From the NCBI GenBank assembly GCA_021405325.1, contig QWII01000014.1:1-64000 (forward strand): 64,000 bases of DNA, read 5' to 3'. This stretch comes from Caldilinea sp. CFX5. Lineage in GTDB: Bacteria > Chloroflexota > Anaerolineae > Caldilineales > Caldilineaceae. The position numbers and the translations under genes were made by a program. The notes below the pieces were generated by a model. That model was not told the origin of the DNA. It saw only the letters and a list, made by a program, of their open reading frames with translations, and ran no database searches. This document shows positions 1 through 64,000 of this stretch, piece by piece. The stretch's first letter is position 1; every line of letters begins with the position of its first letter.

Positions 1-86
1 TACTTGTTCAGACACACCGGCCTTTTTTGGGCAAATTCTGACAAAGTAACGAATGGCGATCAAAGGGTGAAAGCGAGAGCTACAGG

Positions 87-854
87 CTATAGCTGTGTTG
101 GCGCCATGCCAGCACTGCCGTACCATTCCTGACGCCAGGTTTGCAATTGATCAATTTCACGCTGCTGCTCTTCAATCATCTTGCCGGCCAACTCTTTGAT
201 TTCTGGATGGGTCGCCTGCTGTTCAGCCAGGCGGGCAGCCTCAATGGCGCTCTGATGATGAGGAATCATGGCCTCAATAAAGGCTTTGTCGAACGGTTCG
301 GGTGCGTTGCGCAGTTGTTCGGCCTGTTGCGTCATGTCCATGGTGTTCATCATGCCCATAGTGCCCGTCATCTCCATCGTGCCTGTCATGCCCATTGAGC
401 CTGTCATAGCCATTGTGTCTGTCATGCCCATCATGTTTGTCATGGTCATTGTCATCCCAGGCAGCATAGGCATCTGACTCATCGGCGGTGTATCGCTACT
501 GCCGTACCATTCCTGACGCCAGGTGCGCATTTGTTCGATTTCGGCGTTCTGGGCATCAATAATTTGTTGCGCCATTTCCTTTACCTCTGGATGTTCGGCC
601 CGGTCGAGCGCAATTTGCGCCATCGCGCTGGCGGACTGGTGGTGGGGCACCATCATGTCAATAAACATCCGATCAAACTCGGCGTTCATAGCGCTATCAT
701 CTGTCGTGGTTGCGCCGGCTGGGCTTGCCGTTGCTTCTGGGGTTGCAACTGGTTGGGTTGTTGCCGGCTGGATGGCCGTGCAACCAGCCATGACCAGCGC
801 AACGAAAGCTATCAACGCGATTTGCATAACGGATTGGCTGCTCTGTTGTTTCAT
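87..854 (-). CDS. Met-rich lipoprotein with two DUF305 domains
   Basis: DUF305 is a ferritin-like helical domain that often sits beside copper genes; its biochemical role is unsettled. The 255-residue protein starts with a lipoprotein signal (lipobox VMAGC, Cys25), so it should be anchored outside the membrane. Two DUF305 domains are visible at about 57-117 and 186-245; each has a PHHQS motif (His71-72 and His199-200) and ends in TWRQEWYGS. The linker at 124-175 is a Met-rich repeat built from MTGTM-like units, a typical Cu(I)-binding composition. I chose the ATG at 854 because AAGGAG lies 10 nt upstream and it gives a clean signal peptide; an in-frame start at 875 has neither. The copper-scavenging role is inferred from the Met/His content and from the csoR-copA genes nearby. 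Confidence 0.9.
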   Translation of the reverse strand: MKQQSSQSVMQIALIAFVALVMAGCTAIQPATTQPVATPEATASPAGATTTDDSAMNAEFDRMFIDMMVPHHQSASAMAQIALDRAEHPEVKEMAQQIIDAQNAEIEQMRTWRQEWYGSSDTPPMSQMPMLPGMTMTMTNMMGMTDTMAMTGSMGMTGTMEMTGTMGMMNTMDMTQQAEQLRNAPEPFDKAFIEAMIPHHQSAIEAARLAEQQATHPEIKELAGKMIEEQQREIDQLQTWRQEWYGSAGMAPTQL

Positions 855-982
855 TGTACATCTACTCCTTGTCACTTTCTACGAATTTACTGGATTTTCG
901 GGGCTATAGCGCTTCTGTAGCGGTTTAGCTTCGACGCTATTTTCCCTATTCAAACGCGGTATAGAAAAACGATAATATTCAT

Positions 983-1025
983 CCGAAAATTCTCTGTTCC
1001 CGCTGGGCTACAACCGAATTTTCGG
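983..1025. repeat. 43-bp imperfect palindromic repeat, copy A
   Basis: The termini are a perfect 10-bp inverted repeat (CCGAAAATTC ... GAATTTTCGG) around a 23-bp core that itself contains nested short arms (TGT/ACA and CCC/GGG). The whole 43 bp recurs without a mismatch, in inverted orientation, at 50183-50225. In both copies the plus-strand sequence continues with a TAGATT flank. It resembles a REP/MITE-like dispersed hairpin element. It lies in the 390-bp gap (855-1244) between the DUF305 and flavin reductase genes; I see no gene in the rest of that gap. Confidence 0.85.
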
Positions 1026-1244
1026 ATAGATTTTAAACTCAAAGCATGTGTCTCGATAGATAACAAGGCACAGAGTTAGCATAGGTAGAAAGAAACAGTC
1101 ATAAAGCAGCGCCAAAAGATTTGGCTAGAGAAGAGTGGACAACACCAGCCAGGTGCAGGATGCTGGCGTTGCCTGGTTTTCGTTTAGGAGTCGGGAATAA
1201 GAAAAGTTGGCGCGGGGTGTAAAGGCGATTTAGGCGATACGCGC

Positions 1245-1811
1245 TCACGCTTGCTGCACAGCCTTCCGTAGCTCCTCCACGCGAAATTTGTAAGTAGGAC
1301 GTTCACGCACTACGCCCGCTGTATAGACCAAGCCCTGCGCTCGGCTGAAATCCACATCGCCATGTTGATCAAGCAGCGCCTCATCGGCATGAACGGCCTG
1401 CACCCGCCCGATAAAGAGGGTGTGTGAGTCCAGTTCAATTTCGTATTCTACGGTACATTCAAGATTGACCGGGCAGTCCGCCAGCAGTGGCGTCTTCACC
1501 TTCAAGGCGGGTGCAAGTCGCAAACCAGCAATGGTGAACTTGTCCTCGGTGCGCCCACTGACGACGCCAAGGTAATCCGTTAATTGGCGTTGCGCCGGCG
1601 TAGGAATGTTGACGACGAATTCGCCAGTACGCTTAATCAGCGCATGGCAATGGCGCAAGGGGCGCACCGAAATCGAAAGACGCGGCGGCTCGGCAGAACA
1701 GGAAGCAATACGGTTGAGCGTCATCACATTCGGTGTAGAGCCACCGGTGGTGAGCAGAACAACCGGTACTGGATAAAGGGTGGTGTTGGGTTCAAGAATC
1801 CGTTTGTTCAT
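1245..1811 (-). CDS. Flavin reductase-like FMN-binding protein
   Basis: This 188-residue cytoplasmic protein has the layout of the flavin reductase-like / FMN-binding split-barrel family. Members reduce flavins with NAD(P)H or bind FMN for redox reactions. Supporting stretches are PVVLLTTGG near the N-terminus, a conserved NRIASCSAEPPRLSISVRP block, FVVNIPT, and LECTVEYEIELDSHTLFIGRV in the second half. Length fits the family. The ATG at 1811 is the natural start but has no strong ribosome-binding site. It lies downstream of the metallo-hydrolase gene on the same strand (gap about 90 bp), so the two may be co-transcribed. The substrate cannot be told from the sequence. Confidence 0.8.
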   Translation of the reverse strand: MNKRILEPNTTLYPVPVVLLTTGGSTPNVMTLNRIASCSAEPPRLSISVRPLRHCHALIKRTGEFVVNIPTPAQRQLTDYLGVVSGRTEDKFTIAGLRLAPALKVKTPLLADCPVNLECTVEYEIELDSHTLFIGRVQAVHADEALLDQHGDVDFSRAQGLVYTAGVVRERPTYKFRVEELRKAVQQA

Positions 1812-1902
1812 GTTTATACCGTACTTTGGATAGCCGCATCCAATTCACGCTGTCGGCGATGATAGGAGGCAAACACCTGCGTCTGAAATCCCCGGCGAGA
1901 CA

Positions 1903-2640
1903 TTAACTGTAGTAGTCGGGAGCTTGTTTGAGTGTTGACCACTGTTTTCCATCATGTCCAAAGATGACCAGGGCTACCCGCTCATGCTGGGCAAGGTCGA
2001 GCAACTTGCAGGTGCTGGCGCGCGCCTCTTCGGCATTGATATCACGCGAACTTGGCGACCGATCCGGTGTAAAACTTGCTCCATCCGGCACAGCGTCGAT
2101 GGTGAGGAGGACTGGCCCAATGGTGGGCAGGCGCACCAAGACTGACTGGTGACCGGGGACATGTCCACCCGTCGCAATGAGTTCCAGGCCAGGGAGTAAG
2201 GTCAGATCCCCGTCCACCAGACGATAGCGGATGGTGGGCTGATCCCACTGTGGCCGGGTCAGCGCAAAACGAGCATGGTGGCGGGCAAATTCATAATGTG
2301 TCCGTTGGACAATAAACTCAGCCTGGGCGAAGTGGGCGTGTTGTCCGGCGTGATCCAGATCAAAATGAGTGCAGATCATCAAATCGATATCATGCGGCTG
2401 GAGGCCCAAGCGCGCCAGTTGGTCAACCACCGTTGGTCCCCTGACCAGGGCTGGCATGTCAGGAGGAAGTTGCGTAGGTATGCCGCTGTCGATCAGGATA
2501 TTCATTTCATCGTCCATCTGGACGAGATAGCAGACTGCTGGCGTGTTGGCAGGTGGCGGTAGGGCTGCGACCTGTATCAAATAGAGACGCTGAGGGTGGG
2601 CTAGCGTGTGAGTCAAGAGCAAGTCCTTTCGCTTGTACAA
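1903..2640 (-). CDS. Metallo-beta-lactamase-fold hydrolase (lactonase-like)
   Basis: This is an MBL-fold enzyme close in layout to N-acyl homoserine lactonases (AhlD/AiiA type). The dinuclear metal signature is visible as CTHFDLDHAG, with further metal ligands expected at the later His in GGHVPGHQS and at FGHDG near the C-terminus. At 245 residues it matches that family. Glyoxalase II-like or persulfide dioxygenase activity cannot be excluded. The start is uncertain: 2640 is a TTG, and another TTG a few codons downstream sits better after an AAAGGA. The gene has its own strong promoter with a 13-bp-arm palindrome over the start site, the same layout as the csoR promoter that faces away from it. 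Confidence 0.8.
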   Translation of the reverse strand: MYKRKDLLLTHTLAHPQRLYLIQVAALPPPANTPAVCYLVQMDDEMNILIDSGIPTQLPPDMPALVRGPTVVDQLARLGLQPHDIDLMICTHFDLDHAGQHAHFAQAEFIVQRTHYEFARHHARFALTRPQWDQPTIRYRLVDGDLTLLPGLELIATGGHVPGHQSVLVRLPTIGPVLLTIDAVPDGASFTPDRSPSSRDINAEEARASTCKLLDLAQHERVALVIFGHDGKQWSTLKQAPDYYS

Positions 2641-2660
2641 TGCTCCCTTTCTAAAAAGGC

Positions 2661-2726
2661 ACTATCCCATCCCCCCTGGGATGGGATAGTAAACAACAGC
2701 ATAGCACGTAAAGTTGAGCCTGTCAA
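2661..2726 (-). promoter_or_regulatory. MBL gene promoter with palindromic operator
   Basis: On the minus strand TTGACA (2726-2721), a 17-nt spacer and TATGCT (2703-2698) form a near-consensus sigma70 promoter. Immediately downstream, 2690-2661 is a perfect palindrome with 13-bp arms (ACTATCCCATCCC and its complement) around a 4-nt centre. AT-ended, C-tract/G-tract dyads of this form are typical operators of the CsoR/RcnR (DUF156) repressor family. The position just after the -10 matches the csoR operator at 2975-3000. Regulation by a DUF156 protein is inferred. Confidence 0.7.
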
Positions 2727-2759
2727 TAGACTTTAACAAAATTTACAGAAATTAGCGGT

Positions 2760-2791
2760 TGCTCAACCGTATGTTGTCATACGGTTGAGCA
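2760..2791. repeat. Perfect 14-bp hairpin between divergent promoters
   Basis: TGCTCAACCGTATG (2760-2773) and its exact complement (2778-2791) flank a TTGT loop. It lies between the divergent MBL and csoR promoters, so it is not an obvious terminator for a visible gene, and no T-run follows. It may be an operator or the remnant of a lost gene. The rest of the 2641-3021 gap holds the two promoters and no gene. Confidence 0.6.
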
Positions 2792-2940
2792 CTTTCTGTA
2801 TCACAGCATAAGCACAAATCGTCTACACGGCATCTTTACGGGGGTGGTTCCTATCAAGAAGGAATGCAATGAACTTTAACGAAAAATTTTTCGTCACTCC
2901 GTTCTTCACAAAATCCACACAAATTTCAGAAAAAGGGGGC

Positions 2941-3000
2941 TTGACAAGCAGCAGCGGGCATGGTATACTCTGCCCATACCCCTCCCCGTGGGGGTGGGGC
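2941..3000 (+). promoter_or_regulatory. csoR-copZ-copA promoter and CsoR operator
   Basis: TTGACA (2941-2946), a 17-nt spacer and TATACT (2964-2969), with an extended -10 TGG just before it, form a textbook sigma70 promoter. Directly downstream, 2975-3000 carries a C-tract/G-tract dyad (CATACCCCTCCCC then GTGGGGGTGGGG), the form known for CsoR operators. It overlaps the predicted transcription start, so bound CsoR would block initiation and Cu(I) would release it. This is autoregulation as known for csoR operons. Confidence 0.85.
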
Positions 3001-3021
3001 AGATGATAGGGAGAGATAGGC

Positions 3022-3303
3022 ATGGACGAAAAGAAGAAAGCGGACGTACTGCGCCGGCTCAAAAGCATTGCCGGTCACATCAAAGGCATTGAAAAAATGG
3101 TGACGGAAGATGCCTATTGCATCGACATCATCAGCCAAGTGCAGGCTGTGCAGGCGGCGCTCAACAAGGTCAATGTGCAAATTCTGGACGATCATCTGCA
3201 CTCTTGTGTCATCACTGCCGTGCGGGGCGACGATGCCGCCGAGCGGGAGCGGATGCTGGACGAAATAGCCGGCGTCTTTGCCAAATCCACCAAACTTTCG
3301 TAA
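3022..3303 (+). CDS. csoR: Copper-sensing repressor CsoR
   Basis: This 93-residue all-helical DUF156 protein is the Cu(I)-sensing repressor of the downstream copper genes. The Cu(I) ligand set of the family is present as Cys33, His58 and Cys62 (HLHSC), equivalent to Cys36/His61/Cys65 of the Mycobacterium protein, and the DNA-contact helix begins RRLKSIAGH. The ATG at 3022 follows a purine-rich leader. copZ and copA follow on the same strand (gaps of 46 and 147 bp), and a CsoR-type operator sits at its own promoter. With all three ligands intact, a copper function is more likely than formaldehyde, nickel or persulfide sensing. Confidence 0.93.
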   Translation: MDEKKKADVLRRLKSIAGHIKGIEKMVTEDAYCIDIISQVQAVQAALNKVNVQILDDHLHSCVITAVRGDDAAERERMLDEIAGVFAKSTKLS

Positions 3304-3349
3304 CAACCTGCTTTTGTTGACAACCTTTTTAGCCTAAGGAGGGCTTCCT

Positions 3350-3559
3350 ATGACGACTTTAACGGTCAACGCACCTGATATTTCTTGTGGTCACTGTGTG
3401 CGCACGATCCAGAATGAAGTGTGCGAATTACCGGGGGTGCAGAATGTGCAGGCCAGTGAGCAGAGCAAGCTGGTCACCGTCACTTATGATCAACCGGCGA
3501 CCGAAGAGACGATTAAAGCTTTGATGGCTGAGATCGGCTACCCGGCCCAGCCGGCCTGA
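3350..3559 (+). CDS. copZ: Copper chaperone CopZ (HMA domain)
   Basis: This 69-residue single heavy-metal-associated domain carries the metal motif SCGHC (Cys13, Cys16) in the expected first loop. Proteins of this type bind Cu(I) in the cytoplasm and hand it to the N-terminal HMA domains of CopA. The start is supported by AAGGAGG about 7 nt upstream. It lies between csoR and copA, as in many csoR-copZ-copA operons. The motif has Asp-Ile before SCGHC rather than the commoner GMTC, which is not unusual for CopZ-like proteins. Confidence 0.92.
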   Translation: MTTLTVNAPDISCGHCVRTIQNEVCELPGVQNVQASEQSKLVTVTYDQPATEETIKALMAEIGYPAQPA

Positions 3560-3561
3560 GA

Positions 3562-3664
3562 TAGAAGACAGAAGCCAGAGGACAGAGGTTAGAAGACCAA
3601 GGTCAGAAGTAGGACGGAGCCGTAGCGCTTTTCTGTCTTCTGTCTTCTGACCTTTGACCTCCGT
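3562..3664. repeat. Purine/pyrimidine simple-sequence hairpin
   Basis: The copZ-copA gap holds a purine-rich run of AGAAGACAGA-like units (about 3562-3610) facing a pyrimidine-rich mirror (about 3628-3664, CTGTCTTCTGTCTTCTG), which can fold into a long imperfect stem. A comparable element lies between the ABC substrate-binding protein and permease genes (8991-9031). Such hairpins may trim or stabilise the upstream mRNA so that the small binding protein is made in excess; that role is inferred. Confidence 0.6.
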
Positions 3665-3706
3665 CTGAGTGGGGAAACACCTGCAAAAGGTGGGTAAAGA
3701 AAGACT

Positions 3707-6172
3707 ATGACGACAAAACAAATCACATTACCAGTGACCGGGATGACCTGTGCGAACTGTGCGGCCACGATTGAGCGGGGTCTCAAAAGGCTGCCGGCTG
3801 TCCAGAACGCCGTCGTCAATCTCGCCTCGGAACGGGCGTCGTTGGAGTTTGACCCGACCCAGTTGAGCCAGGCCGAGATTATCGCCCGTATTCAGAAGTC
3901 CGGGTACGATGTGGCGCTGGGTGAGGCTCTCCTGCCCATCAAGCGGCTAAGTGACGATAATGACGCCCAACGGCTCGAAAAAGCCCTCAACAGCGTGGAA
4001 GGGGTAGTCGAAGCGCGTGTGAACTATGCCGCCGAAAAGGCGACGATTCGTTATATCCCCACGGTCGTGAGCCAGAATGAATTGCGCCGCGCTGTCAGCG
4101 CCGCCGGCTTCGAGGCCGTGGTGGTTGAGGGCAGCGCCGAAGATGCCGAGCGCATTGCCCGCGAGCGCGAGATTGCGCACCAAAAGCATTTGCTCACCGT
4201 CGGGTTAATTTTTACCCTGCCGCTCTTTGTGCTGGCCATGACGCGTGACTTCGGCCTGCTCAATGGCCTTTTTGGCGGCATGCCGGGGATGCTACATTTG
4301 ATGCCGGGCATGGCGCCGATGATGGTGGCGCCTTGGTTTAACTGGCTGCTGTTGGTGCTGGCAACGCCGGTGCAATTTTACGTCGGCTGGCAATATTATG
4401 TCGGCGCCTACAAAGCACTGCGCAATGGCGCGGCCAACATGGATGTACTCATTGCGATGGGTACGACCGTCGCCTATGTCTACAGCGTGGCTGTGTTGAT
4501 CGGACTGACGCTAGGGACAAATGCCTTGGGTGATCATGTCTACTTTGAGACGGCGGCGGTCATTATTGTGTTGATCGTCCTGGGCAAATTTCTTGAAGTG
4601 CGCGCCAAAGGGCAGACTTCGGAGGCGATCAAAAAGCTGATGGGGCTGCGCGCCAAGACGGCGCGAGTGGTGCGCGATGGCGCTGAAACCGATGTGCCGG
4701 TGGACGATGTGCGTGTGGGCGATATTGTCATGGTGCGCCCTGGCGAGAAGATCCCGGTAGATGGCGTGGTGGTTGAAGGCCGTTCTACGATTGATGAGTC
4801 GATGCTCACCGGTGAGTCGCTGCCCGTGGAGAAGACGCCGGGAGCCAGTGTAATCGGGGCGACGATCAACAAGCAAGGGCTGCTCAAGTTCGAAGCGACC
4901 AAAGTCGGCAAAGAGACGGCGCTGGCGCAAATTGTCAAGTTGGTGGAAGAGGCGCAGGGCAGCAAGGCGCCGATCCAAAAGCTGGCCGATCAGGTGTCCG
5001 GGGTCTTTGTGCCGATCGTGATCGGCATTGCCTTACTGACCTTTGTCGGCTGGTACTTTATTGGGGGCGCCGGTTTTACGGTGGCGTTGATCAACCTGGT
5101 GGCGGTGCTGGTGATTGCCTGCCCTTGTGCGTTGGGGCTGGCGACGCCGACGGCGATTATGGTCGGCACGGGCAAGGGCGCTGAACGTGGGCTGTTGTTC
5201 CGCACCTCGGAGGCGCTGGAGCGCGCCGGCAAGATTCGCACGGTGGTGCTGGACAAGACCGGCACCATCACCAAGGGGCGGCCCACGGTGACCGATATTG
5301 TCCTCAACGGCAGCAAGCTGTCCGAAGATCAGGTCCTCTACGCCGCCGCCTCGGCGGAGAAGGGCAGCGAGCATCCGTTGGCGGAGGCGATTGTGGCGGC
5401 GGCCACCGAACGGGGTCTCAATTTTGGGCAGTTACATGCCTTCCGCGCCGTGGCTGGTCAAGGCATTAACGCCAATGTTGATGGCAGCGAGGTGATGGTG
5501 GGCAACCTGCGTATGATGCAGGCAGTGGGTGTTCACCTGAACGGACTGGAACAGGAAGTGACCCGCCTTCAGGCCGAGGCCAAGACCGCGATGGTCACGG
5601 CGGTCAATGGCGAAGTAGCCGGCATTATCGCTGTCGCCGACGCCATCAAAGATGGCTCAGTCGAGGCGATTGCCGAACTGCACAAGCTGGGGCTGGAAGT
5701 GATCATGCTCACCGGCGACAACCAGAAGACCGCCGAAGCCATCGGCAAGGCCGCCGGCGTGGATCGGGTGATCGCCGAGGTGTTGCCTGGTGACAAAGCG
5801 GCGGTGGTGAAGGGGTTGCAGGCCGAGGGCAAAGTTGTGGCCATGGTTGGCGACGGCGTCAATGATGCGCCGGCCTTAGCCCAGGCGGATGTCGGCATTG
5901 CCATCGGCACCGGCACCGATGTGGCGATGGCGGCGGCGCCGGTGACGTTGATGAGCGGCGATTTGCGTGGCGTACCACGAGCGATTGCACTTTCGCGTCA
6001 GACGATGCGCACGATCAAGCAGAATCTCTTCTGGGCGTTCTTCTACAACGTCATCCTAATTCCGGCGGCGGCCTTGGGCTATCTGGTGCCGATTCTGGCC
6101 GCAGGGGCCATGGCCTTCAGTTCGATCTTTGTGGTAACGAACAGTCTCCGCTTGCGTCGAGTTCGGTTATAG
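3707..6172 (+). CDS. copA: Cu(I)-exporting P1B-type ATPase CopA
   Basis: This 821-residue P1B-1 ATPase pumps Cu(I) out of the cytoplasm. In order it has an N-terminal HMA domain with GMTCANC (Cys15, Cys18), a second HMA-like domain at about 75-140 that lacks CxxC, and the transmembrane bundle with the ACPCALG metal site. The phosphorylation motif DKTGTITKG, the ATP-binding SEHPLAEA and the hinge GDGVNDAPA follow. The Cu(I) signatures of the last two helices are present (FFYN, and MAFSS in TM8). It has the usual length and follows csoR-copZ. The degenerate second HMA domain may be structural only. Confidence 0.95.
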
Positions 6173-6225
6173 GGTAACGCGTAGGTTAGGATTGAAATTT
6201 AGTCTTGAAACAAGGGGGAAGAATC

Positions 6226-6399
6226 ATGGCAAAAGATCCGGTTTGCGGGATGGATGTGGATACACAGACCGCGCAACATAAATCTGAGTACAACGGACAG
6301 ACCTACTATTTCTGCTGCGCCGGTTGTAAGCGCTCCTTTGACAAAGAGCCGGAGAAGTACATCGGCCAGGGGCAGGCGCAAGGCGGCCACGCGCACTAA
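6226..6399 (+). CDS. Small YHS-domain metal-binding protein
   Basis: This 57-residue YHS domain begins AKDPVCGMDV and continues with YYFCCAGCKRSFDKEPEKY, a Cys-based metal site of the kind found in copper ATPases and mercury/copper chaperones. The His-rich tail GGHAH adds possible ligands. The ATG at 6226 follows GGGGGAAG at good spacing; an upstream in-frame TTG at 6205 is inside that ribosome-binding site and was rejected. It lies 53 bp after copA, so a cytoplasmic copper-binding role in the same operon is inferred. Confidence 0.85.
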   Translation: MAKDPVCGMDVDTQTAQHKSEYNGQTYYFCCAGCKRSFDKEPEKYIGQGQAQGGHAH

Positions 6400-6407
6400 C
6401 TTACGCT

Positions 6408-6452
6408 AGGTTATCGCCTGCCGTCAGCAATGCTGATGGCAGGCGATAACCT
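6408..6452. terminator. Long hairpin after the copA-YHS operon
   Basis: AGGTTATCGCCTGCC (6408-6422) pairs with 6438-6452, and a 6-bp inner stem (TCAGCA/TGCTGA) extends it nearly to the loop. There is no T-run, so it is either a strong pause/processing hairpin or a Rho-assisted end to the operon. Confidence 0.6.
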
Positions 6453-6490
6453 ATGAATTGAGTGGCGTAACAGTGGGTTAGGAGAAAACA

Positions 6491-7108
6491 ATGCGACAAC
6501 ATCGCTTTGCGTCACACACACCGGATGAGCTACGTCGGCTCTCCAACTTGGGGCATATCGTGGAAGGTCTGTTGTTCGGGAGCGTTGGGATTTTGGCGCT
6601 TCTGGACAGCTTGGGGATGGCCGCCTGGGCTTCAATTGCGTGGCCCTTGCTTATTGTGATTGCCGGCGTCTTGCTCCTACTTCTTCTCTATCCATTCCAC
6701 CCGCTGGGCGACTGGCCTGCCATCTGGCGCGATCCCCAGCAGCGGGAGCATACGATTATCGCAGTTGCCATTGCCCTGGCCGGCGGCGCCGAATTATTGC
6801 GCCGCGCCAACGCGAACTGGGCATATGGGTGGCCCGTTGCCTTGTTGATTGTTGGTGGTCTGTTTCTCACGCACGCTCAACATGGCACATCCGCCGCGGC
6901 GGCTAAAGCCGTTCGACGGCATCGCATCCTGGGTGCAACCATTATCGTAGCCGGTTTATTGCGCGTGGCGGCGTTGGCTGGTGGGGGAATCATGTTTGGC
7001 GTTCTCTGGTCGTTGGTACTACTCGTGGCGGCTGTACAACTGTTCCTCTACCGTGAACCGGAAGGGGCTTACGAAACAGGAGACGGGCATAGTGGTCATG
7101 GGGTATAA
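6491..7108 (+). CDS. Integral membrane protein, function unknown
   Basis: This 205-residue protein has a short hydrophilic N-terminus and about six hydrophobic helices (roughly 20-45, 48-68, 87-105, 112-128, 145-165, 168-187). It ends in a short His-containing tail (GHSGHG). I do not recognise a named family. Its place directly after copA/YHS and the polar, His-bearing ends suggest a membrane protein linked to metal stress, but no catalytic motif is visible. AGGAGA lies close before the ATG at 6491. Confidence 0.7.
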   Translation: MRQHRFASHTPDELRRLSNLGHIVEGLLFGSVGILALLDSLGMAAWASIAWPLLIVIAGVLLLLLLYPFHPLGDWPAIWRDPQQREHTIIAVAIALAGGAELLRRANANWAYGWPVALLIVGGLFLTHAQHGTSAAAAKAVRRHRILGATIIVAGLLRVAALAGGGIMFGVLWSLVLLVAAVQLFLYREPEGAYETGDGHSGHGV

Positions 7109-7276
7109 ATGCCAGATGTTCACAATGAAACTACTGCCCGTAGCTTTACCACTGCACTAGCGGCTATCTCCTTTGGGGGCGGCTGGGATGGCGTACCCAT
7201 CCTCGATCTCCAGAGCCGCATCCTGACCGAACTGGCTGTTCCTGATCGTCTGCTGGATATTGTTCTTTTACCCTAA
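7109..7276 (+). CDS. Small 55-aa ORF, possible beta-propeller remnant
   Basis: An open frame of 55 codons starts at an ATG directly abutting the stop codon of the preceding membrane protein (TAAATG). The peptide contains ILDLQSRILTELAVPDRLL, which resembles one blade of a YVTN/NHL-type beta-propeller (xVIDLxxxxVxxTIPVGDxP). It has no signal peptide and is too short to fold alone as a propeller. It may be a remnant or a translationally coupled peptide. The frame is clear; the interpretation is weak. Confidence 0.35.
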   Translation: MPDVHNETTARSFTTALAAISFGGGWDGVPILDLQSRILTELAVPDRLLDIVLLP

Positions 7277-7310
7277 CTTCATCAACCTTTATCTGCAACA
7301 GGAGGAACCT

Positions 7311-8975
7311 ATGCGTCAACGAAAAAGCTGGTCAATCTTGGGCATCGTCCTGACACTGGCGCTGCTGCTGGCTGCTTGCGCACCAGTGGGCGCACCGACA
7401 GCGCCCCAGGCCCCCTCGACCGCAAGCACCGGCGCCGGTCAGGTAGAGCGACTACGCGTGGCGGTGGTCGGTGACGAATCGACCTTAACGCCCTACACTT
7501 ACGTTACGGGCTATCCGGGTTGGAACCTGCTGACACTCCAGTACGATACGCTCTATCAACTCGACCTGAATGGCATCCCCCAGCCGTGGCTGGCCACCAG
7601 CGCCACCCTGAGTGAAGACGGGCTGACTGTCACATTGGAGTTGCGCACTGATGTCAAGTGGCATGACGGTGAAGCGTTTACGGCGGAGGATGTCCAGTTC
7701 ACCTTTGACTATTTCAAGGCGCATAGCCAGAGTCGCTTTACGCGTGACCTGCGCCCGGTGGCATCAGTTGCCGTTGATGGCGAGTCGCGGGTCATCCTCA
7801 CCTTGAGCGCCCCGGCCCCGGCCCTCGAACTGGGGACCCTGGCCGATGTCCCGATCCTGCCACAGCACATTTGGGCGACCGTCGAGACGCCGGAAGAGCA
7901 TCAATTTGAGAGCGGCACCAATATCGGCACCGGTCCCTATAAGTTGGTTGAATACCAGCCGGAACAGTTCTATCGGTTTGAAGCCAACAATGACTATTTT
8001 GCCGGCGCGCCGGCGGTGAAGGAACTGGTCGTGGTCAAATTTGCCGACGATGCCGGCACGTTGGCCGCCCTGCGGGGAGGCGAGGTGGATATGATCGTGC
8101 GCCCCGTTGCCCCGGAGCAGATCGACTTGCTCAAGGCCATGAGCAACATGGCCGTGGCCCAGGGACCGCTCTTTGCCACGCAGATGCTCACCTATGACAT
8201 CACACGCGCACCGTTTAACCGTCTGGAAGTGCGCCAGGCGATGGCGCTGGCGATTGACCGCCAGGACATTATTGACACGGTCTTTTTGGGCGCCGGTACG
8301 ATTGGCAGTTTGGGTTGGATTCATCCGGCCTCACCGGTCTTTAACCAGGAGGTGACGACCACCTACGACCCGGAGCAGGCGCAAAACCTTTTAGAGGAGG
8401 CCGGCATTGTGGATAGTGATGGCGACGGCATTCGTGAGTTGGAGGGCGAACCGCTTGCGTTCGAGTTGCTGGTCAATGGCTCCGATTCCCTGCGCTTGCG
8501 CATGGCGGAGTTGGTCAGCGAGATGTTGGGCAAGATTGGCATAGAAGCCACGGTAGCCGCCGTGGAACAGGCAACCTGGGAAGAGGCGGTGTGGCCCGGC
8601 TTTGATGTCGCCAATGGGCGCAACTACGACATGGCGATGTGGGGCTGGTCGGCGCCGGTGCAGGCTGATGTCACGCGGATTGCGTCGCTGGTACATGCGG
8701 ACCCGGCGATTGGTTCACTCAATCTGAGCGGCTACCAGAGTGAACGGGCCGACGAACTGGCGGCGGCGATCACCACCGAGATCAACCCGGCGCGCAGCGC
8801 CGAGTTGAATCGCGAATTGCAGATGGTCATTGCTGAGGAGTTGCCCTTTATCATGCTGCTCTATCCGGATGGCGCCTACGCCTACACTTCGGGCGTCTAC
8901 GCCGGTTGGTCCTTTATGACCGGCCAGGGGGTCTTCCATAAACTCTCTTTCCTGCCGGAAGCCGCCCGCCCGTAG
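7311..8975 (+). CDS. ABC transporter substrate-binding lipoprotein, family 5
   Basis: This family-5 solute-binding protein (peptide/opine/nickel class) captures a ligand outside the membrane for an ABC importer. It has a lipoprotein signal (LALLLAACAP), a Thr/Ala/Pro linker and the family-5 core, including LRTDVKWHDGEAFTAEDV, FTFDYFK and GTGPYKL. The ATG at 7311 has AGGAGGA upstream, so the mature precursor is 554 residues; the longer frame from 7260 is rejected. Two permeases follow. Ligand is unknown; nickel, oligopeptides or a metallophore are all possible for this family. Confidence 0.92.
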   Translation: MRQRKSWSILGIVLTLALLLAACAPVGAPTAPQAPSTASTGAGQVERLRVAVVGDESTLTPYTYVTGYPGWNLLTLQYDTLYQLDLNGIPQPWLATSATLSEDGLTVTLELRTDVKWHDGEAFTAEDVQFTFDYFKAHSQSRFTRDLRPVASVAVDGESRVILTLSAPAPALELGTLADVPILPQHIWATVETPEEHQFESGTNIGTGPYKLVEYQPEQFYRFEANNDYFAGAPAVKELVVVKFADDAGTLAALRGGEVDMIVRPVAPEQIDLLKAMSNMAVAQGPLFATQMLTYDITRAPFNRLEVRQAMALAIDRQDIIDTVFLGAGTIGSLGWIHPASPVFNQEVTTTYDPEQAQNLLEEAGIVDSDGDGIRELEGEPLAFELLVNGSDSLRLRMAELVSEMLGKIGIEATVAAVEQATWEEAVWPGFDVANGRNYDMAMWGWSAPVQADVTRIASLVHADPAIGSLNLSGYQSERADELAAAITTEINPARSAELNRELQMVIAEELPFIMLLYPDGAYAYTSGVYAGWSFMTGQGVFHKLSFLPEAARP

Positions 8976-8990
8976 CTCCGAGTGACAAGA

Positions 8991-9031
8991 TGACAAGGTG
9001 ACAAGGTGAAGTTCACCCTGTCACCTTGTCA
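8991..9031. repeat. Intercistronic 20-bp-arm inverted repeat
   Basis: TGACAAGGTGACAAGGTGAA (8991-9010) faces 9012-9031 with a single mismatch and almost no loop. It is built from a short tandem unit (TGACAAGG) and separates the substrate-binding protein from its permeases. Hairpins at this position commonly stabilise the binding-protein mRNA; that role is inferred here. Confidence 0.75.
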
Positions 9032-9091
9032 GGTATACGAACTAATTCTGAGTCATGTCTGTTATCCCCTATGCCCTTTGACGAGGTCTGC

Positions 9092-10066
9092 ATGCTTACC
9101 GACACCCGCCGTGGCCGTTTCGTGCAATATCTGCTTGTGCTGGTCGTCGCCATTACGCTCAATTTTCTGTTGCCGCGCCTGATGCCGGGCAACCCGCTGG
9201 CGTTGCTGGCCGGCGTCGATGTGGGGTTGCTGCAACCGGAAGAGCGGGCCGAGGTGCTGGCGCGCGTGGGGCTTGACCGCCCGCTTTACCAGCAATACCT
9301 GGACTATTGGGGCGACCTGTTGCGCGGCGACTTTGGTTACTCCTACCGCCAGAAGCGCCCCATTACCGACTTGCTGCTGACTACGCTCCCCTGGACGCTG
9401 CTGCTGGCGGGGAGTTCACTGGTGGTCTCGGCTGGTGTGGGCATTGTGTTGGGCGCCTTGTCGGCCTGGCGGCGGGGCGGGCTGCTCGATATGGGCTTGC
9501 TCTGGTCGATGATCGCCGTCAACTCCCTCCCCTCCTTCTGGCTGGGCATGTTGCTGGTCTCTGTGGTGTCGGTGCAGTGGGGCCTGCTGCCCTCCTTTGG
9601 CGCCGTGACGCCGGCATCGGGTTACCGCGGTTGGCAACACACCAATGACATCATCCGCCATGCTGTCTTGCCGGTGTTGACGCTGGCGGTGGTCAGCATT
9701 CCCAACATCTATATTACCATGCGTTACACCATGCTGGGGGTGTTGGGGGAGGAATTTATTCGCACCGCACGCGCCAAGGGGCTGCGCGAACCCACAGTGT
9801 TGTTTCGCCATGTCACACGCAATGCCCTGGCGCCGGTGGCCACGGTGTTGGCGCTGCGGTTGGGGGCAGCCTTTGGCGGCGCGGTAGTGATCGAAACGGT
9901 CTTTTCCTATCCGGGCCTGGGCCGTCTGATCTTTGAAGCGGTGAGCGGGCGCGATTATCCGGTCATGCAAGCCGCCTTCTTGCTCTTTACGCTGGCCGTA
10001 CTGCTATCGAATTTGTTGGCCGACTTGCTCTATCCTTTGCTTGACCCGCGCACGAAAGCATCATGA
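9092..10066 (+). CDS. ABC transporter permease, DppB/NikB type
   Basis: This is the first inner-membrane permease subunit of a peptide/nickel-type ABC importer. It shows the usual N-terminal helix (QYLLVLVVAITLNFLLPRLMPGNPL), a periplasmic loop with LGLDRPLYQQYLDYWGDLLRGDFG-type sequence, and the EAA-like cytoplasmic loop EFIRTARAKGL that contacts the ATPase. Start at ATG 9092 follows GAGG; the in-frame TTG at 9026 falls in the intercistronic hairpin and is rejected. Length is then 324 residues, normal for DppB. It overlaps the next permease by 4 bp. Confidence 0.92.
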   Translation: MLTDTRRGRFVQYLLVLVVAITLNFLLPRLMPGNPLALLAGVDVGLLQPEERAEVLARVGLDRPLYQQYLDYWGDLLRGDFGYSYRQKRPITDLLLTTLPWTLLLAGSSLVVSAGVGIVLGALSAWRRGGLLDMGLLWSMIAVNSLPSFWLGMLLVSVVSVQWGLLPSFGAVTPASGYRGWQHTNDIIRHAVLPVLTLAVVSIPNIYITMRYTMLGVLGEEFIRTARAKGLREPTVLFRHVTRNALAPVATVLALRLGAAFGGAVVIETVFSYPGLGRLIFEAVSGRDYPVMQAAFLLFTLAVLLSNLLADLLYPLLDPRTKAS

Positions 10067-10977
10067 CAACGACAACCAAGCTAGAGACCACTGGTGACGC
10101 AGCGACTGTTGATCGACAGCAACCCTTCTCGACGCGGCAACGCCGCCGGCGTCGGATCACAACTTCTCATGTTGCGGCAATGCTGGGGCTAGGGCTGGTG
10201 CTGGGGCTGGCTTTGCTTGCCATCTTTGCCCCACAACTCAGCCCCTATGATCCCACCGAACGCGTTGGCCGTCCCTTTGCCGCGCCGAGCGCAGATCATC
10301 GCCTAGGCACGAATGATATTGGCCAGGACATCCTGAGCGAACTGATCTATGGGGCGCGCGTCTCGCTTACCGTTGGGGTGGTGGCGGCGCTGCTTGCTAT
10401 CACGATTGGCACGACCGTTGGCTTGTTGGCCGGCTACTATCCGCGTCTAGGCAACCTGCTGATGCGGGTCGTGGACATTGTGCTGGTCTTGCCCTTTCTG
10501 CCGTTGCTGATCTTGCTGGCCACCTATTTGGGACGCAGCCTCTTCAATACGATTCTCATCATTGGGCTGCTCGTCTGGGCTGGGACGGCGCGCGTGATTC
10601 GCGCGCAAGTGTTGGGCCTGATCAAACAGGATTACGTGGCGGCAGCGCGAGCGGTTGGCGCCACCGACGGTCATATCGTGCTGCGCCATCTATTGCCGCA
10701 GGTGCTTTTGCTGGCCGTGGGCCAATTTGTCGAGGCAACCAGCAGCGCCATCTTGCTGGAGGCGGCGCTGAGTTTCCTCGGCTTGGGCGATCCGCTGCAA
10801 AAGAGTTGGGGTACGGTTCTCTATTGGGCGCAGGTGCGGGGCGCCTTTCTAACACCGGCCTGGCTCTGGTGGGTATTGCCGCCGGGTCTCCTGATCATCT
10901 GCGCATCTGTTGGCTTCGCCTTTATTGGCTTTGCCCTGGAACAGATCCTCAACCCGCGTCTGCAACAACAAAGGTAG
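10063..10977 (+). CDS. ABC transporter permease, DppC/NikC type
   Basis: This 304-residue second permease subunit has the DppC-type N-terminal region (FAPQLSPYDPTERV, then HRLGTNDIGQDILSELIYGARVS split over two stretches) and the EAA loop DYVAAARAVGATDGHIVLRH. The start overlaps the previous stop in an ATGA, indicating translational coupling. No ATP-binding subunits (DppD/DppF type) follow; the next gene encodes a secreted protein. The importer must therefore borrow ATPases encoded elsewhere, or is incomplete. Confidence 0.92.
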   Translation: MTTTTKLETTGDAATVDRQQPFSTRQRRRRRITTSHVAAMLGLGLVLGLALLAIFAPQLSPYDPTERVGRPFAAPSADHRLGTNDIGQDILSELIYGARVSLTVGVVAALLAITIGTTVGLLAGYYPRLGNLLMRVVDIVLVLPFLPLLILLATYLGRSLFNTILIIGLLVWAGTARVIRAQVLGLIKQDYVAAARAVGATDGHIVLRHLLPQVLLLAVGQFVEATSSAILLEAALSFLGLGDPLQKSWGTVLYWAQVRGAFLTPAWLWWVLPPGLLIICASVGFAFIGFALEQILNPRLQQQR

Positions 10978-11196
10978 TGGGCAACTGCGCAAAAAGGGTA
11001 TTGACATTTCAAGTATGCTGTATTAAGCTTTCTTTTATGGTCCCTACGTTATTCTAACACGTGTAGTATCCTAACAAAGGTTTGTCCCTCAATTCTTCGA
11101 TAACAACTCTCCAGCGCGAAGATGGGACAAGCCTTTGTTGGGTAGTTGTACCTCTGTCGTCCGATGTCCGGTTAAGAGTACAAAGGAAACCTATCC

Positions 11197-13206
11197 ATGT
11201 CCAAACGAACAAAACTTTTTGGCGACGGCAAGATGCAGGTGCTTGCGCTCCTCAGCACAGTTTTACTCATGCTCACGAATGGGGGCGTCGCCGTCGCCCA
11301 TGACGGTCAGCACGGTCCACCGACTGGTCATATCCTCGGTAGCGGCGCCTATGGCAACATCGAGCTTTTGAGTGTCGAAAGGGTGACTACCACCGATGAT
11401 CTTGTGGCAGATGTGGCGATCAATCCCGCTGGAACTTATGCCTTCCTTGCCAACTGGGGCGAGCCAGATTGCCCCGGGCCGGAAGGCGGCGGGCAGAATA
11501 CGCCCGACGCCGGCGCCTGGGTGGTCGACATCCGGGACCTGAGCGACCCCAAGACAGTCGGCTTCATCCCTTCGCACCAGGATAGCCGGCCGGGGGAAGG
11601 GATGCAAGTTGTCACGATTTCGACCAAATTCTTTAACGGCGACATGCTGGTGATGAACAACGAGCAGTGTGGCAAGAATGGCAAGGGGGGCGTTTCGCTG
11701 TGGGATGTCACCAACCCGCTCAAGCCCAACAAACTTTCCGAGCATTTTGGTGATCGCGGGGGGATTGCCAGAGGTGACGCCAATGACATCCATAGCGCGT
11801 TTGCCTGGGACACAGGAGACAAAGCCTATGTGGTAATCGTTGACAACTTTGAAACCACCGACGTTGACATCCTCGACATTACCAACCCCAAACGACCGCG
11901 CTTGATTGCAGAACTAAATCTCGATGGCATGTTCCCGGGTATTACGCAGACCCCCCTCGGACTTACCCAGGTGAACCTCCACGATATGGTGGTAAAACAG
12001 ATCAACGGTCAGTGGATTATGTTGCTCTCCTATTGGGACGGGGGCTATGTGCAACTGAATGTCAACAACCCAGCCAATCCTACCCTGATCGGCGATACTG
12101 ATTACAACAACCCCGATCCGGAGCTACTGGAATCGACCGACGCCAGCTTGACGCCGGAAGGCAATGGGCATCAGGCCGAGTTTACGACGGACAACCGCTT
12201 CTTCATCGCCACCGATGAGGATTTTGCACCCTATGGCGCCACCGCTTTCGCCATCAAGACTGGTGCGAATGCCGGCAGCTATCCCTCTGTCCCGGTGCCC
12301 GGTGCGGCGCCGATTACCATTCTGGCCGACGAGACATTGAATGGTCCGACGGTCTATGGCGGCTACGGGTGTCCTACCTCCGCCCCGATCCCACGACCCG
12401 AGGACGTACCAGGGTATCTAGCGCTGGTTGGCGCTGGTGAAGAGAAGATCATTGTTCTCCAACGCGGACCGACGGGTGATCCAAGTGCGCCGGAAGCGGC
12501 CTGTTTCCCAGGGGAGAAGGCGCATAGTGCAGCCCTGGCCGGCTGGGATGCCGTACTCTTTGTGCAACGACACGGCGGCACGGAGAACCCGCCCTTTTGC
12601 GGTTCCGGCGCCTTTGTCGATGTGATTGTGGGCGTCTGCACAAACCACGAAGCCTACCACAAACTATTCAATACGCCCGTGAGTTTCGGTCCCTATCCAG
12701 ATGGACCGGCCATCGGTACAATTGGCGAGGAGATCGAAGCGACCGCCGCGTTCGACGGCTGGGGCTACGTTCACCTGTTCAGCAACACCTTAGTCGGGGG
12801 AAAATTTGCTGAACTGGATACCTACGCCATTGACGAAGCCCATGACGAAACTTATGCCATCAATGCCGGCGACTTAAGTGTGCATGAGGTGGCGACCGAT
12901 CCGCAGAGTGCCAGCCACGCCTATCTCTCGTACTATAGTGGCGGGCTGCGTTCGCTGGAAATTCAGTGCGCCAATCCGGCTGATGAGACGACCTGTGACC
13001 TGGTTGAGGTCGGCGGCTACCTTGACCCCAATGGCAACGACTTCTGGGGCGTCGAAACGTTCGTGCGCGATGGGCAGACGATCATTCTCGGCAGCGACCG
13101 TGATAGCGGGTTATGGGTTTTCCGCCGTACAGCGGGAGCGGTGCAGGCTGCCGGCGCCGATGATGCGGCGGCGCAGCGCTCCTTCCTGCCGATTGTTGTA
13201 CGGTAG
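11197..13206 (+). CDS. Large secreted LVIVD/beta-propeller-like protein
   Basis: This 669-residue protein has an N-terminal signal peptide (about 1-38, ending VAVAHDG). Its body has repeated blade-like segments (AWVVDIRDLSDPKTVGFIP, SLWDVTNPLKPNKLSEH, DILDITNPKRPRLIAEL, YVQLNVNNPANPTLIGD). These match the LVIVD-repeat/choice-of-anchor beta-propeller class known in secreted bacterial proteins. Several Cys (as in EPDCPGPE, EQCGKNG, CPTSAPIP) could form disulfides. It ends in QRSFLPIVVR, a tail like the xLPLVxR endings common in Chloroflexota secreted proteins. AAAGGAAA lies upstream. Function is unknown; a surface or metal-binding role is inferred from context only. Confidence 0.75.
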   Translation: MSKRTKLFGDGKMQVLALLSTVLLMLTNGGVAVAHDGQHGPPTGHILGSGAYGNIELLSVERVTTTDDLVADVAINPAGTYAFLANWGEPDCPGPEGGGQNTPDAGAWVVDIRDLSDPKTVGFIPSHQDSRPGEGMQVVTISTKFFNGDMLVMNNEQCGKNGKGGVSLWDVTNPLKPNKLSEHFGDRGGIARGDANDIHSAFAWDTGDKAYVVIVDNFETTDVDILDITNPKRPRLIAELNLDGMFPGITQTPLGLTQVNLHDMVVKQINGQWIMLLSYWDGGYVQLNVNNPANPTLIGDTDYNNPDPELLESTDASLTPEGNGHQAEFTTDNRFFIATDEDFAPYGATAFAIKTGANAGSYPSVPVPGAAPITILADETLNGPTVYGGYGCPTSAPIPRPEDVPGYLALVGAGEEKIIVLQRGPTGDPSAPEAACFPGEKAHSAALAGWDAVLFVQRHGGTENPPFCGSGAFVDVIVGVCTNHEAYHKLFNTPVSFGPYPDGPAIGTIGEEIEATAAFDGWGYVHLFSNTLVGGKFAELDTYAIDEAHDETYAINAGDLSVHEVATDPQSASHAYLSYYSGGLRSLEIQCANPADETTCDLVEVGGYLDPNGNDFWGVETFVRDGQTIILGSDRDSGLWVFRRTAGAVQAAGADDAAAQRSFLPIVVR

Positions 13207-13258
13207 GCGGACATAGCCCCGGCTCATTCGTAGTCCTCAATTGATCAATCCAATGGTT

Positions 13259-13299
13259 GCGCCGGCCTGGCATCTAGTGCTGAGGCCGGCGCTTTTTTT
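13259..13299 (+). terminator. Intrinsic terminator after the LVIVD protein gene
   Basis: GCGCCGGCCT (13259-13268) pairs perfectly with AGGCCGGCGC (13283-13292) and is followed at once by seven T. This is a classical Rho-independent terminator. From here to 13474 I see no gene. Confidence 0.9.
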
Positions 13300-13474
13300 A
13301 CCCAAACAGCCACGTGATGTAACAAGTGCAATAAATCACTGGGCTTGATCCGGCACCCGATAACCGGTGGTTTTCAACGCAAACCACTATCAGGGCAACA
13401 TCTCCTCGTTGTGTTCCATCATTCCTCGCGTCATCACCCTACCGCGCCATTTGGCCTACGCGTAACAGGCCGAA

Positions 13475-13509
13475 TCCCCCTGTCCCCCGGGGGTAGGGGA
13501 TGCTACACT
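13475..13509 (+). promoter_or_regulatory. Second csoR promoter and CsoR operator
   Basis: A C-tract/G-tract dyad (TCCCCCTGTCCCCC then GGGGGTAGGGGA, 13475-13500) matches the CsoR operator type. It is followed by an extended -10, TGC TACACT (TACACT at 13504-13509). No good -35 hexamer is present; the operator occupies that position. Here the repressor would cover the -35 region, unlike the first csoR, where it covers the start site. Confidence 0.75.
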
Positions 13510-13568
13510 GAGCATGTAAACCGATCATCAGTAAGCAGGAGTGTAATGCGACAAGCGGAGATTGTGCC

Positions 13569-13841
13569 ATGCAGCCACAAACGCGATTGGAAGTGATCCG
13601 CCGGCTGAAAAGCATCGAAGGGCATGTGCGGGGCGTGATCCAGATGGTGGAAGCGGATCGCCCTTGTGCCGCCATTGTACAGCAAACGCGGGCAGTGCAA
13701 GGGTCGTTGAAGCAAGTGACTGGTTTGCTATTGGCCCAACACCTAGATGTTTGCCTGCGCGAATTGTGGGGCGATGAGATGGATAAGACACAACAACAAT
13801 TGCGCGACGAATTGCTTGTCTTGTTTACCCAAAAAGAGTGA
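13569..13841 (+). CDS. csoR: Second CsoR-family copper repressor
   Basis: This 90-residue DUF156 repressor keeps the full Cu(I) ligand set Cys33, His58, Cys62 and the RRLKSIEGH DNA-contact helix. It is clearly a paralogue of the CsoR at 3022, with the same spacing of ligands. It leads the second ATPase operon, with the YHS-CopA gene starting 9 bp downstream. The start ATG follows GGAG at 8 nt. A 16-codon reading frame starting at 13546 behind a better AGGAG overlaps its start and could couple translation. Having two Cu-type CsoR proteins suggests separate or staggered induction of the two exporters. Confidence 0.92.
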   Translation: MQPQTRLEVIRRLKSIEGHVRGVIQMVEADRPCAAIVQQTRAVQGSLKQVTGLLLAQHLDVCLRELWGDEMDKTQQQLRDELLVLFTQKE

Positions 13842-13850
13842 CGGAGGCAA

Positions 13851-16232
13851 ATGATGAAACCGAAAACCGAAATGATTGGCGCCGTAACCGATCCCGTTTG
13901 CGGCATGACGATGAATCCAGCAGAGGCAGCCCACAGCCGTGCCTATCAGGAGCAGACCTTTTTCTTTTGCTCCGATCAATGCGCCGGGCAGTTTGACCGT
14001 GAACCACAACGCTATCGAAGCAGCGGCGCCGGGCTTGCTCACTTGCCGCATCCAACCGGCAACGGCCACCACGCTGATTTGAGCGGGGTTGTACCGAAGC
14101 CACAAGCCGATAGGCAAATGGCGATTGCACCGGCTGACGATCAAGCGGCTCACCATACAGCGCAAGGGGAGGCTGTAGACGAAGAGACGGCGGCGCACCA
14201 GCGCGAGTATCAGACATTAATGCGCAAATTTTGGTTTGCCACAGTCATCTCCCTTCCGGTCATCCTGGTGGCCTACCCGAATTTGCCCTGGCTCTACTTG
14301 CCCTCTCTCTTTATGGCGGAAGTCCCGGAGCGTGTGATTCGACTCCTCTTTATCCTTTCCGGGCTGGTCACTTTGCCGGTCATGGTCTATTCCGGCGGGC
14401 AGTTCTTTACCGGCGCCTGGCTGGCCTTCCGGCGTCATGCAGCAGATATGAATACCCTGATTGCGTTAGGCACGGGTGCGGCCTGGCTCTACTCCACGGT
14501 GGCGCTGATCTTTCCGCAACTTTTCCCGGCCGGCACGGCGGAACCGTTTTATGATGTGACGGCCGTGGTAACGGCATTGGTCGTATTAGGACAGGCGTTG
14601 GAAGTGCGTGCTAAGGGTCAGACTAGCCAGGCCATCCGCAAGCTGATCGGTCTCCAAGCCAAAACCGCGCGCGTGGTGCGTAACGGCCAGGAATTGGAGC
14701 TTCCCGTCGAAGCGGTGCTGGTCGGTGACGTGGTGGTTGTCCGGCCCGGCGAGAAAATTCCGGTGGATGGGATTGTTACCGAAGGTCAATCCGCCGTTGA
14801 CGAGTCGATGATCACCGGTGAGAGTCTCCCGGTGGATAAGAAGGTCGAAGATGAGGTCATCGGCGCGACCATGAACACCACCGGCAGCTTCAAATTCCGC
14901 GCCACCAAAGTTGGCAAGGACACGGCCCTGGCCCAGATCGTCAAGCTGGTGCAAGATGCCATGGGCAGCAAGGCGCCGATTGCCCGGCTGGTCGATGTGG
15001 TGTCGAGCTACTTTGTGCCGGCGGTGATGATCATTGCCATCCTCACCTTCCTGGTTTGGTTCAACTTCGGCCCCAGCCCAACGTTGGCCTTTGCCGTGGT
15101 CACGGCGGTGACGGTCTTGATCATTGCCTGTCCTTGTGCGGTGGGCATGGCCGTCCCCATGAGCCTGGTGGCCGGCGTGGGTAAAGGCGCTGAACATGGG
15201 GTGCTAATTCGCAACGGCGAAGCGCTGCAATTGGCGGCCCAAATCAAGACCATTGTGCTTGATAAGACCGGCACCATCACCAAGGGCAAACCGGCATTGA
15301 CTGATGTGGTGCCTGCCCCTGGCTTCGATGAACAGACGTTGCTCCGGCTCGCAGCCGGCGCCGATGAACCTTCCGAACACCCACTGGCGCAGGCCATTGT
15401 CGAAGGGGCGCGCAACAAAGGGTTAGAGCCGGCCGTGGCCGCTGCCTTTAATGCCATTCCCGGTCATGGCGTAGAGGCTGAAATCGGTGGGCAACGGGTG
15501 CTGGTCGGCAACGGCAAGCTGATGAAACGGGAGCAGATCGACACCACTGCCGTTGACGCCGCCGTACAGCGGTTGCAAGGGGAAGGCAAAACTGCCATGT
15601 ATGTGGCCGTAGTGGAGCAGGTGGCCGGTGTGGTGGCGGTAGCCGACACGATTAAAGAGGATTCGGTAGAAGCCATTCGCGTCATGCAGGCGATGGGGTT
15701 GGAAGTGATTATGCTGACGGGTGACAACGAACGCACGGCGCAGGCGATTGCCCGTCAGGCCGGCATCCAGCGCGTGCTGGCCGAGGTTTTGCCTGAGGAC
15801 AAGGCCAAGGAGATCCACTTGCTCAAGCAAGGGGGCCACAAAGTGGGGATGGTCGGCGACGGCATCAACGATGCGCCGGCGCTGGTCGAGGCGGACATCG
15901 GCTTCGCCATCGGCACCGGCACCGATGTGGCGATTGAGGCCGCCGACATCACGCTGATGAGCGGCAGTCTCAAAGGGGTGGCCTATGCGATTGAGGTCTC
16001 CAAGGCGACGATCCGCAATGCCAAGCAGAATCTGTTTAGCGCTTTTGTCTACAATGTGCTGGGTATTCCGGTGGCCGCCGGTCTCCTCTACCCCTTCTTG
16101 GGTCTCTTGCTCTCGCCGCTGATCGCCGGCGCCGCGATGGCGGCTTCCAGTGTGACCGTAGTGACGAATGCCAATCGCTTGCGCTTTTTCCAAGCGCGCA
16201 GTTTTAGCAAAACGGTGCGGGCAACCGCCTAG
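13851..16232 (+). CDS. Cu(I)/Ag(I) P1B ATPase with N-terminal YHS domain
   Basis: This 793-residue P1B-type ATPase has a YHS domain instead of HMA domains at its N-terminus (about 14-58, [11 protein letters not shown] and FFFCSDQC), then a His-rich linker. The core has the CPC site ([13 protein letters not shown]), [19 protein letters not shown] and GDGINDAPA. The last helices carry FVYN and MAASS, the Cu(I)-ATPase signatures. It is translationally close to the second csoR (9-bp gap, GGAGG before the ATG). YHS-headed copper ATPases are known; the YHS domain probably replaces HMA as the metal intake or regulatory site. Confidence 0.93.
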
Positions 16233-16244
16233 GGAGATGAGCAG

Positions 16245-16622
16245 ATGAACATTACACAAATTATCGTCAATGGCGTGGGGTTGGTTGCCATTGCCTGGAT
16301 CGCCTGGTACTTCTGGTTCTACCGCCGGCAAGGGCAACTGGCCACCGAGGTTAGCGGCGTACAAGATGTGCAGATCAAGGTCAAAGGAGGCTACGATCCC
16401 GATGTGATCGTCGTGAAACGCAATAAGCCGGTGCGGCTCCACTTTAACCGGCAAGAGTCATCGTTGTGCAGCGAGATGGTCATCTTTGACAAACTCAACC
16501 AGTCAGCCAAGTTGCCCGAAGGCCAGACCGTCACGATTGAGTTCACCCCCGAAACCGCCGGCGAAATCCCCTTCCAGTGCCAAATGGGTATGTTGCGCGG
16601 CAAGTTGATTGTGCAGGAGTAA
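16245..16622 (+). CDS. Membrane-anchored cupredoxin-domain protein
   Basis: This 125-residue protein has one N-terminal membrane helix (about 5-26) and a cupredoxin-like beta domain. The copper-site pattern is visible as SSLCSEMV and, near the end, PFQCQMGMLRGKL, where a cupredoxin places its C-terminal ligand loop. The His of a classical blue-copper site is not obvious, so the site may be Cys/Met based. It lies 12 bp after the copper ATPase with GGGAGATGAGC before the ATG. A role in accepting exported copper or carrying electrons at the outer face is inferred. Confidence 0.8.
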   Translation: MNITQIIVNGVGLVAIAWIAWYFWFYRRQGQLATEVSGVQDVQIKVKGGYDPDVIVVKRNKPVRLHFNRQESSLCSEMVIFDKLNQSAKLPEGQTVTIEFTPETAGEIPFQCQMGMLRGKLIVQE

Positions 16623-16666
16623 TCCGGGCTTGGTCAGCGGTTATGCCCGGCGGGAAGGAGAAAACC

Positions 16667-17011
16667 ATGAATATGCCAGTGAAAGCGCCTACCGTTGCGC
16701 CGATCCAACGTCTTACCTTGCCGTTGTACAATGTGGCTTGCGGCAGTGATGGCCAAACGGTTGAACGGATCTTGCAGCAGATCCCAGGCGTGACGACCGT
16801 CTATGCCAACCCGGCCTCGGAAAAGGTATACATTGAATACGACGTCGCACAGACTGACCCGACCCGGTTACGGGCTGCGCTCGCCGAAGCCGGTTTTGGG
16901 CCAAAAGGGTTGCAGGTAACCTGTGGCCGTTGCGGACACCTACCCAGTGATACGTCTGGCGCCAAACGTCAACAACCTGAGCCGGCGCCGCGTCGGTGGT
17001 GGTTGTGGTAG
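16667..17011 (+). CDS. HMA-like protein with lost CxxC
   Basis: This 114-residue protein has the fold pattern of a heavy-metal-associated domain (QRLTLPLYNV, IPGVTTVYANPASEKVYIEYD, LRAALAEAGF). Where the metal motif CxxC should be there is ACGSDG, with one Cys only. A CxxC does occur later, outside the HMA core, as TCGRCG before a basic Trp-rich tail. The ATG at 16667 has AAGGAG at 6 nt, so upstream frames are rejected. Possibilities are a one-Cys copper carrier, a dimeric site, or a regulatory relic of a CopZ. Confidence 0.8.
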   Translation: MNMPVKAPTVAPIQRLTLPLYNVACGSDGQTVERILQQIPGVTTVYANPASEKVYIEYDVAQTDPTRLRAALAEAGFGPKGLQVTCGRCGHLPSDTSGAKRQQPEPAPRRWWLW

Positions 17012-17015
17012 GAAA

Positions 17016-17101
17016 AGCGCCAAAGTAGGCTAATCCCAACTGCGTCAGTAAAAACCATGAATTTACACGAGCAGATTGGTGGCGCTAACTGATGCAGTTG
17101 G
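17016..17101. repeat. Nested inverted repeat between operons
   Basis: CCAACTGCGTCAGT (17036-17049) pairs with 17088-17101 with one wobble, and AGCGCCA (17016-17022) has a complement at 17080-17086. It lies between the HMA-like gene and the AI-2E/YHS gene. It may be a terminator-like or dispersed element; no T-run follows. Confidence 0.5.
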
Positions 17102-17129
17102 TCTAAGATACCATGATGCAGTTTGAACA

Positions 17130-18464
17130 ATGGGTGGATGGCTTGTGAATACAGAGCAGAATTTTACGATTTCACCCAGATTCATCTTCCGCCTGCTGAT
17201 TCTGGTGGCTGTTGTGTGGTTGGCTGTGCGGCTTACCGATGTGTTGATTCTCCTCAGCCTGGCAGTGCTGGTGGCCGCTGTGATGCAGCCACCAGTAGCC
17301 TGGTTGGTGCGTTGGGGTGTGCCGCGCAGCGCTGCCGTGACGTTGCTTTATTTGGCGCTGCTGATTATGCTGGCACTGCTTGGCTATTTTCTAGCGCCTG
17401 TCTTCACAGCACAGATCAGTCTGCTTGCCGACGGGGAATGGTACACGCAGTTCCAGCAGTTGAGCGAGCAATGGCCGGCTCAGTTTCGCCCGTTGGCGGG
17501 GTCAGCATTGCTGATAGAATTTGCAACGCAGTGGGATTTTTGGGTGCAAAATTGGATCGCCGCACTGGGCCGTTGGGCCATCAGTCTCGGAAGTCTGTTA
17601 TTCAATGGCGTGTTGACACTGGCGCTGGCCTACTTCCTGGCCATTGATCCCAATTCACCACGTCGGCTGTTGTTCGACCTGCTGCCTGAACCCTACCATC
17701 ACCGCATGTATCATTGGTCTGGTCTTATGGGCGAACAAGTGGTACGCTGGGCCTGGAGTCAAGGATTGTTAAGCCTCTATATTGCCGTGGTCTACGGCGT
17801 GGGTCTGTACATCCTGGGTGTGCCCAATGCCCTCTTGTTAGCCGTCATTGGCGGAATGCTGGAGGTGGTTCCCTATCTGGGCGGCGTGATCACAGCGCTG
17901 GCGGCTGTTCTGCTAACCTTGCCTTATTCTGTAACAACAGCTTTGGCAGCGGTGATCTGGTACATGCTTGTGAATCAGGTCGAAAACTACATTTTGATTC
18001 CCCGCCTCTACCGCCGCACCATGCAATTGCACCCGTTGTTGGTGTTGATCGCGTTTATGGTCGGTGGACAGGTATTGGGGGTCATGGGGATGGTGTTGGC
18101 GATCCCTCTGGCGGCGGCGGTGCAGGCGGCCTGGGAACATCGTGACCGCTTTAACACGCCAGGCGCCGCTGGTGAAAATGTCCACCATGACCCAGTGTGT
18201 AGCATGCAGCTTACGCCGGAAGTGGCCCATAGTTCATTCATCTATCGTGGCCAAACCTACTACTTTTGCTCTGAACGTTGCTATAAAATTTTTTTAACTT
18301 GGCCGGTTGATCCGGTGTGCCAACAAAAGGTGATGCCGGCCATAGCCGAACAAGTAACTTATCAGGGAAAAACTTATTACTTTAGCGACCCTGACTGTGC
18401 GCGCAAGTTTGTCGAGGCGCCGGCATCATGGTTGTCGGTAGAGACCCAATCCACGTTTGAGTAA
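17130..18464 (+). CDS. AI-2E family permease fused to two YHS domains
   Basis: Residues 1 to about 340 are a multi-helix AI-2E/UPF0118 transporter, with family stretches LARWGVP-like RWGVPRSAAVTLLYL, PNALLLAVIGGMLEVVPYLGG and the late EN.ILIPRLYRRTMQLHPL region. After a short linker come two YHS domains. The first (about 354-390) has DPVCSMQLTP and YYFCSERCYKIF. The second (about 394-432) has DPVCQQKV and YYFSDPDCARKF, missing one Cys. This domain order is unusual: YHS normally fuses to copper ATPases. It follows the second copper operon. The start is the ATG at 17130 or the GTG at 17145; neither has a strong ribosome-binding site. Confidence 0.85.
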   Translation: MGGWLVNTEQNFTISPRFIFRLLILVAVVWLAVRLTDVLILLSLAVLVAAVMQPPVAWLVRWGVPRSAAVTLLYLALLIMLALLGYFLAPVFTAQISLLADGEWYTQFQQLSEQWPAQFRPLAGSALLIEFATQWDFWVQNWIAALGRWAISLGSLLFNGVLTLALAYFLAIDPNSPRRLLFDLLPEPYHHRMYHWSGLMGEQVVRWAWSQGLLSLYIAVVYGVGLYILGVPNALLLAVIGGMLEVVPYLGGVITALAAVLLTLPYSVTTALAAVIWYMLVNQVENYILIPRLYRRTMQLHPLLVLIAFMVGGQVLGVMGMVLAIPLAAAVQAAWEHRDRFNTPGAAGENVHHDPVCSMQLTPEVAHSSFIYRGQTYYFCSERCYKIFLTWPVDPVCQQKVMPAIAEQVTYQGKTYYFSDPDCARKFVEAPASWLSVETQSTFE

Positions 18465-18575
18465 AAAATGGAGGACTACATAGACTACGCATCATTCTGG
18501 TGTTTGAGGGATTCAACTTGTCAAAATCTCCAAGCGCCAGAATCTTTGGCATTTTAATCGAATGGGTCAAAAGTC

Positions 18576-20048
18576 ATGCTCTTTAACTCCGTAGAATTTC
18601 TGATCTTTTTTCCAGTAGTCGTCACCACCTACTTTCTCTGCCCTCAGCGTTATCGTTGGGCGCTGCTCCTGGCGGCGAGTTATTTATTCTATGCCGCCTG
18701 GCGCATAGAATATGCTCTCTTGTTGCTGCTCTCGACCGTAGTGGACTATACGGCAGCGCGCCGGATGGGGCAGCAAACCGAACGGGCCGGACGCGGTAAA
18801 TATCTTGCCCTGAGTCTGGTCGTCAACCTGGGATTGCTCTTTACCTTTAAATATTTCAACTTTTTCAATGAGTCGGTGCGTGACCTCTTTGGTCTCTTTC
18901 GTGTCGACTATCAATTTGCCGGCTTGGATCTATTGTTGCCGGTGGGTCTCTCGTTTTACACTTTTCAATCACTGAGTTATGTCTTTGATGTTTACCGTGG
19001 CAAGCTGAAACCGGAACCCCATTTTGGCATCTTTGCCCTCTATGTTTCGTTCTTCCCCCAGTTGGTCGCCGGCCCGATTGAACGGGCAACCCATATGTTA
19101 CCCCAGTTTCGTGTGCATCACTTGTTTGATGAAGGACGGGTCAACAGTGGTCTACGTTTGATCTTGTGGGGGCTGTTCAAAAAGGTGGTGATCGCTGACC
19201 GGCTGGCAGTCTATGTCAATCAAGTCTATAATCAGCCGGGGGATTACACCGGTTGGCCGCTGGTGTTGGCGACCTATTTTTTTGCCTTTCAAATCTACTG
19301 CGATTTTTCCGGCTATTCCGACATTGCGATTGGCTCCGCACGGGTCATGGGCTTTGACTTGATGGAGAACTTTCGTCAGCCCTATGTCGCGCGATCCGTG
19401 GCCGACTTCTGGCGGCGCTGGCACATTTCACTCTCCACCTGGTTTCGCGACTATCTCTATATTGCGCTGGGCGGTAATCGAGTGACGCCCTGGCGCTGGT
19501 ATGTGAATCTGGCCATTGTCTTTTTGGTGAGCGGCCTCTGGCATGGCGCCCGCTGGACCTTTGTCATCTGGGGGGCGTTACATGCCTTCTATGTCCTCGT
19601 GGAAATTGGGTTAGGCAGTGTTAGCAATTGGGGCGCCCGTCGTCTAGGCCGACCAACTGATAGACTCCTGCCCGACTGGCTGAAGATTGTCATTACCTTT
19701 CATCTGGTACTCTTCAGTTGGATCTTCTTTCGGGCCAACAGCCTGGGCGATGCCTTGTTGATCATTCAGCAGATGACACAAACCGGCGGGATCGCCTTTA
19801 CCGAAGCGATCTTTGCCCCCTGGCGTGCCGCTGGCGTTGTTGATGTGGAGCTGGAAATGATACTTTCGGTAGGGCTGATCGTTGTCATGGCGATGATGCA
19901 GTGGTACGAGCGCTACATTGCCAACATAGAACAAACCTTCATCAACACTCACGGCTGGGTGCGCTGGCTGGCCTATATCGCTATGGCCATTGCTGTCGCC
20001 AATCTTGGTGCGGCCATTGAGACACCATTTATCTACTTCCAGTTTTAG
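18576..20048 (+). CDS. MBOAT-family O-acyltransferase (AlgI/DltB-like)
   Basis: This 490-residue polytopic membrane protein has the MBOAT architecture that transfers acyl groups from an intracellular donor to an extracellular polymer. The N-terminus LFNSVEFLIFFPVV is typical of the AlgI-like branch. The family stretch PQLVAGPIERATHMLPQF and the catalytic region GLWHGARWTFVIWG with the invariant His are present. The gene is convergent with an operon coding an SGNH/DHHW-like protein and two lipase-like proteins. MBOAT and SGNH proteins commonly work as pairs in surface polysaccharide acetylation; that pairing is inferred here. Confidence 0.92.
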   Translation: MLFNSVEFLIFFPVVVTTYFLCPQRYRWALLLAASYLFYAAWRIEYALLLLLSTVVDYTAARRMGQQTERAGRGKYLALSLVVNLGLLFTFKYFNFFNESVRDLFGLFRVDYQFAGLDLLLPVGLSFYTFQSLSYVFDVYRGKLKPEPHFGIFALYVSFFPQLVAGPIERATHMLPQFRVHHLFDEGRVNSGLRLILWGLFKKVVIADRLAVYVNQVYNQPGDYTGWPLVLATYFFAFQIYCDFSGYSDIAIGSARVMGFDLMENFRQPYVARSVADFWRRWHISLSTWFRDYLYIALGGNRVTPWRWYVNLAIVFLVSGLWHGARWTFVIWGALHAFYVLVEIGLGSVSNWGARRLGRPTDRLLPDWLKIVITFHLVLFSWIFFRANSLGDALLIIQQMTQTGGIAFTEAIFAPWRAAGVVDVELEMILSVGLIVVMAMMQWYERYIANIEQTFINTHGWVRWLAYIAMAIAVANLGAAIETPFIYFQF

Positions 20049-20054
20049 CGGGGT

Positions 20055-20127
20055 AGGGGCGCGGATTCAGGTAACGCGGATTTGTCAATGAGGAAGGATG
20101 ATCCGCGTTACCTAAATCCGTGCCCCT
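20055..20127. terminator. Bidirectional hairpin between convergent genes
   Basis: Two 27-bp arms (20055-20081 and 20101-20127, containing GGTAACGCGGAT and its complement) pair with one wobble and one mismatch. The hairpin sits between the converging stop codons at 20048 and 20126 and touches the second one. It would terminate both transcripts; its length and sequence also suggest a dispersed repeat unit. Confidence 0.8.
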
Positions 20128-21484
20128 ATTTTGCCGTAATCTGCGCACAGTTGTTTTGCGGCGTTTGTCCACGGGCGATGCCGCGCATCCACCCCGTGGT
20201 CGCTTTGAAACTGGCCTGGCGCGTATTCGCATGTTGCACCGTCGGCAGGGTGACATAGGTTACCGGTTGCCCCCGTTCACAGAGGAGGGCGGCAAATTGC
20301 TGTTGGGCAACGGGGGTAATGACATGATCGGCTGTTCCCTGGAAAAAGGCGACCGGCACAGCAAAGCCGCCAAAGACGCCGGCATTATTGGCATCCAGCA
20401 CGGCTTTGAAGAGCGGATAGGTTTCGCCCAGGCGCCCATTAAACAAGGTGGTACGAAACGCCGGCCGGTACATCGCTGGCGGGTCGTTGCTGTAATAGAC
20501 AAAGATGTCATCAACACAGTGGGTCAAGGCATCCTGATCAAAGTTGGTGAGCCATTGGTCAAGAAAAATGTCAGCCGGGTTGATCAGCGTAGGGCCAAAG
20601 AAATGGCGATAGGCATAGACCAAGTAAGGCGTGAAAATGGGGCTTTCACGCATGAGCGTTTCAACGTTGGTTGTGGCGCCGTGGCTGATGACGCCGCGTA
20701 ACGGCAGTTCCGGCGCATAGTCGGCGGCGAAATCTTTACTGGCAAAGGCCGCATGACCACCATTGGAGTAGCCGGCAAGGAAGAGCGCTTGCTGTGGACG
20801 AGCGCGCACCGTGGCCGGCGGTTTGCCAAGGAAATTGTAGGCAGCCCGTGCTGCATCAAGGAGCGTGTACGCCTCCAACTCGCTGATAAAGTATTCTTGG
20901 GGACGCGCCGGATCAGTATAGCGGCCTGACGGATATTCCTGAGAAGGCGCACACTCATCGCCCAAGCCTGTGGTGCCGGGGGCATAGGCCAATACCGGAA
21001 AGGACGTCTCGGCGGTGACGCGGGGGATAAAAAGGTCGGTTTGCAGGTCGATGGGTGCGCCGGTTTCATCGCGGCTCTGTACGGTGAGGCGGTACACATC
21101 AACGGCATACTGGGCGTTGACCAGATTACTGTCAGGATAGAAATTGTGGCTCAACTGGTTGATCTCCGCCATAGGAACGGTTTCGAGCAACTGCGCCGCC
21201 AGGATCATACCTGCTTGTGTGGCGCCGGCGGTGGTCGTTGTCACCGGCATTGTCATCGGCGGCGGCGTACCCGCGGTAGTGGCCGGAATGGCGGCGGGCG
21301 CGCTGGTTGCCGCAGCAGGCGCCATCGTTGGGTCAACGGTTGGCGCGAAGGTGTTGGTCACAGTAGGGGTCAACACGGTGGTTGCTGCGGCGGACGAAGC
21401 TACTGCAAGACGATGGCGACATGCGCTCAACAAGAGCAACAGACCGAGCATGGTTAAAACGAAGAGTGGTAGTTTGATCGACAT
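20126..21484 (-). CDS. Secreted lipase-like alpha/beta hydrolase lipoprotein
   Basis: This 452-residue lipoprotein (signal with LLLLLSACRH) has a Thr/Pro/Ala-rich linker to about residue 95 and then an alpha/beta-hydrolase domain. The nucleophile elbow is LAGYSNGGHAAF, and a late VPVAFFQGTADHVITP contains the candidate acid residue, followed by a His near QHANTRQ. It resembles the secretory lipase (LIP-type) / large esterase class that cleaves ester-linked acyl groups. It is a paralogue of the protein encoded at 22836-24308 and is the last gene of a three-gene minus-strand operon around an SGNH-type protein. Confidence 0.85.
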   Translation of the reverse strand: MSIKLPLFVLTMLGLLLLLSACRHRLAVASSAAATTVLTPTVTNTFAPTVDPTMAPAAATSAPAAIPATTAGTPPPMTMPVTTTTAGATQAGMILAAQLLETVPMAEINQLSHNFYPDSNLVNAQYAVDVYRLTVQSRDETGAPIDLQTDLFIPRVTAETSFPVLAYAPGTTGLGDECAPSQEYPSGRYTDPARPQEYFISELEAYTLLDAARAAYNFLGKPPATVRARPQQALFLAGYSNGGHAAFASKDFAADYAPELPLRGVISHGATTNVETLMRESPIFTPYLVYAYRHFFGPTLINPADIFLDQWLTNFDQDALTHCVDDIFVYYSNDPPAMYRPAFRTTLFNGRLGETYPLFKAVLDANNAGVFGGFAVPVAFFQGTADHVITPVAQQQFAALLCERGQPVTYVTLPTVQHANTRQASFKATTGWMRGIARGQTPQNNCAQITAK

Positions 21485-21618
21485 AAGGCTTCCTTTCAGC
21501 CCCTACAAAACGATAGCGCAGCCAGCGGTCTTTCCGGAAAGCAACGATGCCGTTCTGCACAAAGCTGCCAAATTTGTTTGTCTTCCGCGGGGCCTCCAGG
21601 TGCGGTGTAGCTTTCTTA

Positions 21619-22833
21619 TCACTGCGCAGCCTCGGTGGCCCGCATTACGGCGGTTGCCAGCAGAGGATTGGCAATGGGCGTCGGCGTGGCGACCGGCGGT
21701 GCAGTGGGGGTAGCGCCATCGCCGCCAGCCGCTTGCGTCGCACGGGCAATCGCCGTCGCCAACAACGGGTTGACGGGCGCGACCGGTGTCGTCACGACTG
21801 TTACTACGGCGGTTGGCGTCAGCGGTGGCGATAGCGTGGGGATGGGCGCACCCGGTGGGGGGTCAATACGGGCGGCCAACTGTTCCGCCACATACTGCTT
21901 ACCAGGCTGGCGCAGGTGTTCAGTGTCGGTAAAAAAGTAAGCTGCCAGATCAAAGGAGAGGTCGAGCAGATCGACCCCTTGCGCCGCCAGTTCCTCTTTC
22001 ACCACCTGTACATTGGCGGAAAATTGGCGCCGAAACGCTTCCCCCATATAGAGATCGCCCAACTCGGCGTTGACCGGCGTCACATAGAACAGCACTGGCG
22101 TCCCCGCCCGTTGCAGCCGTTGGGCAATATCGACCATAGCCTGCACTTTGCGGTGGCGCGGATTCAACGCCGCCATGTAATAGTAGGTGAGCAAGCGTTG
22201 ATAATCAGCATCGGGCGTTACCTCTTGGTAGTAGACAAATTGCTCCCCGTCACTCGCAGCCAGGGCCGAGCCGCCCACATCGCCCTCAAAGTCCTGCACC
22301 TTGCCGATCTTGGTGGCGCCGGCGTAGACCGGGCTGCGGAAAAATTCATCCGCGGTGATCGCCGGTGTGTAGCCGCCAAAGAGCTGCAGCGGTCGCCCAA
22401 AGGTGCGTGCCAACGGCAATCCCAACGCCAACACTCGTTTTTCCCGGGTGAATTGATAGCCCGGCCGCTGATCCCACTCCGGCGAGAAGGAACGCATATT
22501 GATGGGAATGATCACCAGCGCCGGTCGATAGCCCTGGCGCAACATAAAGTTGAGATAGCTACGGTAGACCTCCATCCCGTAGGCAGCGTGGGAGAGTTCC
22601 CCAACGGTCTGCGCCGGCAGCCGTTCCTGGAGCATCGCCGCCGTGGTCTGGCTGCCTTCCGGGTGCCAGAGCGTGCTGTCACCTAGATAAATGATGTCAG
22701 ATCTCTGATCCAGCAGCGCCTGAAAGCGCAGAACGGGTTCGGGCAGCGCCGCCGGATAGAAATAGCCCACGACCCATTGCCCAACCACGAGCAGGAACAG
22801 CAACGCCAGAAACTTCACTAAAAAGCGGCGCAT
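21619..22833 (-). CDS. SGNH/DltD-like membrane-anchored protein
   Basis: This 404-residue protein has one N-terminal membrane anchor (RRFLVKFLALLFLLVVGQWV) and an extracytoplasmic SGNH-type domain. The block-I nucleophile motif is DIIYLGDSTLW; the middle has LVIIPINMRSFSPEWDQ and a later FYVTPVNAELGD. Its C-terminus holds a duplicated Ala/Thr/Pro tail in which NPLLATA occurs twice. The start at 22833 follows GGGGGT and lies 2 nt after the upstream lipase stop, so the genes are coupled. DltD/AlgJ-like proteins of this kind cooperate with MBOAT acyltransferases, and an MBOAT gene lies at 18576. Confidence 0.8.
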   Translation of the reverse strand: MRRFLVKFLALLFLLVVGQWVVGYFYPAALPEPVLRFQALLDQRSDIIYLGDSTLWHPEGSQTTAAMLQERLPAQTVGELSHAAYGMEVYRSYLNFMLRQGYRPALVIIPINMRSFSPEWDQRPGYQFTREKRVLALGLPLARTFGRPLQLFGGYTPAITADEFFRSPVYAGATKIGKVQDFEGDVGGSALAASDGEQFVYYQEVTPDADYQRLLTYYYMAALNPRHRKVQAMVDIAQRLQRAGTPVLFYVTPVNAELGDLYMGEAFRRQFSANVQVVKEELAAQGVDLLDLSFDLAAYFFTDTEHLRQPGKQYVAEQLAARIDPPPGAPIPTLSPPLTPTAVVTVVTTPVAPVNPLLATAIARATQAAGGDGATPTAPPVATPTPIANPLLATAVMRATEAAQ

Positions 22834-22835
22834 CG

Positions 22836-24308
22836 CTACCCCCCGCCCGTGTTTGTAACGACCGGACAATCGGAACGGGGGGCGCCCCCATTTAGGATCT
22901 TTTGCATCCAACGCAAGGTGTCGCCGAAAGCATATTGGCGCGTGGCAAAGTGATCGACCTCCGGGTAGAGGTAATAGGTCACGCGCTTGCCCAACCCGCA
23001 GATCTGCGCCATAAAGGCTTCGTTGGTTTGGGCGGTGACAACTGGATCGACGGCGCCATGCAACAACAAGGCTGGGGTGTTGGGATTGATCGAGGCGCCC
23101 ACATAATTTAGATCCAGCACCTGTTTGAAGGCGGCAAAGCTCCCATTCAGTTGACCGCTGTAGAGGGCATCCAGAAACTCCGTCCGGTAGAGCCGGCCCG
23201 GCTCTTGCGGATAGTATTGATAAACTTCATCCACACATTTACTGGTCACATCCTGGGTGAAGGTCGGCAGCCACTGTGGCAGGAAAACCTTCTCCGGCGC
23301 AATTACATAGGGGCCGTAATAAGTGCTATAGGCGTGAACAATGTAGGGCGCCAGCGGGGGGCGTTCGCGCAACAACGCCTCAACGCTCGGCGCCGTGGCA
23401 TGGCCGATCACCCCTTTAACCGTCAATTCGGGCGCATACCAGGGCGCAAACTGATCGGCAGCAAAGGCGCCATGTCCGCCTTGCGAATAGCCGCTAAAAA
23501 AGACCGCATCCAGCGGTTGGGCCAAGATGTCGGGGGCTGGGGGCGCGGCAAAAAAGTTATAGACGGCACGCGCCGCATCCAAGAGGAGATACCCTTCCAG
23601 CCGGGCGACAAAGTACGGGTGCGTGCGCACTGCATCATCATACCCTTGCCAGAGGGGGAACACTGCAATAAACCCTTGGGCGGCATAGGAGAGCATGTGG
23701 GTGCGATAGTTGCCCCAATTGCGGCGACGCGTCCACTCATCGAGCGGCGCACAGGCGGCGCCGATGCCGGTGGTGCCGGAGCCATAGACCAGGACAGGAA
23801 ACGTGGCCCATTGACTTAGGCGGGGAAAGAAAAGTTCGGCGCGCACATTGACCGACTGGTCACTTTCATCCACGGTTTGAAAGTTGATCTGGTAACGGTC
23901 AATATCATAGCGGGCCGGGACCAGATTGGAGGCCGGGTAGAACTGGGCGCTCAGTTCGTTGATCTGCGCCGCAGGGACCGTATCCATGTAGAGAACATTG
24001 GTGAGAATACCCCCGTGCAGCGCCAACACCGGCGCCAGCCGCGGCCCAACCGTCGGGGTGGATTCCAGCGTGGGGGTGGCGGCCAGTAAAGCGACTGCCG
24101 CGGCCGGCGTTGTTGCCACCGGTGGGGGTGGTGTGGCCGTAAAGGTGGGCCGCAACCCGCTCACCAACGAAGTCGCGGTCGGCGTGGCGCCGGCGGCGGC
24201 TTCTGCGCTCGATGATGCGGCCTGACGTGCAAATTTACACCCTGCCAGCAGGGGCAACAGGGTGCACAAAATGAGAAGAAATTGAAATTGTTTCATTACT
24301 TGATGCAA
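22836..24308 (-). CDS. Secreted lipase-like alpha/beta hydrolase lipoprotein
   Basis: This 490-residue paralogue of the product at 20126 has a lipoprotein signal (LLPLLAGCKF), a low-complexity Thr/Pro linker, and the hydrolase domain. The nucleophile elbow is FSGYSQGGHGAF, a late LLHGAVDPVVTAQ holds the candidate acid residue, and EVDHFATRQ the candidate His. It is first in the operon. An ATG at 24296 gives a more canonical signal peptide than that at 24308; neither has a strong ribosome-binding site. Two related esterases flanking an SGNH protein suggest trimming or turnover of acylated surface material; this is inference. Confidence 0.85.
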   Translation of the reverse strand: MHQVMKQFQFLLILCTLLPLLAGCKFARQAASSSAEAAAGATPTATSLVSGLRPTFTATPPPPVATTPAAAVALLAATPTLESTPTVGPRLAPVLALHGGILTNVLYMDTVPAAQINELSAQFYPASNLVPARYDIDRYQINFQTVDESDQSVNVRAELFFPRLSQWATFPVLVYGSGTTGIGAACAPLDEWTRRRNWGNYRTHMLSYAAQGFIAVFPLWQGYDDAVRTHPYFVARLEGYLLLDAARAVYNFFAAPPAPDILAQPLDAVFFSGYSQGGHGAFAADQFAPWYAPELTVKGVIGHATAPSVEALLRERPPLAPYIVHAYSTYYGPYVIAPEKVFLPQWLPTFTQDVTSKCVDEVYQYYPQEPGRLYRTEFLDALYSGQLNGSFAAFKQVLDLNYVGASINPNTPALLLHGAVDPVVTAQTNEAFMAQICGLGKRVTYYLYPEVDHFATRQYAFGDTLRWMQKILNGGAPRSDCPVVTNTGGG

Positions 24309-24808
24309 CTGCCGACAATGGTAGGTTACGCCGTTGCTAATACAAAGTTGAAAGTAGCCGTTTTTCCGCCAGCGCTGGCGTTTTGGAGATCCATCACCAG
24401 CGACGGGTGAAAAATTCCGTCGCGAGCATTGCTCGGCTCGTCGGGAAAATATGAGCGATTATGCACCGCTTCTATGAACCTTCCATGAGAAAAGGGTGAA
24501 AAACCCGTGAGCGCATCGCCGGAGTCACCCTTAATTTCAGTGGCGACCACCTCTGTACGTGGTTTGCCCTTTGCGCGTTTTAGTCGATAGGCAATTTTGC
24601 CTACTAGACTCCCGCGCATTGGCGGTGTCGCCCAACCAATAGGCGGCTATAGTAGGAAGTAGATGTTGCATCGTGCAAGTCACCCACTGCATAGCAACTC
24701 GTCGTCCCAATTCATATAGTTTCCTGGAAAAGTTTTGGATCACATTCGCCAGTACGAGGATGGGGCAAAACTTTTCCGGATAGCTATGTATTCCACAAGA
24801 AAACTCAC
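24309..24808. other. 500-bp gap with a 12-bp inverted repeat
   Basis: No convincing gene is visible. GGAAAAGTTTTG (24727-24738) and its exact complement (24767-24778) form an inverted repeat 28 bp apart, 30 bp before the CDF-HflK gene, in a position fit for an operator. Further upstream are short palindromes (for example CGCCAGCGCTGGCG near 24367). A minus-strand open frame of about 97 codons has no recognisable domain or start signal and may be the remnant of an insertion sequence end. Confidence 0.5.
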
Positions 24809-26368
24809 ATGAACCGCAAAGAAAGAACAATTGTTGTCACGATTGTCATTAATCTTCTGTTGATCTTTTTTAAGTTCTGGCTGGCCAATGCATCGGGTAG
24901 TCTGGCTCTGCGCGCCAGCGCCGTTCACGCTGTCACCGATACCACGATTAGCGTGTTTGTACTGATCGGCCTTTTGCTCAGCCGTTGGGAAGAAAGTCGC
25001 CGGCGCACACAGCAAGGGGTCAGTGTTGTCGAGAACTGGGTGGCGCTGGCTGTCGCTGTCGCCGTTTTTTACGTAGGTTTCGATATTGTGAGCGATGTCC
25101 TGCTGGGCGAAGAGCCGGAACTGCGCAATCTGGGGCCAATTACGCTGGCGGCACTGGTGACAGTCGCCGTCGCCTACTTTCTTGCCCACTATAAACTATA
25201 TGTCGGCCGGCAGACTGGTTCACCGGCGCTGATCGCCAGCGGCTATCATGCCCAAATGGATATTTACGCTGCGATTGTGGTCGTGGCTGGTCTGGCCGGC
25301 GGCGCGCTGGGTTTGCCTAATCTTGATCGCGTTGCCGCCGCTGTGGTTGTCGTCTTTATCCTGTTCGCCGGTTATGAGATCGCCGCCGCAGCCATCACGG
25401 CGCTGCGCCACCGGCAGCTCTTGGACATTGAAGGGGAACACACACACTCCTCGCCAGGGACGATGACCGGAATGTGGCGCGCCTTTGCCCCGACGGCAAG
25501 CCTCGTGCTGCTGGCGTTATACCTGTTATCCGGCTTTTACACAGTAGCGCCGGGAGAAGCAGCCGTTGTACGTCGTTATGGCGGCGTGATCGCCAGAAAT
25601 GTGGGTCCAGGTCTGCACTATCGCCTGCCCTGGCCGGTTGACCGGGTGGATGTTGTGGCGGTTGACACGATTCGACGCACGGACAGTCCGGCCAGTCTTA
25701 TGCTTACAGGCGATGAGAATCTGATCGCGCTCCGCCTCAGCCTGCACTATGCGATCAATGATGCGGCGGCATTTCTCTTAGCCGCCGCCGACCCGGAAAC
25801 GCTGGTGCTACAGGCCAGCGATACGGCCCTACGCCAGGTGGTGGCCCAGGAAAACGTCGATGCCCTGCTGACCGTCGATAAAACGGCCATTGAGCAACAG
25901 ACCGCCGTCCTAACGCAAAGCGCGTTGGATAAGTACAACATTGGTCTGTACGTGGTTGGTGTGCAACTGCTGGAAAGCAGCCCACCGCCAGAGGTTGCCG
26001 ACGCCTTTCGCGATGTCGCCAGTGCGCGTGAAGATCGCAACACCTTTGTCAATGAAGCGTTGGCGTATCGGAATGAAGTAGTGGCGCTGGCGCGTGGGGA
26101 TGCGGCGCAGACGGTGCAGACCGCCAACGCCTATGCCGCTGAAAAAGTAGGACGGGCAACGGCAGATTCGACGCTGTTTACCAATCGGCAAGGCGCCTAC
26201 GCCCAGGCCAAAGAAGTCACTCGTTTACGGCTATACTTAGAAGCAGCGGAAAAGGCGCTGTCCGGCGCACGCAAGTTTATTCTCGATGCGGCAGTCAAGT
26301 TGCAAACCACCGACCTCTGGGTGCCGGGTGATACGAATGCTGTCCAGATGTTCCCGCCGGCGCCGTAA
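24809..26368 (+). CDS. CDF transporter domain fused to HflK-like SPFH domain
   Basis: Residues 1-205 look like the membrane part of a cation diffusion facilitator: SGSLALRASAVHAVTD gives HxxxD at His40-Asp44, and SGYHAQMD gives a second HxxxD at His147-Asp151, the two halves of the CDF metal site. After a His-bearing linker (GEHTHSS) comes another membrane helix (about 228-244) and a band-7/SPFH domain. That domain starts TVAPGEAAVVRRYGGV, has GPGLHYRLPWPVDRVD and ends with an Ala/Glu-rich coiled coil, as in HflK. The next genes encode HflC and HflK. The fusion joins divalent metal transport to a membrane quality-control scaffold. I know of no standard family with this order. Confidence 0.85.
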   Translation: MNRKERTIVVTIVINLLLIFFKFWLANASGSLALRASAVHAVTDTTISVFVLIGLLLSRWEESRRRTQQGVSVVENWVALAVAVAVFYVGFDIVSDVLLGEEPELRNLGPITLAALVTVAVAYFLAHYKLYVGRQTGSPALIASGYHAQMDIYAAIVVVAGLAGGALGLPNLDRVAAAVVVVFILFAGYEIAAAAITALRHRQLLDIEGEHTHSSPGTMTGMWRAFAPTASLVLLALYLLSGFYTVAPGEAAVVRRYGGVIARNVGPGLHYRLPWPVDRVDVVAVDTIRRTDSPASLMLTGDENLIALRLSLHYAINDAAAFLLAAADPETLVLQASDTALRQVVAQENVDALLTVDKTAIEQQTAVLTQSALDKYNIGLYVVGVQLLESSPPPEVADAFRDVASAREDRNTFVNEALAYRNEVVALARGDAAQTVQTANAYAAEKVGRATADSTLFTNRQGAYAQAKEVTRLRLYLEAAEKALSGARKFILDAAVKLQTTDLWVPGDTNAVQMFPPAP

Positions 26369-26406
26369 TGTTTGCGCCTCATTGCTAAAATCAGGAGTTT
26401 GTTACT

Positions 26407-27324
26407 ATGAAAGTTCTTCGTATTGTTCTCTTTGGCCTTGTTGCTCTCGGCTTTTTGGCTGCCAACCTGGTCTTTTTTCAGGTAGATGCCACCGAGGCCG
26501 CCATTGTGACCCAATTTGGTCAACCAGTGCGTGTGATTATGACGCCCGGCTTATACACCAAATTGCCCGATCCGTTCCAGAGCGTGCTACGCATCAACAC
26601 GCAGCTTCAGGTTTATAATTTGCCGCAAACCGAGTTTCTCACGGCTGACAAAAAAAATATTGTGCTGGAATCCTATACAACCTGGCAGGTCACAGATGCC
26701 CTGGCCTTTGTCAAGACGGTGCGCGATCCACTGGGCGCCGGCACACGGCTGGCCGATATTCTCGCCTCTGAACTCGGCGCCGCGCTGGGGCAGGTGGAGT
26801 TAGGGCAACTGGTCACGGTGGATACCGGTCAACTGCGGCTACCGGAGACATTAGGTAAGATTACAGAGAACGCTGCCGTACGCACCAAAAATTTTGGCTT
26901 TACAGTGACCGATGTGCGCCTCAAACAGTTGACCTTTCCCCAAGCCAACCTGACCAGTGTGTTCCAACGGATGCGGGCGGAGCGCGAGGCGATTGCCCGT
27001 CAGTTCCGCTCCGAAGGCACCGAACAGGCGGCCGGCATTCGCGCCACGGCCGATACGGAAAAGGCGCGCCTTCTGGCCGAAGCCAATCAACAGGCCGCGG
27101 AAACGCGTGGCCGAGCAGATGCCGAAGCAATTGCTATTTATGCGAAAGCCTTTGGCAAAGATCCAGAGTTCTACCGTTTCTTGCGCACCCTGGAATCCTA
27201 TAACGCGTTTATTGACGAAAACACCACACTGATCTTGCCGGCGAACTCGGAGTTGCTCCAGTACCTGAATCCGACCAGTGCGCGCCCGGTTGCCAGCGCC
27301 GTCACCGAGGAGCAGCAACCATGA
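26407..27324 (+). CDS. hflC: SPFH protein HflC
   Basis: This 305-residue band-7 protein has one N-terminal membrane helix (about 3-23) followed by the prohibitin-like region (EAAIVTQFGQPVRVIMTPGLYTKLPDPFQSV, read in two parts) and the charged coiled coil RMRAEREAIARQFRSEG. In bacteria HflC and HflK form a large cage around the FtsH protease and modulate it. It has the usual length, follows the CDF-SPFH fusion and overlaps hflK by 4 bp (ATGA), so it is co-translated. AGGAG lies upstream of the ATG. No ftsH is present in the window. Confidence 0.92.
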   Translation: MKVLRIVLFGLVALGFLAANLVFFQVDATEAAIVTQFGQPVRVIMTPGLYTKLPDPFQSVLRINTQLQVYNLPQTEFLTADKKNIVLESYTTWQVTDALAFVKTVRDPLGAGTRLADILASELGAALGQVELGQLVTVDTGQLRLPETLGKITENAAVRTKNFGFTVTDVRLKQLTFPQANLTSVFQRMRAEREAIARQFRSEGTEQAAGIRATADTEKARLLAEANQQAAETRGRADAEAIAIYAKAFGKDPEFYRFLRTLESYNAFIDENTTLILPANSELLQYLNPTSARPVASAVTEEQQP

Positions 27325-28466
27325 GTACACTACCGCCAACACCACCGGAAGAACAACCACCTGCCCAACCGCCCGCCCAACCGCCCGAAGGTCGTTCTAT
27401 CGACTGGCGTGCGCTGATCAACCGGGTAATACGCGCTGCCGGCGAGGGTATCCGCATCCTTGTCGGTGATGGTGAATCGCCGTTGACTGATTTTAGAGCG
27501 GCTTTGGGGCGTCACGATCTGCGCCGGCTGGCGTGGGGTGGGCTGGGATTGGTCATTGTCGCCTACTTGCTCAGTGGCGTCTATGTGGTGGATCCTGGTG
27601 AAGCAGCAGTGGTGCGACGCTTTGGGATCGTGGTTGCACCGCGCGTTGATTCAGGGCTGCATTACCGTTTACCCTGGCCCATCGATCGGGTCGATGTTGT
27701 CAACGTCAGCGATGTACGCCGAGAAACAGTAGGCATCCTGATGCCGGAAGAGGATCATGAACACCCTGAGCCGCCGTCCAAGCTTCAGGTGCTTTCCGGA
27801 GACACCAATGTGATTGACATCGAAATTGTTGTGCAATATCAGGTGCGCGACCCGGCTGATTTCCTGCTGAGTGTGCAGTATGCCCCCTATCTGCTGGTAC
27901 GCGATGTGGCGCGGCAAGCGGTGACCGAGTTGTTGAGCCGCCAGCCGGTGGATGCAATCCTCACGACGGAGCGCCAGTCGCTTCAGGAGGCGATCCGGGC
28001 GGAAATGCAACGACGGCTGGATTGGTACAGCAGCGGGTTGGCTGTGGCAGGCATCAACTTGCAGAAAGCTTTTCCACCCGACGAAGTTGCCAATGCCTTT
28101 ACCGATGTCAACAGCGCACGCGAGGATAAAGCGCGCGCCATCAACGAAGCGAACGGCTATGCCAATAGCATCATTCCTGAAGCGCGCGGGCAAGCACAAC
28201 AAATTCTTGCAGATGCCCAGTCATACGAATCAGATACGCTAGCGCAGGCCACCGGGGCCGCGCAGGCATTCGACGCCGTGCTGGCGGAGTATCAGGATAA
28301 CACGCGCATTTACGGCGATGAGATCACCCGCTACCGCCTCTATCTGGAGACACTGGAAAAGGTGCTGTCGCGCGTCCAGGTTTACGTAGTGGATGGCGAC
28401 AGTGGCGGCGCAGTCAACTTGCGTCTGTTTGGCAATCCTACAGCGCCGGCGTCATTGCCACGCTAG
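27321..28466 (+). CDS. hflK: SPFH protein HflK
   Basis: This 381-residue protein begins with a Pro/Gln-rich cytoplasmic segment (to about 25), has a membrane helix near 75-95 and an SPFH domain with VDPGEAAVVRRFGIV and SGLHYRLPWPIDRVDVV, followed by the Ala-rich coiled coil. It is the HflC partner. It is strikingly similar to the SPFH half of the fusion at 24809 (shared GLHYRLPWP.DRVDVV), so the operon holds two HflK-type and one HflC-type subunit. The duplication may give mixed cages with and without the metal-transport domain. Confidence 0.92.
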   Translation: MSTLPPTPPEEQPPAQPPAQPPEGRSIDWRALINRVIRAAGEGIRILVGDGESPLTDFRAALGRHDLRRLAWGGLGLVIVAYLLSGVYVVDPGEAAVVRRFGIVVAPRVDSGLHYRLPWPIDRVDVVNVSDVRRETVGILMPEEDHEHPEPPSKLQVLSGDTNVIDIEIVVQYQVRDPADFLLSVQYAPYLLVRDVARQAVTELLSRQPVDAILTTERQSLQEAIRAEMQRRLDWYSSGLAVAGINLQKAFPPDEVANAFTDVNSAREDKARAINEANGYANSIIPEARGQAQQILADAQSYESDTLAQATGAAQAFDAVLAEYQDNTRIYGDEITRYRLYLETLEKVLSRVQVYVVDGDSGGAVNLRLFGNPTAPASLPR

Positions 28467-28493
28467 AAATATGAGGACAAAACACGGAGCTTT

Positions 28494-30722
28494 ATGGCAG
28501 AAGAATGGACCCAAGTTTGGGAAGATATGCGCCGGTCTCTGTTGGGTATGGCCCCAACGCCGCGACCACAGGGGGCCGAACCGACTGACGTTGGTGAGCA
28601 AGCGGTTCCAACGTTACCCACAGCAAGCAGCCTGGCGCCTGCTCTTCCGACCGCGGAAGGGTTGGAACAGGTTGTTACGGTCCCGCTTGCCGACGATTTT
28701 GTTTCGTCTGAGGACAACCCTAGCGACCGGAATGCTGATGGTTCGGCGACCTCAATGGTGGTGGAACAGGCTGTCGCCGGTGTGGATAGCCCGGCAGCCT
28801 CCCCATTGCCCAGTGCGCCCCGTCGTTATTGGTGGCAGCGCGAGTCTACCTTGATCATCGCCATGATAGTGGCCGGCAGCGCGTGGTTTGTGCAGAGTAG
28901 CGGGCTGTGGGCGCGTTGGACGGCGCCGCAAGCGCCGGCACCGGATGTGGTCGCCACGTTTGCTGGCGGCCAGATTACCCTTGCGGATGTGAAAGCGCAT
29001 CTGCAGTTGCTTGATCCGGGTCACACAGGAGAAACAGAGTATGCCCCCGAAGAGGTGATGGCTGTGGTTGAAAACCTGGTGACGGAGGAGATGGTGCGTC
29101 GTTGGGCCGCCCAACGCCAACCGGAAAGTGAAGAGGACTTTCAGCACGCAATGGAGCATATCACCGAGGATTTGAACCTGCAATCCCTGGAGACGCAATT
29201 GCACACGGGAAAAATTCTGGTAGGCGAGAGCGAAATTCAGCGCTACTACAACACCAACCGGGCGCAATTTGGCGACCAAACCCTGAATGATGTGCGTGAA
29301 CAGATTCGGCAACAGTTGGTGGCCGAACGCGAGCAAAACTACCTGGAAAATTACATCGATCAACTCAAGGAAAGCGCTTCTGTCACCCGTTACTTTGCGT
29401 TGCTGAAAGCGCCGGAACCGACTGAGGATGAATTGCGCCGCTATTACGAAGAAAATCGGCAACAATATACGTTACCGCGACGGGTGGTGGTGGATGAATT
29501 GCAATTTCCAGCCGGTGAAGATGAGACGGCGGCGCGTCAGGCTGCCAATGATGCGTTGTTAAAGCTCCGTTCGGGAGTGGATTTTGCGGCGATTCCGCAA
29601 GATGTACCGCGCGCGGTGGTCACGACCGGTATTCCCGTGGCTGAAGGAGCGCGTGACCGCGCTTGGGACGCCGTGGTCTTTGCTTTAACCGAAGGGGAGC
29701 TAAGTGATGTCTTCCAGGTGAATGATGCTTTTTACTTGGTGCGGTTGCAGAAACGCGAAAACACACGTGTGCAAACCTTTGAGGAAGTGCGCCCCCTGGT
29801 GCAAGCGGTCGTCGCGCCACAAGTAAGCGAGCAGTGGTTTGCCGCCAATGCGAGTAAAACACTTTTCACCATCAAAAGCAGCCGTTATACTGTCGGTGAA
29901 TTTTATCGTGAGTATCAGGAGTTCACACCAGCTATTCAAGCCCAGTTTGCCGGAGTGACGGGAATGCAGGATCTGGCCGAACGGCTGATCGAGCGTCTGC
30001 TGTTGGTCGCTGATGCCAATGACCAGTTGTTGGATGTACAAAATCAGCCTCTGGCCGACGAGGCCCGCCTGCAACTGATGCAACAGATGTTGCACCAAGA
30101 AGAGATCGATGACCAAATCTTGGTGACGGATCAGGATATTGCGCAATTTTACGAACAAAATCGCGATTTTTTGATCACGTCGCCCCAGGCGCGCATTCGC
30201 TACATCCGCATGGGGTTAGGGAATAGTGAGGACGAAGCCACCCGTGCGCGCCAGCGCGCTGATGAAGCCTATCAAAAACTCAAGCCCGGGCTCTTTCGGC
30301 GAGGAGAAGATTTCGCGGTTGTGGCGCGTGAATACTCTGAAGATCCGGATACGGCTGCCAACGGCGGGGAGTTGCCCGGCTGGATTGGCGGCAATGAGGA
30401 TGATATCCTGACCCAGCTTCAACAACATGAGTTTAATGATATAGCGCTCAGTCTGCCGGCTGGTGAAATCAGTGAGCCATTCGCGTCTGGTGATAGCCTT
30501 TATATCGTGCAAGTTCTCGAACGCACCGATCCGCAACCGATGGCCCCTGAGACAGCGCGCCCGCTGATTGAACAGGTTTTACGCCAGCAGAAGCATGATG
30601 AACGCGAAGCCGAACTGCAAAATAAACTTTTACAAGGGGCCGGTTTTGAGATTTATTGGCCTGTACTGGAAGATTATATTCGACAGTTGCAGACAAATCT
30701 ATCAGTCACGCCGGCGCCGTGA
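28494..30722 (+). CDS. Membrane-anchored tandem parvulin foldase
   Basis: This 742-residue protein has a long acidic/Pro-rich cytoplasmic N-terminus, one membrane helix (about 118-135), a SurA/PpiD-like helical chaperone region, and two parvulin-type prolyl isomerase modules. The first module (about 325-430) is degenerate. The second (about 565-690) has RIRYIRMGL, EDFAVVAREYSEDPDTAANGGELPGW (read in two parts) and IVQVLERTDPQP, close to the parvulin consensus. It lies 28 bp after hflK, consistent with a membrane protein-folding and quality-control operon. PpiD/PrsA are the nearest functional analogues. Confidence 0.88.
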   Translation: MAEEWTQVWEDMRRSLLGMAPTPRPQGAEPTDVGEQAVPTLPTASSLAPALPTAEGLEQVVTVPLADDFVSSEDNPSDRNADGSATSMVVEQAVAGVDSPAASPLPSAPRRYWWQRESTLIIAMIVAGSAWFVQSSGLWARWTAPQAPAPDVVATFAGGQITLADVKAHLQLLDPGHTGETEYAPEEVMAVVENLVTEEMVRRWAAQRQPESEEDFQHAMEHITEDLNLQSLETQLHTGKILVGESEIQRYYNTNRAQFGDQTLNDVREQIRQQLVAEREQNYLENYIDQLKESASVTRYFALLKAPEPTEDELRRYYEENRQQYTLPRRVVVDELQFPAGEDETAARQAANDALLKLRSGVDFAAIPQDVPRAVVTTGIPVAEGARDRAWDAVVFALTEGELSDVFQVNDAFYLVRLQKRENTRVQTFEEVRPLVQAVVAPQVSEQWFAANASKTLFTIKSSRYTVGEFYREYQEFTPAIQAQFAGVTGMQDLAERLIERLLLVADANDQLLDVQNQPLADEARLQLMQQMLHQEEIDDQILVTDQDIAQFYEQNRDFLITSPQARIRYIRMGLGNSEDEATRARQRADEAYQKLKPGLFRRGEDFAVVAREYSEDPDTAANGGELPGWIGGNEDDILTQLQQHEFNDIALSLPAGEISEPFASGDSLYIVQVLERTDPQPMAPETARPLIEQVLRQQKHDEREAELQNKLLQGAGFEIYWPVLEDYIRQLQTNLSVTPAP

Positions 30723-30744
30723 CTGATAGTCAAGGAGGATATTG

Positions 30745-30993
30745 ATGGGAAAGATGGATGAATTGGAGAAAGTTTACGTTCACCGGCCTCATAGCAACCA
30801 GGCGGTCAAGAACGCATTCACATGGGCAGGGGCTATCGTGGGTCTGATTATTGCCTACCTGCTTGGCGAAAAGCTCCTGACGTCGCCAATGTACTCTATC
30901 CACTGGATTACGGCGATTGCGGGGGCAACCCTCGGTTACCTCGTCGGGCTATTCCTTGCCTTGATCAAGCTTGCAAATAACGTTAGGGAGTGA
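30745..30993 (+). CDS. Small two-helix membrane protein
   Basis: This 82-residue protein has two hydrophobic helices (about 28-42 and 55-73) joined by SPMYSIHWITAIAGA. The pattern IHWxxAxxGAxxGYxxGLF recurs in a small protein at 50917-51153, so the two are paralogues in topology and sequence. The ATG at 30745 has AGGAGG upstream. It sits between the parvulin and the ferric-reductase-like gene on the same strand. I do not recognise a named family; a membrane-subunit or stability role is possible. Confidence 0.75.
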   Translation: MGKMDELEKVYVHRPHSNQAVKNAFTWAGAIVGLIIAYLLGEKLLTSPMYSIHWITAIAGATLGYLVGLFLALIKLANNVRE

Positions 30994-31005
30994 GTTTTTG
31001 CTTTT

Positions 31006-31734
31006 ATGTATACACAAAATCTACTTTTTCGCCATCTACTTGTTGGCCTGTTTGCTGTACTCCTGATGCTGCCCTTCTGGTTCGGGCGGCTTGACTGGGA
31101 TCCGGAAATGCGCCTATGGCGGGCAATCGGCGACGGCAGCTTTCTGCTGCTCTTTTTTACGCTCGCCATTGGTCCTATCGCTAAGCTTTGGAATCCGGCG
31201 GCCCGCCTGATCGCCTGGCGGCGCGAAACCGGGATTTGGTACGGTCTCTTGGCTTTTGTTCATACGCTGCTCATCCTTTCCGGGTGGGTGCGTTGGGAGT
31301 GGCTGCGCTTTTGGGGTTACGAGTTTATTCCCCAGTTGGAACGCGTCGCGCGCATGGAACCCGGTTTTGGCTTGGCGAACTTGATTGGCCTGGTGGCCGT
31401 TATGATCACATTGTTGCTGGTCGCAACGTCGTCTACTTGGGCGGTTGACCTGCTGGGCGCGTCGGCCTGGAAGTGGCTTCAATATGGCTCTTACACAGTG
31501 TTCTATCTTGTCGTACTCCACACGCTCTATTTTTTGTTTATCCACTATACGATCTCATTTCATCGCACCCCACCTGATGATCCTAACTGGTTTCGTTACC
31601 CATTTCTCGTCCTTGCCTTTCTCATTCCTGCACTTCAGACTGCTGCATTTGTTCAGACGGTCACGCGTCGAACAGGAGCCGTTCAATTACGGAGCAAGCG
31701 CAAACCCGGGAAAGTAGAAGCAGCCAGCCATTAA
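31006..31734 (+). CDS. Ferric reductase-like haem membrane protein
   Basis: This 242-residue protein has about six membrane helices and resembles the ferric reductase-like transmembrane/MsrQ (YedZ) family, which binds b-type haem and passes electrons across the membrane. Candidate axial His residues are in FVHTLLIL and VVLHTLYFLFIHY, placed in two helices as in that family. The start at 31006 lies 12 bp after the previous small gene. A role in feeding electrons to an outer methionine-sulfoxide or metal reductase is inferred; no partner MsrP-like gene is adjacent, although a Rieske protein gene converges on it. Confidence 0.8.
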   Translation: MYTQNLLFRHLLVGLFAVLLMLPFWFGRLDWDPEMRLWRAIGDGSFLLLFFTLAIGPIAKLWNPAARLIAWRRETGIWYGLLAFVHTLLILSGWVRWEWLRFWGYEFIPQLERVARMEPGFGLANLIGLVAVMITLLLVATSSTWAVDLLGASAWKWLQYGSYTVFYLVVLHTLYFLFIHYTISFHRTPPDDPNWFRYPFLVLAFLIPALQTAAFVQTVTRRTGAVQLRSKRKPGKVEAASH

Positions 31735-31807
31735 CTGGTTGCCTGGTTGATTAGCGCAAAAGATCAGGTCGATGTACGCTGCCGGTATGGGGAAAAGGTC
31801 ATAAGCA

Positions 31808-32431
31808 CTAAAAGCGGCCGCCGCGCGCTGGGGATTGCGCTGCCGGTTTGCCCAAAATCCGTTTGCCTGTATCGACAATAACCTCTGCTGTCGAACCGGC
31901 CAGCGCCGGCGGCACAATGCGCGCCGGCGTGTCTTGACTGGCCGCCACAACAACCCCACGTTCAAGCACCCGAACTTCAAACTGATCCAGCGAGCGTGGC
32001 GCCGGGCCTTCGATATAGTCGCCGTCCAGGGTAAATTTAGACCCATGACAGGGGCATTCAAAACGCGTATTCGACTCGCTCCACTTATACAGACACCCCA
32101 GATGTGTACAGACCATATACAAGGCTTTCACACCTTCATCGGTGTGGGCTAACCAGAACTTGCCATCCGTGTAGCCTAGGGGGCGCGGTGTACCGGCAGG
32201 CGGTAGGCTGCTGACCGGCCCCAAGCGAAACGCGCCACCGAACTCACCGGCGCGAAAGCGTGGCAGCATGAAAAAGTACGAGACTGCTGCGCCCTCAACA
32301 GCCAGCAACGCCAGCGCCGCGCCCCAGGCGTAGGTTAAGAATTCGCGGCGATTGATGCTGGCGGCCTTCGTAGCCGGCGCCGTTTCAGGCTGCGCGTTGG
32401 TCGTAGGTGACTGAACAGCAATGGTCGTCAT
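31808..32431 (-). CDS. Rieske [2Fe-2S] protein with Tat signal
   Basis: This 207-residue protein carries both Rieske cluster boxes, CTHLGC and CPCHGS, spaced as in QcrA/PetC-type proteins, with a Cys that can form the family disulfide in each box. The N-terminus has [19 protein letters not shown], a twin-arginine signal-anchor, so the folded cluster domain sits outside the membrane. The start at 32431 follows GGGAG. It is a lone gene: no cytochrome b is adjacent, so it may serve an alternative complex or an oxidase. It converges on the ferric reductase-like gene. Confidence 0.9.
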
Positions 32432-32665
32432 CTTCCCATCTCCCTATTTGTAAAGCTCACAACTAATCGCTTCCTTCTTCTTCATAAAGTTACCTTTGAT
32501 TGAGACAGTAACACAGGGCAGGATTGCCTGAAAGGGGTAGGCAAATCTGCCTGTTTTGTGTTGGCGATTTTGCGGTTTTCTCTTTGCCATTCAGGTTGTA
32601 GGCTAGAAATAAGAGCGACCGATAACCGGGGAATCGCCAGAGAGGTGTGGATAACGGGAAAAACC

Positions 32666-32887
32666 ATGAGCCAAGCCAACGAATATAAGTACGATCCGAT
32701 CTGCGGTATGCAATTAGATGTAGGTCAAGCCGTTGCCGCGTATACGTATTTTGGGCAAACGTATCTTTTTTGCTCGACTGAATGCTATGAAATGTTCGTG
32801 CGCACCCCGGGTAAATATGTGGTGTTTTTAGCCCATGAACCGGAAGGACATTACGGCCACTGTTGCCCCCGCCAGCGGCAGCCATAA
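32666..32887 (+). CDS. Small YHS-domain protein
   Basis: This 73-residue YHS domain has YDPICGMQLD and YLFCSTECYEMF, the same Cys layout as the other copper-linked YHS domains in this window, and a tail with HYGHCC that adds soft ligands. It is the fourth YHS-bearing gene here. The ATG at 32666 has only a weak GGGAA upstream. No hydrophobic segment is present, so a cytoplasmic metal-binding role is inferred. Confidence 0.82.
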   Translation: MSQANEYKYDPICGMQLDVGQAVAAYTYFGQTYLFCSTECYEMFVRTPGKYVVFLAHEPEGHYGHCCPRQRQP

Positions 32888-32904
32888 GCAGCTTGCTCGT
32901 CTCC

Positions 32905-32937
32905 CTTCATATTTCCTTCACAACTGTGCGCTATACT
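32905..32937 (+). promoter_or_regulatory. Tandem-repeat activator box, site a, with -10
   Basis: Two 11-bp units stand head to tail: CTTCATATTTC (32905-32915) then CTTCACAACTG (32916-32926). Five bases later TATACT (32932-32937) is a good -10. There is no separate -35, as expected where an OmpR/PhoB-family regulator occupies that position. It drives the NfeD-DUF302-rhodanese-UbiB genes. Three more sites with the same geometry lie at 36102, 38610 and 44313. Confidence 0.75.
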
Positions 32938-33101
32938 GGCAATGATCACAAATATCGTGTGATCTTGACAGGACAGGTTGTTGTCTTGGGACAGGGCAAG
33001 CGCTACTGTGCATCCACATCGATAACGTACCCACAAAAGTGTCCATGCTACTGTAGATCGCTGAACTGCTAGCCCAAGAGGCGGATGTGGGAGGAAGCCG
33101 C

Positions 33102-33461
33102 ATGTGGTCGCATTTATGGTTGGCAATGCCCGTCGTGGGCTTGGGCCTCTTCTTTGTCCTACCGTTTTCGTGGGCGCTGATCCTTTATCTGGCAGTGGTG
33201 CTGTTGTCCTCCGTTATCTATTACAAGGTTATGGAAAGGAAGCATGCACCAACTACCATGGGAGCAGAGGCGCTGATCGGCCAAATTGTCACAACCGATG
33301 CCAATGGCTACATACACGATCAGGGCGAGTGGTGGACAACCGTGCCTTCACTTCCAAATCAGACGGTACGCGTGGTGGCGCTACGTGACTTGCGGCTACA
33401 GGTGGAACCGGTTTCAGGGCTGATCCATGCACACTGGGGAGTCCCTACGAGGTCCGAATAA
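33102..33461 (+). CDS. NfeD-like membrane protein
   Basis: This 119-residue protein has two N-terminal membrane helices (about 3-20 and 22-42) and a small C-terminal OB-fold-like domain (GAEALIGQIVTTD, then VRVVALRDLRLQVEPV) typical of short NfeD proteins. NfeD proteins work with SPFH/flotillin partners, and SPFH genes lie 5 kb away. The ATG at 33102 follows GGGAGGAAG; the in-frame GTG upstream is part of that site. It is first in a unit driven by the tandem-repeat promoter. Confidence 0.8.
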   Translation: MWSHLWLAMPVVGLGLFFVLPFSWALILYLAVVLLSSVIYYKVMERKHAPTTMGAEALIGQIVTTDANGYIHDQGEWWTTVPSLPNQTVRVVALRDLRLQVEPVSGLIHAHWGVPTRSE

Positions 33462-33507
33462 TCGCAAGCAAAGGGCTTAGGGGAACCTGTTGAGAGGAGA
33501 ACAAACC

Positions 33508-33906
33508 ATGAATCATCTCTATGGCTTTAGTCGTACGTTGGCGCGGCCTGTTGCCGAAGCCGTGTCAGCCGTGACAGCGGCGCTAAAAGAGGAAGGCTTT
33601 GGCGTGTTGACCGAGATCGACGTGAAAGCTACGCTTAAAGCGAAAATTGACGTAGAGTACAAACCTTATGTGATTTTAGGCGCCTGCAACCCTAACCTGG
33701 CCTACCAGGCGTTGCAAGTCGAGCCGGAGGTGGGGCTGCTACTCCCCTGTAATGTGATTGTGTACGACAACGGTGACGGTGCGAGTACGGTCAGCATCGT
33801 CGATCCGATGCAGATGTTGGGCGTGGTCAACAATCCTGCATTACAACCAATTGCGGAAGTGGCAAACACCCGTCTGCACCGGGCGCTGGACCGTCTGGCT
33901 GAGTAG
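33508..33906 (+). CDS. DUF302 protein
   Basis: This 132-residue protein matches the DUF302 family layout: FSRTLARPVAEAVSAVTAAL, EEGFGVLTEIDVKATLK, YVILGACNPNLAYQALQ and LLLPCNVIVYD. DUF302 proteins are common beside thiol/copper/sulfur genes, but their reaction is unknown. Two Cys (in GACNP and LPCNV) are conserved in the family pattern I recall. GAGAGGAG lies upstream of the ATG at 33508. Its gene is followed 5 bp later by a rhodanese gene, which suggests sulfane-sulfur or thiol chemistry. Confidence 0.88.
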   Translation: MNHLYGFSRTLARPVAEAVSAVTAALKEEGFGVLTEIDVKATLKAKIDVEYKPYVILGACNPNLAYQALQVEPEVGLLLPCNVIVYDNGDGASTVSIVDPMQMLGVVNNPALQPIAEVANTRLHRALDRLAE

Positions 33907-33911
33907 GAGGG

Positions 33912-34400
33912 ATGATGAAGCCGCAAGCTGTTGTATTTTGGTTTTTACTGCCCCTGGTGTTAGCAGCCTGTGGTGCGCCACTTGCACCAGCATCAACACC
34001 TGGGACTGTGGCGCCGACAGTTGCCGCTGCAGCGGACGCAGCGGCGGGCATTGCGCTTGTCTCTGCTCTACCCCGTAACGCCGATGGTTATGTTGATATC
34101 AGCGTTGCGCAGTTAGCAGCGATGCTTGACCAAAAGGACTTCACATTAGTGAATGTACATATTCCCTATGAAGGCGAGTTGACCAAGACCGATCGCTTTA
34201 TTCCGTATGAGCAGATCGGCGAACAATTGGACCAACTGCCCGCCAAAGATGCACCGATTGTTCTCTACTGTCGCAGCGGTCGTATGAGTACGGAGGCGGC
34301 GCAGGCGCTTGTTAAACAAGGGTACACCAACGTCTATGAACTAGATGGCGGATTCAATGCCTGGCAAGCGGCCGGCTATGAGCTTTTGAACAAACAGTAG
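33912..34400 (+). CDS. Rhodanese-domain lipoprotein
   Basis: This 162-residue lipoprotein (LVLAACGAP) carries a single rhodanese domain. The active-site loop is VLYCRSGRMS, with the catalytic Cys followed by Arg as in sulfurtransferases of the GlpE/PspE type. The preceding ADGYVDISVAQLAAML fits the domain start. It should move sulfane sulfur outside the membrane. It lies 5 bp after DUF302 and directly abuts the UbiB gene, in a unit under the tandem-repeat promoter. Confidence 0.9.
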   Translation: MMKPQAVVFWFLLPLVLAACGAPLAPASTPGTVAPTVAAAADAAAGIALVSALPRNADGYVDISVAQLAAMLDQKDFTLVNVHIPYEGELTKTDRFIPYEQIGEQLDQLPAKDAPIVLYCRSGRMSTEAAQALVKQGYTNVYELDGGFNAWQAAGYELLNKQ

Positions 34401-36077
34401 ATGAACATTTTTTCTGGCCCGCGCCATTTGGGGCGTTACCGCGAAATTGTCTCGGTGCTGGCGCGTCACGGTTTTGGGTGGTTGCTCGCGGAATTAAATC
34501 TACACAAATTGCTTCCATTGGGTCAACGTTGGGGACAAACAGGGGCGGCAGAGCCTGTCATGCAGGCTCTGCACTTGCGTCTGGCTTTCGAGGAACTGGG
34601 GGCAACATTTATCAAGTTGGGACAAATTCTGAGTACCCGCTCTGATATATTCCCACCGGAATACATTTCCGAGCTGGTCAAGCTCCAAGATACAGCGCCG
34701 TGCGTACCTTATGAACAGATTGCACCGATCTTAGAAGCAGAACTGGGTGCATCGCCCGCCGCGATTTTCTGCGAGTTTGATCCCACCCCCCTGGCGGCAG
34801 CGTCCATCGGCCAGGTGCATGCTGCCCGTCTACCCAGCGGCGAGGAAGTAGTGGTGAAGATTCAACGACCGGGAGTGGCAAATGCGGTTGCGCGCGATCT
34901 GGCGATCTTGTTGGATCTCGCCGGTCTTGTAACCCAAAACACGATGTGGGGTCGCGAAGCTGATGTCCTCGAACTGGTTCAGGAATTTGCCTTCAATTTG
35001 GGCTGTGAACTTGATTACACCCGCGAGGGGCAAAACGCTGATCGTTTTCGTCAAGCGTTCGAACAGGAACCGGAAATTTACATCCCCCAAATCCACTGGG
35101 CCTACACAACACAACGGGTGATTGTCATGGAGCGCTTGTGCGGTTTCAAGGTGAACGATCGACCGGCGTTAGAGGCCGCAGGCATCGACCCGAAACGCAT
35201 CATTGCGAGCAGCGTACGTCTTATGCTGGAGGAGATGTTCGTCCACGGCTTTTTTCATGCCGATCCGCATCCCGGCAACCTCTACATTTTGTCCGATGGT
35301 CGGATCGGCATGATTGACTTTGGCATGATGGGGCGTCTGGATGAGAAGCTGCAAGAAGGGTTAACTCGTTTGCTATTAGCGCTATCCAAGGGTGACAGCG
35401 AACGTATGATTGATGAAATGATAACGCTGGGTATGGCGTCGGGTCAGAGCCAACGCCGGGTGCTTAAACACGATCTGGATCATATGATCATCTGTTATGC
35501 CCCGCGTTCAGTACAAGAGATGACAGCCGCCAAGATTTTTAATGAAATAACCGCGCTGGCCCGGCGCCATCACTTGCGCTTACCCAGCGAACTGGTGCTG
35601 ATGGCAAAAGTTATGGCCATTAGTGAAGGAATCGGGCTACAGGTAGATCCGGACTTCCAGTTTATTCCATTTGCTCAACCCTATCTACAACGCTACTGGT
35701 TGCAGCGCCGTTCACCTTTGCAGGTAGGACAGAAGCTGGCCGAAGGGATTATTGAAATTGCTGAATTTGGCCTGGCCTTCCCACGCCGGTTGACGCGGTT
35801 GGCCACCCAATTGGAGCGGGGTGAATTAGGCGCTTTTGTGGAGGTGCGGGGGCTGGATCAAGCTCAGGAACGCGCGCAAAGAATGGTCAATCAACTGGCC
35901 GCCAGTATTCTGGTTGGCGCGCTTATTGTCGGGTTGAGCCAGTTCATGCACATGGTAACGCCAGAAGGGTTTCTTCAAGAGTATGCGGGACGCTTTTTCG
36001 GTTTTCTATTTTTTGTAGCTACCATTCTGGGTTTTTGGCTAGTGGTCAGCATTATCCGTTCTGGTAGGCGTCCATAA
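34401..36077 (+). CDS. ABC1/UbiB-family atypical kinase
   Basis: This 558-residue protein has the UbiB/ABC1 (ADCK) architecture: the KxGQ motif (FIKLGQILSTRSD), the Ala-rich loop (AAASIGQVHAARL), VVVKIQRPG and the catalytic FFHADPHPGN with GMIDFGMMG. It ends with two membrane helices (about 493-512 and 525-548). UbiB proteins support quinone biosynthesis or lipid handling at the membrane through an ATPase activity. The start abuts the rhodanese stop, so translation is coupled. The link with rhodanese and DUF302 is unusual and may reflect membrane stress control rather than quinone synthesis. Confidence 0.92.
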   Translation: MNIFSGPRHLGRYREIVSVLARHGFGWLLAELNLHKLLPLGQRWGQTGAAEPVMQALHLRLAFEELGATFIKLGQILSTRSDIFPPEYISELVKLQDTAPCVPYEQIAPILEAELGASPAAIFCEFDPTPLAAASIGQVHAARLPSGEEVVVKIQRPGVANAVARDLAILLDLAGLVTQNTMWGREADVLELVQEFAFNLGCELDYTREGQNADRFRQAFEQEPEIYIPQIHWAYTTQRVIVMERLCGFKVNDRPALEAAGIDPKRIIASSVRLMLEEMFVHGFFHADPHPGNLYILSDGRIGMIDFGMMGRLDEKLQEGLTRLLLALSKGDSERMIDEMITLGMASGQSQRRVLKHDLDHMIICYAPRSVQEMTAAKIFNEITALARRHHLRLPSELVLMAKVMAISEGIGLQVDPDFQFIPFAQPYLQRYWLQRRSPLQVGQKLAEGIIEIAEFGLAFPRRLTRLATQLERGELGAFVEVRGLDQAQERAQRMVNQLAASILVGALIVGLSQFMHMVTPEGFLQEYAGRFFGFLFFVATILGFWLVVSIIRSGRRP

Positions 36078-36101
36078 AATTCCACAATTTCTGTACGTTC
36101 G

Positions 36102-36134
36102 CTTCATATTGCCTTCATAATTGAGCGCGAAAAT
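36102..36134 (+). promoter_or_regulatory. Tandem-repeat activator box, site b
   Basis: CTTCATATTGC (36102-36112) then CTTCATAATTG (36113-36123), followed at 5 bp by a weak -10-like GAAAAT (36129-36134). It lies upstream of the two SHOCT genes. The same 11-bp phasing occurs at 32905, 38610 and 44313; this is the most divergent -10 of the four. Confidence 0.65.
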
Positions 36135-36219
36135 TGAAAGTGAAAGTTGCAGACGCAAGCAAGCGACTGCAGTGTTGAAGAAAGTGACCGTAAAAGGATT
36201 ATTTTTGAGGAGGTCTTCT

Positions 36220-36483
36220 ATGATGGGTGGGGACATGATGGGTTGGAGTTGGGGTTGGATGTTTTTCGGTGGATTGGCAATGGTACTCTTTTGGGGCGGG
36301 ATCATTGCGCTGATCGTATTGGCAGTGCGCGGCTTAACCGGTAGCGGCAGCACAGTTCGTCACACCGATACTCCACCGAGTTCGCCCCAAACACCCTTAG
36401 AAATTCTACAGGCGCGCTATGCCCGTGGTGAAATCAACAAACAAGAGTATGAAACGGTTCGGCAAGATTTACAAGCGTTGTAG
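36220..36483 (+). CDS. SHOCT-domain membrane protein
   Basis: This 87-residue protein has a Met/Gly/Trp-rich start (MMGGDMMGWSWGW), one membrane helix (about 20-40) and a C-terminal SHOCT motif (LEILQARYARGEINKQEYE). SHOCT motifs are short two-helix units that promote oligomerisation. The ATG at 36220 has GAGGAGG at good spacing. The Met-rich N-terminus matches copper-linked small membrane proteins. It is under the tandem-repeat box at 36102. Confidence 0.85.
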   Translation: MMGGDMMGWSWGWMFFGGLAMVLFWGGIIALIVLAVRGLTGSGSTVRHTDTPPSSPQTPLEILQARYARGEINKQEYETVRQDLQAL

Positions 36484-36531
36484 TGGAAGGCGAACCGATA
36501 CGACGAGAGCATAAAAGGAAGGAGTACAACC

Positions 36532-36765
36532 ATGATGTTCTTTGGCGGGGGTATGCTTATTCTGTGGGTAGTGGTAATCGTTGCCATTCTAGCAGCGGTC
36601 GGCGGTTTACGTGGCTTCACGGCAGGTTCACAACAAAACGCTCCTACGCATACGACACCATCCACAGCACAAGAATCGCCCGAGGAAATTTTGCGTCGCC
36701 GCTATGCCGGCGGCGAGATGAATCGGGACGAGTATCTGGAAGCCAAGACAACCCTCAAAGCATAG
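36532..36765 (+). CDS. SHOCT-domain membrane protein, paralogue
   Basis: This 77-residue protein has one membrane helix (about 7-26) and a C-terminal SHOCT motif (EEILRRRYAGGEMNRDEYL). It is a paralogue of the preceding gene's product and probably forms hetero-oligomers with it. AAGGAGTACAACC precedes the ATG. The gene ends just before a strong terminator hairpin, which closes the two-gene unit. Confidence 0.85.
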   Translation: MMFFGGGMLILWVVVIVAILAAVGGLRGFTAGSQQNAPTHTTPSTAQESPEEILRRRYAGGEMNRDEYLEAKTTLKA

Positions 36766-36790
36766 GGTTGGGCTGTTCAGATTTAAGTAT

Positions 36791-36838
36791 AGCGACGGGG
36801 TGAATCGGTCTAAAAGGCCAATTCACCCCGTCGCTTTC
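36791..36838 (+). terminator. Terminator hairpin of the SHOCT operon
   Basis: AGCGACGGGGTGAAT (36791-36805) pairs perfectly with 36821-36835, followed by a short T-rich run (TTTCTC). Confidence 0.85.
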
Positions 36839-36891
36839 TCTGCTGTAGCAGAATAATCATAAGCGACACAGTTTCGAGAGAAGGAGTGCAA

Positions 36892-37665
36892 ATGAAAGCT
36901 GGAATTAGAAAGGTTGCGCGTAAAGCGATTAATTCAGTGCTGGATATAGCTGGTTTTGAACTGGTTCGACGGAATGCGCCTTATACCGATTATAAAGCCT
37001 ACATTCCTTTCCAGGAAACGCTTTTAGGGGCTGAAAGAGCGGGGATGTCCATCGGTGACTACATTGATGCAACGTATGGTACGCCCGGTTCAACCCAGGA
37101 AACGATTGACCAGATGGCAGCCTTCGGCGTCTTCAAAACCAATATCGACCGTGTCTGTGAGATCGGTCCTGGTTCGGGCCGTTATCTGGACAAGGTAATC
37201 CGCATCTGCAACCCTTCTTTCTATGAGATCTATGAAACAACAGAGGAATGGACGAAATGGTTAACCCAAAGCTACAACGTCATTGCCCAGCCGACGGACG
37301 GGATGTCGCTTGCCGCAACCCCATCCGCCTCCATCGATCTGGTCCATGCGCATAAAGTCTTGCCCGGTCAACCGTCGCTCACTATGTGCCGCTATTTTTT
37401 AGAGATGGCAAGGGTTGTGCGACCCGGTGGAAAGATCGTTTTCGATATTGTTACAGAAGATTGTCTAACAGATGACCTGCTGCAAGCCTGGCTTGTCTCG
37501 CACAGTGCGTACCAACATTACCCTTGCCTAATGCCAAAGCTGTATGCAGTCGATTTTTTCTGCCGCCAAGGTTTTGCCTATGATGGAACCTTCTTGATTC
37601 CAATGAAACCGGGCATGACAAATTATTTAGTCTTTACAAAGAGCCTGCCGCCAAGCTCGCCATGA
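36892..37665 (+). CDS. SAM-dependent class I methyltransferase
   Basis: This 257-residue protein has the class I methyltransferase core: motif I VCEIGPGSGRYLDKVI, the acidic loop after strand 2 (YEIYETTEEW), and the later post-I region LVHAHKVLPGQPS. The first about 60 residues are an N-terminal extension with basic character (RKVARKAINSVLD). The ATG at 36892 has AAGGAG at 5 nt; the GTG two codons before is inside the spacer. Substrate is unknown. Its terminator-like hairpin is now about 670 bp downstream because an IS200/IS605 element lies between them. Confidence 0.85.
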   Translation: MKAGIRKVARKAINSVLDIAGFELVRRNAPYTDYKAYIPFQETLLGAERAGMSIGDYIDATYGTPGSTQETIDQMAAFGVFKTNIDRVCEIGPGSGRYLDKVIRICNPSFYEIYETTEEWTKWLTQSYNVIAQPTDGMSLAATPSASIDLVHAHKVLPGQPSLTMCRYFLEMARVVRPGGKIVFDIVTEDCLTDDLLQAWLVSHSAYQHYPCLMPKLYAVDFFCRQGFAYDGTFLIPMKPGMTNYLVFTKSLPPSSP

Positions 37666-37673
37666 GTCAACTA

Positions 37674-38281
37674 CCACCGCCGGAGGCGGTGGCATGAAGG
37701 ATAACTAGCCCTGGAAGGGGCAATGCTACGTCCTCCGTGTTAGTCATCAAACAACTTGCCTTGTTGCTGTTCAGTGCGGCGTTCTTGGCGCTCTTGCCAA
37801 CGCACATACTGGCGGATCATCGCTTCATCAATGCCAACGGTGCTGACACAGTACCCTCTTGACCAGAGATGACGACCCCAGTACTTGCGGGCCATCGGCG
37901 GAAAGCGCTCAAACAGCCGCAACGCCAGTTTCCCTTTCAAAAAGCCCAGGATCTCCGACACGGACGCCTTGGGGGGAATCCAGACCAGCAGATGCACATG
38001 GTCCGGCTGGACATTTAATTCGATCACTTCCACCCCGTCCCGTTGGCCCAGCAGCCGATAGATTTGTTGCTTCACATACTCGCTCACCTCAGCCTGCAAC
38101 ATGCGGGAGCGGTATTTTGGACAAAAGACGATGTGATCTTTACACGCATACAGCGAGTGGGCGAGTTTCCGAAAGCGCTTGCTCATCTTGGATCTCCTTG
38201 TAAGTGCCACCTTCCAGGGAGATCTATTTTACTCCTACCACCGGTAGAACCGTCTATGGCACCACTACCAGAGGTAGTGGT
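37674..38281 (-). mobile_element. IS200/IS605-family insertion sequence
   Basis: The element consists of a tnpA gene flanked by subterminal hairpins, as expected for a Y1-transposase element that has no terminal inverted repeats. The right-end hairpin is CCACCGCC/GGCGGTGG (37674-37692), and the left-end hairpin is ACCACTACC/GGTAGTGGT (38261-38281); each has a 3-nt loop. A further CCCTGGAAGG (37709) and its complement (38210) flank tnpA. Exact ends are not fixed: a TTAC on the minus strand (38313-38310) is a possible left cleavage target. No tnpB is present. It lies directly after the methyltransferase stop codon. Confidence 0.8.
37740..38186 (-). CDS. tnpA: IS200/IS605 transposase TnpA (Y1 HUH)
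   Basis: This 148-residue single-strand DNA transposase has the HUH motif as PDHVHLLVW (His63, His65) and the catalytic Tyr in IRQYVRWQ (Tyr127, Gln131), the positions known for the IS608 enzyme. It also has the conserved GYCVSTVG. The ATG at 38186 has AAGGAG at 7 nt; the frame continues upstream to 38210 without another start signal. It appears full length, so the element may be active. Confidence 0.92.
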   Translation of the reverse strand: MSKRFRKLAHSLYACKDHIVFCPKYRSRMLQAEVSEYVKQQIYRLLGQRDGVEVIELNVQPDHVHLLVWIPPKASVSEILGFLKGKLALRLFERFPPMARKYWGRHLWSRGYCVSTVGIDEAMIRQYVRWQERQERRTEQQQGKLFDD

Positions 38282-38334
38282 TTTCTTTCGGAATAAAGCC
38301 ATTGTTCCGGTAACTTGAACTTACCCTTTCCCGC

Positions 38335-38382
38335 AAATGATGTCCCACATCCTCAAGAGCAGGTGGGGACATCATTTTTTTA
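38335..38382 (+). terminator. Intrinsic terminator
   Basis: AAATGATGTCCC (38335-38346) pairs with GGGACATCATTT (38366-38377), with a T-run that continues into the stem end (ATTTTTTT). The nearest plus-strand gene upstream is the methyltransferase, on the far side of the insertion sequence; it probably was that gene's terminator. Confidence 0.8.
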
Positions 38383-38419
38383 CTATAGACATGACGCAAG
38401 TCGATCATTGCCGCTCCTT

Positions 38420-38462
38420 AGACCTGGTCTATAGCCGGCAACCTAGCCGATAGGCCAGGTCT
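38420..38462. repeat. Inverted repeat in the gap before the Met-rich gene
   Basis: AGACCTGGTCTAT (38420-38432) and 38450-38462 pair with one mismatch. The 38211-38774 gap otherwise holds the end of the insertion sequence, a terminator and the tandem-repeat promoter; no gene is seen. Confidence 0.55.
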
Positions 38463-38609
38463 TGCCTTCGCAATTTTGCTTGTTCGTACCCCGCTAAGTA
38501 GCCGTCGCACGGCGCGTATGATGTCGCTACAATTAGTTTTATGCACAGGTACGGTGAGCGCTTGCCGGTCGAAGGCGCCGCTAAACAACCTAAATTGTTG
38601 TCGGTCGCG

Positions 38610-38642
38610 CTTCATAATCTCTTCACAACTCAGTGATAAACT
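38610..38642 (+). promoter_or_regulatory. Tandem-repeat activator box, site c, with -10
   Basis: CTTCATAATCT (38610-38620) then CTTCACAACTC (38621-38631), and 5 bp later TAAACT (38637-38642). It is the promoter for the Met-rich YVTN gene and implies a leader of about 125 nt, which contains small palindromes (CTTTTGT/AACAAAAG and CGTCAA/TTGACG). Confidence 0.75.
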
Positions 38643-38774
38643 TTGAATGGGAGGAAAAACTTTTGTTTACTGTGCATCGTTCGTCTGCTTTTGTAACAAA
38701 AGCGCTCGTCAATTGCAGTTGACGATTTTTCGCAAAACCCTGTAAGTATTTTTAACAACAAGGAGATCACGGAT

Positions 38775-41162
38775 ATGTTAAAACAGCGGATGGTACGGTT
38801 TTCCCTCGTCGCCGTTGTGGCATTTTCCCTGCTGCTGGCGTTGACCACGGTGTTTTCGGGTCCAGTGTCCACGGCTGTGGCCAAGCAAGTGTGGGGGAAT
38901 GACCAGCAACAGACGGGTGCTGGTCAGCAGACAATGACCAACACCATGTTAATGACCAACACCATGCCCATGAATATGGCTGACATGGGGTCAATGACCG
39001 ACATGATGACCCAAATGACGCAGATGATGGAGCAAATGCAAGCCATGATGGGTGCGGGAATGGGCCGGATGGGCGATAGAATGGCAATGACCCATACGAT
39101 GCCCTTGACCGGCGCCATGCCGATGGGGCAAATGGACGCCATGATGACGAGGATGGGCCAGATGATGCAGATGATGGGTCAAACGATGGGCAGCAGTATG
39201 CCCATGACCGGTACGATGCCCATGGGGATGGATCAGCAAATGCAGACGATGGGCCGCATGATGGAGATGATGGGTCAGATGATGCAGATGCAAACCGGAC
39301 GCGACCACGGCAAAGGCAGGATGGGCGGCCACATGATGCGGATGATGGATCATCGGGGCATGATGAATCATAGCATGGGGATGATGGATAGTATGACCGG
39401 CACGATGCCCATGACTGGCACGATGGCGATGGACATGAGCCAGATGATGCAAATGATGGCGCAAATGCACAAACAGGTGGGCGACATGGGCATGATGGGG
39501 ACCATGACCGGCACCATGCCCATGACAGGGACGATGCCCATGACGGGGACGATGGGCATGGGCATGATGGACATGAGCCAGATGATGGCCTTCCATCGGA
39601 TGCACCGTATGATGCACATGATGGATCATAGGGATATGATGCAGATGTGTATGGAAATGATGGGGCAGATGGGCGGCGCCATGCCGATGACCGGGACAAT
39701 GCCGATGGGGATGATGGGGCAGATGACCAAGACCATGCCCACCACCGGCACGCCTTCTACTGAGCAACCGGAAACGGCGCCAACTACGACGGATCAGACG
39801 CAGACGGCTGAACTCGGCGCCATTACCGTCAAAGTGACGCCGCTGAATCTGGCCGATGCCCAGGCAGAGACAGTAGACTTCAACGTTGTCCTCGATACCC
39901 ACAGCGTCGATTTGAATTTTGACCTGGCCGCGTTGGCCACCCTCCAAGTTGGGGATCAAGAAGTCGCCGCCAGCGCTTGGGAACCAGCCGGTAGCGGCAA
40001 CAGCGGACACCATGTCGAAGGCACGTTACGCTTCCCGGCAACCAATCCAGACGGTGAGGCACTCCTTGAAAGCGCCATGGAACTCGCGTTGGTCTTGCGC
40101 GGTTTGCCTGGAAGTGATGAGCAAATCTTCACCTGGAGCTTGGGTGAGGAAAGTGGCAACGCCGCTGGCGATCCGGCAGCCACAACGCCGACCTCGACCA
40201 TTGAAGGCACTGTATGGATCGCTGACGAGTATGGCAACAGCATCACGGTCATCAATGCCGCCACCAATGCGGTGGTCACGACGCTCACCGGTGTAGAAGG
40301 GCCGCATAACCTGCAAGTGGCGCCCGATGGCAGGAGCGTGTGGGCAGTCAGCGGACATGAAGCTCTGGCCATTATGATTGACCCGGCCACTTATACACTG
40401 CATGGTGCGGTGCCCGTAGGCAAGGAGCCGGCGCATATTATTCTGACGCCCGACGGCAAAACCGCCTATGCGACCAATGGCGAAGACGATTCGGTCACAG
40501 CGATTGATACGGCCGCTATGGAAGTCATCGCCACCATTCCGGTTGGCAAGTCACCGCATGGTTTACGTCCCAGCCCGGACGGCAAGTGGGTCTATGTTGC
40601 CAACGCTGGCGGCACTACGCTAAGTGTGATCGACACGGCCACCAACAGTGCCGTGGCGGCGATTGAAGTGGGCGAGAAGCCGGTTCAGGTTGGCTTTTCC
40701 CCTGATGGCAAGTTTGTCTATTTCTCCCTCAACGCGGAAAACGCCGTGGGCAAGGTAGACGTGGCGACACGCCAGCTTGTGGAGAAAGTAGCGGTTGGGG
40801 TTGGCCCTATTCAGGTCTTTGTCACGCCGGACAATCAGTATGTGCTGGCCGCCAATCAGGGGACGGAAGACAAGCCCAGCACCACCGTTTCCATCATTGA
40901 CGCCGCCAACTTTACGGTGGTTGACACGGTGGAAGTAGGCGAAGGCGCGCACGGCGTGGTCATTGACCCAACGAGCCAGTATGCCTACATTAGCAACATC
41001 TACGGCAATACCATTGCTGTACTTGACATTGCGGCCCGCCAAGTCGTTGCCACGGTTCCATCCGGCGACGGCCCAAACGGGATCAGTTTTTCGTCGCTCC
41101 CCCCCGCCCCGGCCCCCGAACCAACCATTACCCTTGAACTGCCGGAGATGGAGGGCATGTAA
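38775..41162 (+). CDS. Met-rich copper-binding YVTN beta-propeller protein
   Basis: This 795-residue secreted protein has a signal peptide (about 1-36), a Met-rich region to about 330, a small domain of unknown type (about 340-470), and a C-terminal YVTN beta-propeller (about 480-780). The Met-rich region is packed with Met-Met pairs, MTGTMPM repeats, and short His motifs. The propeller has blades such as TIPVGKSPHGLRPSPDGKWV and AAIEVGEKPVQVGFSPDGKF. Dense Met/His should bind Cu(I) outside the cell. AAGGAGATCACGG lies before the ATG. It is under a tandem-repeat box. Because of the repeats, long open frames appear on the opposite strand; they are not genes. Confidence 0.9.
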   Translation: MLKQRMVRFSLVAVVAFSLLLALTTVFSGPVSTAVAKQVWGNDQQQTGAGQQTMTNTMLMTNTMPMNMADMGSMTDMMTQMTQMMEQMQAMMGAGMGRMGDRMAMTHTMPLTGAMPMGQMDAMMTRMGQMMQMMGQTMGSSMPMTGTMPMGMDQQMQTMGRMMEMMGQMMQMQTGRDHGKGRMGGHMMRMMDHRGMMNHSMGMMDSMTGTMPMTGTMAMDMSQMMQMMAQMHKQVGDMGMMGTMTGTMPMTGTMPMTGTMGMGMMDMSQMMAFHRMHRMMHMMDHRDMMQMCMEMMGQMGGAMPMTGTMPMGMMGQMTKTMPTTGTPSTEQPETAPTTTDQTQTAELGAITVKVTPLNLADAQAETVDFNVVLDTHSVDLNFDLAALATLQVGDQEVAASAWEPAGSGNSGHHVEGTLRFPATNPDGEALLESAMELALVLRGLPGSDEQIFTWSLGEESGNAAGDPAATTPTSTIEGTVWIADEYGNSITVINAATNAVVTTLTGVEGPHNLQVAPDGRSVWAVSGHEALAIMIDPATYTLHGAVPVGKEPAHIILTPDGKTAYATNGEDDSVTAIDTAAMEVIATIPVGKSPHGLRPSPDGKWVYVANAGGTTLSVIDTATNSAVAAIEVGEKPVQVGFSPDGKFVYFSLNAENAVGKVDVATRQLVEKVAVGVGPIQVFVTPDNQYVLAANQGTEDKPSTTVSIIDAANFTVVDTVEVGEGAHGVVIDPTSQYAYISNIYGNTIAVLDIAARQVVATVPSGDGPNGISFSSLPPAPAPEPTITLELPEMEGM

Positions 41163-41172
41163 CAACCATGGT

Positions 41173-41280
41173 GACCTGCTGAGGATTGATACAGCCACCT
41201 ACACCTTCCAGGGTGGGCCACCTTCGGGGGCGCACCCTACGCGTATCATCCTGACACTGAATGGCAAAACCCCTGTGTAA
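41173..41280 (+). pseudogene. Fragment of a duplicated YVTN propeller blade
   Basis: The frame here reads IDTATYTFQGG and then RIILTLNGKTPV before a stop. It matches IDPATYTLHGAVPVG and HIILTPDGKTAYA within the propeller of the upstream gene. It begins 10 bp after that gene's stop and has no start or other blades. It is the decayed end of a second copy or of an internal duplication. Confidence 0.7.
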
Positions 41281-41313
41281 CCAGTCGCCTGCGCTAATAA
41301 GGCGGCTGGTTAC
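41277..41313. terminator. Hairpin between convergent genes
   Basis: GTAACCAGTCGCCT (41277-41290) pairs with 41300-41313 with one wobble. It separates the YVTN gene from the convergent histidine kinase gene and may stop both transcripts. No long T-run is present. Confidence 0.65.
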
Positions 41314-41381
41314 AGCCATTGCCACGACCCCTGTGGAAGTTATCCAAAGGAGAAGATAGTGCGAAATCATTTCTCCCGCGA

Positions 41382-42827
41382 CTACACTTCTCCAGGCAGA
41401 AACAGGTGGAATTCCGCACCGTGCATTTGACCCGGCGGCGGGCTGTTAGCCCAAATACGGCCACCCTGTGCTTCCACCAATTGGCGGGCAATGGCCAAGC
41501 CTAAGCCGGAACCGCCTGTCTCCCGGCTGCGCGAGCGGTCTGTGCGGTAAAAGCGCTCAAAGATGTAGGGCAGATCCGCCGCCGGTATCCCTTCGCCGGT
41601 GTCCCTCACCACAATGTCGACGCCGGTATTGACGTTGGACACTTGCACGCACACGCTACCACCGGCCGGGGTATGACGCAAGGCATTGTCCAGCAAGTTC
41701 GTCAGCACCTGGCTCAACCGTTGCTCATCGCCCTTCACGAGCGGCAGCGCTTCCTCCGCCACCAGCGTCAGTCGTGTGCCTTGCGCCAGGGCACGATACT
41801 GAAACGCCGCCACTTGTCGTTGCGCCAGATCGCACAGATCCAGCAGTGTACAACCGAAGGTAAGCTTACCGGCTTCGGCATTGGCGAGGGTGCGTAAGTC
41901 TTCAACCAACCGGTTGATGAGCATAATCTCTTCGTGCATAATTGCAAAATTGTCTGGTGTCGGGGGAAAAACGCCATCTTGCAGCGCTTCGACGGTGCCC
42001 TGAATCCCCGCCAACGGTGTGCGTAGTTCGTGGGCAATATCGGCCATGAGATTGCGGCGCAACGTCTCCTGCGTTTCCAGCGTGCCGGCCATCTGGTTAA
42101 AGTTGACCGCCAGCTCGCCTAGTTCATCGTGGCTTTGCACAGGCACGCGCACGGCCAGATCACCGCCGGCAATGCGGCTGGATGCCTGACTCAGGCTGAC
42201 CAGTGGTCGGGTGATCTGGCGCACAAGCAGCCCTGCCATCAATAGCGCCACTAAACCAGCAATGAGTCCTGCCACCAGAACCGCACGAGTGACGCCGTTC
42301 AACAACTGGGCATCGTCAAGATGGGGATGGCCCATCATCGCGCCTTCCACCAACAGGGTGGCAACTTGCCTGTCATCGACCGTAATTGGCCAACGCTGTA
42401 CCAACTCGGTGGCCAAGACAGTCCCTCCCGCCGCACCGGCTGTATCCGCCACAACCATACCGGTTGCATCAATGATCTGAATGCGGTTGTCAAACATGCC
42501 CATCATGCTGCCCATGACATCGGTCATTGTGCCATCGGAGGAAGCGGTTAGAATCTGCTCAAGCATGGCATCTACGTTTGCCCAACTCTGGTGCTGTTGG
42601 TAGTACTCGGCTAAATTTGGCAGCAGCCAGACCGGGCGCACCATGTGACCATCCACCATAAAGTGGGCGAATTGGGTGGCGGCGCCCTGTCGGGTTAACA
42701 CCACCGTCACCAGCACACCAATGCCAATCACCAGGGCAAAGGCGCCGGTTAGTTTGAACCAGAGATGATTGAGCAGATTGTGGATACGGGCCGACAAGAT
42801 GGCGGCGGAAGGATGGTGGAAGCGCAT
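41382..42827 (-). CDS. Sensor histidine kinase (CusS/BaeS-like)
   Basis: This 481-residue membrane kinase has TM1 (about 24-44), an extracytoplasmic sensor (45-180), TM2 (183-203), HAMP (204-256), a dimerisation domain with DIAHELRTP (phospho-His266), and the ATP-binding domain with NLLDNALRHTP, DTGEGIP and GSGLGLAIA. The sensor holds Met-rich and His-rich stretches (MGSMMGMF, MMGHPHLDD) that could bind Cu(I)/Ag(I). It is the last gene of a three-gene operon with the regulator and a membrane protein. A copper-sensing role is inferred from the sensor and genome context. Confidence 0.9.
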   Translation of the reverse strand: MRFHHPSAAILSARIHNLLNHLWFKLTGAFALVIGIGVLVTVVLTRQGAATQFAHFMVDGHMVRPVWLLPNLAEYYQQHQSWANVDAMLEQILTASSDGTMTDVMGSMMGMFDNRIQIIDATGMVVADTAGAAGGTVLATELVQRWPITVDDRQVATLLVEGAMMGHPHLDDAQLLNGVTRAVLVAGLIAGLVALLMAGLLVRQITRPLVSLSQASSRIAGGDLAVRVPVQSHDELGELAVNFNQMAGTLETQETLRRNLMADIAHELRTPLAGIQGTVEALQDGVFPPTPDNFAIMHEEIMLINRLVEDLRTLANAEAGKLTFGCTLLDLCDLAQRQVAAFQYRALAQGTRLTLVAEEALPLVKGDEQRLSQVLTNLLDNALRHTPAGGSVCVQVSNVNTGVDIVVRDTGEGIPAADLPYIFERFYRTDRSRSRETGGSGLGLAIARQLVEAQGGRIWANSPPPGQMHGAEFHLFLPGEV

Positions 42828-42839
42828 AAAGATTGATTT

Positions 42840-43574
42840 CTAGATAACTGGCTGCTGCGGTGCTGGCGCAACAAAACGATAGCCAATGCCATGAACCGTT
42901 TCGATGAAGCGGCTGTGGCGACCGGAACCGCCCAACTTTTGGCGCAGATTTTTGATGTGGGCATCGACCGTACGTTCATAGGCGATCAGATCCGCGCTGC
43001 CCTCACCCTGCATCACATCGAGGAGTTGGTCGCGGCTAAAGGGACGGTTTGGATGGCGCATGAGATGATGCAACAAGTCAAATTCAGTGCTGGTGAGATC
43101 TACCGGTTCGTCCCTCAACGTCACCTGGCGCCGCCCCGGGTCCAAGCGCAGATCCTCAACTTGAAGAAGCTGGGCTGCCGGGGCGTCGGTTTGCAGCTCC
43201 AGGCGGCGTAAGGCTGAACGCACTCTGGCCACTAATTCGCGTGGACTAAACGGTTTGGTGATATAATCATCAGCGCCCAGTTCCAACCCGGTTATGCGTT
43301 CGCTCTCCTCTACCCGCGCCGTGAGCATGATCATATAGATGCCCGCCACTGCCGGATCGTTGCTGGCGCGCAGACGCCGGGCAATCTCCCAGCCGTCCAA
43401 GCCGGGGAGCATCAAATCTAAGACCAACAGGGCCGGCTTTTCGTGTTGGGTCAGCGCCAACCCACTCAGGCCGTCAGCCGCCGTCAAGACCCGGTAGCCG
43501 GCTTGTTGCAAATAGCTCTCCACCACTTTGCGAATCTGACGATCATCTTCGATCACGACAATGGTAGCTGTCAT
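42840..43574 (-). CDS. OmpR/PhoB-family response regulator
   Basis: This 244-residue regulator has a receiver domain with the acidic pair in IEDD, phospho-acceptor Asp53 ([12 protein letters not shown]), MLTARV and the conserved Lys in DYITKPFSP. The C-terminal winged helix follows ([30 protein letters not shown]). The ATG at 43574 overlaps the upstream gene's stop (ATGA), so upstream in-frame codons are rejected. OmpR-type regulators bind direct repeats at 11-bp spacing. Four such boxes lie in the window, one before its own operon, so it is the likely regulator of all of them. Confidence 0.92.
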
Positions 43575-44167
43575 GGTGCGACCACGCTCCTCTGCCGGCG
43601 GCGCCGGCGCCACTGCCAAACCAGATAAACCAGGATCGCGACATCAACAAGATGTTCTACCAGTGTAAACACAAGGCCAAAGTTGTCCCGTTCCCAGTAG
43701 CTCACCGGGCTGGGGAAGCGGTAACGCCAGTTGAAAGGAAAGAAAAGCAAAGGACCGTCGCTGCTGTGGGTAAAAATATCAATGAGGGTGTGCAGACCCG
43801 CCCCCGCGGTAAACCAGAGCAGTACGCGTCCCCACCCTTGCCCCCAGTGTTGTCCCCACTGTACACCGGCAAAACCAGCCAGCCCCAGTACGCCAAGGAT
43901 GAGAGGCGCATGGAAGAAGTTATGGCTGACGATCCAGAGCGGATCGGTAAAGAAGAGGGTAAAATGCATGTAGACCATGGGGCTTTCGCCGGTTGGTGTG
44001 GTGGTGAACCAGCGGAAGTAAGCTTCGCCCAGCACGGTTAGCAAGAAAAACGGGATGTCCGGTAAGACGGAGCCGGTTAAGAGCGCAAGCGTGTGTACTG
44101 GCACTTGGCGCCGGACCAGTTGACGGTCTACCACCGCGGTCACTAGCAAATGTGAGTAAGTCTGCAT
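43571..44167 (-). CDS. DUF457/YdjM-like membrane protein
   Basis: This 198-residue protein has about five membrane helices and the layout of the membrane-bound metal-dependent hydrolase family (DUF457/YdjM). His and Asp residues occur at the family's positions in [28 protein letters not shown], and [10 protein letters not shown]. The reaction of the family is not known. It is first in the operon with the response regulator and kinase and overlaps the former by 4 bp, so it may be part of the signalling. A decayed copy of its N-terminus lies at 45450-45535. Confidence 0.8.
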
Positions 44168-44280
44168 TGAACTTTCGCCTCAAATCGTAAGTAAAGGTCA
44201 AAGGTGCGCCTCTAACATCCATGCTCTTGCGCGCAAAAAGAGCGGCTGCCGGCCACGTGGTGCGCAATTTCATTCAGCAT

Positions 44281-44313
44281 AGGATACCATTCAGTTGTGA
44301 AGTAAATATGAAG
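44281..44313 (-). promoter_or_regulatory. Tandem-repeat activator box, site d, with -10
   Basis: On the minus strand CTTCATATTTA (44313-44303) then CTTCACAACTG (44302-44292), and 5 bp later TATCCT (44286-44281). It drives the DUF457-regulator-kinase operon and so suggests autoregulation of the two-component system. Leader length to the ATG is about 110 nt. Confidence 0.75.
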
Positions 44314-44365
44314 GACGGAGATCGAAATAGGTTCAAGCCCAGGCATTATCGCTCAATTGCCCGTT

Positions 44366-44896
44366 TTAGACCTCTAGGGCAACTGTTGTCGCTTCCTGCA
44401 TCGTCTGCTTCACGACTGCGCTGACGTTGCCCAAGCAGCAACTGCCTTGCGGGTTGCGGATCTCACAAGCGCACTGGCCTGCGGCAATGCCGGTCTTGAT
44501 CTGTTCGATCAACGCGCTTGCTTTGGTCGTCAACACTTCGGCGCGGATGGTTCCCAACGTATGGCGGAAGCAGTAACAGATGAAAACCGCAGCATCGTCC
44601 GGGTGCTTCTGGTACACCCGTTCGCGCAGAGCGGCCTCGGTAAATGGTTGGCGGCCACCCGTGGCGAAATAGACAACCGGGCATTGTACCGTGGGGCAAA
44701 AGTAATAGGCCACCGGCTGGAGAGCGACCAGGCTAACCGCCAACATAGCTTTCAGCGTCTGGGTATCTACAAGCTTTCCGCGTACACCGCAGTGGGGACA
44801 GGTTGAACCTGCTGGTTGGTTGGTCAAGCCATTGCCAATGCTAGGCATAGTGCAGCAGGCTGCCGTCTCTGTTGTTGGTTGATCACATTGCGTCAT
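44366..44896 (-). CDS. CopZ-type Zn/[2Fe-2S] metallochaperone
   Basis: This 176-residue Cys-rich protein matches the zinc and [2Fe-2S] domains known from archaeal CopZ. The zinc part has CPHCGVRGKLV and YYFCPTVQCPVVYF; the following BFD-like part has ICYCFRHT, GQCACEIRNPQGSCC. There is no C-terminal HMA domain, unlike the archaeal protein. It overlaps the merR stop by 14 bp and has GGAGG before its ATG. It probably binds or reduces copper (or another soft metal) when the MerR regulator senses it. Confidence 0.85.
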   Translation of the reverse strand: MTQCDQPTTETAACCTMPSIGNGLTNQPAGSTCPHCGVRGKLVDTQTLKAMLAVSLVALQPVAYYFCPTVQCPVVYFATGGRQPFTEAALRERVYQKHPDDAAVFICYCFRHTLGTIRAEVLTTKASALIEQIKTGIAAGQCACEIRNPQGSCCLGNVSAVVKQTMQEATTVALEV

Positions 44897-45326
44897 GAGA
44901 CACCTCCGGGGCGCTACGTTCTACATATTCATGGGTAGGGTCTTCCAACGCCTCTAAAATTGGACACTCTCCCTGCGCTCCACCGCGTTCGCACGCAGCC
45001 ACAAGGTGGGTGAGCGCGGTCTGGATCTGTTGTAGCGCCTGCAACTTTCCCTCGACTTCGACTAGCTTGGCTTCGGCCTGGCGACGCACCTCGGCACAGT
45101 TGGTGTCGGCATCCACACGTAAGGTCAGCAGCTTCTTAATCTCGACTAACGAGAAACCTAATCCCTGTGCGTTTTTGATAAAGTGCAAACGGGCGACGGT
45201 GCTTTCCGTGTAGACGCGGTAGCCGGACGGGCGCCGCGCCGGCGCCGGCAAGAGACCGCGCCGTTCGTAGTAGCGCACTGTTTCGATGTGGATGCCTGTG
45301 GCTTTGGCTAGTTCACTGATCGTCAT
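44883..45326 (-). CDS. MerR-family metal-responsive regulator
   Basis: This 147-residue MerR-type activator has the helix-turn-helix (TISELAKATGIHIETVRYYER), the wing (PSGYRVYTES) and a long dimerisation helix. The N-terminal end of that helix has DADTNCAEV, giving one Cys, and near the C-terminus ACERGGAQGECPILEAL gives two more Cys. This three-Cys pattern resembles the Hg(II)-type or Cu-type MerR proteins. I chose the ATG at 45326 because its promoter's -10 ends only a few bases before it, so the mRNA is probably leaderless. Confidence 0.88.
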   Translation of the reverse strand: MTISELAKATGIHIETVRYYERRGLLPAPARRPSGYRVYTESTVARLHFIKNAQGLGFSLVEIKKLLTLRVDADTNCAEVRRQAEAKLVEVEGKLQALQQIQTALTHLVAACERGGAQGECPILEALEDPTHEYVERSAPEVSHDAM

Positions 45327-45334
45327 GGCTATCA

Positions 45335-45365
45335 TCATAAACCCTGTAGTATGATACAGAGTCAA
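45335..45365 (-). promoter_or_regulatory. MerR-type promoter with 19-20 bp spacer
   Basis: On the minus strand TTGACT (45365-45360) and TTATGA (45340-45335) are 19 bp apart (20 bp if TATGAT is used), longer than the usual 17. The spacer holds a dyad, CTGTA ... TACAG (45359-45344). An overlong spacer with a central dyad is the hallmark of promoters activated by MerR proteins, which untwist the DNA. The start falls at or next to the merR ATG. Confidence 0.8.
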
Positions 45366-45449
45366 GTAGTTCTGCTTACAAAACACCGAAAGGCGACTGT
45401 CATTGTGGAAGAATGCGCGGAAAGCGGGATAAGTGAGTAAAACTGTCAA

Positions 45450-45535
45450 TAATCTGGCGCTGAACAAGTTGGCGATCCAGCACAACCGTAACCAGCAAGT
45501 GAGAATAAGTCTACGCCGAACTTTTGCCGCAAATC
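45450..45535 (-). pseudogene. Decayed N-terminus of a DUF457 membrane protein
   Basis: Reading the minus strand from about 45516 gives [20 protein letters not shown], almost the same as [20 protein letters not shown] at the start of the DUF457 gene (44167). The start codon has become GCG and the second codon TAG, so it cannot be translated as a gene. Similarity extends about 20 bp upstream into the leader and ends near 45450. It shows a duplication that was then lost. Confidence 0.75.
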
Positions 45536-46661
45536 ATCGTTCGCTATTTTGTACAATCTCCCGGCGCTGACTATCCTCAATGGATGGCGTCCACGCGGCG
45601 TATTTCGGTAGATCCCGTAATTCCTGCCACGTGAGACCTTGTTTCAAGAAAAAGAGGGCGCCGAGTACTACGACAGGCGCGATGGATGAAGCTGTCATGA
45701 GCAGAGCAATGCTCAATCCTGTCTCTTTGGCCACAGCGAAGAAACTCAAACCATAGGTCAGACTCACTTCGGAGGCGCCCACGATCCCGAAAAGGTGGCT
45801 GCCGACCATATGCGCAAAGGTAACCAGAACATCCAGAAACAAGAAGATCGCCAGGGGCAGCGCGATGCCAAACCCTTGCGCCAGACAGAGCATAATCAGA
45901 CCGGAGGTCACACGCATCGCAACCGAGTAGAGGAGAATCAGCGCCGTCTCACGATGTGTGCCGCCGAACTGTAGCCCCTGGCGAAAGCGTTGCCAACCCC
46001 CGACCAGGCGCGCTTGCCACTGGGGAGAAAGCCTGTTTGTCAACCAGTGGCCTACTTGGGTAAACACCGAAGAACGCTGCTGCGCAAGCACAGTGAGTAA
46101 TAGTAGAACGATCAGAATGACCAACACTGTCACCAGACTGAATATCACCTGCCGCTGAATCTGCGCAAGTTCCGGCGGCAACGTGACCAGCAGTAGCGCA
46201 ATACCACCCACCACGGCGAAGGCGACAATGCCACCCACCCGTTCCATGGCAAAGGTTCCCATGAGCGTGAACACACTAACCTGATACTTTTTCTTGATCA
46301 AATAGGCGCGTACAAGTTCGCCCACGTTGATGGGTAAGATAAGGTTGGTGAAAGCGCTCAGAATCGTTGCCTCAAACAAGAGAGGGAGAGGTACGCGCCT
46401 GACCGGGTTTAGAATCCGTTGCCACCGTAGGGCGCGTAACGCATACAGAAGCAGGACTAGCCCAATCACCGGCATCAACCAACGTTGATCGAACTGGCGC
46501 AATGAGCTTAGTAGAGAATCCCAGGAAAGGAAGTTGAAAGCAAGGTAAAGCAATAGCGCTGATAAGATCAGGGCCAGGATCAGACGAACTCTGCGATTGA
46601 TCACCAATCTTTGTCTCTCCTTTTCTTGGCGTAACGCATGAATGACGCTGACCGTTAACAT
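45534..46661 (-). CDS. Flippase-like UPF0104 membrane protein
   Basis: This 375-residue protein has about eight membrane helices and the pattern of the lysylphosphatidylglycerol synthase TM region/UPF0104 family (LALRWQRILNP-like LRALRWQRIL, LINVGELVRAYLIKKKYQ, ERVGGIVAF). Members are thought to move or modify lipids. It overlaps the stop of the thioredoxin-like gene by a few bases, so the two are co-translated; another in-frame start a little downstream cannot be excluded. It ends the long minus-strand operon from 49855. Confidence 0.85.
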   Translation of the reverse strand: MLTVSVIHALRQEKERQRLVINRRVRLILALILSALLLYLAFNFLSWDSLLSSLRQFDQRWLMPVIGLVLLLYALRALRWQRILNPVRRVPLPLLFEATILSAFTNLILPINVGELVRAYLIKKKYQVSVFTLMGTFAMERVGGIVAFAVVGGIALLLVTLPPELAQIQRQVIFSLVTVLVILIVLLLLTVLAQQRSSVFTQVGHWLTNRLSPQWQARLVGGWQRFRQGLQFGGTHRETALILLYSVAMRVTSGLIMLCLAQGFGIALPLAIFLFLDVLVTFAHMVGSHLFGIVGASEVSLTYGLSFFAVAKETGLSIALLMTASSIAPVVVLGALFFLKQGLTWQELRDLPKYAAWTPSIEDSQRREIVQNSER

Positions 46662-47095
46662 TGACCGCCATATCGACAGACCTGTTGGCGCAAGGCATCG
46701 ACGCTCAGCGGCCCGGTGAACTGCCAGAGGATCTGTCCATCCGGCGCGACAATGACATAGCTGGGGTGAGCGCGTAGACCATACACACGCATGGCCGCCT
46801 TGCCATCCGCGCTGTTGGCGTCACGCTGCTCGAAGGCAAGCTGTGTAGAAAATTCACGTTCAAGCCCATTCACGATGGGCTGCATCTCCTTTCAGGGGAG
46901 TCAGTTATCGGTGTAAAAGAAGATAAACGTATTCAGGCTGCTGGCCGCGCCCACGGGTGTCGGCAACGCCGACGTTGCCTGGTCACCACAGCCAAATAGA
47001 CCGAGCAACCCAATCAGCAAAATTAAAACCACACGACTGTATTGTTTGGAGTTATGATTTTTGCGCCGAAATAGAAGATCATAGACAAATTTCAC
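46655..47095 (-). CDS. Thioredoxin-fold lipoprotein with UxxU (two in-frame UGA)
   Basis: This 146-residue product is read through two UGA codons. It starts at a GTG (47095) with GAGGAGG at 5 nt, has a lipoprotein signal (LGLFGC, Cys36), and then the thioredoxin strand NTFIFFYTDN. The codons that should encode the CxxC are UGA (46903-46901), Leu, Pro, UGA (46894-46892), giving U65-L-P-U68, followed by KEMQPIVNGLEREF, where helix 1 of thioredoxin lies. The cis-Pro loop is RAHPSYVIV (Pro111), and the end is LWQFTGPLS. The frame stays open throughout apart from these two codons. A SECIS-like hairpin follows. Seen: two UGA exactly at the two Cys positions. Inferred: selenocysteine. Alternative: a doubly mutated pseudogene. 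Confidence 0.65.
46864..46903 (-). promoter_or_regulatory. SECIS-like hairpin for two UGA codons
   Basis: Downstream of the second UGA the minus strand folds GCCCAT (46880-46875), loop CGTGA (46874-46870), ATGGGC (46869-46864). The apical loop has G in its second position and starts 17 nt after the second UGA and 26 nt after the first. As I recall, the bacterial SECIS consensus asks for 16-37 nt and a G among the first two loop bases, so one hairpin could serve both codons. Confidence 0.55.
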
Positions 47096-47132
47096 GAAAC
47101 CTCCTCAGTAAGTTTGTCCCTATGATTAGTCA

Positions 47133-48683
47133 CTAGCCGACCGCTATTATGCCGGTTTGCATGAGCGCTTGCCAGGAAATCACAATGCCTACCACTGTAA
47201 TGAATAGAGCGCTGACCACCGGCATCACGCGTAGGAGACGCCCGCTTTCAGGGATGCGGGCAAACCACTGGCCGGCGTGAACAAGCAGAATGCCGATACC
47301 CGTCAATACACTGGCCAGGCCAATGCTAAAAACAATGATCAGAAGTAAGCCCAAGGTGATCCGTTGCAGGCTAATGGCCGCTAACATCATGACCAGGGCC
47401 GAGGGACAGGGCAGTAGACCGCCAGAGATACCCAACGCCAGCAGGTTGCGCCAGCGCACGGGTGAGCCGTCGGCGCCCGGCGGCGTGTGGCTGTGACGGC
47501 GACCGCCATGCCTATGTTCAAGACGCAACCCGTTTTCAGCAAAATCCTCTATCTCATGCTTGTGATTCAGGTCAAGGTCAGCCGGCCCAAAGAGACCGCG
47601 CAGCCGGCCCCAGACCAGAGAAATCCCGATTGCAATGACCAACAAACCGGAAATCAACCCCAACCAGGGATAGAGTTTTTCCGGCAGGATAAAGCGCGAT
47701 GCAAACAAAGTCACGAAACCAAGGGCAAAGACGCCCGCCGTGTGGGTGATGGTTGTGGTCAGCCCTAGAAAGAGCGCATGACGAACGGCGCCGCGCGAAC
47801 CAACCAGATAGGCGGCAACAATGGTTTTGCCATGACCGGGCGAAAGCGCATGAAAGGCGCCCCAGCCAAAGGCGGCCAGCAGCGCAAGGAAAATGGCGCC
47901 CGGCCCTAATGTTGGCATCGTGATCAACTCAGCAAACCGATCATTGGGTTTGGCTACCCCCGGCGCATTAGCCACCGCCGCCGCAACTGGATTGACGCCA
48001 CCAACGGGGGCAGCCGCGCCGCTCGCTCCCGGCGCAAAACGAAACGCGGCTGTCCGAATGTCGAGCGGACTTTGCAATAAATCCGACGGATAGTTGCGCA
48101 GCTCCTGGCTGACATCTTTGTTGGGTACGTCCGACTCGAGCAAGGTAGCGTCGTCCGCTGCTTGCACGATGATCTCACGCCATCCTAAGCGCTCCGGATA
48201 GTTCTCGTCTCGGTAATCGACCTGCCAGGGACCGGCTTGTGTCGGCAAGGGGGCAACAAAGTGCGCTGTAATACGCAGCAATGGTAAATTCGCCTGTCCT
48301 GGTGGGAATTCGATTTGCCGGTCTTGCACGGTCAATGCGGCAGGCGCACCGTCGATCAGCAAAGAAAGATTGCTTTGGATGAGTTCAATCTGTTGTGTTA
48401 CATAGGCTTCCTGCTCCACAGCCGTGATCTGCTTGTCCCCGTTCGCATCGATCTGGAATCGTTCTTGCTGGGTGGGAATTTCGGCCATATCAAGCACATA
48501 CAACAAGTTGATCTGGGTGGCGCCGGCTTCTAGCCGACTATAACGGTTGACGGTAAAATTGCCGAGCGGGTGCGCCCAAAGTAGCGTGGGTAACAGCAGG
48601 GTTAGCACCAGCGCAAGGGCGCTGGCGCTGACGAATCGGCGCTTACGTTGCCATTGGCCAGTCATCAACAATGTAGGATGCAT
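47133..48683 (-). CDS. NicO-type nickel/cobalt transporter with large outer domain
   Basis: This 516-residue protein has a signal/anchor, an extracytoplasmic domain (about 35-230) that begins HPLGNFTVNRYSRLE and holds a DANGDKQIT EF-hand-like loop, then a NicO/RcnA-type membrane domain. The family signature is HALSPGHGKTIVAAYLVG. A cytoplasmic loop is rich in His (HKHEIEDF, EHRHGGRRHSH), as in RcnA-type exporters. The ATG at 48683 has AAGGAGG at 5 nt. It probably moves Ni(II)/Co(II), perhaps other ions. It precedes the UxxU thioredoxin gene in the operon. Confidence 0.85.
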   Translation of the reverse strand: MHPTLLMTGQWQRKRRFVSASALALVLTLLLPTLLWAHPLGNFTVNRYSRLEAGATQINLLYVLDMAEIPTQQERFQIDANGDKQITAVEQEAYVTQQIELIQSNLSLLIDGAPAALTVQDRQIEFPPGQANLPLLRITAHFVAPLPTQAGPWQVDYRDENYPERLGWREIIVQAADDATLLESDVPNKDVSQELRNYPSDLLQSPLDIRTAAFRFAPGASGAAAPVGGVNPVAAAVANAPGVAKPNDRFAELITMPTLGPGAIFLALLAAFGWGAFHALSPGHGKTIVAAYLVGSRGAVRHALFLGLTTTITHTAGVFALGFVTLFASRFILPEKLYPWLGLISGLLVIAIGISLVWGRLRGLFGPADLDLNHKHEIEDFAENGLRLEHRHGGRRHSHTPPGADGSPVRWRNLLALGISGGLLPCPSALVMMLAAISLQRITLGLLLIIVFSIGLASVLTGIGILLVHAGQWFARIPESGRLLRVMPVVSALFITVVGIVISWQALMQTGIIAVG

Positions 48684-48702
48684 TGCGTCCTCCTTGATCA
48701 CG

Positions 48703-49275
48703 TTATCGACGGAACCAACGACGAAGCTGGTTGGTCAGCGCCTTGATTCTTTCTTCCCAGGCCAGGGAGGTTTTGACCTCGGCAGCCAGGTGTTCCGTCC
48801 AATAGTGAGTCGTCTTGGCAACCACGGTGATGACATTCTTGATTTCGCCTTTGAGCGTAAAGTCGGCGCCCACCGGTACATAGAGTTGCGCACCCTCGTA
48901 GTAGGACTCGACATTTTCCAGGACGATTTGCTCACTCAACCAGCGTGCCTTGCCGGCCTGACCACACTCGACCGCAATCCAACCGGTGTGCGCCATACGC
49001 GCCTGTAGATTGCTCACCAGGGCTATACCACGGATGATCTCTTGTGCAGCCCATTGATACTCGGCGCTCTGCGGGTTCGCATCGACCTGAGCGCGCAGGA
49101 GCGCGCCGCGGTGGGGCGGCCCGCCTTCACTGGCAAGCACACAAAAGGTGTCCCACATTTGATCCCAGGCTACCGTATTATCGGAATTGTAGAGCAGCGG
49201 CGCTGAAGCCATCGGCGCACGCTTATCATTTGGATTGTTTGTACGATTGCTATCCGTACCTATGTCGTTAGCCAT
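48703..49275 (-). CDS. Conserved protein of unknown function
   Basis: I do not recognise this 190-residue protein. It has no membrane segment or signal peptide. Visible features are FCVLASEGGPPHRGALL, EIIRGIALVSNL, GWIAVECGQAGKARWLSEQI, VPVGADFTLKGEIKNVITVVAKTTHYWTEH (read in two parts) and a basic C-terminus (RRWFRR). Two Cys (in DTFCVL and VECGQ) are present. It lies between cytochrome c and the NicO gene (gap 20 bp to the latter), in the operon that ends with the UxxU protein, so a metal or redox role is possible. Confidence 0.7.
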   Translation of the reverse strand: MANDIGTDSNRTNNPNDKRAPMASAPLLYNSDNTVAWDQMWDTFCVLASEGGPPHRGALLRAQVDANPQSAEYQWAAQEIIRGIALVSNLQARMAHTGWIAVECGQAGKARWLSEQIVLENVESYYEGAQLYVPVGADFTLKGEIKNVITVVAKTTHYWTEHLAAEVKTSLAWEERIKALTNQLRRWFRR

Positions 49276-49369
49276 TGGATACCCTCACTTCTATCCGGTC
49301 TCAGCAGACCGCAACGCAGCCGAGCTTGCAATCGACCAACCCTGGACTACGCGACTATACGACGGCGGA

Positions 49370-49855
49370 CTACTGGTTCTTGCTGGTTTCTGTCATCCAC
49401 CACTGGAACTCGCGCTCTTCCCGCCCCCACTTGCTTTTCAGAAAGGTCAAGATTGCAACCATTTGTTCCTCACGCAATTGATCTTTGAACGCCGGCATTT
49501 TGGAATTGTTGGCAGGGTCGCCGCCATTGGCGGTGACGCTCAGTAAAAGCTCATCGGGGTGGTGCCAGGTGTGGCCGGTACTATCGTGGGGCGGTGGCGG
49601 ATAGGAGCGGTCGGCCAGCGGCGTTTTCCAGTCGGGCGCGCCTTGCAATTGGGCGCCGTGGCACGCCGCACAATGCTGCTGATAGAGCGCTTCCCCGTGG
49701 GCTACGGTCTCAGAGTTTAGGGTGGGGAGCGGTGGGACAGGCGTCTGATTGATCACCACCGGTCCGTTGCGCGAGGCCAGTGGGCGCCAGACGAATAAGT
49801 CCAGACCCATGTACGCGAGGATGGCCAGCGCCACCCAAATGCGCCAATGTTTCAT
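49370..49855 (-). CDS. Membrane-anchored class I cytochrome c
   Basis: This 161-residue protein has one N-terminal membrane helix (about 6-25) and a single haem domain with CAACHG and a likely axial Met in [10 protein letters not shown]. The length and the [27 protein letters not shown] pattern fit small diheme-free class I cytochromes c of the CccA/cytochrome c6 kind. It overlaps the MerE-like gene by 4 bp, so the two are coupled. It likely carries electrons outside the membrane; the cytochrome c maturation genes lie 2-10 kb away. Confidence 0.9.
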
Positions 49856-50160
49856 ACGGCTACTTGCTTGCCCGTTTCTGGGAGAGCGGCTGTGGTTACC
49901 CGTTTCCCTACAGTAAGCGACTTGGGGGTGCAGTGCCGGGCGTCAGGTTGTCTACTCCAACGCAACGCCAACGTTAGACTCAGCAGAAAGAGGAGCGCCA
50001 GCCCGCCATAGACCCAACCCGTATAGTGCGTTAACCAGACCGCCGCTGGCGTTCCAGCCAGCAACGGTAGGAGGAACGGTAGGAGCAACGGTAGATGACA
50101 GGGACAGGTCACGGCAGAGAGCGCAAACATGATGGTGCTACGGATATTAGTCAAACCCAT
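49852..50160 (-). CDS. MerE-like small membrane protein
   Basis: This 102-residue protein has two membrane helices and the motif [12 protein letters not shown], which matches the CPCHLP site of MerE mercury transport proteins. The loop after it is Pro/Leu-rich and a second helix follows; the C-terminal tail is basic with one Cys. AAAGGAG lies 6-8 nt before the ATG. Classical merA or merP genes are not present, so it may carry another soft metal, or a mercury function may be completed elsewhere. Confidence 0.75.
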
Positions 50161-50182
50161 ACATAGCTCCTTTCCTATTCAG

Positions 50183-50225
50183 CCGAAAATTCGGTTGTAG
50201 CCCAGCGGGAACAGAGAATTTTCGG
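50183..50225. repeat. 43-bp imperfect palindromic repeat, copy B
   Basis: This is the exact reverse complement of the element at 983-1025, with the same 10-bp ends (CCGAAAATTC ... GAATTTTCGG). It lies between the DUF3105 stop (50234) and the MerE-like start (50160). A TAGATT follows in the same position as in copy A although the core is inverted. Confidence 0.85.
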
Positions 50226-50233
50226 GTAGATTC

Positions 50234-50875
50234 TTAGTGGTGGTCAATGCCTTCGTAGCGGTCGATAAATTTACGAATGCGCGTTTCATCAAAGTCATTG
50301 AATTTATCAATGCGCTGCCAGGCGGTCAGCGCAATACGGTTCGCCATATCCTGGTGCAACGGCAGGCTGTTGTTGACTGTCCAGGTCGGATCATTCGGCG
50401 CCAACAGAACCTTCTTCCCTGCGCGCTGATAGGTCGTGACAACCTCCTCAAGCTGACTCACCAATTCAGGACAGCCGTCTTCACACTGGTAGTAGATCGC
50501 GACGCCGCCATCTTCCAGGTTGTGGAGAATTTGTTCGTAGCGTACTGGTGTGTTGTTCAAGCCAAAGGGCGCCATGCCGCCATAGTGGGGTCCAGAGGAA
50601 GGCGGTGTGCTGTTATATTGAATGGGCGAAACATCACCATCCTCAATATGTGTGTTGCCTAACGACGCCAATACTTGCTCCTCTCCCGCCGGTTGTTGGT
50701 TGCGAATATTCAAATAGACCACGAGTGCAATCAGCCCGACAAGCAGGGCGATGCCACCGCCCAAGAAAAGATTCTGGTTGCGGCGACGTTGTGCGCTCTT
50801 GGTCCGCAGCGGATTGCTTGAACGGTGGAGCGTCGTTGCACCGCGACCTTGCGCAATAGGTTTTTGTTTTGCCAT
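50234..50875 (-). CDS. DUF3105 membrane-anchored protein
   Basis: This 213-residue protein has a basic cytoplasmic N-terminus, one membrane helix (about 37-56) and an outer DUF3105 domain with the family signature YNSTPPSSGPHYGG and a later LHNLEDGGVAIYYQCEDGC. The domain's role is unknown; two Cys (in YYQCEDGCPEL) and His residues could bind a metal. The ATG at 50875 follows AAGGA. It lies in the minus-strand cluster with the MerE-like and cytochrome c genes, which suggests an outer metal/redox function. Confidence 0.85.
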   Translation of the reverse strand: MAKQKPIAQGRGATTLHRSSNPLRTKSAQRRRNQNLFLGGGIALLVGLIALVVYLNIRNQQPAGEEQVLASLGNTHIEDGDVSPIQYNSTPPSSGPHYGGMAPFGLNNTPVRYEQILHNLEDGGVAIYYQCEDGCPELVSQLEEVVTTYQRAGKKVLLAPNDPTWTVNNSLPLHQDMANRIALTAWQRIDKFNDFDETRIRKFIDRYEGIDHH

Positions 50876-50916
50876 AGCTCTATCCTTCGTCAAATGATCA
50901 GTAATTCAATTATCTT

Positions 50917-51153
50917 TCAGGATGCGACGGTGCGCCATGCCCAAAATAAACCGATGAAATAGCCGGCCAATGCGCCTCCGGCTGCCATACCCCAGTGAAT
51001 TCCGTGAATTTGTTGTGCCAACGCAATTTCGGCAATGATAAAAAACAGAAACAGACCAGCAACAACACCGCCTATCGCCGGCAACGGTAGCCAATCAGTC
51101 TTTGGGGGAAGTGACGATGGCTGCTTGTGGATAACTTTTTTACGATTTACCAT
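50917..51153 (-). CDS. Small two-helix membrane protein
   Basis: This 78-residue protein has a basic N-terminus and two membrane helices (about 25-44 and 53-72) with IHWGMAAGGALAGYFIGLF between and within them. The same IHWxxAxxGAxxGYxxGLF pattern is seen in the small protein at 30745-30993. Function is unknown. It is 42 bp before the DUF3105 gene on the same strand and could be translated with it. Confidence 0.75.
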   Translation of the reverse strand: MVNRKKVIHKQPSSLPPKTDWLPLPAIGGVVAGLFLFFIIAEIALAQQIHGIHWGMAAGGALAGYFIGLFWAWRTVAS

Positions 51154-51186
51154 ATTCCCCTTCCTGCGCTTAAAAATGTCAAACAG

Positions 51187-51825
51187 CTACTCATGGATCA
51201 CTACCAGGGTGCCAGGGTTTTGGGCCGTTGGCTTCTGCCAGGTCGGTCCAGCATCTTCCCAGGTTGGCCCAGCCCAATCAAAGAGCCACTTGGCGTCTTC
51301 ATTGGTCATATTGACACAGCCGTGGCTCATGGGCCGGCCAAAGTTGTTGTGCCAATAGGTGCCATGAAACGCATACTCTTCATAGAAATACTGCACCCAC
51401 TGTACATTCGGCAGATAGTAGTAATCGCCTTGCGCCTGACTGCCGCCGGTCATGGTCTGTGACCGCGTTTTGAGGCGGATACGAAAGGTGCCGGTCACTG
51501 TAGGCCATTGGGGTAGACCGGTGGAAACAATAAAGGCGCGCACCGGTTTGGCGCCTTCATACGCAACGACGCGCTGCTCGCTTAGATCGACATCAATCCA
51601 TTTCGCGGTCGTGGTAGGTAACGTCGCCTCTTTATGATAGCCATAGGTCAAAGGCGGTCCCAACTGTGGCGCGAGTTGCGGCAACGGGGGCGCGCCGGTG
51701 GCGGTCGAAGGTAAAATGGCTTCTGTCGATTCGCGTTTGGCGAAAACAGGAACACTCTGGAGCGCCAACCAGACAAGTACTGTCATGGTTACAACCACAT
51801 ACTTATACCGAAACAACTGAATCAT
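51187..51825 (-). CDS. L,D-transpeptidase (YkuD domain)
   Basis: This 212-residue protein has an N-terminal signal-anchor and a C-terminal YkuD domain. The catalytic signature [22 protein letters not shown] (read in two parts) has the invariant His and Cys of the family, and the substrate-binding stretch begins [16 protein letters not shown]. It makes 3-3 or lipoprotein cross-links in peptidoglycan outside the membrane. The ATG at 51825 is preferred over a GTG at 51837. Confidence 0.9.
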
Positions 51826-51871
51826 ACTGCTTTCCACCCAATGCTTTTGTTGATGGTTAAAATAGCGGAAT

Positions 51872-53464
51872 TTACTGCCAGGTTACGCCCCGGTCGCTGC
51901 TGCGATAGATCTTGCCGTCGGCTGCACCCACCCACAACACCTGATTGTCCGGCCCAGCCAACGCCAAAGCTGTCACATTGATGCCCACAGCACGCTGGCC
52001 CCAGCCGCCAAACGATCGTAGTTTCTGGAACGAAACCCCAAACGGTGTGCCGGCGTAGAGCAACCCATTTGGCTCATCATAGGCCAGCGCCCGGACATCG
52101 GTGCTGATAATCGCACTGTTCATCACGCCGTTCAGATTCACCCAGGTGCGTCCACCATCATCATTCTGGAAGACGCCTTCATTCGTGCCGAGGAAGAGCC
52201 GTGAGGCGCCTGCTGCCAACGCCCGTGGCCGGCCCAATTGGAAAGAGCTGATGCTACGCCAGATGCGACCGCCATCCTCGCTGCGGTAGAGGGTTGTGTT
52301 ATCCACCCCCCAGAGCAATCCGGGTTGACCGGGTACAGCAGCGATGGCCGCCAGACGTAGATCAGGCGGGGTCGTTGCAACCGGCTTCCAGCTTAGGGCG
52401 CCATCCTCGCTGCGCCAGAGACCGCCCGGCCCTACGGCCACCCACGCGTCATCTGCATTTGCTATCCTGGTGATGCTACGCATATCACCAGCAACCGGCA
52501 AAGGCATCCACTGTTGCCCATCGGGCGAGGTGCGGATGCCTTTGGGTTCACCAAGCACCAGTAGATTATCACCGGTGGCGAGGGCTTGAATGGATACATT
52601 GGGCAACACAGCCACCGGCGTCTGGTTTGTCTGACCACTGCGCGCGGTCACATAAATCCAGATCACAACTGCAGCCCACAGGAGAGTCACAAGCGCACCG
52701 ATCCCCCACAACCAACGGCGCGAATTGGTTAAAGCTGCCCACCAGCGGCGCTGCGCAACTGGATGGATGTCAGTAGACGTAGCCGCAACAGCCGAGCCTG
52801 CTTCTGTCTCGTGAACTGGGACGTTTGCTACGTCAGCGCCGCTTACGGCCTGGGGGTTGTGCGTCACCAGGTCAACCTGTTTCGCCACCCCTACAGCGTC
52901 GAAAGGCGCCGGCTGATGGTTTGTCTGTCCATTGAGCAAGGGCGGTTGTCCGCCCTCGCGGCCTGGATTGCTCTCCTCGGCGAGCGGTAACCGCTCGCCG
53001 CAAGCCGCGCAGAAGCGATAGTCCGTTGCCACGGCGCTGCCGCACTGCGGACAAAAGCGCAGCCGGTTGGGCAGCGGTCCAGGGAAAACACGGCGAGCGG
53101 CTAGAATCTGCGCCTCCAGCCACCCATCCATTGCCGGATCCGCCGCTGCTGCATGGTCAGGCCAACGAACACTGACGCGGGCTGGACGGGCGCGCGTTTT
53201 TTGGAGATCCAGCACACGGCGGGCGCGTTGTTGTAAAGGCGCCGCCAACGCACGGTAATCAGGCTCGGCCAGATTGCCGAGTTTAAAATCCATGGCCAGA
53301 TCGCGCAGCGCTTCCAGGGCGGCAAAGCGTTCTTGTTGCAACGCCTCTTCGTCACCGTCAGGCGTCTGCAACGTCCACGGCCGGCGCACCCCTTGCCACA
53401 CGGGCAAGATGACAAAACCCAGACCGGTAATCGCAACCAAAACCAGAACCATCAGTGTGATCAT
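51872..53464 (-). CDS. CcmI-like / zinc-ribbon / YCF48-type propeller fusion
   Basis: This 530-residue protein begins with a membrane helix and a CcmI-like stretch ([28 protein letters not shown], read in two parts). A double zinc ribbon ([18 protein letters not shown]) follows, then a linker, a second membrane helix (about 245-268) and a C-terminal propeller of BNR/YCF48-like blades ([46 protein letters not shown]). The start overlaps the ccmH stop (ATGA). CcmI binds apocytochrome c during haem attachment; the added ribbon and propeller may hold apoprotein or assembly partners. Confidence 0.8.
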
Positions 53465-54078
53465 GCCAAGAATTCCCTGTCATACTGCGCCACCAATGCC
53501 TGCACGTCGGGGTCAAGCAGCGGCGCTGAGGCATTGGACGTCTGGGTTGCAGCCTCTAGCTGTTGCACCTTGGCCATCCGGCGCAGCGCCCAGATCAGCC
53601 CTGCCACCCCAACAACAATGCCCACAGCAGGCGTAACCCACAACCAAAAATTCAGCCCCTGCCAGGAGGGCTCACGCAAAATGCTGACACCGTACCGATC
53701 AACGAAATACTGCATGATCTGCGCTTCACTTTCGCCGGCCTGTAGCTTCTCTAAAACCAGTCGGCGCATCTCGCCGGCTAACGGTGAGTTAGAAAAGGCT
53801 ACGGACTGTCCCTGGCAGATAGGACACTGTAAGCGTTCTGCAATACGAATCATCTGCTGATCGAAGCCACGGGCGTCGCCGGTAGTCACCGGCGCGCGGT
53901 CTGCCCGCAGGTTGGGCGCCAAGCCCAATGCCAATCCGGTTACGCCTGCCACAAGGATCGTCAATGCCACCATGACTGCCCAATTGATTTTGCCGGACGC
54001 ACCCGTCTGAACACGCTTTGCATCATTGGCCGCAGAGGCGTCGTTCGTCACCTGTGAAACGCCGGATTTAGGAAGCAC
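53461..54078 (-). CDS. ccmH: Cytochrome c maturation thiol protein CcmH
   Basis: This 205-residue protein has a long N-terminal extension and membrane helix (about 33-53), then the CcmH domain with LQCPICQGQS (the LRCPxCQ signature), LVLEKLQAGESEAQIMQYFVDRYG and a second helix. CcmH keeps the haem-binding CXXCH of apocytochromes reduced. It starts at a GTG with AGGAGG at 6 nt and overlaps the ccmF stop. CcdA and ResA-type genes upstream supply the reducing equivalents. Confidence 0.9.
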   Translation of the reverse strand: MLPKSGVSQVTNDASAANDAKRVQTGASGKINWAVMVALTILVAGVTGLALGLAPNLRADRAPVTTGDARGFDQQMIRIAERLQCPICQGQSVAFSNSPLAGEMRRLVLEKLQAGESEAQIMQYFVDRYGVSILREPSWQGLNFWLWVTPAVGIVVGVAGLIWALRRMAKVQQLEAATQTSNASAPLLDPDVQALVAQYDREFLA

Positions 54079-56083
54079 TGGCGACCTCCTTAGACGTCAG
54101 GGGAACTTTGCTGCGCACCGGCTCCCGGCCTGGCTGGGTTTCCGGCCACCAGGCGATCAGCCCGCCAAGCGTCAGAATCAGTCCGCCCACCCAGATCCAG
54201 AGAATCAGTGGATTCACAAAAATGAAAAGACTGGCTTTGTCACCTTCCCACCCTGTCAAGACCACGTAGAGATCCTCCAACAAGCCGCTCTGAATGGCAA
54301 TATTGCTGATCGGTTGATCGGTAAACCCTTCTAAGAAGCGTTTGCCTGGTTCAATCACCGTCCACGGCTGCCCATTCCTGGCGACGCTTATGCGCGCAGC
54401 TAATGTTTGTTGACGGGCATCGGCTTGTTCGACAAAACCCAGGTGCGTCAGCGTGTACCGTCCAATTGCGATACTTTCGTTCTGCACCAGGGTGACGCTG
54501 CGTTCCACACTAAAAAACTGGCTGCCGATCACACCAAACGCAATGAACACCACGCCAAGATGAACCAGATAACCGCCGTAACGACCCCGCGCACGTCCAA
54601 CTAAGCGCACCGTCGCCAGCCACCACGCTTCGCCGGTTAACGTGCGGCGCGCGCTGATCCCCAGAATAAACTCTTGCACTACGGTAGCGCCGGTGAAACT
54701 GGCTACCGCAAAGGCCAGCGCCGGCCAGCCAGCGCCCAGAACAAACCACAGCAGCCCCAGCACGACGCCGAAGACGACCAGCGGCCAGCGGAAACGCGGC
54801 AGCAATTGCGCCCAGGTTGCACGCCGCCAGGGCAACAGCGGCCCAATCCCCATCAGCGCCATTAACATCAAAAGCACGGGGCCGTTCACCTGGTTATAGT
54901 AAGGCGGCCCCACCGTAATCTGTACACCGCTCACCAGTTCGCTCAACATGGGGAAGAGGACGCCGACGATGGTCGCGAAGATGAGACCCAGAAACAGGAC
55001 ATTGTTGAACAAGAAGCCGCTCTCGCGGCTCACGGTGCTGTCTAACTGGCGTTCACTGCGCAACTGCGGCGCCCGATAGAAAAGCGCAGTCAAGCTGAGG
55101 ATCAGCGCAAGCCCCAGGAAGATGAAGAACCAGGGACCGATGGTTGATTGGGCAAAGCTATGTACCGAGGTAATCACGCCGCTGCGTACAATGAAGGTGC
55201 CAAAGATGGAGAGCACAAAGGCCAGGATCACCAGCACCATCGTCCAGATTTTAAGCATCCCCCGCTTCTCTGTAATGATAATGGAGTGGACATACGCTGA
55301 CGCCGCCAGCCAGGGAATCAAGGCCACATTTTCCACCGGATCCCAGCCCCAATAGCCACCCCAGCCCAGCACCCGGTAGGCCCACCAAGAGCCAAACAAC
55401 AACCCCAAACTCAGTACGCCCCAGGCCGTTAACGTCCAGCGTCGGGTGGCGCGGATCCAGCCGGCATCCAACCGCCCGCTCAACAGCGCCGCCATTGCAA
55501 AGGCAAAGGGGATGCTCATGCTCATGTAGCCGGCTAACAAAAGGGGCGGATGAATCGCCATGCCAGGGTCTTGTAAGAGTGGATTCAAGCCCCGACCATC
55601 CGGTGGAATAAAATCCATGCGCTTAAAGGGGCTGGCGACAAAAATCAACAAAAGCAGAAAGAACAGAGCAATGACCATCAGGATCGCCATCACATAGGGC
55701 ATCAGGCGGTATTGGCTGCGCCAATTCGTGGTCACGGCAATGCTGGAAAAGATACTGAGACCGGTTGCCCAAAAAAGCAAGCTGCCGGCGTTCCCACCCC
55801 AGAAAGCCGTCCAGGTATAGAGAAGACTTTGCGAGTTGCGGGTGTTTTGAAAAACGTAAAAGACGCTGTAATCCTTACTAACCAGAGCATAGACCAGCAC
55901 AAGGCTCGCCAGGCAGAGCAAGCCGCATACCACGTAAAGCGACTGGCGTGCAGAAAGGAGTAAATCCGGGCGTTGGCGGCGATCCCCCAGAACGCCGACG
56001 ATCATGGTGTACAGGGCAAAAACCGTAGCCAGTTGAATGGCCCCACTCCCGACACTGACAAAATCAAAGGTAGCAGTAAACAT
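54068..56083 (-). CDS. ccmF: Cytochrome c haem lyase subunit CcmF
   Basis: This 671-residue polytopic protein has about 15 membrane helices and the WWD haem-handling signature of CcmF (WGGYWGWDPVENVAL). The loop residues around it and the C-terminal outer domain fit the family. It ligates haem to apocytochrome c with CcmH. The ATG at 56083 has GGAGG at 8 nt; an in-frame start 30 nt upstream is less suitable. ccmA, B, C and E are not in the window, so the rest of the system is elsewhere. Confidence 0.93.
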   Translation of the reverse strand: MFTATFDFVSVGSGAIQLATVFALYTMIVGVLGDRRQRPDLLLSARQSLYVVCGLLCLASLVLVYALVSKDYSVFYVFQNTRNSQSLLYTWTAFWGGNAGSLLFWATGLSIFSSIAVTTNWRSQYRLMPYVMAILMVIALFFLLLLIFVASPFKRMDFIPPDGRGLNPLLQDPGMAIHPPLLLAGYMSMSIPFAFAMAALLSGRLDAGWIRATRRWTLTAWGVLSLGLLFGSWWAYRVLGWGGYWGWDPVENVALIPWLAASAYVHSIIITEKRGMLKIWTMVLVILAFVLSIFGTFIVRSGVITSVHSFAQSTIGPWFFIFLGLALILSLTALFYRAPQLRSERQLDSTVSRESGFLFNNVLFLGLIFATIVGVLFPMLSELVSGVQITVGPPYYNQVNGPVLLMLMALMGIGPLLPWRRATWAQLLPRFRWPLVVFGVVLGLLWFVLGAGWPALAFAVASFTGATVVQEFILGISARRTLTGEAWWLATVRLVGRARGRYGGYLVHLGVVFIAFGVIGSQFFSVERSVTLVQNESIAIGRYTLTHLGFVEQADARQQTLAARISVARNGQPWTVIEPGKRFLEGFTDQPISNIAIQSGLLEDLYVVLTGWEGDKASLFIFVNPLILWIWVGGLILTLGGLIAWWPETQPGREPVRSKVPLTSKEVASAS

Positions 56084-56126
56084 AGGCAATTCCTCCAAAG
56101 CAGGTGTCACCAACTAGCGCATCCGG

Positions 56127-56882
56127 TTAATAGAACAAAGTGTAATAGAGCCGTTGCATCGCAATGCTCAGGTAAAAGAAGCGTCCGCTGACAAAGAGCA
56201 AGCCAACGCCCACCAATACAGCGCCGCTCAGACGAGTGATCCAGGGCCAAAAGCGCCGTAACCGGCGCGTGGCGCCCAGCATCCAAGTCGCCGCCACACC
56301 ACTGATCATAAAGGGGATGCCCAACCCAATGCTATAGGCAAAGAGCAGCCAGATGCCGGTTCCCACTGTGGCGGCGCTGCCGGCATAGAGTAAGATGCCG
56401 GCCAAGATCGGGCCGACACAGGGCGCCCAGCCAAAGGCAAAGGTCATCCCCAACAACAAGGGTGCTGATGGCCCCAGGCGGCCGCCATCCAGATGAATCC
56501 GCCAATCCTGGTTCAAGGAGGGAATGCGCACAGTGTCGGCCAGGATCAGGCCCATGACGATCATCAACAGACCCGTGATACGGTTCATGGATTGGCGGTA
56601 GGTGTCCAGCAGACCGCCAAACAGCGCTGCGCTCGCCCCTAACAGCACAAAGACTAACGTGAAACCCAATACAAAAATGGCGCTGGCGATCACGGTTTGG
56701 ACAAGCACCGCGGATCGTCGTCCGGCCAACGCTACGGTTTTCCCTGACGGGGCAGCGGTGGCGAGACCAGAGATAAACGAGAGATAGCCAGGCACCAATG
56801 GCGCAACACAGGGTGAGAAAAAGCTAATCAGGCCGGCGCCAAAGGCCAAAAACAAACCGATCTCAGGCAGCAAGTTTCTCAC
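56127..56882 (-). CDS. ccdA: CcdA-type thiol-disulfide membrane transporter
   Basis: This 251-residue protein has six membrane helices and the two conserved Cys motifs of CcdA (FFSPCVAPLVPGYL and GWAPCVGPIL). It carries reducing equivalents from cytoplasmic thioredoxin across the membrane to ResA/CcmH-type proteins. Start is a GTG at 56882 next to the ResA gene's stop, with RBS overlap. It lies between ccmF and the ResA gene in the minus-strand operon. Confidence 0.92.
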   Translation of the reverse strand: MRNLLPEIGLFLAFGAGLISFFSPCVAPLVPGYLSFISGLATAAPSGKTVALAGRRSAVLVQTVIASAIFVLGFTLVFVLLGASAALFGGLLDTYRQSMNRITGLLMIVMGLILADTVRIPSLNQDWRIHLDGGRLGPSAPLLLGMTFAFGWAPCVGPILAGILLYAGSAATVGTGIWLLFAYSIGLGIPFMISGVAATWMLGATRRLRRFWPWITRLSGAVLVGVGLLFVSGRFFYLSIAMQRLYYTLFY

Positions 56883-56885
56883 TCC

Positions 56886-57548
56886 CTATTGGCTTTGGTT
56901 CCCTACGGCTTGGGCCTCGGCGATGCTTTGCTCCAGCACCGCCGGCGAAATGGCGCCAATCACTTTGCGGCTGATCTGCCCACCGGGCGTGATGAAGAAG
57001 GTCTCCGGCAGCCCGGTGACGCCGTATTCCACGCCTGTACGCCCTCCCGTATCCACGGCATTGGGGAAGGTAATATCAAACTCGCGCAAGTAGGCGCGGG
57101 CGTCTTGCTCCGTATCCCAAATATCAATGCCGATGAAAATTACATCCTGATTCTGGTATTGCCGCCACAGTTGCTCCAGGATGGGCGCTTCCTCCCGGCA
57201 AGGTGGACACCAACTGGCCCAGAAGTTGATCACGACCACTTGTCCGCGGTAATCACTTAAACGAAAGTCAGATTTGCCGTTAAAGGGGTCATAAAGCGGT
57301 AAGGTGAAATCGGTGGCCGGTCGACTCAGCACCGCGACCGTAGCCGGCCCGGCGTTGATGCTAAAGCCACTCGGACCACCTTGTCCCTGGCGCAGCAGCC
57401 CCCACCCCAATAGCGCAAGCAGCGCAAATACCGCTAGAAAGACCGGCGCCCATACCCAAAGCTGTCGCACACGCAGCGGGCGAGGCTTGGGGCCATCGTC
57501 CAGTTGCGCTAGAACGTCCTGCGGCGGCAATGATTCCTGCTGTGACAT
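56886..57548 (-). CDS. ResA/DsbE-like thioredoxin
   Basis: This 220-residue protein has a cytoplasmic N-terminus with a Pro-rich stretch, one membrane helix (about 28-51) and an outer thioredoxin domain with NFWASWCPPCREEAPILEQLW, a later TGLPETFFITPGG (cis-Pro), and DxVFIGIDIWD. It is the partner of CcdA and reduces apocytochrome c thiols for haem attachment. The gap to ccdA is 3 bp. A second TlpA-type protein lies at 63188. Confidence 0.92.
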   Translation of the reverse strand: MSQQESLPPQDVLAQLDDGPKPRPLRVRQLWVWAPVFLAVFALLALLGWGLLRQGQGGPSGFSINAGPATVAVLSRPATDFTLPLYDPFNGKSDFRLSDYRGQVVVINFWASWCPPCREEAPILEQLWRQYQNQDVIFIGIDIWDTEQDARAYLREFDITFPNAVDTGGRTGVEYGVTGLPETFFITPGGQISRKVIGAISPAVLEQSIAEAQAVGNQSQ

Positions 57549-57608
57549 AAACGTTTTATTTGCACCTTCTGTAAATCACACAAAATCCAAACAATTTTGG
57601 TCATGCCT

Positions 57609-58484
57609 TTACACAACGTCCGCGCGCAGCGTCGTGCAGCGTAGCAATCTGGTCAGAGGAATCAACAAGAGCAGCGCCAACAGAAAAAAGAGAAGGCCCG
57701 AATAGGTGTGATAGAATTGGAACGCCGCCTCGGCGCCCCAAGCCCGCGCCACAAAAAGCAAGTTGGCCACACGCAAGATATTGCCCGCCACGGCAAGCGG
57801 AATCGCCAACAGCACCACGGCGAGCCGTCCCCAGAGTGGCCCGGCCAACACGTAAGCCACCAGCGCATTCAGCGATGTGAGCGTGATCATGGAATTGATG
57901 CCGCTGCACTGGGCGCCGATCACCAGATCGGCATTGGGCAACGTAATCGCATTGCCGATAATGGTGATATCCAACCCCAAAAAGCGTACAAGAGCGCCGG
58001 AGCAAACACCGGTAAACATCGCCAGTGGCAGCGTTGCCCGCTCAATAAAGGGTAGTGGCGCCATCAGCGTCAGGTACCCCAGGGGAAAGGCCAACAGGCC
58101 GACCACCCGGCGACCGGCCCAAACCCAGACCAGCCCCACTAAGAGGCCGATCATGGCAAAGGCGGCCAGATAGTAGGCTTTGCCGTTCAGAAAGTAGAGA
58201 TACGCGGCCAGGCTGCCCGCCACAACAAACAGCCCGACGTTATCCCCGGACATGGTTGCCCAAGAGCCGTGGCGGTGGATTTGCAAACGCCGCCAGGCCA
58301 GATAGACCGCCACGGGCACAATTAACACGCCATGACTGTAATAGTCGTTGCCCATCCACTCACCCCATAACCAGCGCCAGACCGGCCAGGTGAGCAAGGC
58401 GAAAGCGACAATGATCAACCCTGGCACGAGCGCCTGTTGCCAGGGCATCCCCACCCCGATCCGTCCCTCTTCGTTGCGCCTCAT
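57609..58484 (-). CDS. Exosortase family membrane protein
   Basis: This 291-residue polytopic membrane protein has the exosortase/archaeosortase catalytic set: Cys in GAQCSGINS, Arg in [13 protein letters not shown], and His in [11 protein letters not shown]. These enzymes process proteins with a C-terminal sorting helix. No PEP-CTERM-like substrate was seen in the window, so it may act on one encoded elsewhere. Its ATG overlaps the stop of the tandem DsbA gene by 4 bp, so the two are translationally coupled, which is an odd partnership. Confidence 0.88.
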
Positions 58485-59866
58485 TTATTTAACTCCGCCT
58501 CAATGACTTGCACAATGGCGTCCAGCGGTTGGGCGCCGACTAACGGCTGACCATTGATGTAGAACGTTGGCGTTCCCGTGACGCCGGCGCGCTCACCTTC
58601 CTCTAGATCAGCCTGAATTTCGTCGGCATAGCGCTCACTGTCCATGCAGGCATTGAAGAGATCAACATCTAAACCCATTTCCGCGCCGTAGCCTTTGAGT
58701 ACATCGGCCGCCTGCGGCTTGTCCGCCCACTCATCTTTACCCTGGAAGAGACGGTCATGCATGGCCCAATACTTGCCTTGTGCGCCAGCGCATTCGGCAG
58801 CCAGCGCCGCGGCGCGGGCCTGTGGGTGGATGTTATCGAGCGGGAAATCTTTATAGATGAAGCGGACTTTCCCGGTCTCTACATACAGCTTGTCCAGTTG
58901 CGCTTTTGTTTCCTGGAAAAATTGTAGACAAAACGGACATTGATAGTCGCTAAATTCGATAATGGTGACAGGCGCGTCAGGGTCGCCGTCCACGGCAAAC
59001 TCCTCGGCTTCAAAGTCGGTATCGGGGGGCGGCGGCGTTGGCGCTAACGTGTAGCCTGCGGGCAGTCCCTGTCCAAGCGCCTCGGCTTTCGAGACCTCAA
59101 TCAGGGGCCCAAATTGTTCCCAGGGCAAAAAGCCAGGGATCAGCCGTCCGTTGAGCATGAAGCTGGGTGTGCCGCGAAAACCGTACTTTTGTGTCTCCTG
59201 GTAATCCTGGCCGATGGCTTGCATCGTTGCCGGGTCATCCATGCAACTGCTCAACGCTGCCCGGTCGTAACCGAGTTCAGCGGCCGCGTCCAATACAGTC
59301 GTTCGCACGTCGGCGCTCCCCTTCCAGGTTGCCTGATTGGCAAAGAGCCAGTCGTGCAAGGACCAGAAATCATCCTGGTTGCCGGCGCACTCCGCCGCTT
59401 GCGCAGTGACGACGGAGGCGTCGCCTAAGACCGGAAAATGCTTGAAGACAAAACGCAGGTCGCCGGCCTCCATCATTGGTTTGATGAGCGGCATTATCTG
59501 TGTGACAAACCGACTACACCAGGGGCATTGAAAATCGCTGTATTCAACCAGGACGACGGGTGCGTCCGCCTTACCCTGTTCGGCGTTCGGCTTGTTGGCA
59601 ATGGTCTGCCAATCCGGCACGGGCGCCGGTAGGCGAATCGGCGGGCGCGACTGCGCGGGCGTGGCCGCGGCGGCCGCCGTCACGGCTTGCGCCCCGGTCG
59701 GCGCGGCCGTCAAGGTTGCGGCCACGGCCTGGGCAATCGCCGTCTGATTGGCCTGAACAAAGGTTCCCCCTGCACCATCTGCGCCACAGGCGCCAAGCAG
59801 CGCCATTGCGCCGATCATCAAGACAACCCACAAGAATACCCTATATGTCATTCTGCGAATGAACAT
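58481..59866 (-). CDS. Lipoprotein with two DsbA-like thioredoxin domains
   Basis: This 461-residue lipoprotein (ALLGACGAD) has an Ala/Thr-rich linker and two DsbA-type domains. Motifs are [17 protein letters not shown] in the first and [16 protein letters not shown] in the second; each is followed by the family's FVFKHFP / FIYKDFP and the late GTPSFMLNG / GTPTFYING stretches. It should oxidise or shuffle disulfides outside the membrane. Tandem DsbA domains on one chain are unusual. The ATG at 59866 has AAGGGG at good spacing. Confidence 0.9.
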
Positions 59867-59913
59867 AGTCATCCCCTTTCATCCTCTGGTCACTGCTGCT
59901 TTTTGTTTATCTG

Positions 59914-60777
59914 TTACCTACATTTGTGCAATCGCAAGGTATAGAGCTGATCTTGCTTAATGACTTCCACCTGCGTAAGCAACTGATCGATATTATCGGT
60001 GATGTCGATATAGCGCCCGGAGAGCGCGTCGGTCTCTCCCGCGGCCATGCGCAGGAGGAGTTGCACCGAGAGCGCAGCCGGCACATCACGCCCTTCGGCA
60101 AAACGATGCGTGCCCCAAGGCAACCATTTTTGCCCAATTGTCGATTCGGTTAGATACTCAGTCATGGCTGTACGCACAAAACCGGGACCGAGGGCGAAGA
60201 TATGAAGGCCGAACGGTTCTACTTCAGCGGCGAGCAACTCAGTGAGACGAATCAAGGATAACTTACTAACATTGTAGGCCGACATGTAAGTGATGGGCCT
60301 TACGCCGCTTGCGACATTGATGATACGTCCACGGCGCCGCGCAATCATCCCTGGCAGAACAGCGCTGCTACAGAGATGTACACTGCGCACGTTAATTTCC
60401 ATGCTACGCCACCATTCATCAGGATCAACTTCCCACAGCGGTCCCAGTGGACTGGCAATACCAGCATTGTTGACTAACAAATCGATTGGCCCCAGTTGTT
60501 CTTCGACAGCGGCAACCACCGCCATGACCGCTTGTCGATCACTGACATCAGCGATAAGGGCCAAAGGTTGCGGATGGCCTTGGGCGGCGCTTGCTGTAAT
60601 TTGAGCCGCCGTTTCTTCTACTTGCGCGGCAGAACGCGCAACCACAGCAACGGCGGCGCCGGCCGTTGCCAATGCTTGGGCATAGGCACGCCCTAATCCT
60701 CTGCCACCGCCAGTGATAAGGGCAACTTGACCCGCCAATTTTTTTGTTTCTACACCGTCATAACCGTGATACACCAC
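59914..60777 (-). CDS. Short-chain dehydrogenase/reductase
   Basis: This 287-residue protein has the SDR nucleotide motif ALITGGGRGLG, NNAG, and the active-site YNVSK (SAYNVSKLSL). It uses NAD(P)H on an unknown substrate in the cytoplasm. The start is a GTG (60777, or 60774) with AGGAGG 9 nt upstream; the frame extends further upstream through the next gene and has no start signal there. It follows the DUF2085 gene by 23 bp. Confidence 0.88.
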   Translation of the reverse strand: MVYHGYDGVETKKLAGQVALITGGGRGLGRAYAQALATAGAAVAVVARSAAQVEETAAQITASAAQGHPQPLALIADVSDRQAVMAVVAAVEEQLGPIDLLVNNAGIASPLGPLWEVDPDEWWRSMEINVRSVHLCSSAVLPGMIARRRGRIINVASGVRPITYMSAYNVSKLSLIRLTELLAAEVEPFGLHIFALGPGFVRTAMTEYLTESTIGQKWLPWGTHRFAEGRDVPAALSVQLLLRMAAGETDALSGRYIDITDNIDQLLTQVEVIKQDQLYTLRLHKCR

Positions 60778-60800
60778 GCGTCTATTCCTCCTATACTGAT

Positions 60801-61553
60801 TTAGCGCACCCGACCACAGTACCGATTCGCTTCCCTTTGTAAAACAGTATTGAGCCAGGGCAGATAGCCAAAGGCCAACCCCCACGCCGCCAGGATGCCG
60901 GTGAGCAGGCGCAGCCACCAATTAAAGGCGCCAAATTGGTCGCCGGCATAGAAGCCAGGAAAGGCATTGGCCGTCAGCCAGGCTAACCACGCATTGGTGT
61001 CGCGAAAGCCGCCGCCGGCCACGCCATACAGCGCGTCATTGACCATATGGGTAAGACCATCAACTACCAGTGGCGCCACTGCCAACAGAATGACCTTCAG
61101 CGGCAACGGCCGGATCGTGCCGCGCCACTGTCGCAAGAGGGCATAGACCAACCCCCAGACCGGCGTCATCCCGTAAAAGCTGATCATGCGGTCACTCCAG
61201 GCCACCTTCCAGCCCATCGTCGGCGTACCCACAAACCGACGTAGGTTCAACGCATCGGTATAAGGAAAAACTTGATTGATTTCCGCCAGTGTGTAGGTCA
61301 ACTTTTCGCCAAACAAGAACCAACTGCGCTGTGGCAACTGGTGACAAAAGGGTGAATAGAGAATGTAAAGCGCTATCCCCACCTTTTCCCAGCCGGCCGC
61401 CATTGCCACCGGCGCTAGAAAGGGCGCCGTCGTAAAGAGCAACAGCGGAATGAGCACCAGGGCCAGCCAGTGACGCAGGCAGAAGCAGATAACGCCATCA
61501 ATCCACTGTGTGATGGCCTGCTCACAGACCTGTAGATTTGCTTTGCGAACCAA
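60801..61553 (-). CDS. DUF2085 membrane protein
   Basis: This 250-residue protein has about six membrane helices and the DUF2085 signature SPFCHQLPQRSWFLFG. The family is of unknown function, with conserved Cys-His that could bind a metal. A second His region is LTHMVNDALYG. The 61554-61801 gap upstream is AT-rich and has a few C-tracts but no clear operator. It is the first gene of a unit with the SDR. Confidence 0.85.
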   Translation of the reverse strand: MVRKANLQVCEQAITQWIDGVICFCLRHWLALVLIPLLLFTTAPFLAPVAMAAGWEKVGIALYILYSPFCHQLPQRSWFLFGEKLTYTLAEINQVFPYTDALNLRRFVGTPTMGWKVAWSDRMISFYGMTPVWGLVYALLRQWRGTIRPLPLKVILLAVAPLVVDGLTHMVNDALYGVAGGGFRDTNAWLAWLTANAFPGFYAGDQFGAFNWWLRLLTGILAAWGLAFGYLPWLNTVLQREANRYCGRVR

Positions 61554-61801
61554 CGTTCTTTATCTACTTTCCCCAATACACAGTTTTATTTCCAATTTAT
61601 TTTCAACTTTTATAAGGAGAGTTCTTTTGTATTTCAATTTTTTATGATTATTTTTATAAAACTGCAATATCTATAACCATCCTGTACCCCTCTCTATACC
61701 CACGCATATGTCATTTCGCCGGTAAGGGGCTATCGTTAGCGTACAAAGCAAAGGGCTTCTGGTTTCACTATCTACAAAACGCTGAAAGGAGCATAACACC
61801 T

Positions 61802-62167
61802 ATGGCACATCACACGAATCACCAAAGTCAGGAAATGCAGCAGTGCATTGACAACTGTTTGAACTGTCACAGCATCTGTCTCCAAACTGTGGGTCATTGT
61901 CTTGAAATGGGCGGCAACCACGCGGAGGCGGCCCATATCAGGATGTTGCTTGATTGCGCCGAAATCTGTCAGACGAGCGCCAACTTCATGTTGCGCAACT
62001 CCACTTTTCACCCGCAAGTCTGTGGCGTCTGCGCCGAAATTTGTGAGCAGTGCGCGGTCGACTGTGAGCGCTTCGGTACCGACGCGATGATGCAACAATG
62101 CGCCCAAAGCTGTCGCCGCTGCGCCGAGTCTTGCCGTCAGATGGCTGCCATGCCAGTGACCGCCTAG
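61802..62167 (+). CDS. Four-helix Cys-rich copper-storage-like protein (Csp)
   Basis: This 121-residue protein has 16 Cys arranged as CxxxCxxC and CxxxC steps along predicted helices (MQQCIDNCLNCHSIC, VCGVCAEICEQCAVDC, QQCAQSCRRCAESC). This is the pattern of the Csp/DUF326 four-helix bundles that store many Cu(I) ions in the core. No signal peptide is seen, so it is a cytoplasmic (Csp3-like) form. GAAAGGAG lies before the ATG. It faces divergently from the DUF2085 gene. Confidence 0.92.
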   Translation: MAHHTNHQSQEMQQCIDNCLNCHSICLQTVGHCLEMGGNHAEAAHIRMLLDCAEICQTSANFMLRNSTFHPQVCGVCAEICEQCAVDCERFGTDAMMQQCAQSCRRCAESCRQMAAMPVTA

Positions 62168-62292
62168 TCGCCCATCTTGATTCATACGAAGTCACTTGCT
62201 TTCTATCCTGTCGTTGCTCACAAAGAGCCATCAGAGCTTACACAAGACGCCTCACCCTCGGGAAGCCCGTCCTGCGTAAGTTCTGACTATTT

Positions 62293-63099
62293 TTACGCAA
62301 CCGGAGAGCGGTCGCGCTCTGCTGCCAACACGCTTTCTTGCGCGGTAGCGACCTTGTCTTCCCGTTGGCGGGCATAAAAAGAAAGCACATAGAGCGCACT
62401 CAACAGGACCAGCAAGGCAACGACCTGGGTGGTCCGTATGCCTGCCAACCCGGTTTGGGCATTGGCGCGAAAGGCTTCCACAAACAGTTTACTCAGGCTG
62501 ACATACGCCACACCACGCCAGAAGAGTTCGCCGGGGGCAGCGTGCGTTTGTTGCTGCCAAAGCAACCCCAAGGCGACCAGGAGCAAGCCGGCTTCATACA
62601 ACTGCACAGGATGGCGTGTCACGCCCCACAGTTCAACCGCCCACGGCAGCGTTGTGGGTACGCCGTACCCGTCACCCGTTAAAAAGTTGCCCAGACTGAG
62701 GAGCGCCAGCGCCGCCGTAACCCCAATGGCCAGGGCATCGCTAACCGGCAATAGCGGCATCTGTTTGCGCGCCAGGTAGAGCAAGCCAACGCCGCCACCG
62801 GCCAGTAGCCCCGGCAGCAGCGCCAACGCGCCCGGCCTGATGGAAAGCAGCAACGGCGGCGCCTCCAGGTAGATCGGGTAGTAGCGGACGGCATACCCAA
62901 GACGCGCCCCAATCACGCCCGCAATCAGCGCGGCAAAGGACGCATTGGTAAGCACCCCTTGCCAGGTCGCACGCTGTGGCTCCGGCGTCATGCGACCAAG
63001 CGCCCGCGTAGCCAGCTCACTACCCAAGTAGAAGGCCAGCAACGCAAAGAGCGGTCCAACTGGCAACGTCAACCCAAGAAAACTGATCACCGGCCACAT
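62293..63099 (-). CDS. Lgt-like prolipoprotein diacylglyceryl transferase homologue
   Basis: This 268-residue membrane protein has about seven helices and resembles Lgt, which adds a diacylglycerol to the lipobox Cys of lipoproteins. Family stretches include GVIGARLGYAVRYYPIYLE, GDGYGVPTTLP and RHPVQLYEAGLLL. It is close in length to Lgt, though the region around the classical His-Gly-Gly loop differs, so it may be a divergent paralogue. Several lipoproteins in the window need such an enzyme. Confidence 0.8.
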   Translation of the reverse strand: MWPVISFLGLTLPVGPLFALLAFYLGSELATRALGRMTPEPQRATWQGVLTNASFAALIAGVIGARLGYAVRYYPIYLEAPPLLLSIRPGALALLPGLLAGGGVGLLYLARKQMPLLPVSDALAIGVTAALALLSLGNFLTGDGYGVPTTLPWAVELWGVTRHPVQLYEAGLLLVALGLLWQQQTHAAPGELFWRGVAYVSLSKLFVEAFRANAQTGLAGIRTTQVVALLVLLSALYVLSFYARQREDKVATAQESVLAAERDRSPVA

Positions 63100-63133
63100 A
63101 TTACTCTCCTCCTCGATGCGGGCGTAGATATCA

Positions 63134-63200
63134 CGGCAGTCAATAAGGCGTCTGTACGCGTGTTCATGCTAGTAAACCTATGGCGCTTTATTGACTGCCG
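63134..63200 (-). terminator. Hairpin overlapping the TlpA stop codon
   Basis: CGGCAGTCAATAA (63134-63146) pairs perfectly with 63188-63200; an added GCG/CGC follows in each arm. The second arm contains the stop codon of the TlpA gene. It may terminate that gene or insulate it from the Lgt homologue downstream. Confidence 0.65.
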
Positions 63201-63784
63201 GGATCTACTAGAATTTTGTTAACACTATCCATGAGCATGGCTCGGTTCATAGGACCGCCGATCCTGACATCCTGAATGCGTCCTTCAGCGTCGATAAAAA
63301 CGGTGGTCGGCAGCGCACGCACCCCATAGGCCCGGCCGACGGCTTGATTGGTATCCAGCAAGAGGGGAAAGGTCGTAGCTACGACGCCGCGCGCAAACCG
63401 TTCCACCGTTGCGGCGTTTTCCCCCTGATCCACACCGATCAGCAGCAAGCCGTCATCCTTGTAGCGCTGCCAGAGCGCCTCCAACTCCGGCATCTCGGCA
63501 CGGCAGGGTGGACACCAGGTCGCCCAGAAATTGAGGATCACGGGCTTGCCGCGCAAGGTGGAAAGTTGCATATTGCCGCCATCCAACGCCGTGAGGGTAA
63601 AATCGGGGGCGAGAAAGCCGGTCATCGGCGCCGTCAGCGAACGGTCACGGTCGGCCACAGCGGCCGGCACGCGACTCCGATAAATCCAGCCGCCTCCCAC
63701 CACCAGCGTTACAACCATAAGCCAACGCCACCACGCAGATGATAACGCGGTTGCTGTCGGATGTAAGGTTGTTTCTGCTGTCAT
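63188..63784 (-). CDS. TlpA-like thioredoxin protein
   Basis: This 198-residue protein has one N-terminal membrane helix (about 20-38) and a thioredoxin domain with NFWATWCPPCRAEMPELEALW, VRALPTTVFIDAEGRI (cis-Pro) and LLLIGVDQGENAATV. It reduces disulfides outside the membrane and is a paralogue of the protein at 56886. The ATG at 63784 has AGAGGA at 8 nt; the longer frame has no ribosome-binding site. Confidence 0.9.
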   Translation of the reverse strand: MTAETTLHPTATALSSAWWRWLMVVTLVVGGGWIYRSRVPAAVADRDRSLTAPMTGFLAPDFTLTALDGGNMQLSTLRGKPVILNFWATWCPPCRAEMPELEALWQRYKDDGLLLIGVDQGENAATVERFARGVVATTFPLLLDTNQAVGRAYGVRALPTTVFIDAEGRIQDVRIGGPMNRAMLMDSVNKILVDPGSQ

Positions 63785-63835
63785 AGGTCTGAATCCTCTC
63801 TTAAAAAACGCTTGTAGCAACGCAACAGGTAGAAC

Positions 63836-64000
63836 TTATCTGTCACTAAGCTTAAACAGATTTGTGTTGCGTCTTCGCCATGAGTTGAAAAATTTTCGCA
63901 GCCAGGCACGCCATAACAGCGGTTGTAACTGCTGCCACGCCTGTATCAGGTCACGATTGGCCGCCGCCGCCACAGTGACTGTGCTTGGACTATCCCTCAA
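63836..64000 (-). CDS. C-terminal fragment of an unknown protein (runs off window)
   Basis: An open frame runs from the window edge to a TAA at 63838-63836, 54 codons. The visible tail is basic and Trp/Arg-rich (RAWLRKFFNSWRRRN). No family is recognisable from this part. It lies upstream of the TlpA gene on the same strand. Confidence 0.45.
   Translation of the reverse strand: MRDSPSTVTVAAAANRDLIQAWQQLQPLLWRAWLRKFFNSWRRRNTNLFKLSDR

What the first reader, a model, noticed from the sequence alone, without database searches (positions are those of the whole stretch)
46655..47095. Candidate selenoprotein: thioredoxin-fold lipoprotein with a UxxU (two UGA) active site
A lipoprotein signal and thioredoxin strand (NTFIFFYTDN) run straight into UGA-Leu-Pro-UGA, then into helix 1 (KEMQPIVNGLE) and a normal cis-Pro loop (AHPSY). 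Both UGA codons sit exactly at the two Cys positions of a CxxC, and the frame is otherwise open for 146 codons. A hairpin (46880-46864) places its apical loop 17 nt after the second and 26 nt after the first UGA, with G second in the loop, as the bacterial SECIS model (from memory) requires. UGA is a real stop elsewhere here (many ATGA overlaps), so code reassignment is unlikely. UxxU diselenide motifs are known in the SelL family; a thioredoxin-like lipoprotein with UxxU in a copper/metal operon would be a different setting.
Basis: partly seen in the sequence, partly recalled or inferred. Interest (0 to 1): 0.95.

Follow-up and report, generated by a model that had tools for sequence, protein, structure and literature searches.

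The report
Thioredoxin with two selenocysteines
This bacterial gene has two UGA stop codons exactly where a thioredoxin's two active-site cysteines belong, followed by an RNA hairpin that dozens of relatives conserve; both codons are therefore likely read as selenocysteine, which would make a membrane-anchored redox protein with an all-selenium active site.

Summary
Confirmed. Window 46655-47095 (-) is one 147-codon frame, GTG to TAA, with a lipoprotein-like signal, a thioredoxin domain (PF00085, E 4.5e-7) and TGA at both CxxC positions. Among 96 distinct family members analysed, nearly all from Anaerolineae (Chloroflexota), 53 have UxxU, 32 UxxC and 11 CxxC; with both residues masked, 51 UxxU rows form one supported group without a Cys form. 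A hairpin behind the UGAs fits the published bacterial SECIS limits for both. All 85 Sec-type rows keep its CGT loop, 4 of 11 Cys rows do, and 5 of 7 pairs show compensatory changes. selA passes its cut-off in 90 of 97 genomes whose best member has an in-frame TGA and in 3 of 14 without; tRNA-Sec(UCA) was found in 12 of 15 genomes of the first UGA-bearing relatives. No NCBIfam model passes its cut-off for the window protein, and a 119-family review table has no such entry. Against: the window's own genome is not held, and two genomes have an intact UxxU gene but no detected Sec machinery. The redox role near cytochrome c and copper genes is inferred.

The parts
46655..47095 (-). Twin-UGA thioredoxin-fold lipoprotein gene (146 residues, U65 and U68)
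   Evidence: translation; PF00085 30.3 bits against cut-off 23.5; fold model mean pLDDT 88; best PDB fold matches are thioredoxins
46901..46903 (-). UGA1, first active-site codon (residue 65)
   Evidence: T, G, A invariant in 85 of 85 Sec-type rows, which were chosen as having UGA here
46892..46894 (-). UGA2, second active-site codon (residue 68)
   Evidence: UGA in 53 and Cys in 32 of the 85 Sec-type rows
46863..46881 (-). Predicted bacterial SECIS hairpin, 7 bp with loop CGTGA
   Evidence: compensatory changes in 5 of 7 pairs over 85 rows; loop CGT in 85 of 85 Sec-type and 4 of 11 Cys rows; fits the published model
46988..46999 (-). Lipobox LFGC (residues 33-36)
   Evidence: sequence; the Cys is invariant in 16 of 16 aligned relatives; lipobox-like motif in 47 of 51 UxxU genes by pattern only
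46757..46768 (-). cis-Pro loop HPSY (residues 110-113)
   Evidence: alignment with thioredoxins
47100..47106 (-). Shine-Dalgarno-like GAGGAGG before the GTG start
   Evidence: sequence
47133..48701 (-). Upstream neighbour: NicO-type membrane protein with a weak DsbD_2 match; possible operon partner, untested
   Evidence: PF03824 E 2.5e-18, PF13386 E 1e-5
49370..49855 (-). Nearby c-type cytochrome; a neighbour type that recurs in relatives
   Evidence: PF00034 E 1.2e-11

Best explanation
The gene at 46655-47095 (-) encodes a thioredoxin-fold protein whose two in-frame UGA codons are likely both translated as selenocysteine, directed by one predicted SECIS hairpin 17 and 26 nt behind them, giving a predicted membrane-anchored lipoprotein with a Sec-x-x-Sec active site that would reduce disulfides outside the cytoplasmic membrane. 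Shown: the frame, both UGAs at the CxxC positions, the hairpin, its conservation with compensatory changes, its decay in most Cys forms, and the link to Sec-synthesis genes across relatives. Inferred: Sec insertion in this organism by SelB, tRNA-Sec, SelA and SelD; use of one hairpin for two UGAs 9 nt apart (stem base 10 nt after UGA2 and 19 nt after UGA1); lipidation; cycling between diselenol and diselenide. Inferred function: a reductase fed by a DsbD/CcdA-like membrane carrier that keeps thiols of c-type cytochromes or copper-site proteins reduced, because such genes recur beside it.
For: UGA at both CxxC positions. 53 UxxU sequences, 51 of them in one supported group of the masked tree (98/96), none with Cys. 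Hairpin: 91.6% of cells paired against 84.3% in shuffles, 52 cells changed on both sides against 11.9, none of 500 shuffles as high for either; synonymous codons fixed only inside it, e.g. Ile ATC 50 of 50 against 44% elsewhere in the same genes; all published bSECIS limits met. Machinery; selA 90 of 97 against 3 of 14; ARAGORN tRNA-Sec in 0 of 5 Cys-form genomes (G250, G169, G304, G019, G299). Function: neighbours.
Against: The window's own genome is not held, so its Sec machinery is untested. G009 and G336 have intact UxxU genes with the hairpin, but no selA, selB, selD or tRNA-Sec detected. Two covariation measures are weak: the number of pairs with a double change (5 against 3.4; reached in 30 of 500 shuffles) and of further pair types (10 against 9.4; 168 of 500). 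Rows are related, so the shuffles give no probability. Folding energy is unremarkable. No protein-level evidence; the partners and function are guesses from gene order, and each recurring neighbour type is seen in a minority of loci.
Confidence: 0.82

Rival explanations
1. Same twin-Sec protein, other chemistry: the two selenolates bind a soft metal such as copper or mercury (chaperone or scavenger) instead of cycling electrons.
For: HMA/copper-ATPase, cupredoxin and DUF411 genes recur beside relatives; CopZ-like, MerR and MerE-like genes lie within 3 kb in the window.
Against: A complete thioredoxin fold with a cis-Pro loop, UxxC and CxxC sisters, and DsbA-like and DsbD-type neighbours in some loci point to redox exchange.
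Confidence: 0.2
2. Only one UGA is decoded efficiently; most product stops at the other, and the protein is poorly made or regulated by selenium.
For: The hairpin has the same distance to position 1 in UxxC and UxxU genes, and no second hairpin is conserved in the rows seen.
Against: UxxU is kept in 51 of 51 rows of a diverse group, and both distances lie within the published 16-37 nt.
Confidence: 0.1
3. The UGAs are plain stops: a pseudogene or two short ORFs, or an assembly error.
For: Databases hold the downstream half as a separate short protein (53 hits); G009 and G336 carry the gene without detected Sec machinery.
Against: The same two UGAs in 53 distinct sequences, the protein conserved on both sides of them, the hairpin's compensatory changes and the link with selA.
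Confidence: 0.04
4. UGA is reassigned to Cys or Trp in this organism.
For: Two in-frame UGAs in one gene.
Against: TGA ends other frames in the window (13 of 59 ORFs); the relatives' tRNA reading UGA is a tRNA-Sec by ARAGORN; the hairpin would have no role.
Confidence: 0.01

Closest known systems
Selenoprotein thioredoxin, PF00085, UxxC (table of PMC13188914)
   Same: Same Pfam domain, Sec at the first active-site position, redox fold.
   Different: Listed with one Sec only; here Sec at both positions, with a lipoprotein-like signal.
Prx-like UxxU proteins (PF00578 in PMC13188914; 'Prx-like 2' in PMC2398784, passages) and animal SelL (recalled; cited in PMC2398784's references)
   Same: UxxU motif, thioredoxin-type fold, possible diselenide.
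   Different: Peroxiredoxin-like domains; the window protein matches PF00085 only and no SelL-related NCBIfam model at E 0.1.
Rcas_1661 family thioredoxin-like (seleno)lipoprotein, NF041057
   Same: Named after a Chloroflexota gene (Roseiflexus, recalled); lipoprotein, thioredoxin superfamily, UxxC in the review table.
   Different: DsbG-like; not matched by the window protein at E 0.1, by 1 of 16 members at E 3.3e-5. Neighbours of two UxxU genes resemble it below its cut-off.
TlpA/ResA-type membrane-tethered thioredoxins (role recalled)
   Same: Extracytoplasmic reductants for cytochrome c and copper sites, the role proposed here.
   Different: CxxC; no TlpA/ResA model reaches its cut-off for the window protein.

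Membership tests
Bacterial SelB-dependent selenoproteins | In-frame UGA at a catalytic Cys position, with Cys homologues | tested here: met
   UxxU 53, UxxC 32, CxxC 11 of 96
Bacterial SelB-dependent selenoproteins | bSECIS: loop 3-9 nt, stem 4-16 bp, G in the first two loop places, 16-37 nt to the loop, MFE at most -7.5 | tested here: met
   loop 5, stem 7, G second, 17 and 26 nt, -9.9 kcal/mol (limits)
Bacterial SelB-dependent selenoproteins | selA, selB, selD and tRNA-Sec in the same genome | tested here: inconclusive
   own genome not held; all four in 11 of the first 15 genomes with UGA-bearing relatives, none detected in G009 and G336
Bacterial SelB-dependent selenoproteins | Selenium in the protein (75Se or mass spectrometry) | not testable with these tools
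   needs cells or protein
Thioredoxin (PF00085) | Domain over the gathering score, active-site pair and cis-Pro | tested here: met
   30.3 against 23.5 bits
Prx-like UxxU selenoproteins (PF00578) | PF00578 match | tested here: not met
   only PF00085 at E 0.001
Rcas_1661 (seleno)lipoprotein family NF041057 | Model over its cut-off of 190 bits | tested here: not met
   window protein has no match at E 0.1
Bacterial lipoproteins | Signal helix followed by a lipobox Cys | tested here: met
   LFGC at residues 33-36 by eye, model helix 16-34, Cys invariant in 16 of 16; no signal predictor was available

The most novel reading that the evidence does not exclude
An obligately twin-Sec thioredoxin lineage: a whole group of Anaerolineae lipoproteins in which neither active-site selenium is replaced by sulfur, made by one SECIS hairpin that recodes two UGAs only 9 nt apart, and working as a diselenide reductant for extracytoplasmic cytochrome c and copper proteins.
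Probability: 0.5. Interest if true: 0.82.

Novelty: new variant of a known kind. Interest (0 to 1): 0.72.

Why it matters
Two Sec residues in one small redox site are rare: in the 119-family table of the 2026 review three entries list UxxU, none of them a PF00085 thioredoxin. This lineage offers 51 natural twin-Sec thioredoxins beside UxxC and CxxC sisters in the same class of bacteria, so two questions become directly testable: what a diselenide gives a thioredoxin that Sec-Cys does not, and whether one bacterial SECIS can decode two nearby UGAs. It also shows selenoproteins standing in databases as truncated short proteins (53 of 53 hits begin at or behind the Met after UGA2).

Tried and rejected
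Viral contigs: the patterns matched 4 stretches, none a relative. Plasmids: one haloarchaeal thioredoxin at 37% identity. Rfam on the window: nothing over threshold. Other Sec genes in the window: a script listed TGA read-through candidates; by eye they looked like adjacent gene pairs or spurious frames, and none was tested further. A strict DNA pattern (double TGA plus exact hairpin core) hit 2 of 400 genomes of the phylum, G001 and G006, both known; it misses variant stems and is no census. Rfam tRNA-Sec scores near the cut-off proved misleading: hits of 47-52 bits in G010, G019, G118, G169, G299 and G304 are tRNA-Ser by ARAGORN, while those of 66 bits or more that I checked are tRNA-SeC. 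A TGA-bearing hit in G009 (L143) was only its ordinary stop. Rejected as main reading: code reassignment, sequencing error, pseudogene.

Limits of the counts. One search was typed by hand from the printed rows: best listed member per genome (111 genomes), the tool's in-match TGA count taken as proxy for U, selA judged from its E-value; G157 was dropped as a partial match, and genomes with weaker, unlisted matches are not in it. Kinship among genomes is not corrected for. The seven TGA-bearing genomes without selA over the cut-off are G011, G336, G118, G062, G325, G362 and G260; four of them have tRNA-SeC by ARAGORN (G011, G062, G362, G260), which suggests incomplete assemblies. The 60 regions are the next 60 rows by rank, not chosen by TGA. 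Of 101 distinct sequences, five under 69 bits were left out of tree and alignments: two CxxC thioredoxins of the window, one each of L069 and L113, and the UxxC protein of L006. Neighbour genes were called by a longest-ORF rule near the 51 UxxU genes: 34 upstream and 43 downstream ORFs, some probably spurious, all scanned. The absence of full-length Cys homologues is limited by its word filter.

Full report
What is there. The minus-strand frame 47095-46655 begins with GTG behind GAGGAGG and ends with TAA; its only in-frame TGAs are codons 65 and 68. Read with U it gives a signal helix, a lipobox LFGC, the strand TFIFFYTDN, U-L-P-U, the helix KEMQPIVNGLE and the loop HPSY. It matches PF00085 over the gathering score, aligns its two U with the cysteines of the CGPC of a solved thioredoxin, and is modelled as a thioredoxin fold (mean pLDDT 88) whose 50 listed PDB matches are thioredoxins or proteins fused to one, as far as their titles tell.

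Relatives. A full-length search of 5.8 billion proteins found two hits, both lacking the part before the UGAs. A search with the part behind UGA2 found 53 proteins of 72-90 aa: 51 begin at the Met after UGA2 and two at the next start codon. In genome contigs 16 loci were found: 12 UxxU, 3 UxxC and 1 CxxC; the CxxC one is in a record titled Deltaproteobacteria, the others in records titled Caldilineaceae, Anaerolineae, Anaerolineaceae or Chloroflexi. A survey of 396 genomes of the same class gave 379 with some match at E 0.001, probably including many ordinary thioredoxins. Its top 90 rows (30 given as loci, 60 fetched), the 16 loci and the window gave 101 distinct sequences; the 96 of 69 bits or more are 53 UxxU, 32 UxxC and 11 CxxC. 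With both motif residues masked, 51 UxxU rows, the window among them, form one group (98/96 support; tree rooted at the midpoint for drawing; few columns, so many forks are open). A 52nd (L136) lies inside the UxxC group beside a UxxC sister, so UxxU seems to have arisen more than once; the 53rd (L124) is a long, weakly placed branch.

The hairpin. Counted from the first base of UGA1, columns 23-29 pair with 35-41 around the loop CGTNN. All 85 Sec-type rows keep C30, G31 and T32. Pairing is 91.6% against 84.3% in shuffles, 52 cells are changed on both sides against 11.9, and the covariation score is 0.312 against 0.170; none of 500 shuffles reaches any of the three. Five of seven pairs show double changes: A-U to G-C in 17 rows, C-G to U-A in 13 and to G-C in 2 at one pair, G-C to A-U in 15 at another. 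Two measures are weaker: pairs with a double change (5 against 3.4; 30 of 500) and further pair types (10 against 9.4; 168 of 500). Sliding the partners by 1-3 columns drops pairing to 13-47%. Rows are related, so these figures are not probabilities. In 11 CxxC rows pairing is 67.5%, and the CGT loop remains in 4 of 11 against 85 of 85. Synonymous codons are fixed inside the hairpin but not elsewhere in the same genes: in the UxxU set Ile ATC 50 of 50 against 44%, Val GTG 53 of 53 against 35%, Gly GGG 47 of 48 against 23%, Pro CCC 49 of 52 against 31%. The element meets the published bSECIS limits for both UGAs (PMC13188914, figure legend seen as a passage; geometry). Energy alone is not striking.

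Machinery. In the 15 genomes behind L001-L015, selA is over its cut-off in 13, selB in 12, with two further fragments in G001, selD in 14, of which 13 have an in-frame TGA of their own, and tRNA-Sec with anticodon UCA in 12; 11 have all four. The CxxC genome G016 has none over the cut-off. Over the class selA is over its cut-off in 315 of 396 genomes. Among the 111 genomes with a listed member, selA is over the cut-off in 40 of 44 whose best member has two TGAs, 50 of 53 with one and 3 of 14 with none (Fisher p 2e-8, kinship ignored). Of five genomes with Cys forms that were searched, G250, G169, G304, G019 and G299, none has a tRNA-Sec by ARAGORN or at E 1e-7, and three of them that were searched for selB and selD (G250, G169, G304) have neither over the cut-off. 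L072 of G250 is CxxC, keeps a relic of the hairpin and is the sister of a UxxC gene at 100/100: it looks like Sec replaced by Cys after loss of the machinery.

Exceptions. G009 and G336 have intact UxxU genes with the hairpin (6 and 5 of 6 inner pairs), but selA, selB, selD and tRNA-Sec are absent or under the cut-offs. G336 is mostly one contig, with matches up to 5.46 Mb of 5.6 Mb, so an assembly gap explains little there; 28 of 41 genomes sampled from its family, G336 included, have selA over the cut-off. G118 also lacks selA and selD over the cut-off and tRNA-Sec, but has selB; G325 has selD only. Recent loss of the machinery is my guess for G009 and G336; it remains unexplained.

Function. 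Around the 51 UxxU genes the gene next door is a c-type cytochrome in 10 of 34 upstream and 6 of 43 downstream ORFs, has an HMA domain in 4 and 5, a cupredoxin domain in 3 and 1, COX2 in 2 upstream, DUF411 in 2 downstream, a DsbA-like thioredoxin in 3 downstream and DsbD_TM in 1 downstream; the remaining ORFs fall in many families or none. The window has cytochrome c, DUF3105, MerE-like, MerR and CopZ-like genes within 4 kb and a NicO protein with a weak DsbD_2 match directly upstream. From this I infer an extracytoplasmic reductase for haem- or copper-site thiols; metal binding is the main rival. No partner was tested. L006 and L008 carry a second predicted Sec gene just upstream with a UxxC motif; the one of L008 resembles ResA.

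Known or new. NCBIfam of June 2026 has no model over its cut-off for the window protein or for the six other members shown with cut-offs; over all 16 members of A2 the hits at E 0.001 are general thioredoxin-type models plus weak hits to a few selenoprotein families, among them NF041057 in one member at E 3.3e-5. The table of PMC13188914 (119 families; section 7, parts 1 and 2 of 3 read) lists UxxU for a PF00578 Prx-like protein, a metal-binding protein and FmdB, and PF00085 only as UxxC. PMC2398784 reports UxxU in a Prx-like 2 family (passages); PMC9312934 and PMC1088965 were seen as passages; PMC12013277 was searched for four terms without a hit. Full-text searches showed no paper on this family in their listings, which were capped; subscription papers are not held. 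I therefore call it a new twin-Sec family of a known kind.

Noticed in passing
L069 (genome G336) 1681-1728 and L009 (genome G009) 8091-8138: Intact UxxU genes with the hairpin in two genomes where no selA, selB, selD or tRNA-Sec was detected; unexplained.
   Followed up: partly
L072 (genome G250) 1690-1737 (-): A CxxC gene that keeps a relic SECIS-like hairpin, sister to a UxxC gene, in a genome without detected Sec machinery: a likely Sec-to-Cys reversion.
   Followed up: partly
L008:7356-7976 and L006 around 7662: A ResA-like gene with UxxC (UPVC, UQPC) directly upstream of the UxxU gene: two predicted selenoprotein genes in tandem.
   Followed up: partly
L136 (genome G220) 2611-2658: A UxxU member inside the UxxC group beside a UxxC sister (L117): apparently a second origin of the twin-Sec motif.
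   Followed up: no
L114 (genome G034) 2589 and 2977: Two UxxC thioredoxin genes about 390 nt apart on the same strand.
   Followed up: no
window 38775-41162 (+): A 795-aa ORF with a long Met-rich repeat stretch (MTGTMPMTGTMP...) followed by repeats that read like a beta-propeller; possibly copper-related.
   Followed up: no
window 49852-50160 (-): Small membrane protein matching MerE (PF05052, E 3.3e-7), overlapping the start of the cytochrome c gene.
   Followed up: no
genomes G001-G008 and G011-G015: selD itself has one in-frame TGA in these 13 genomes, as expected if SelD is a selenoprotein there.
   Followed up: no
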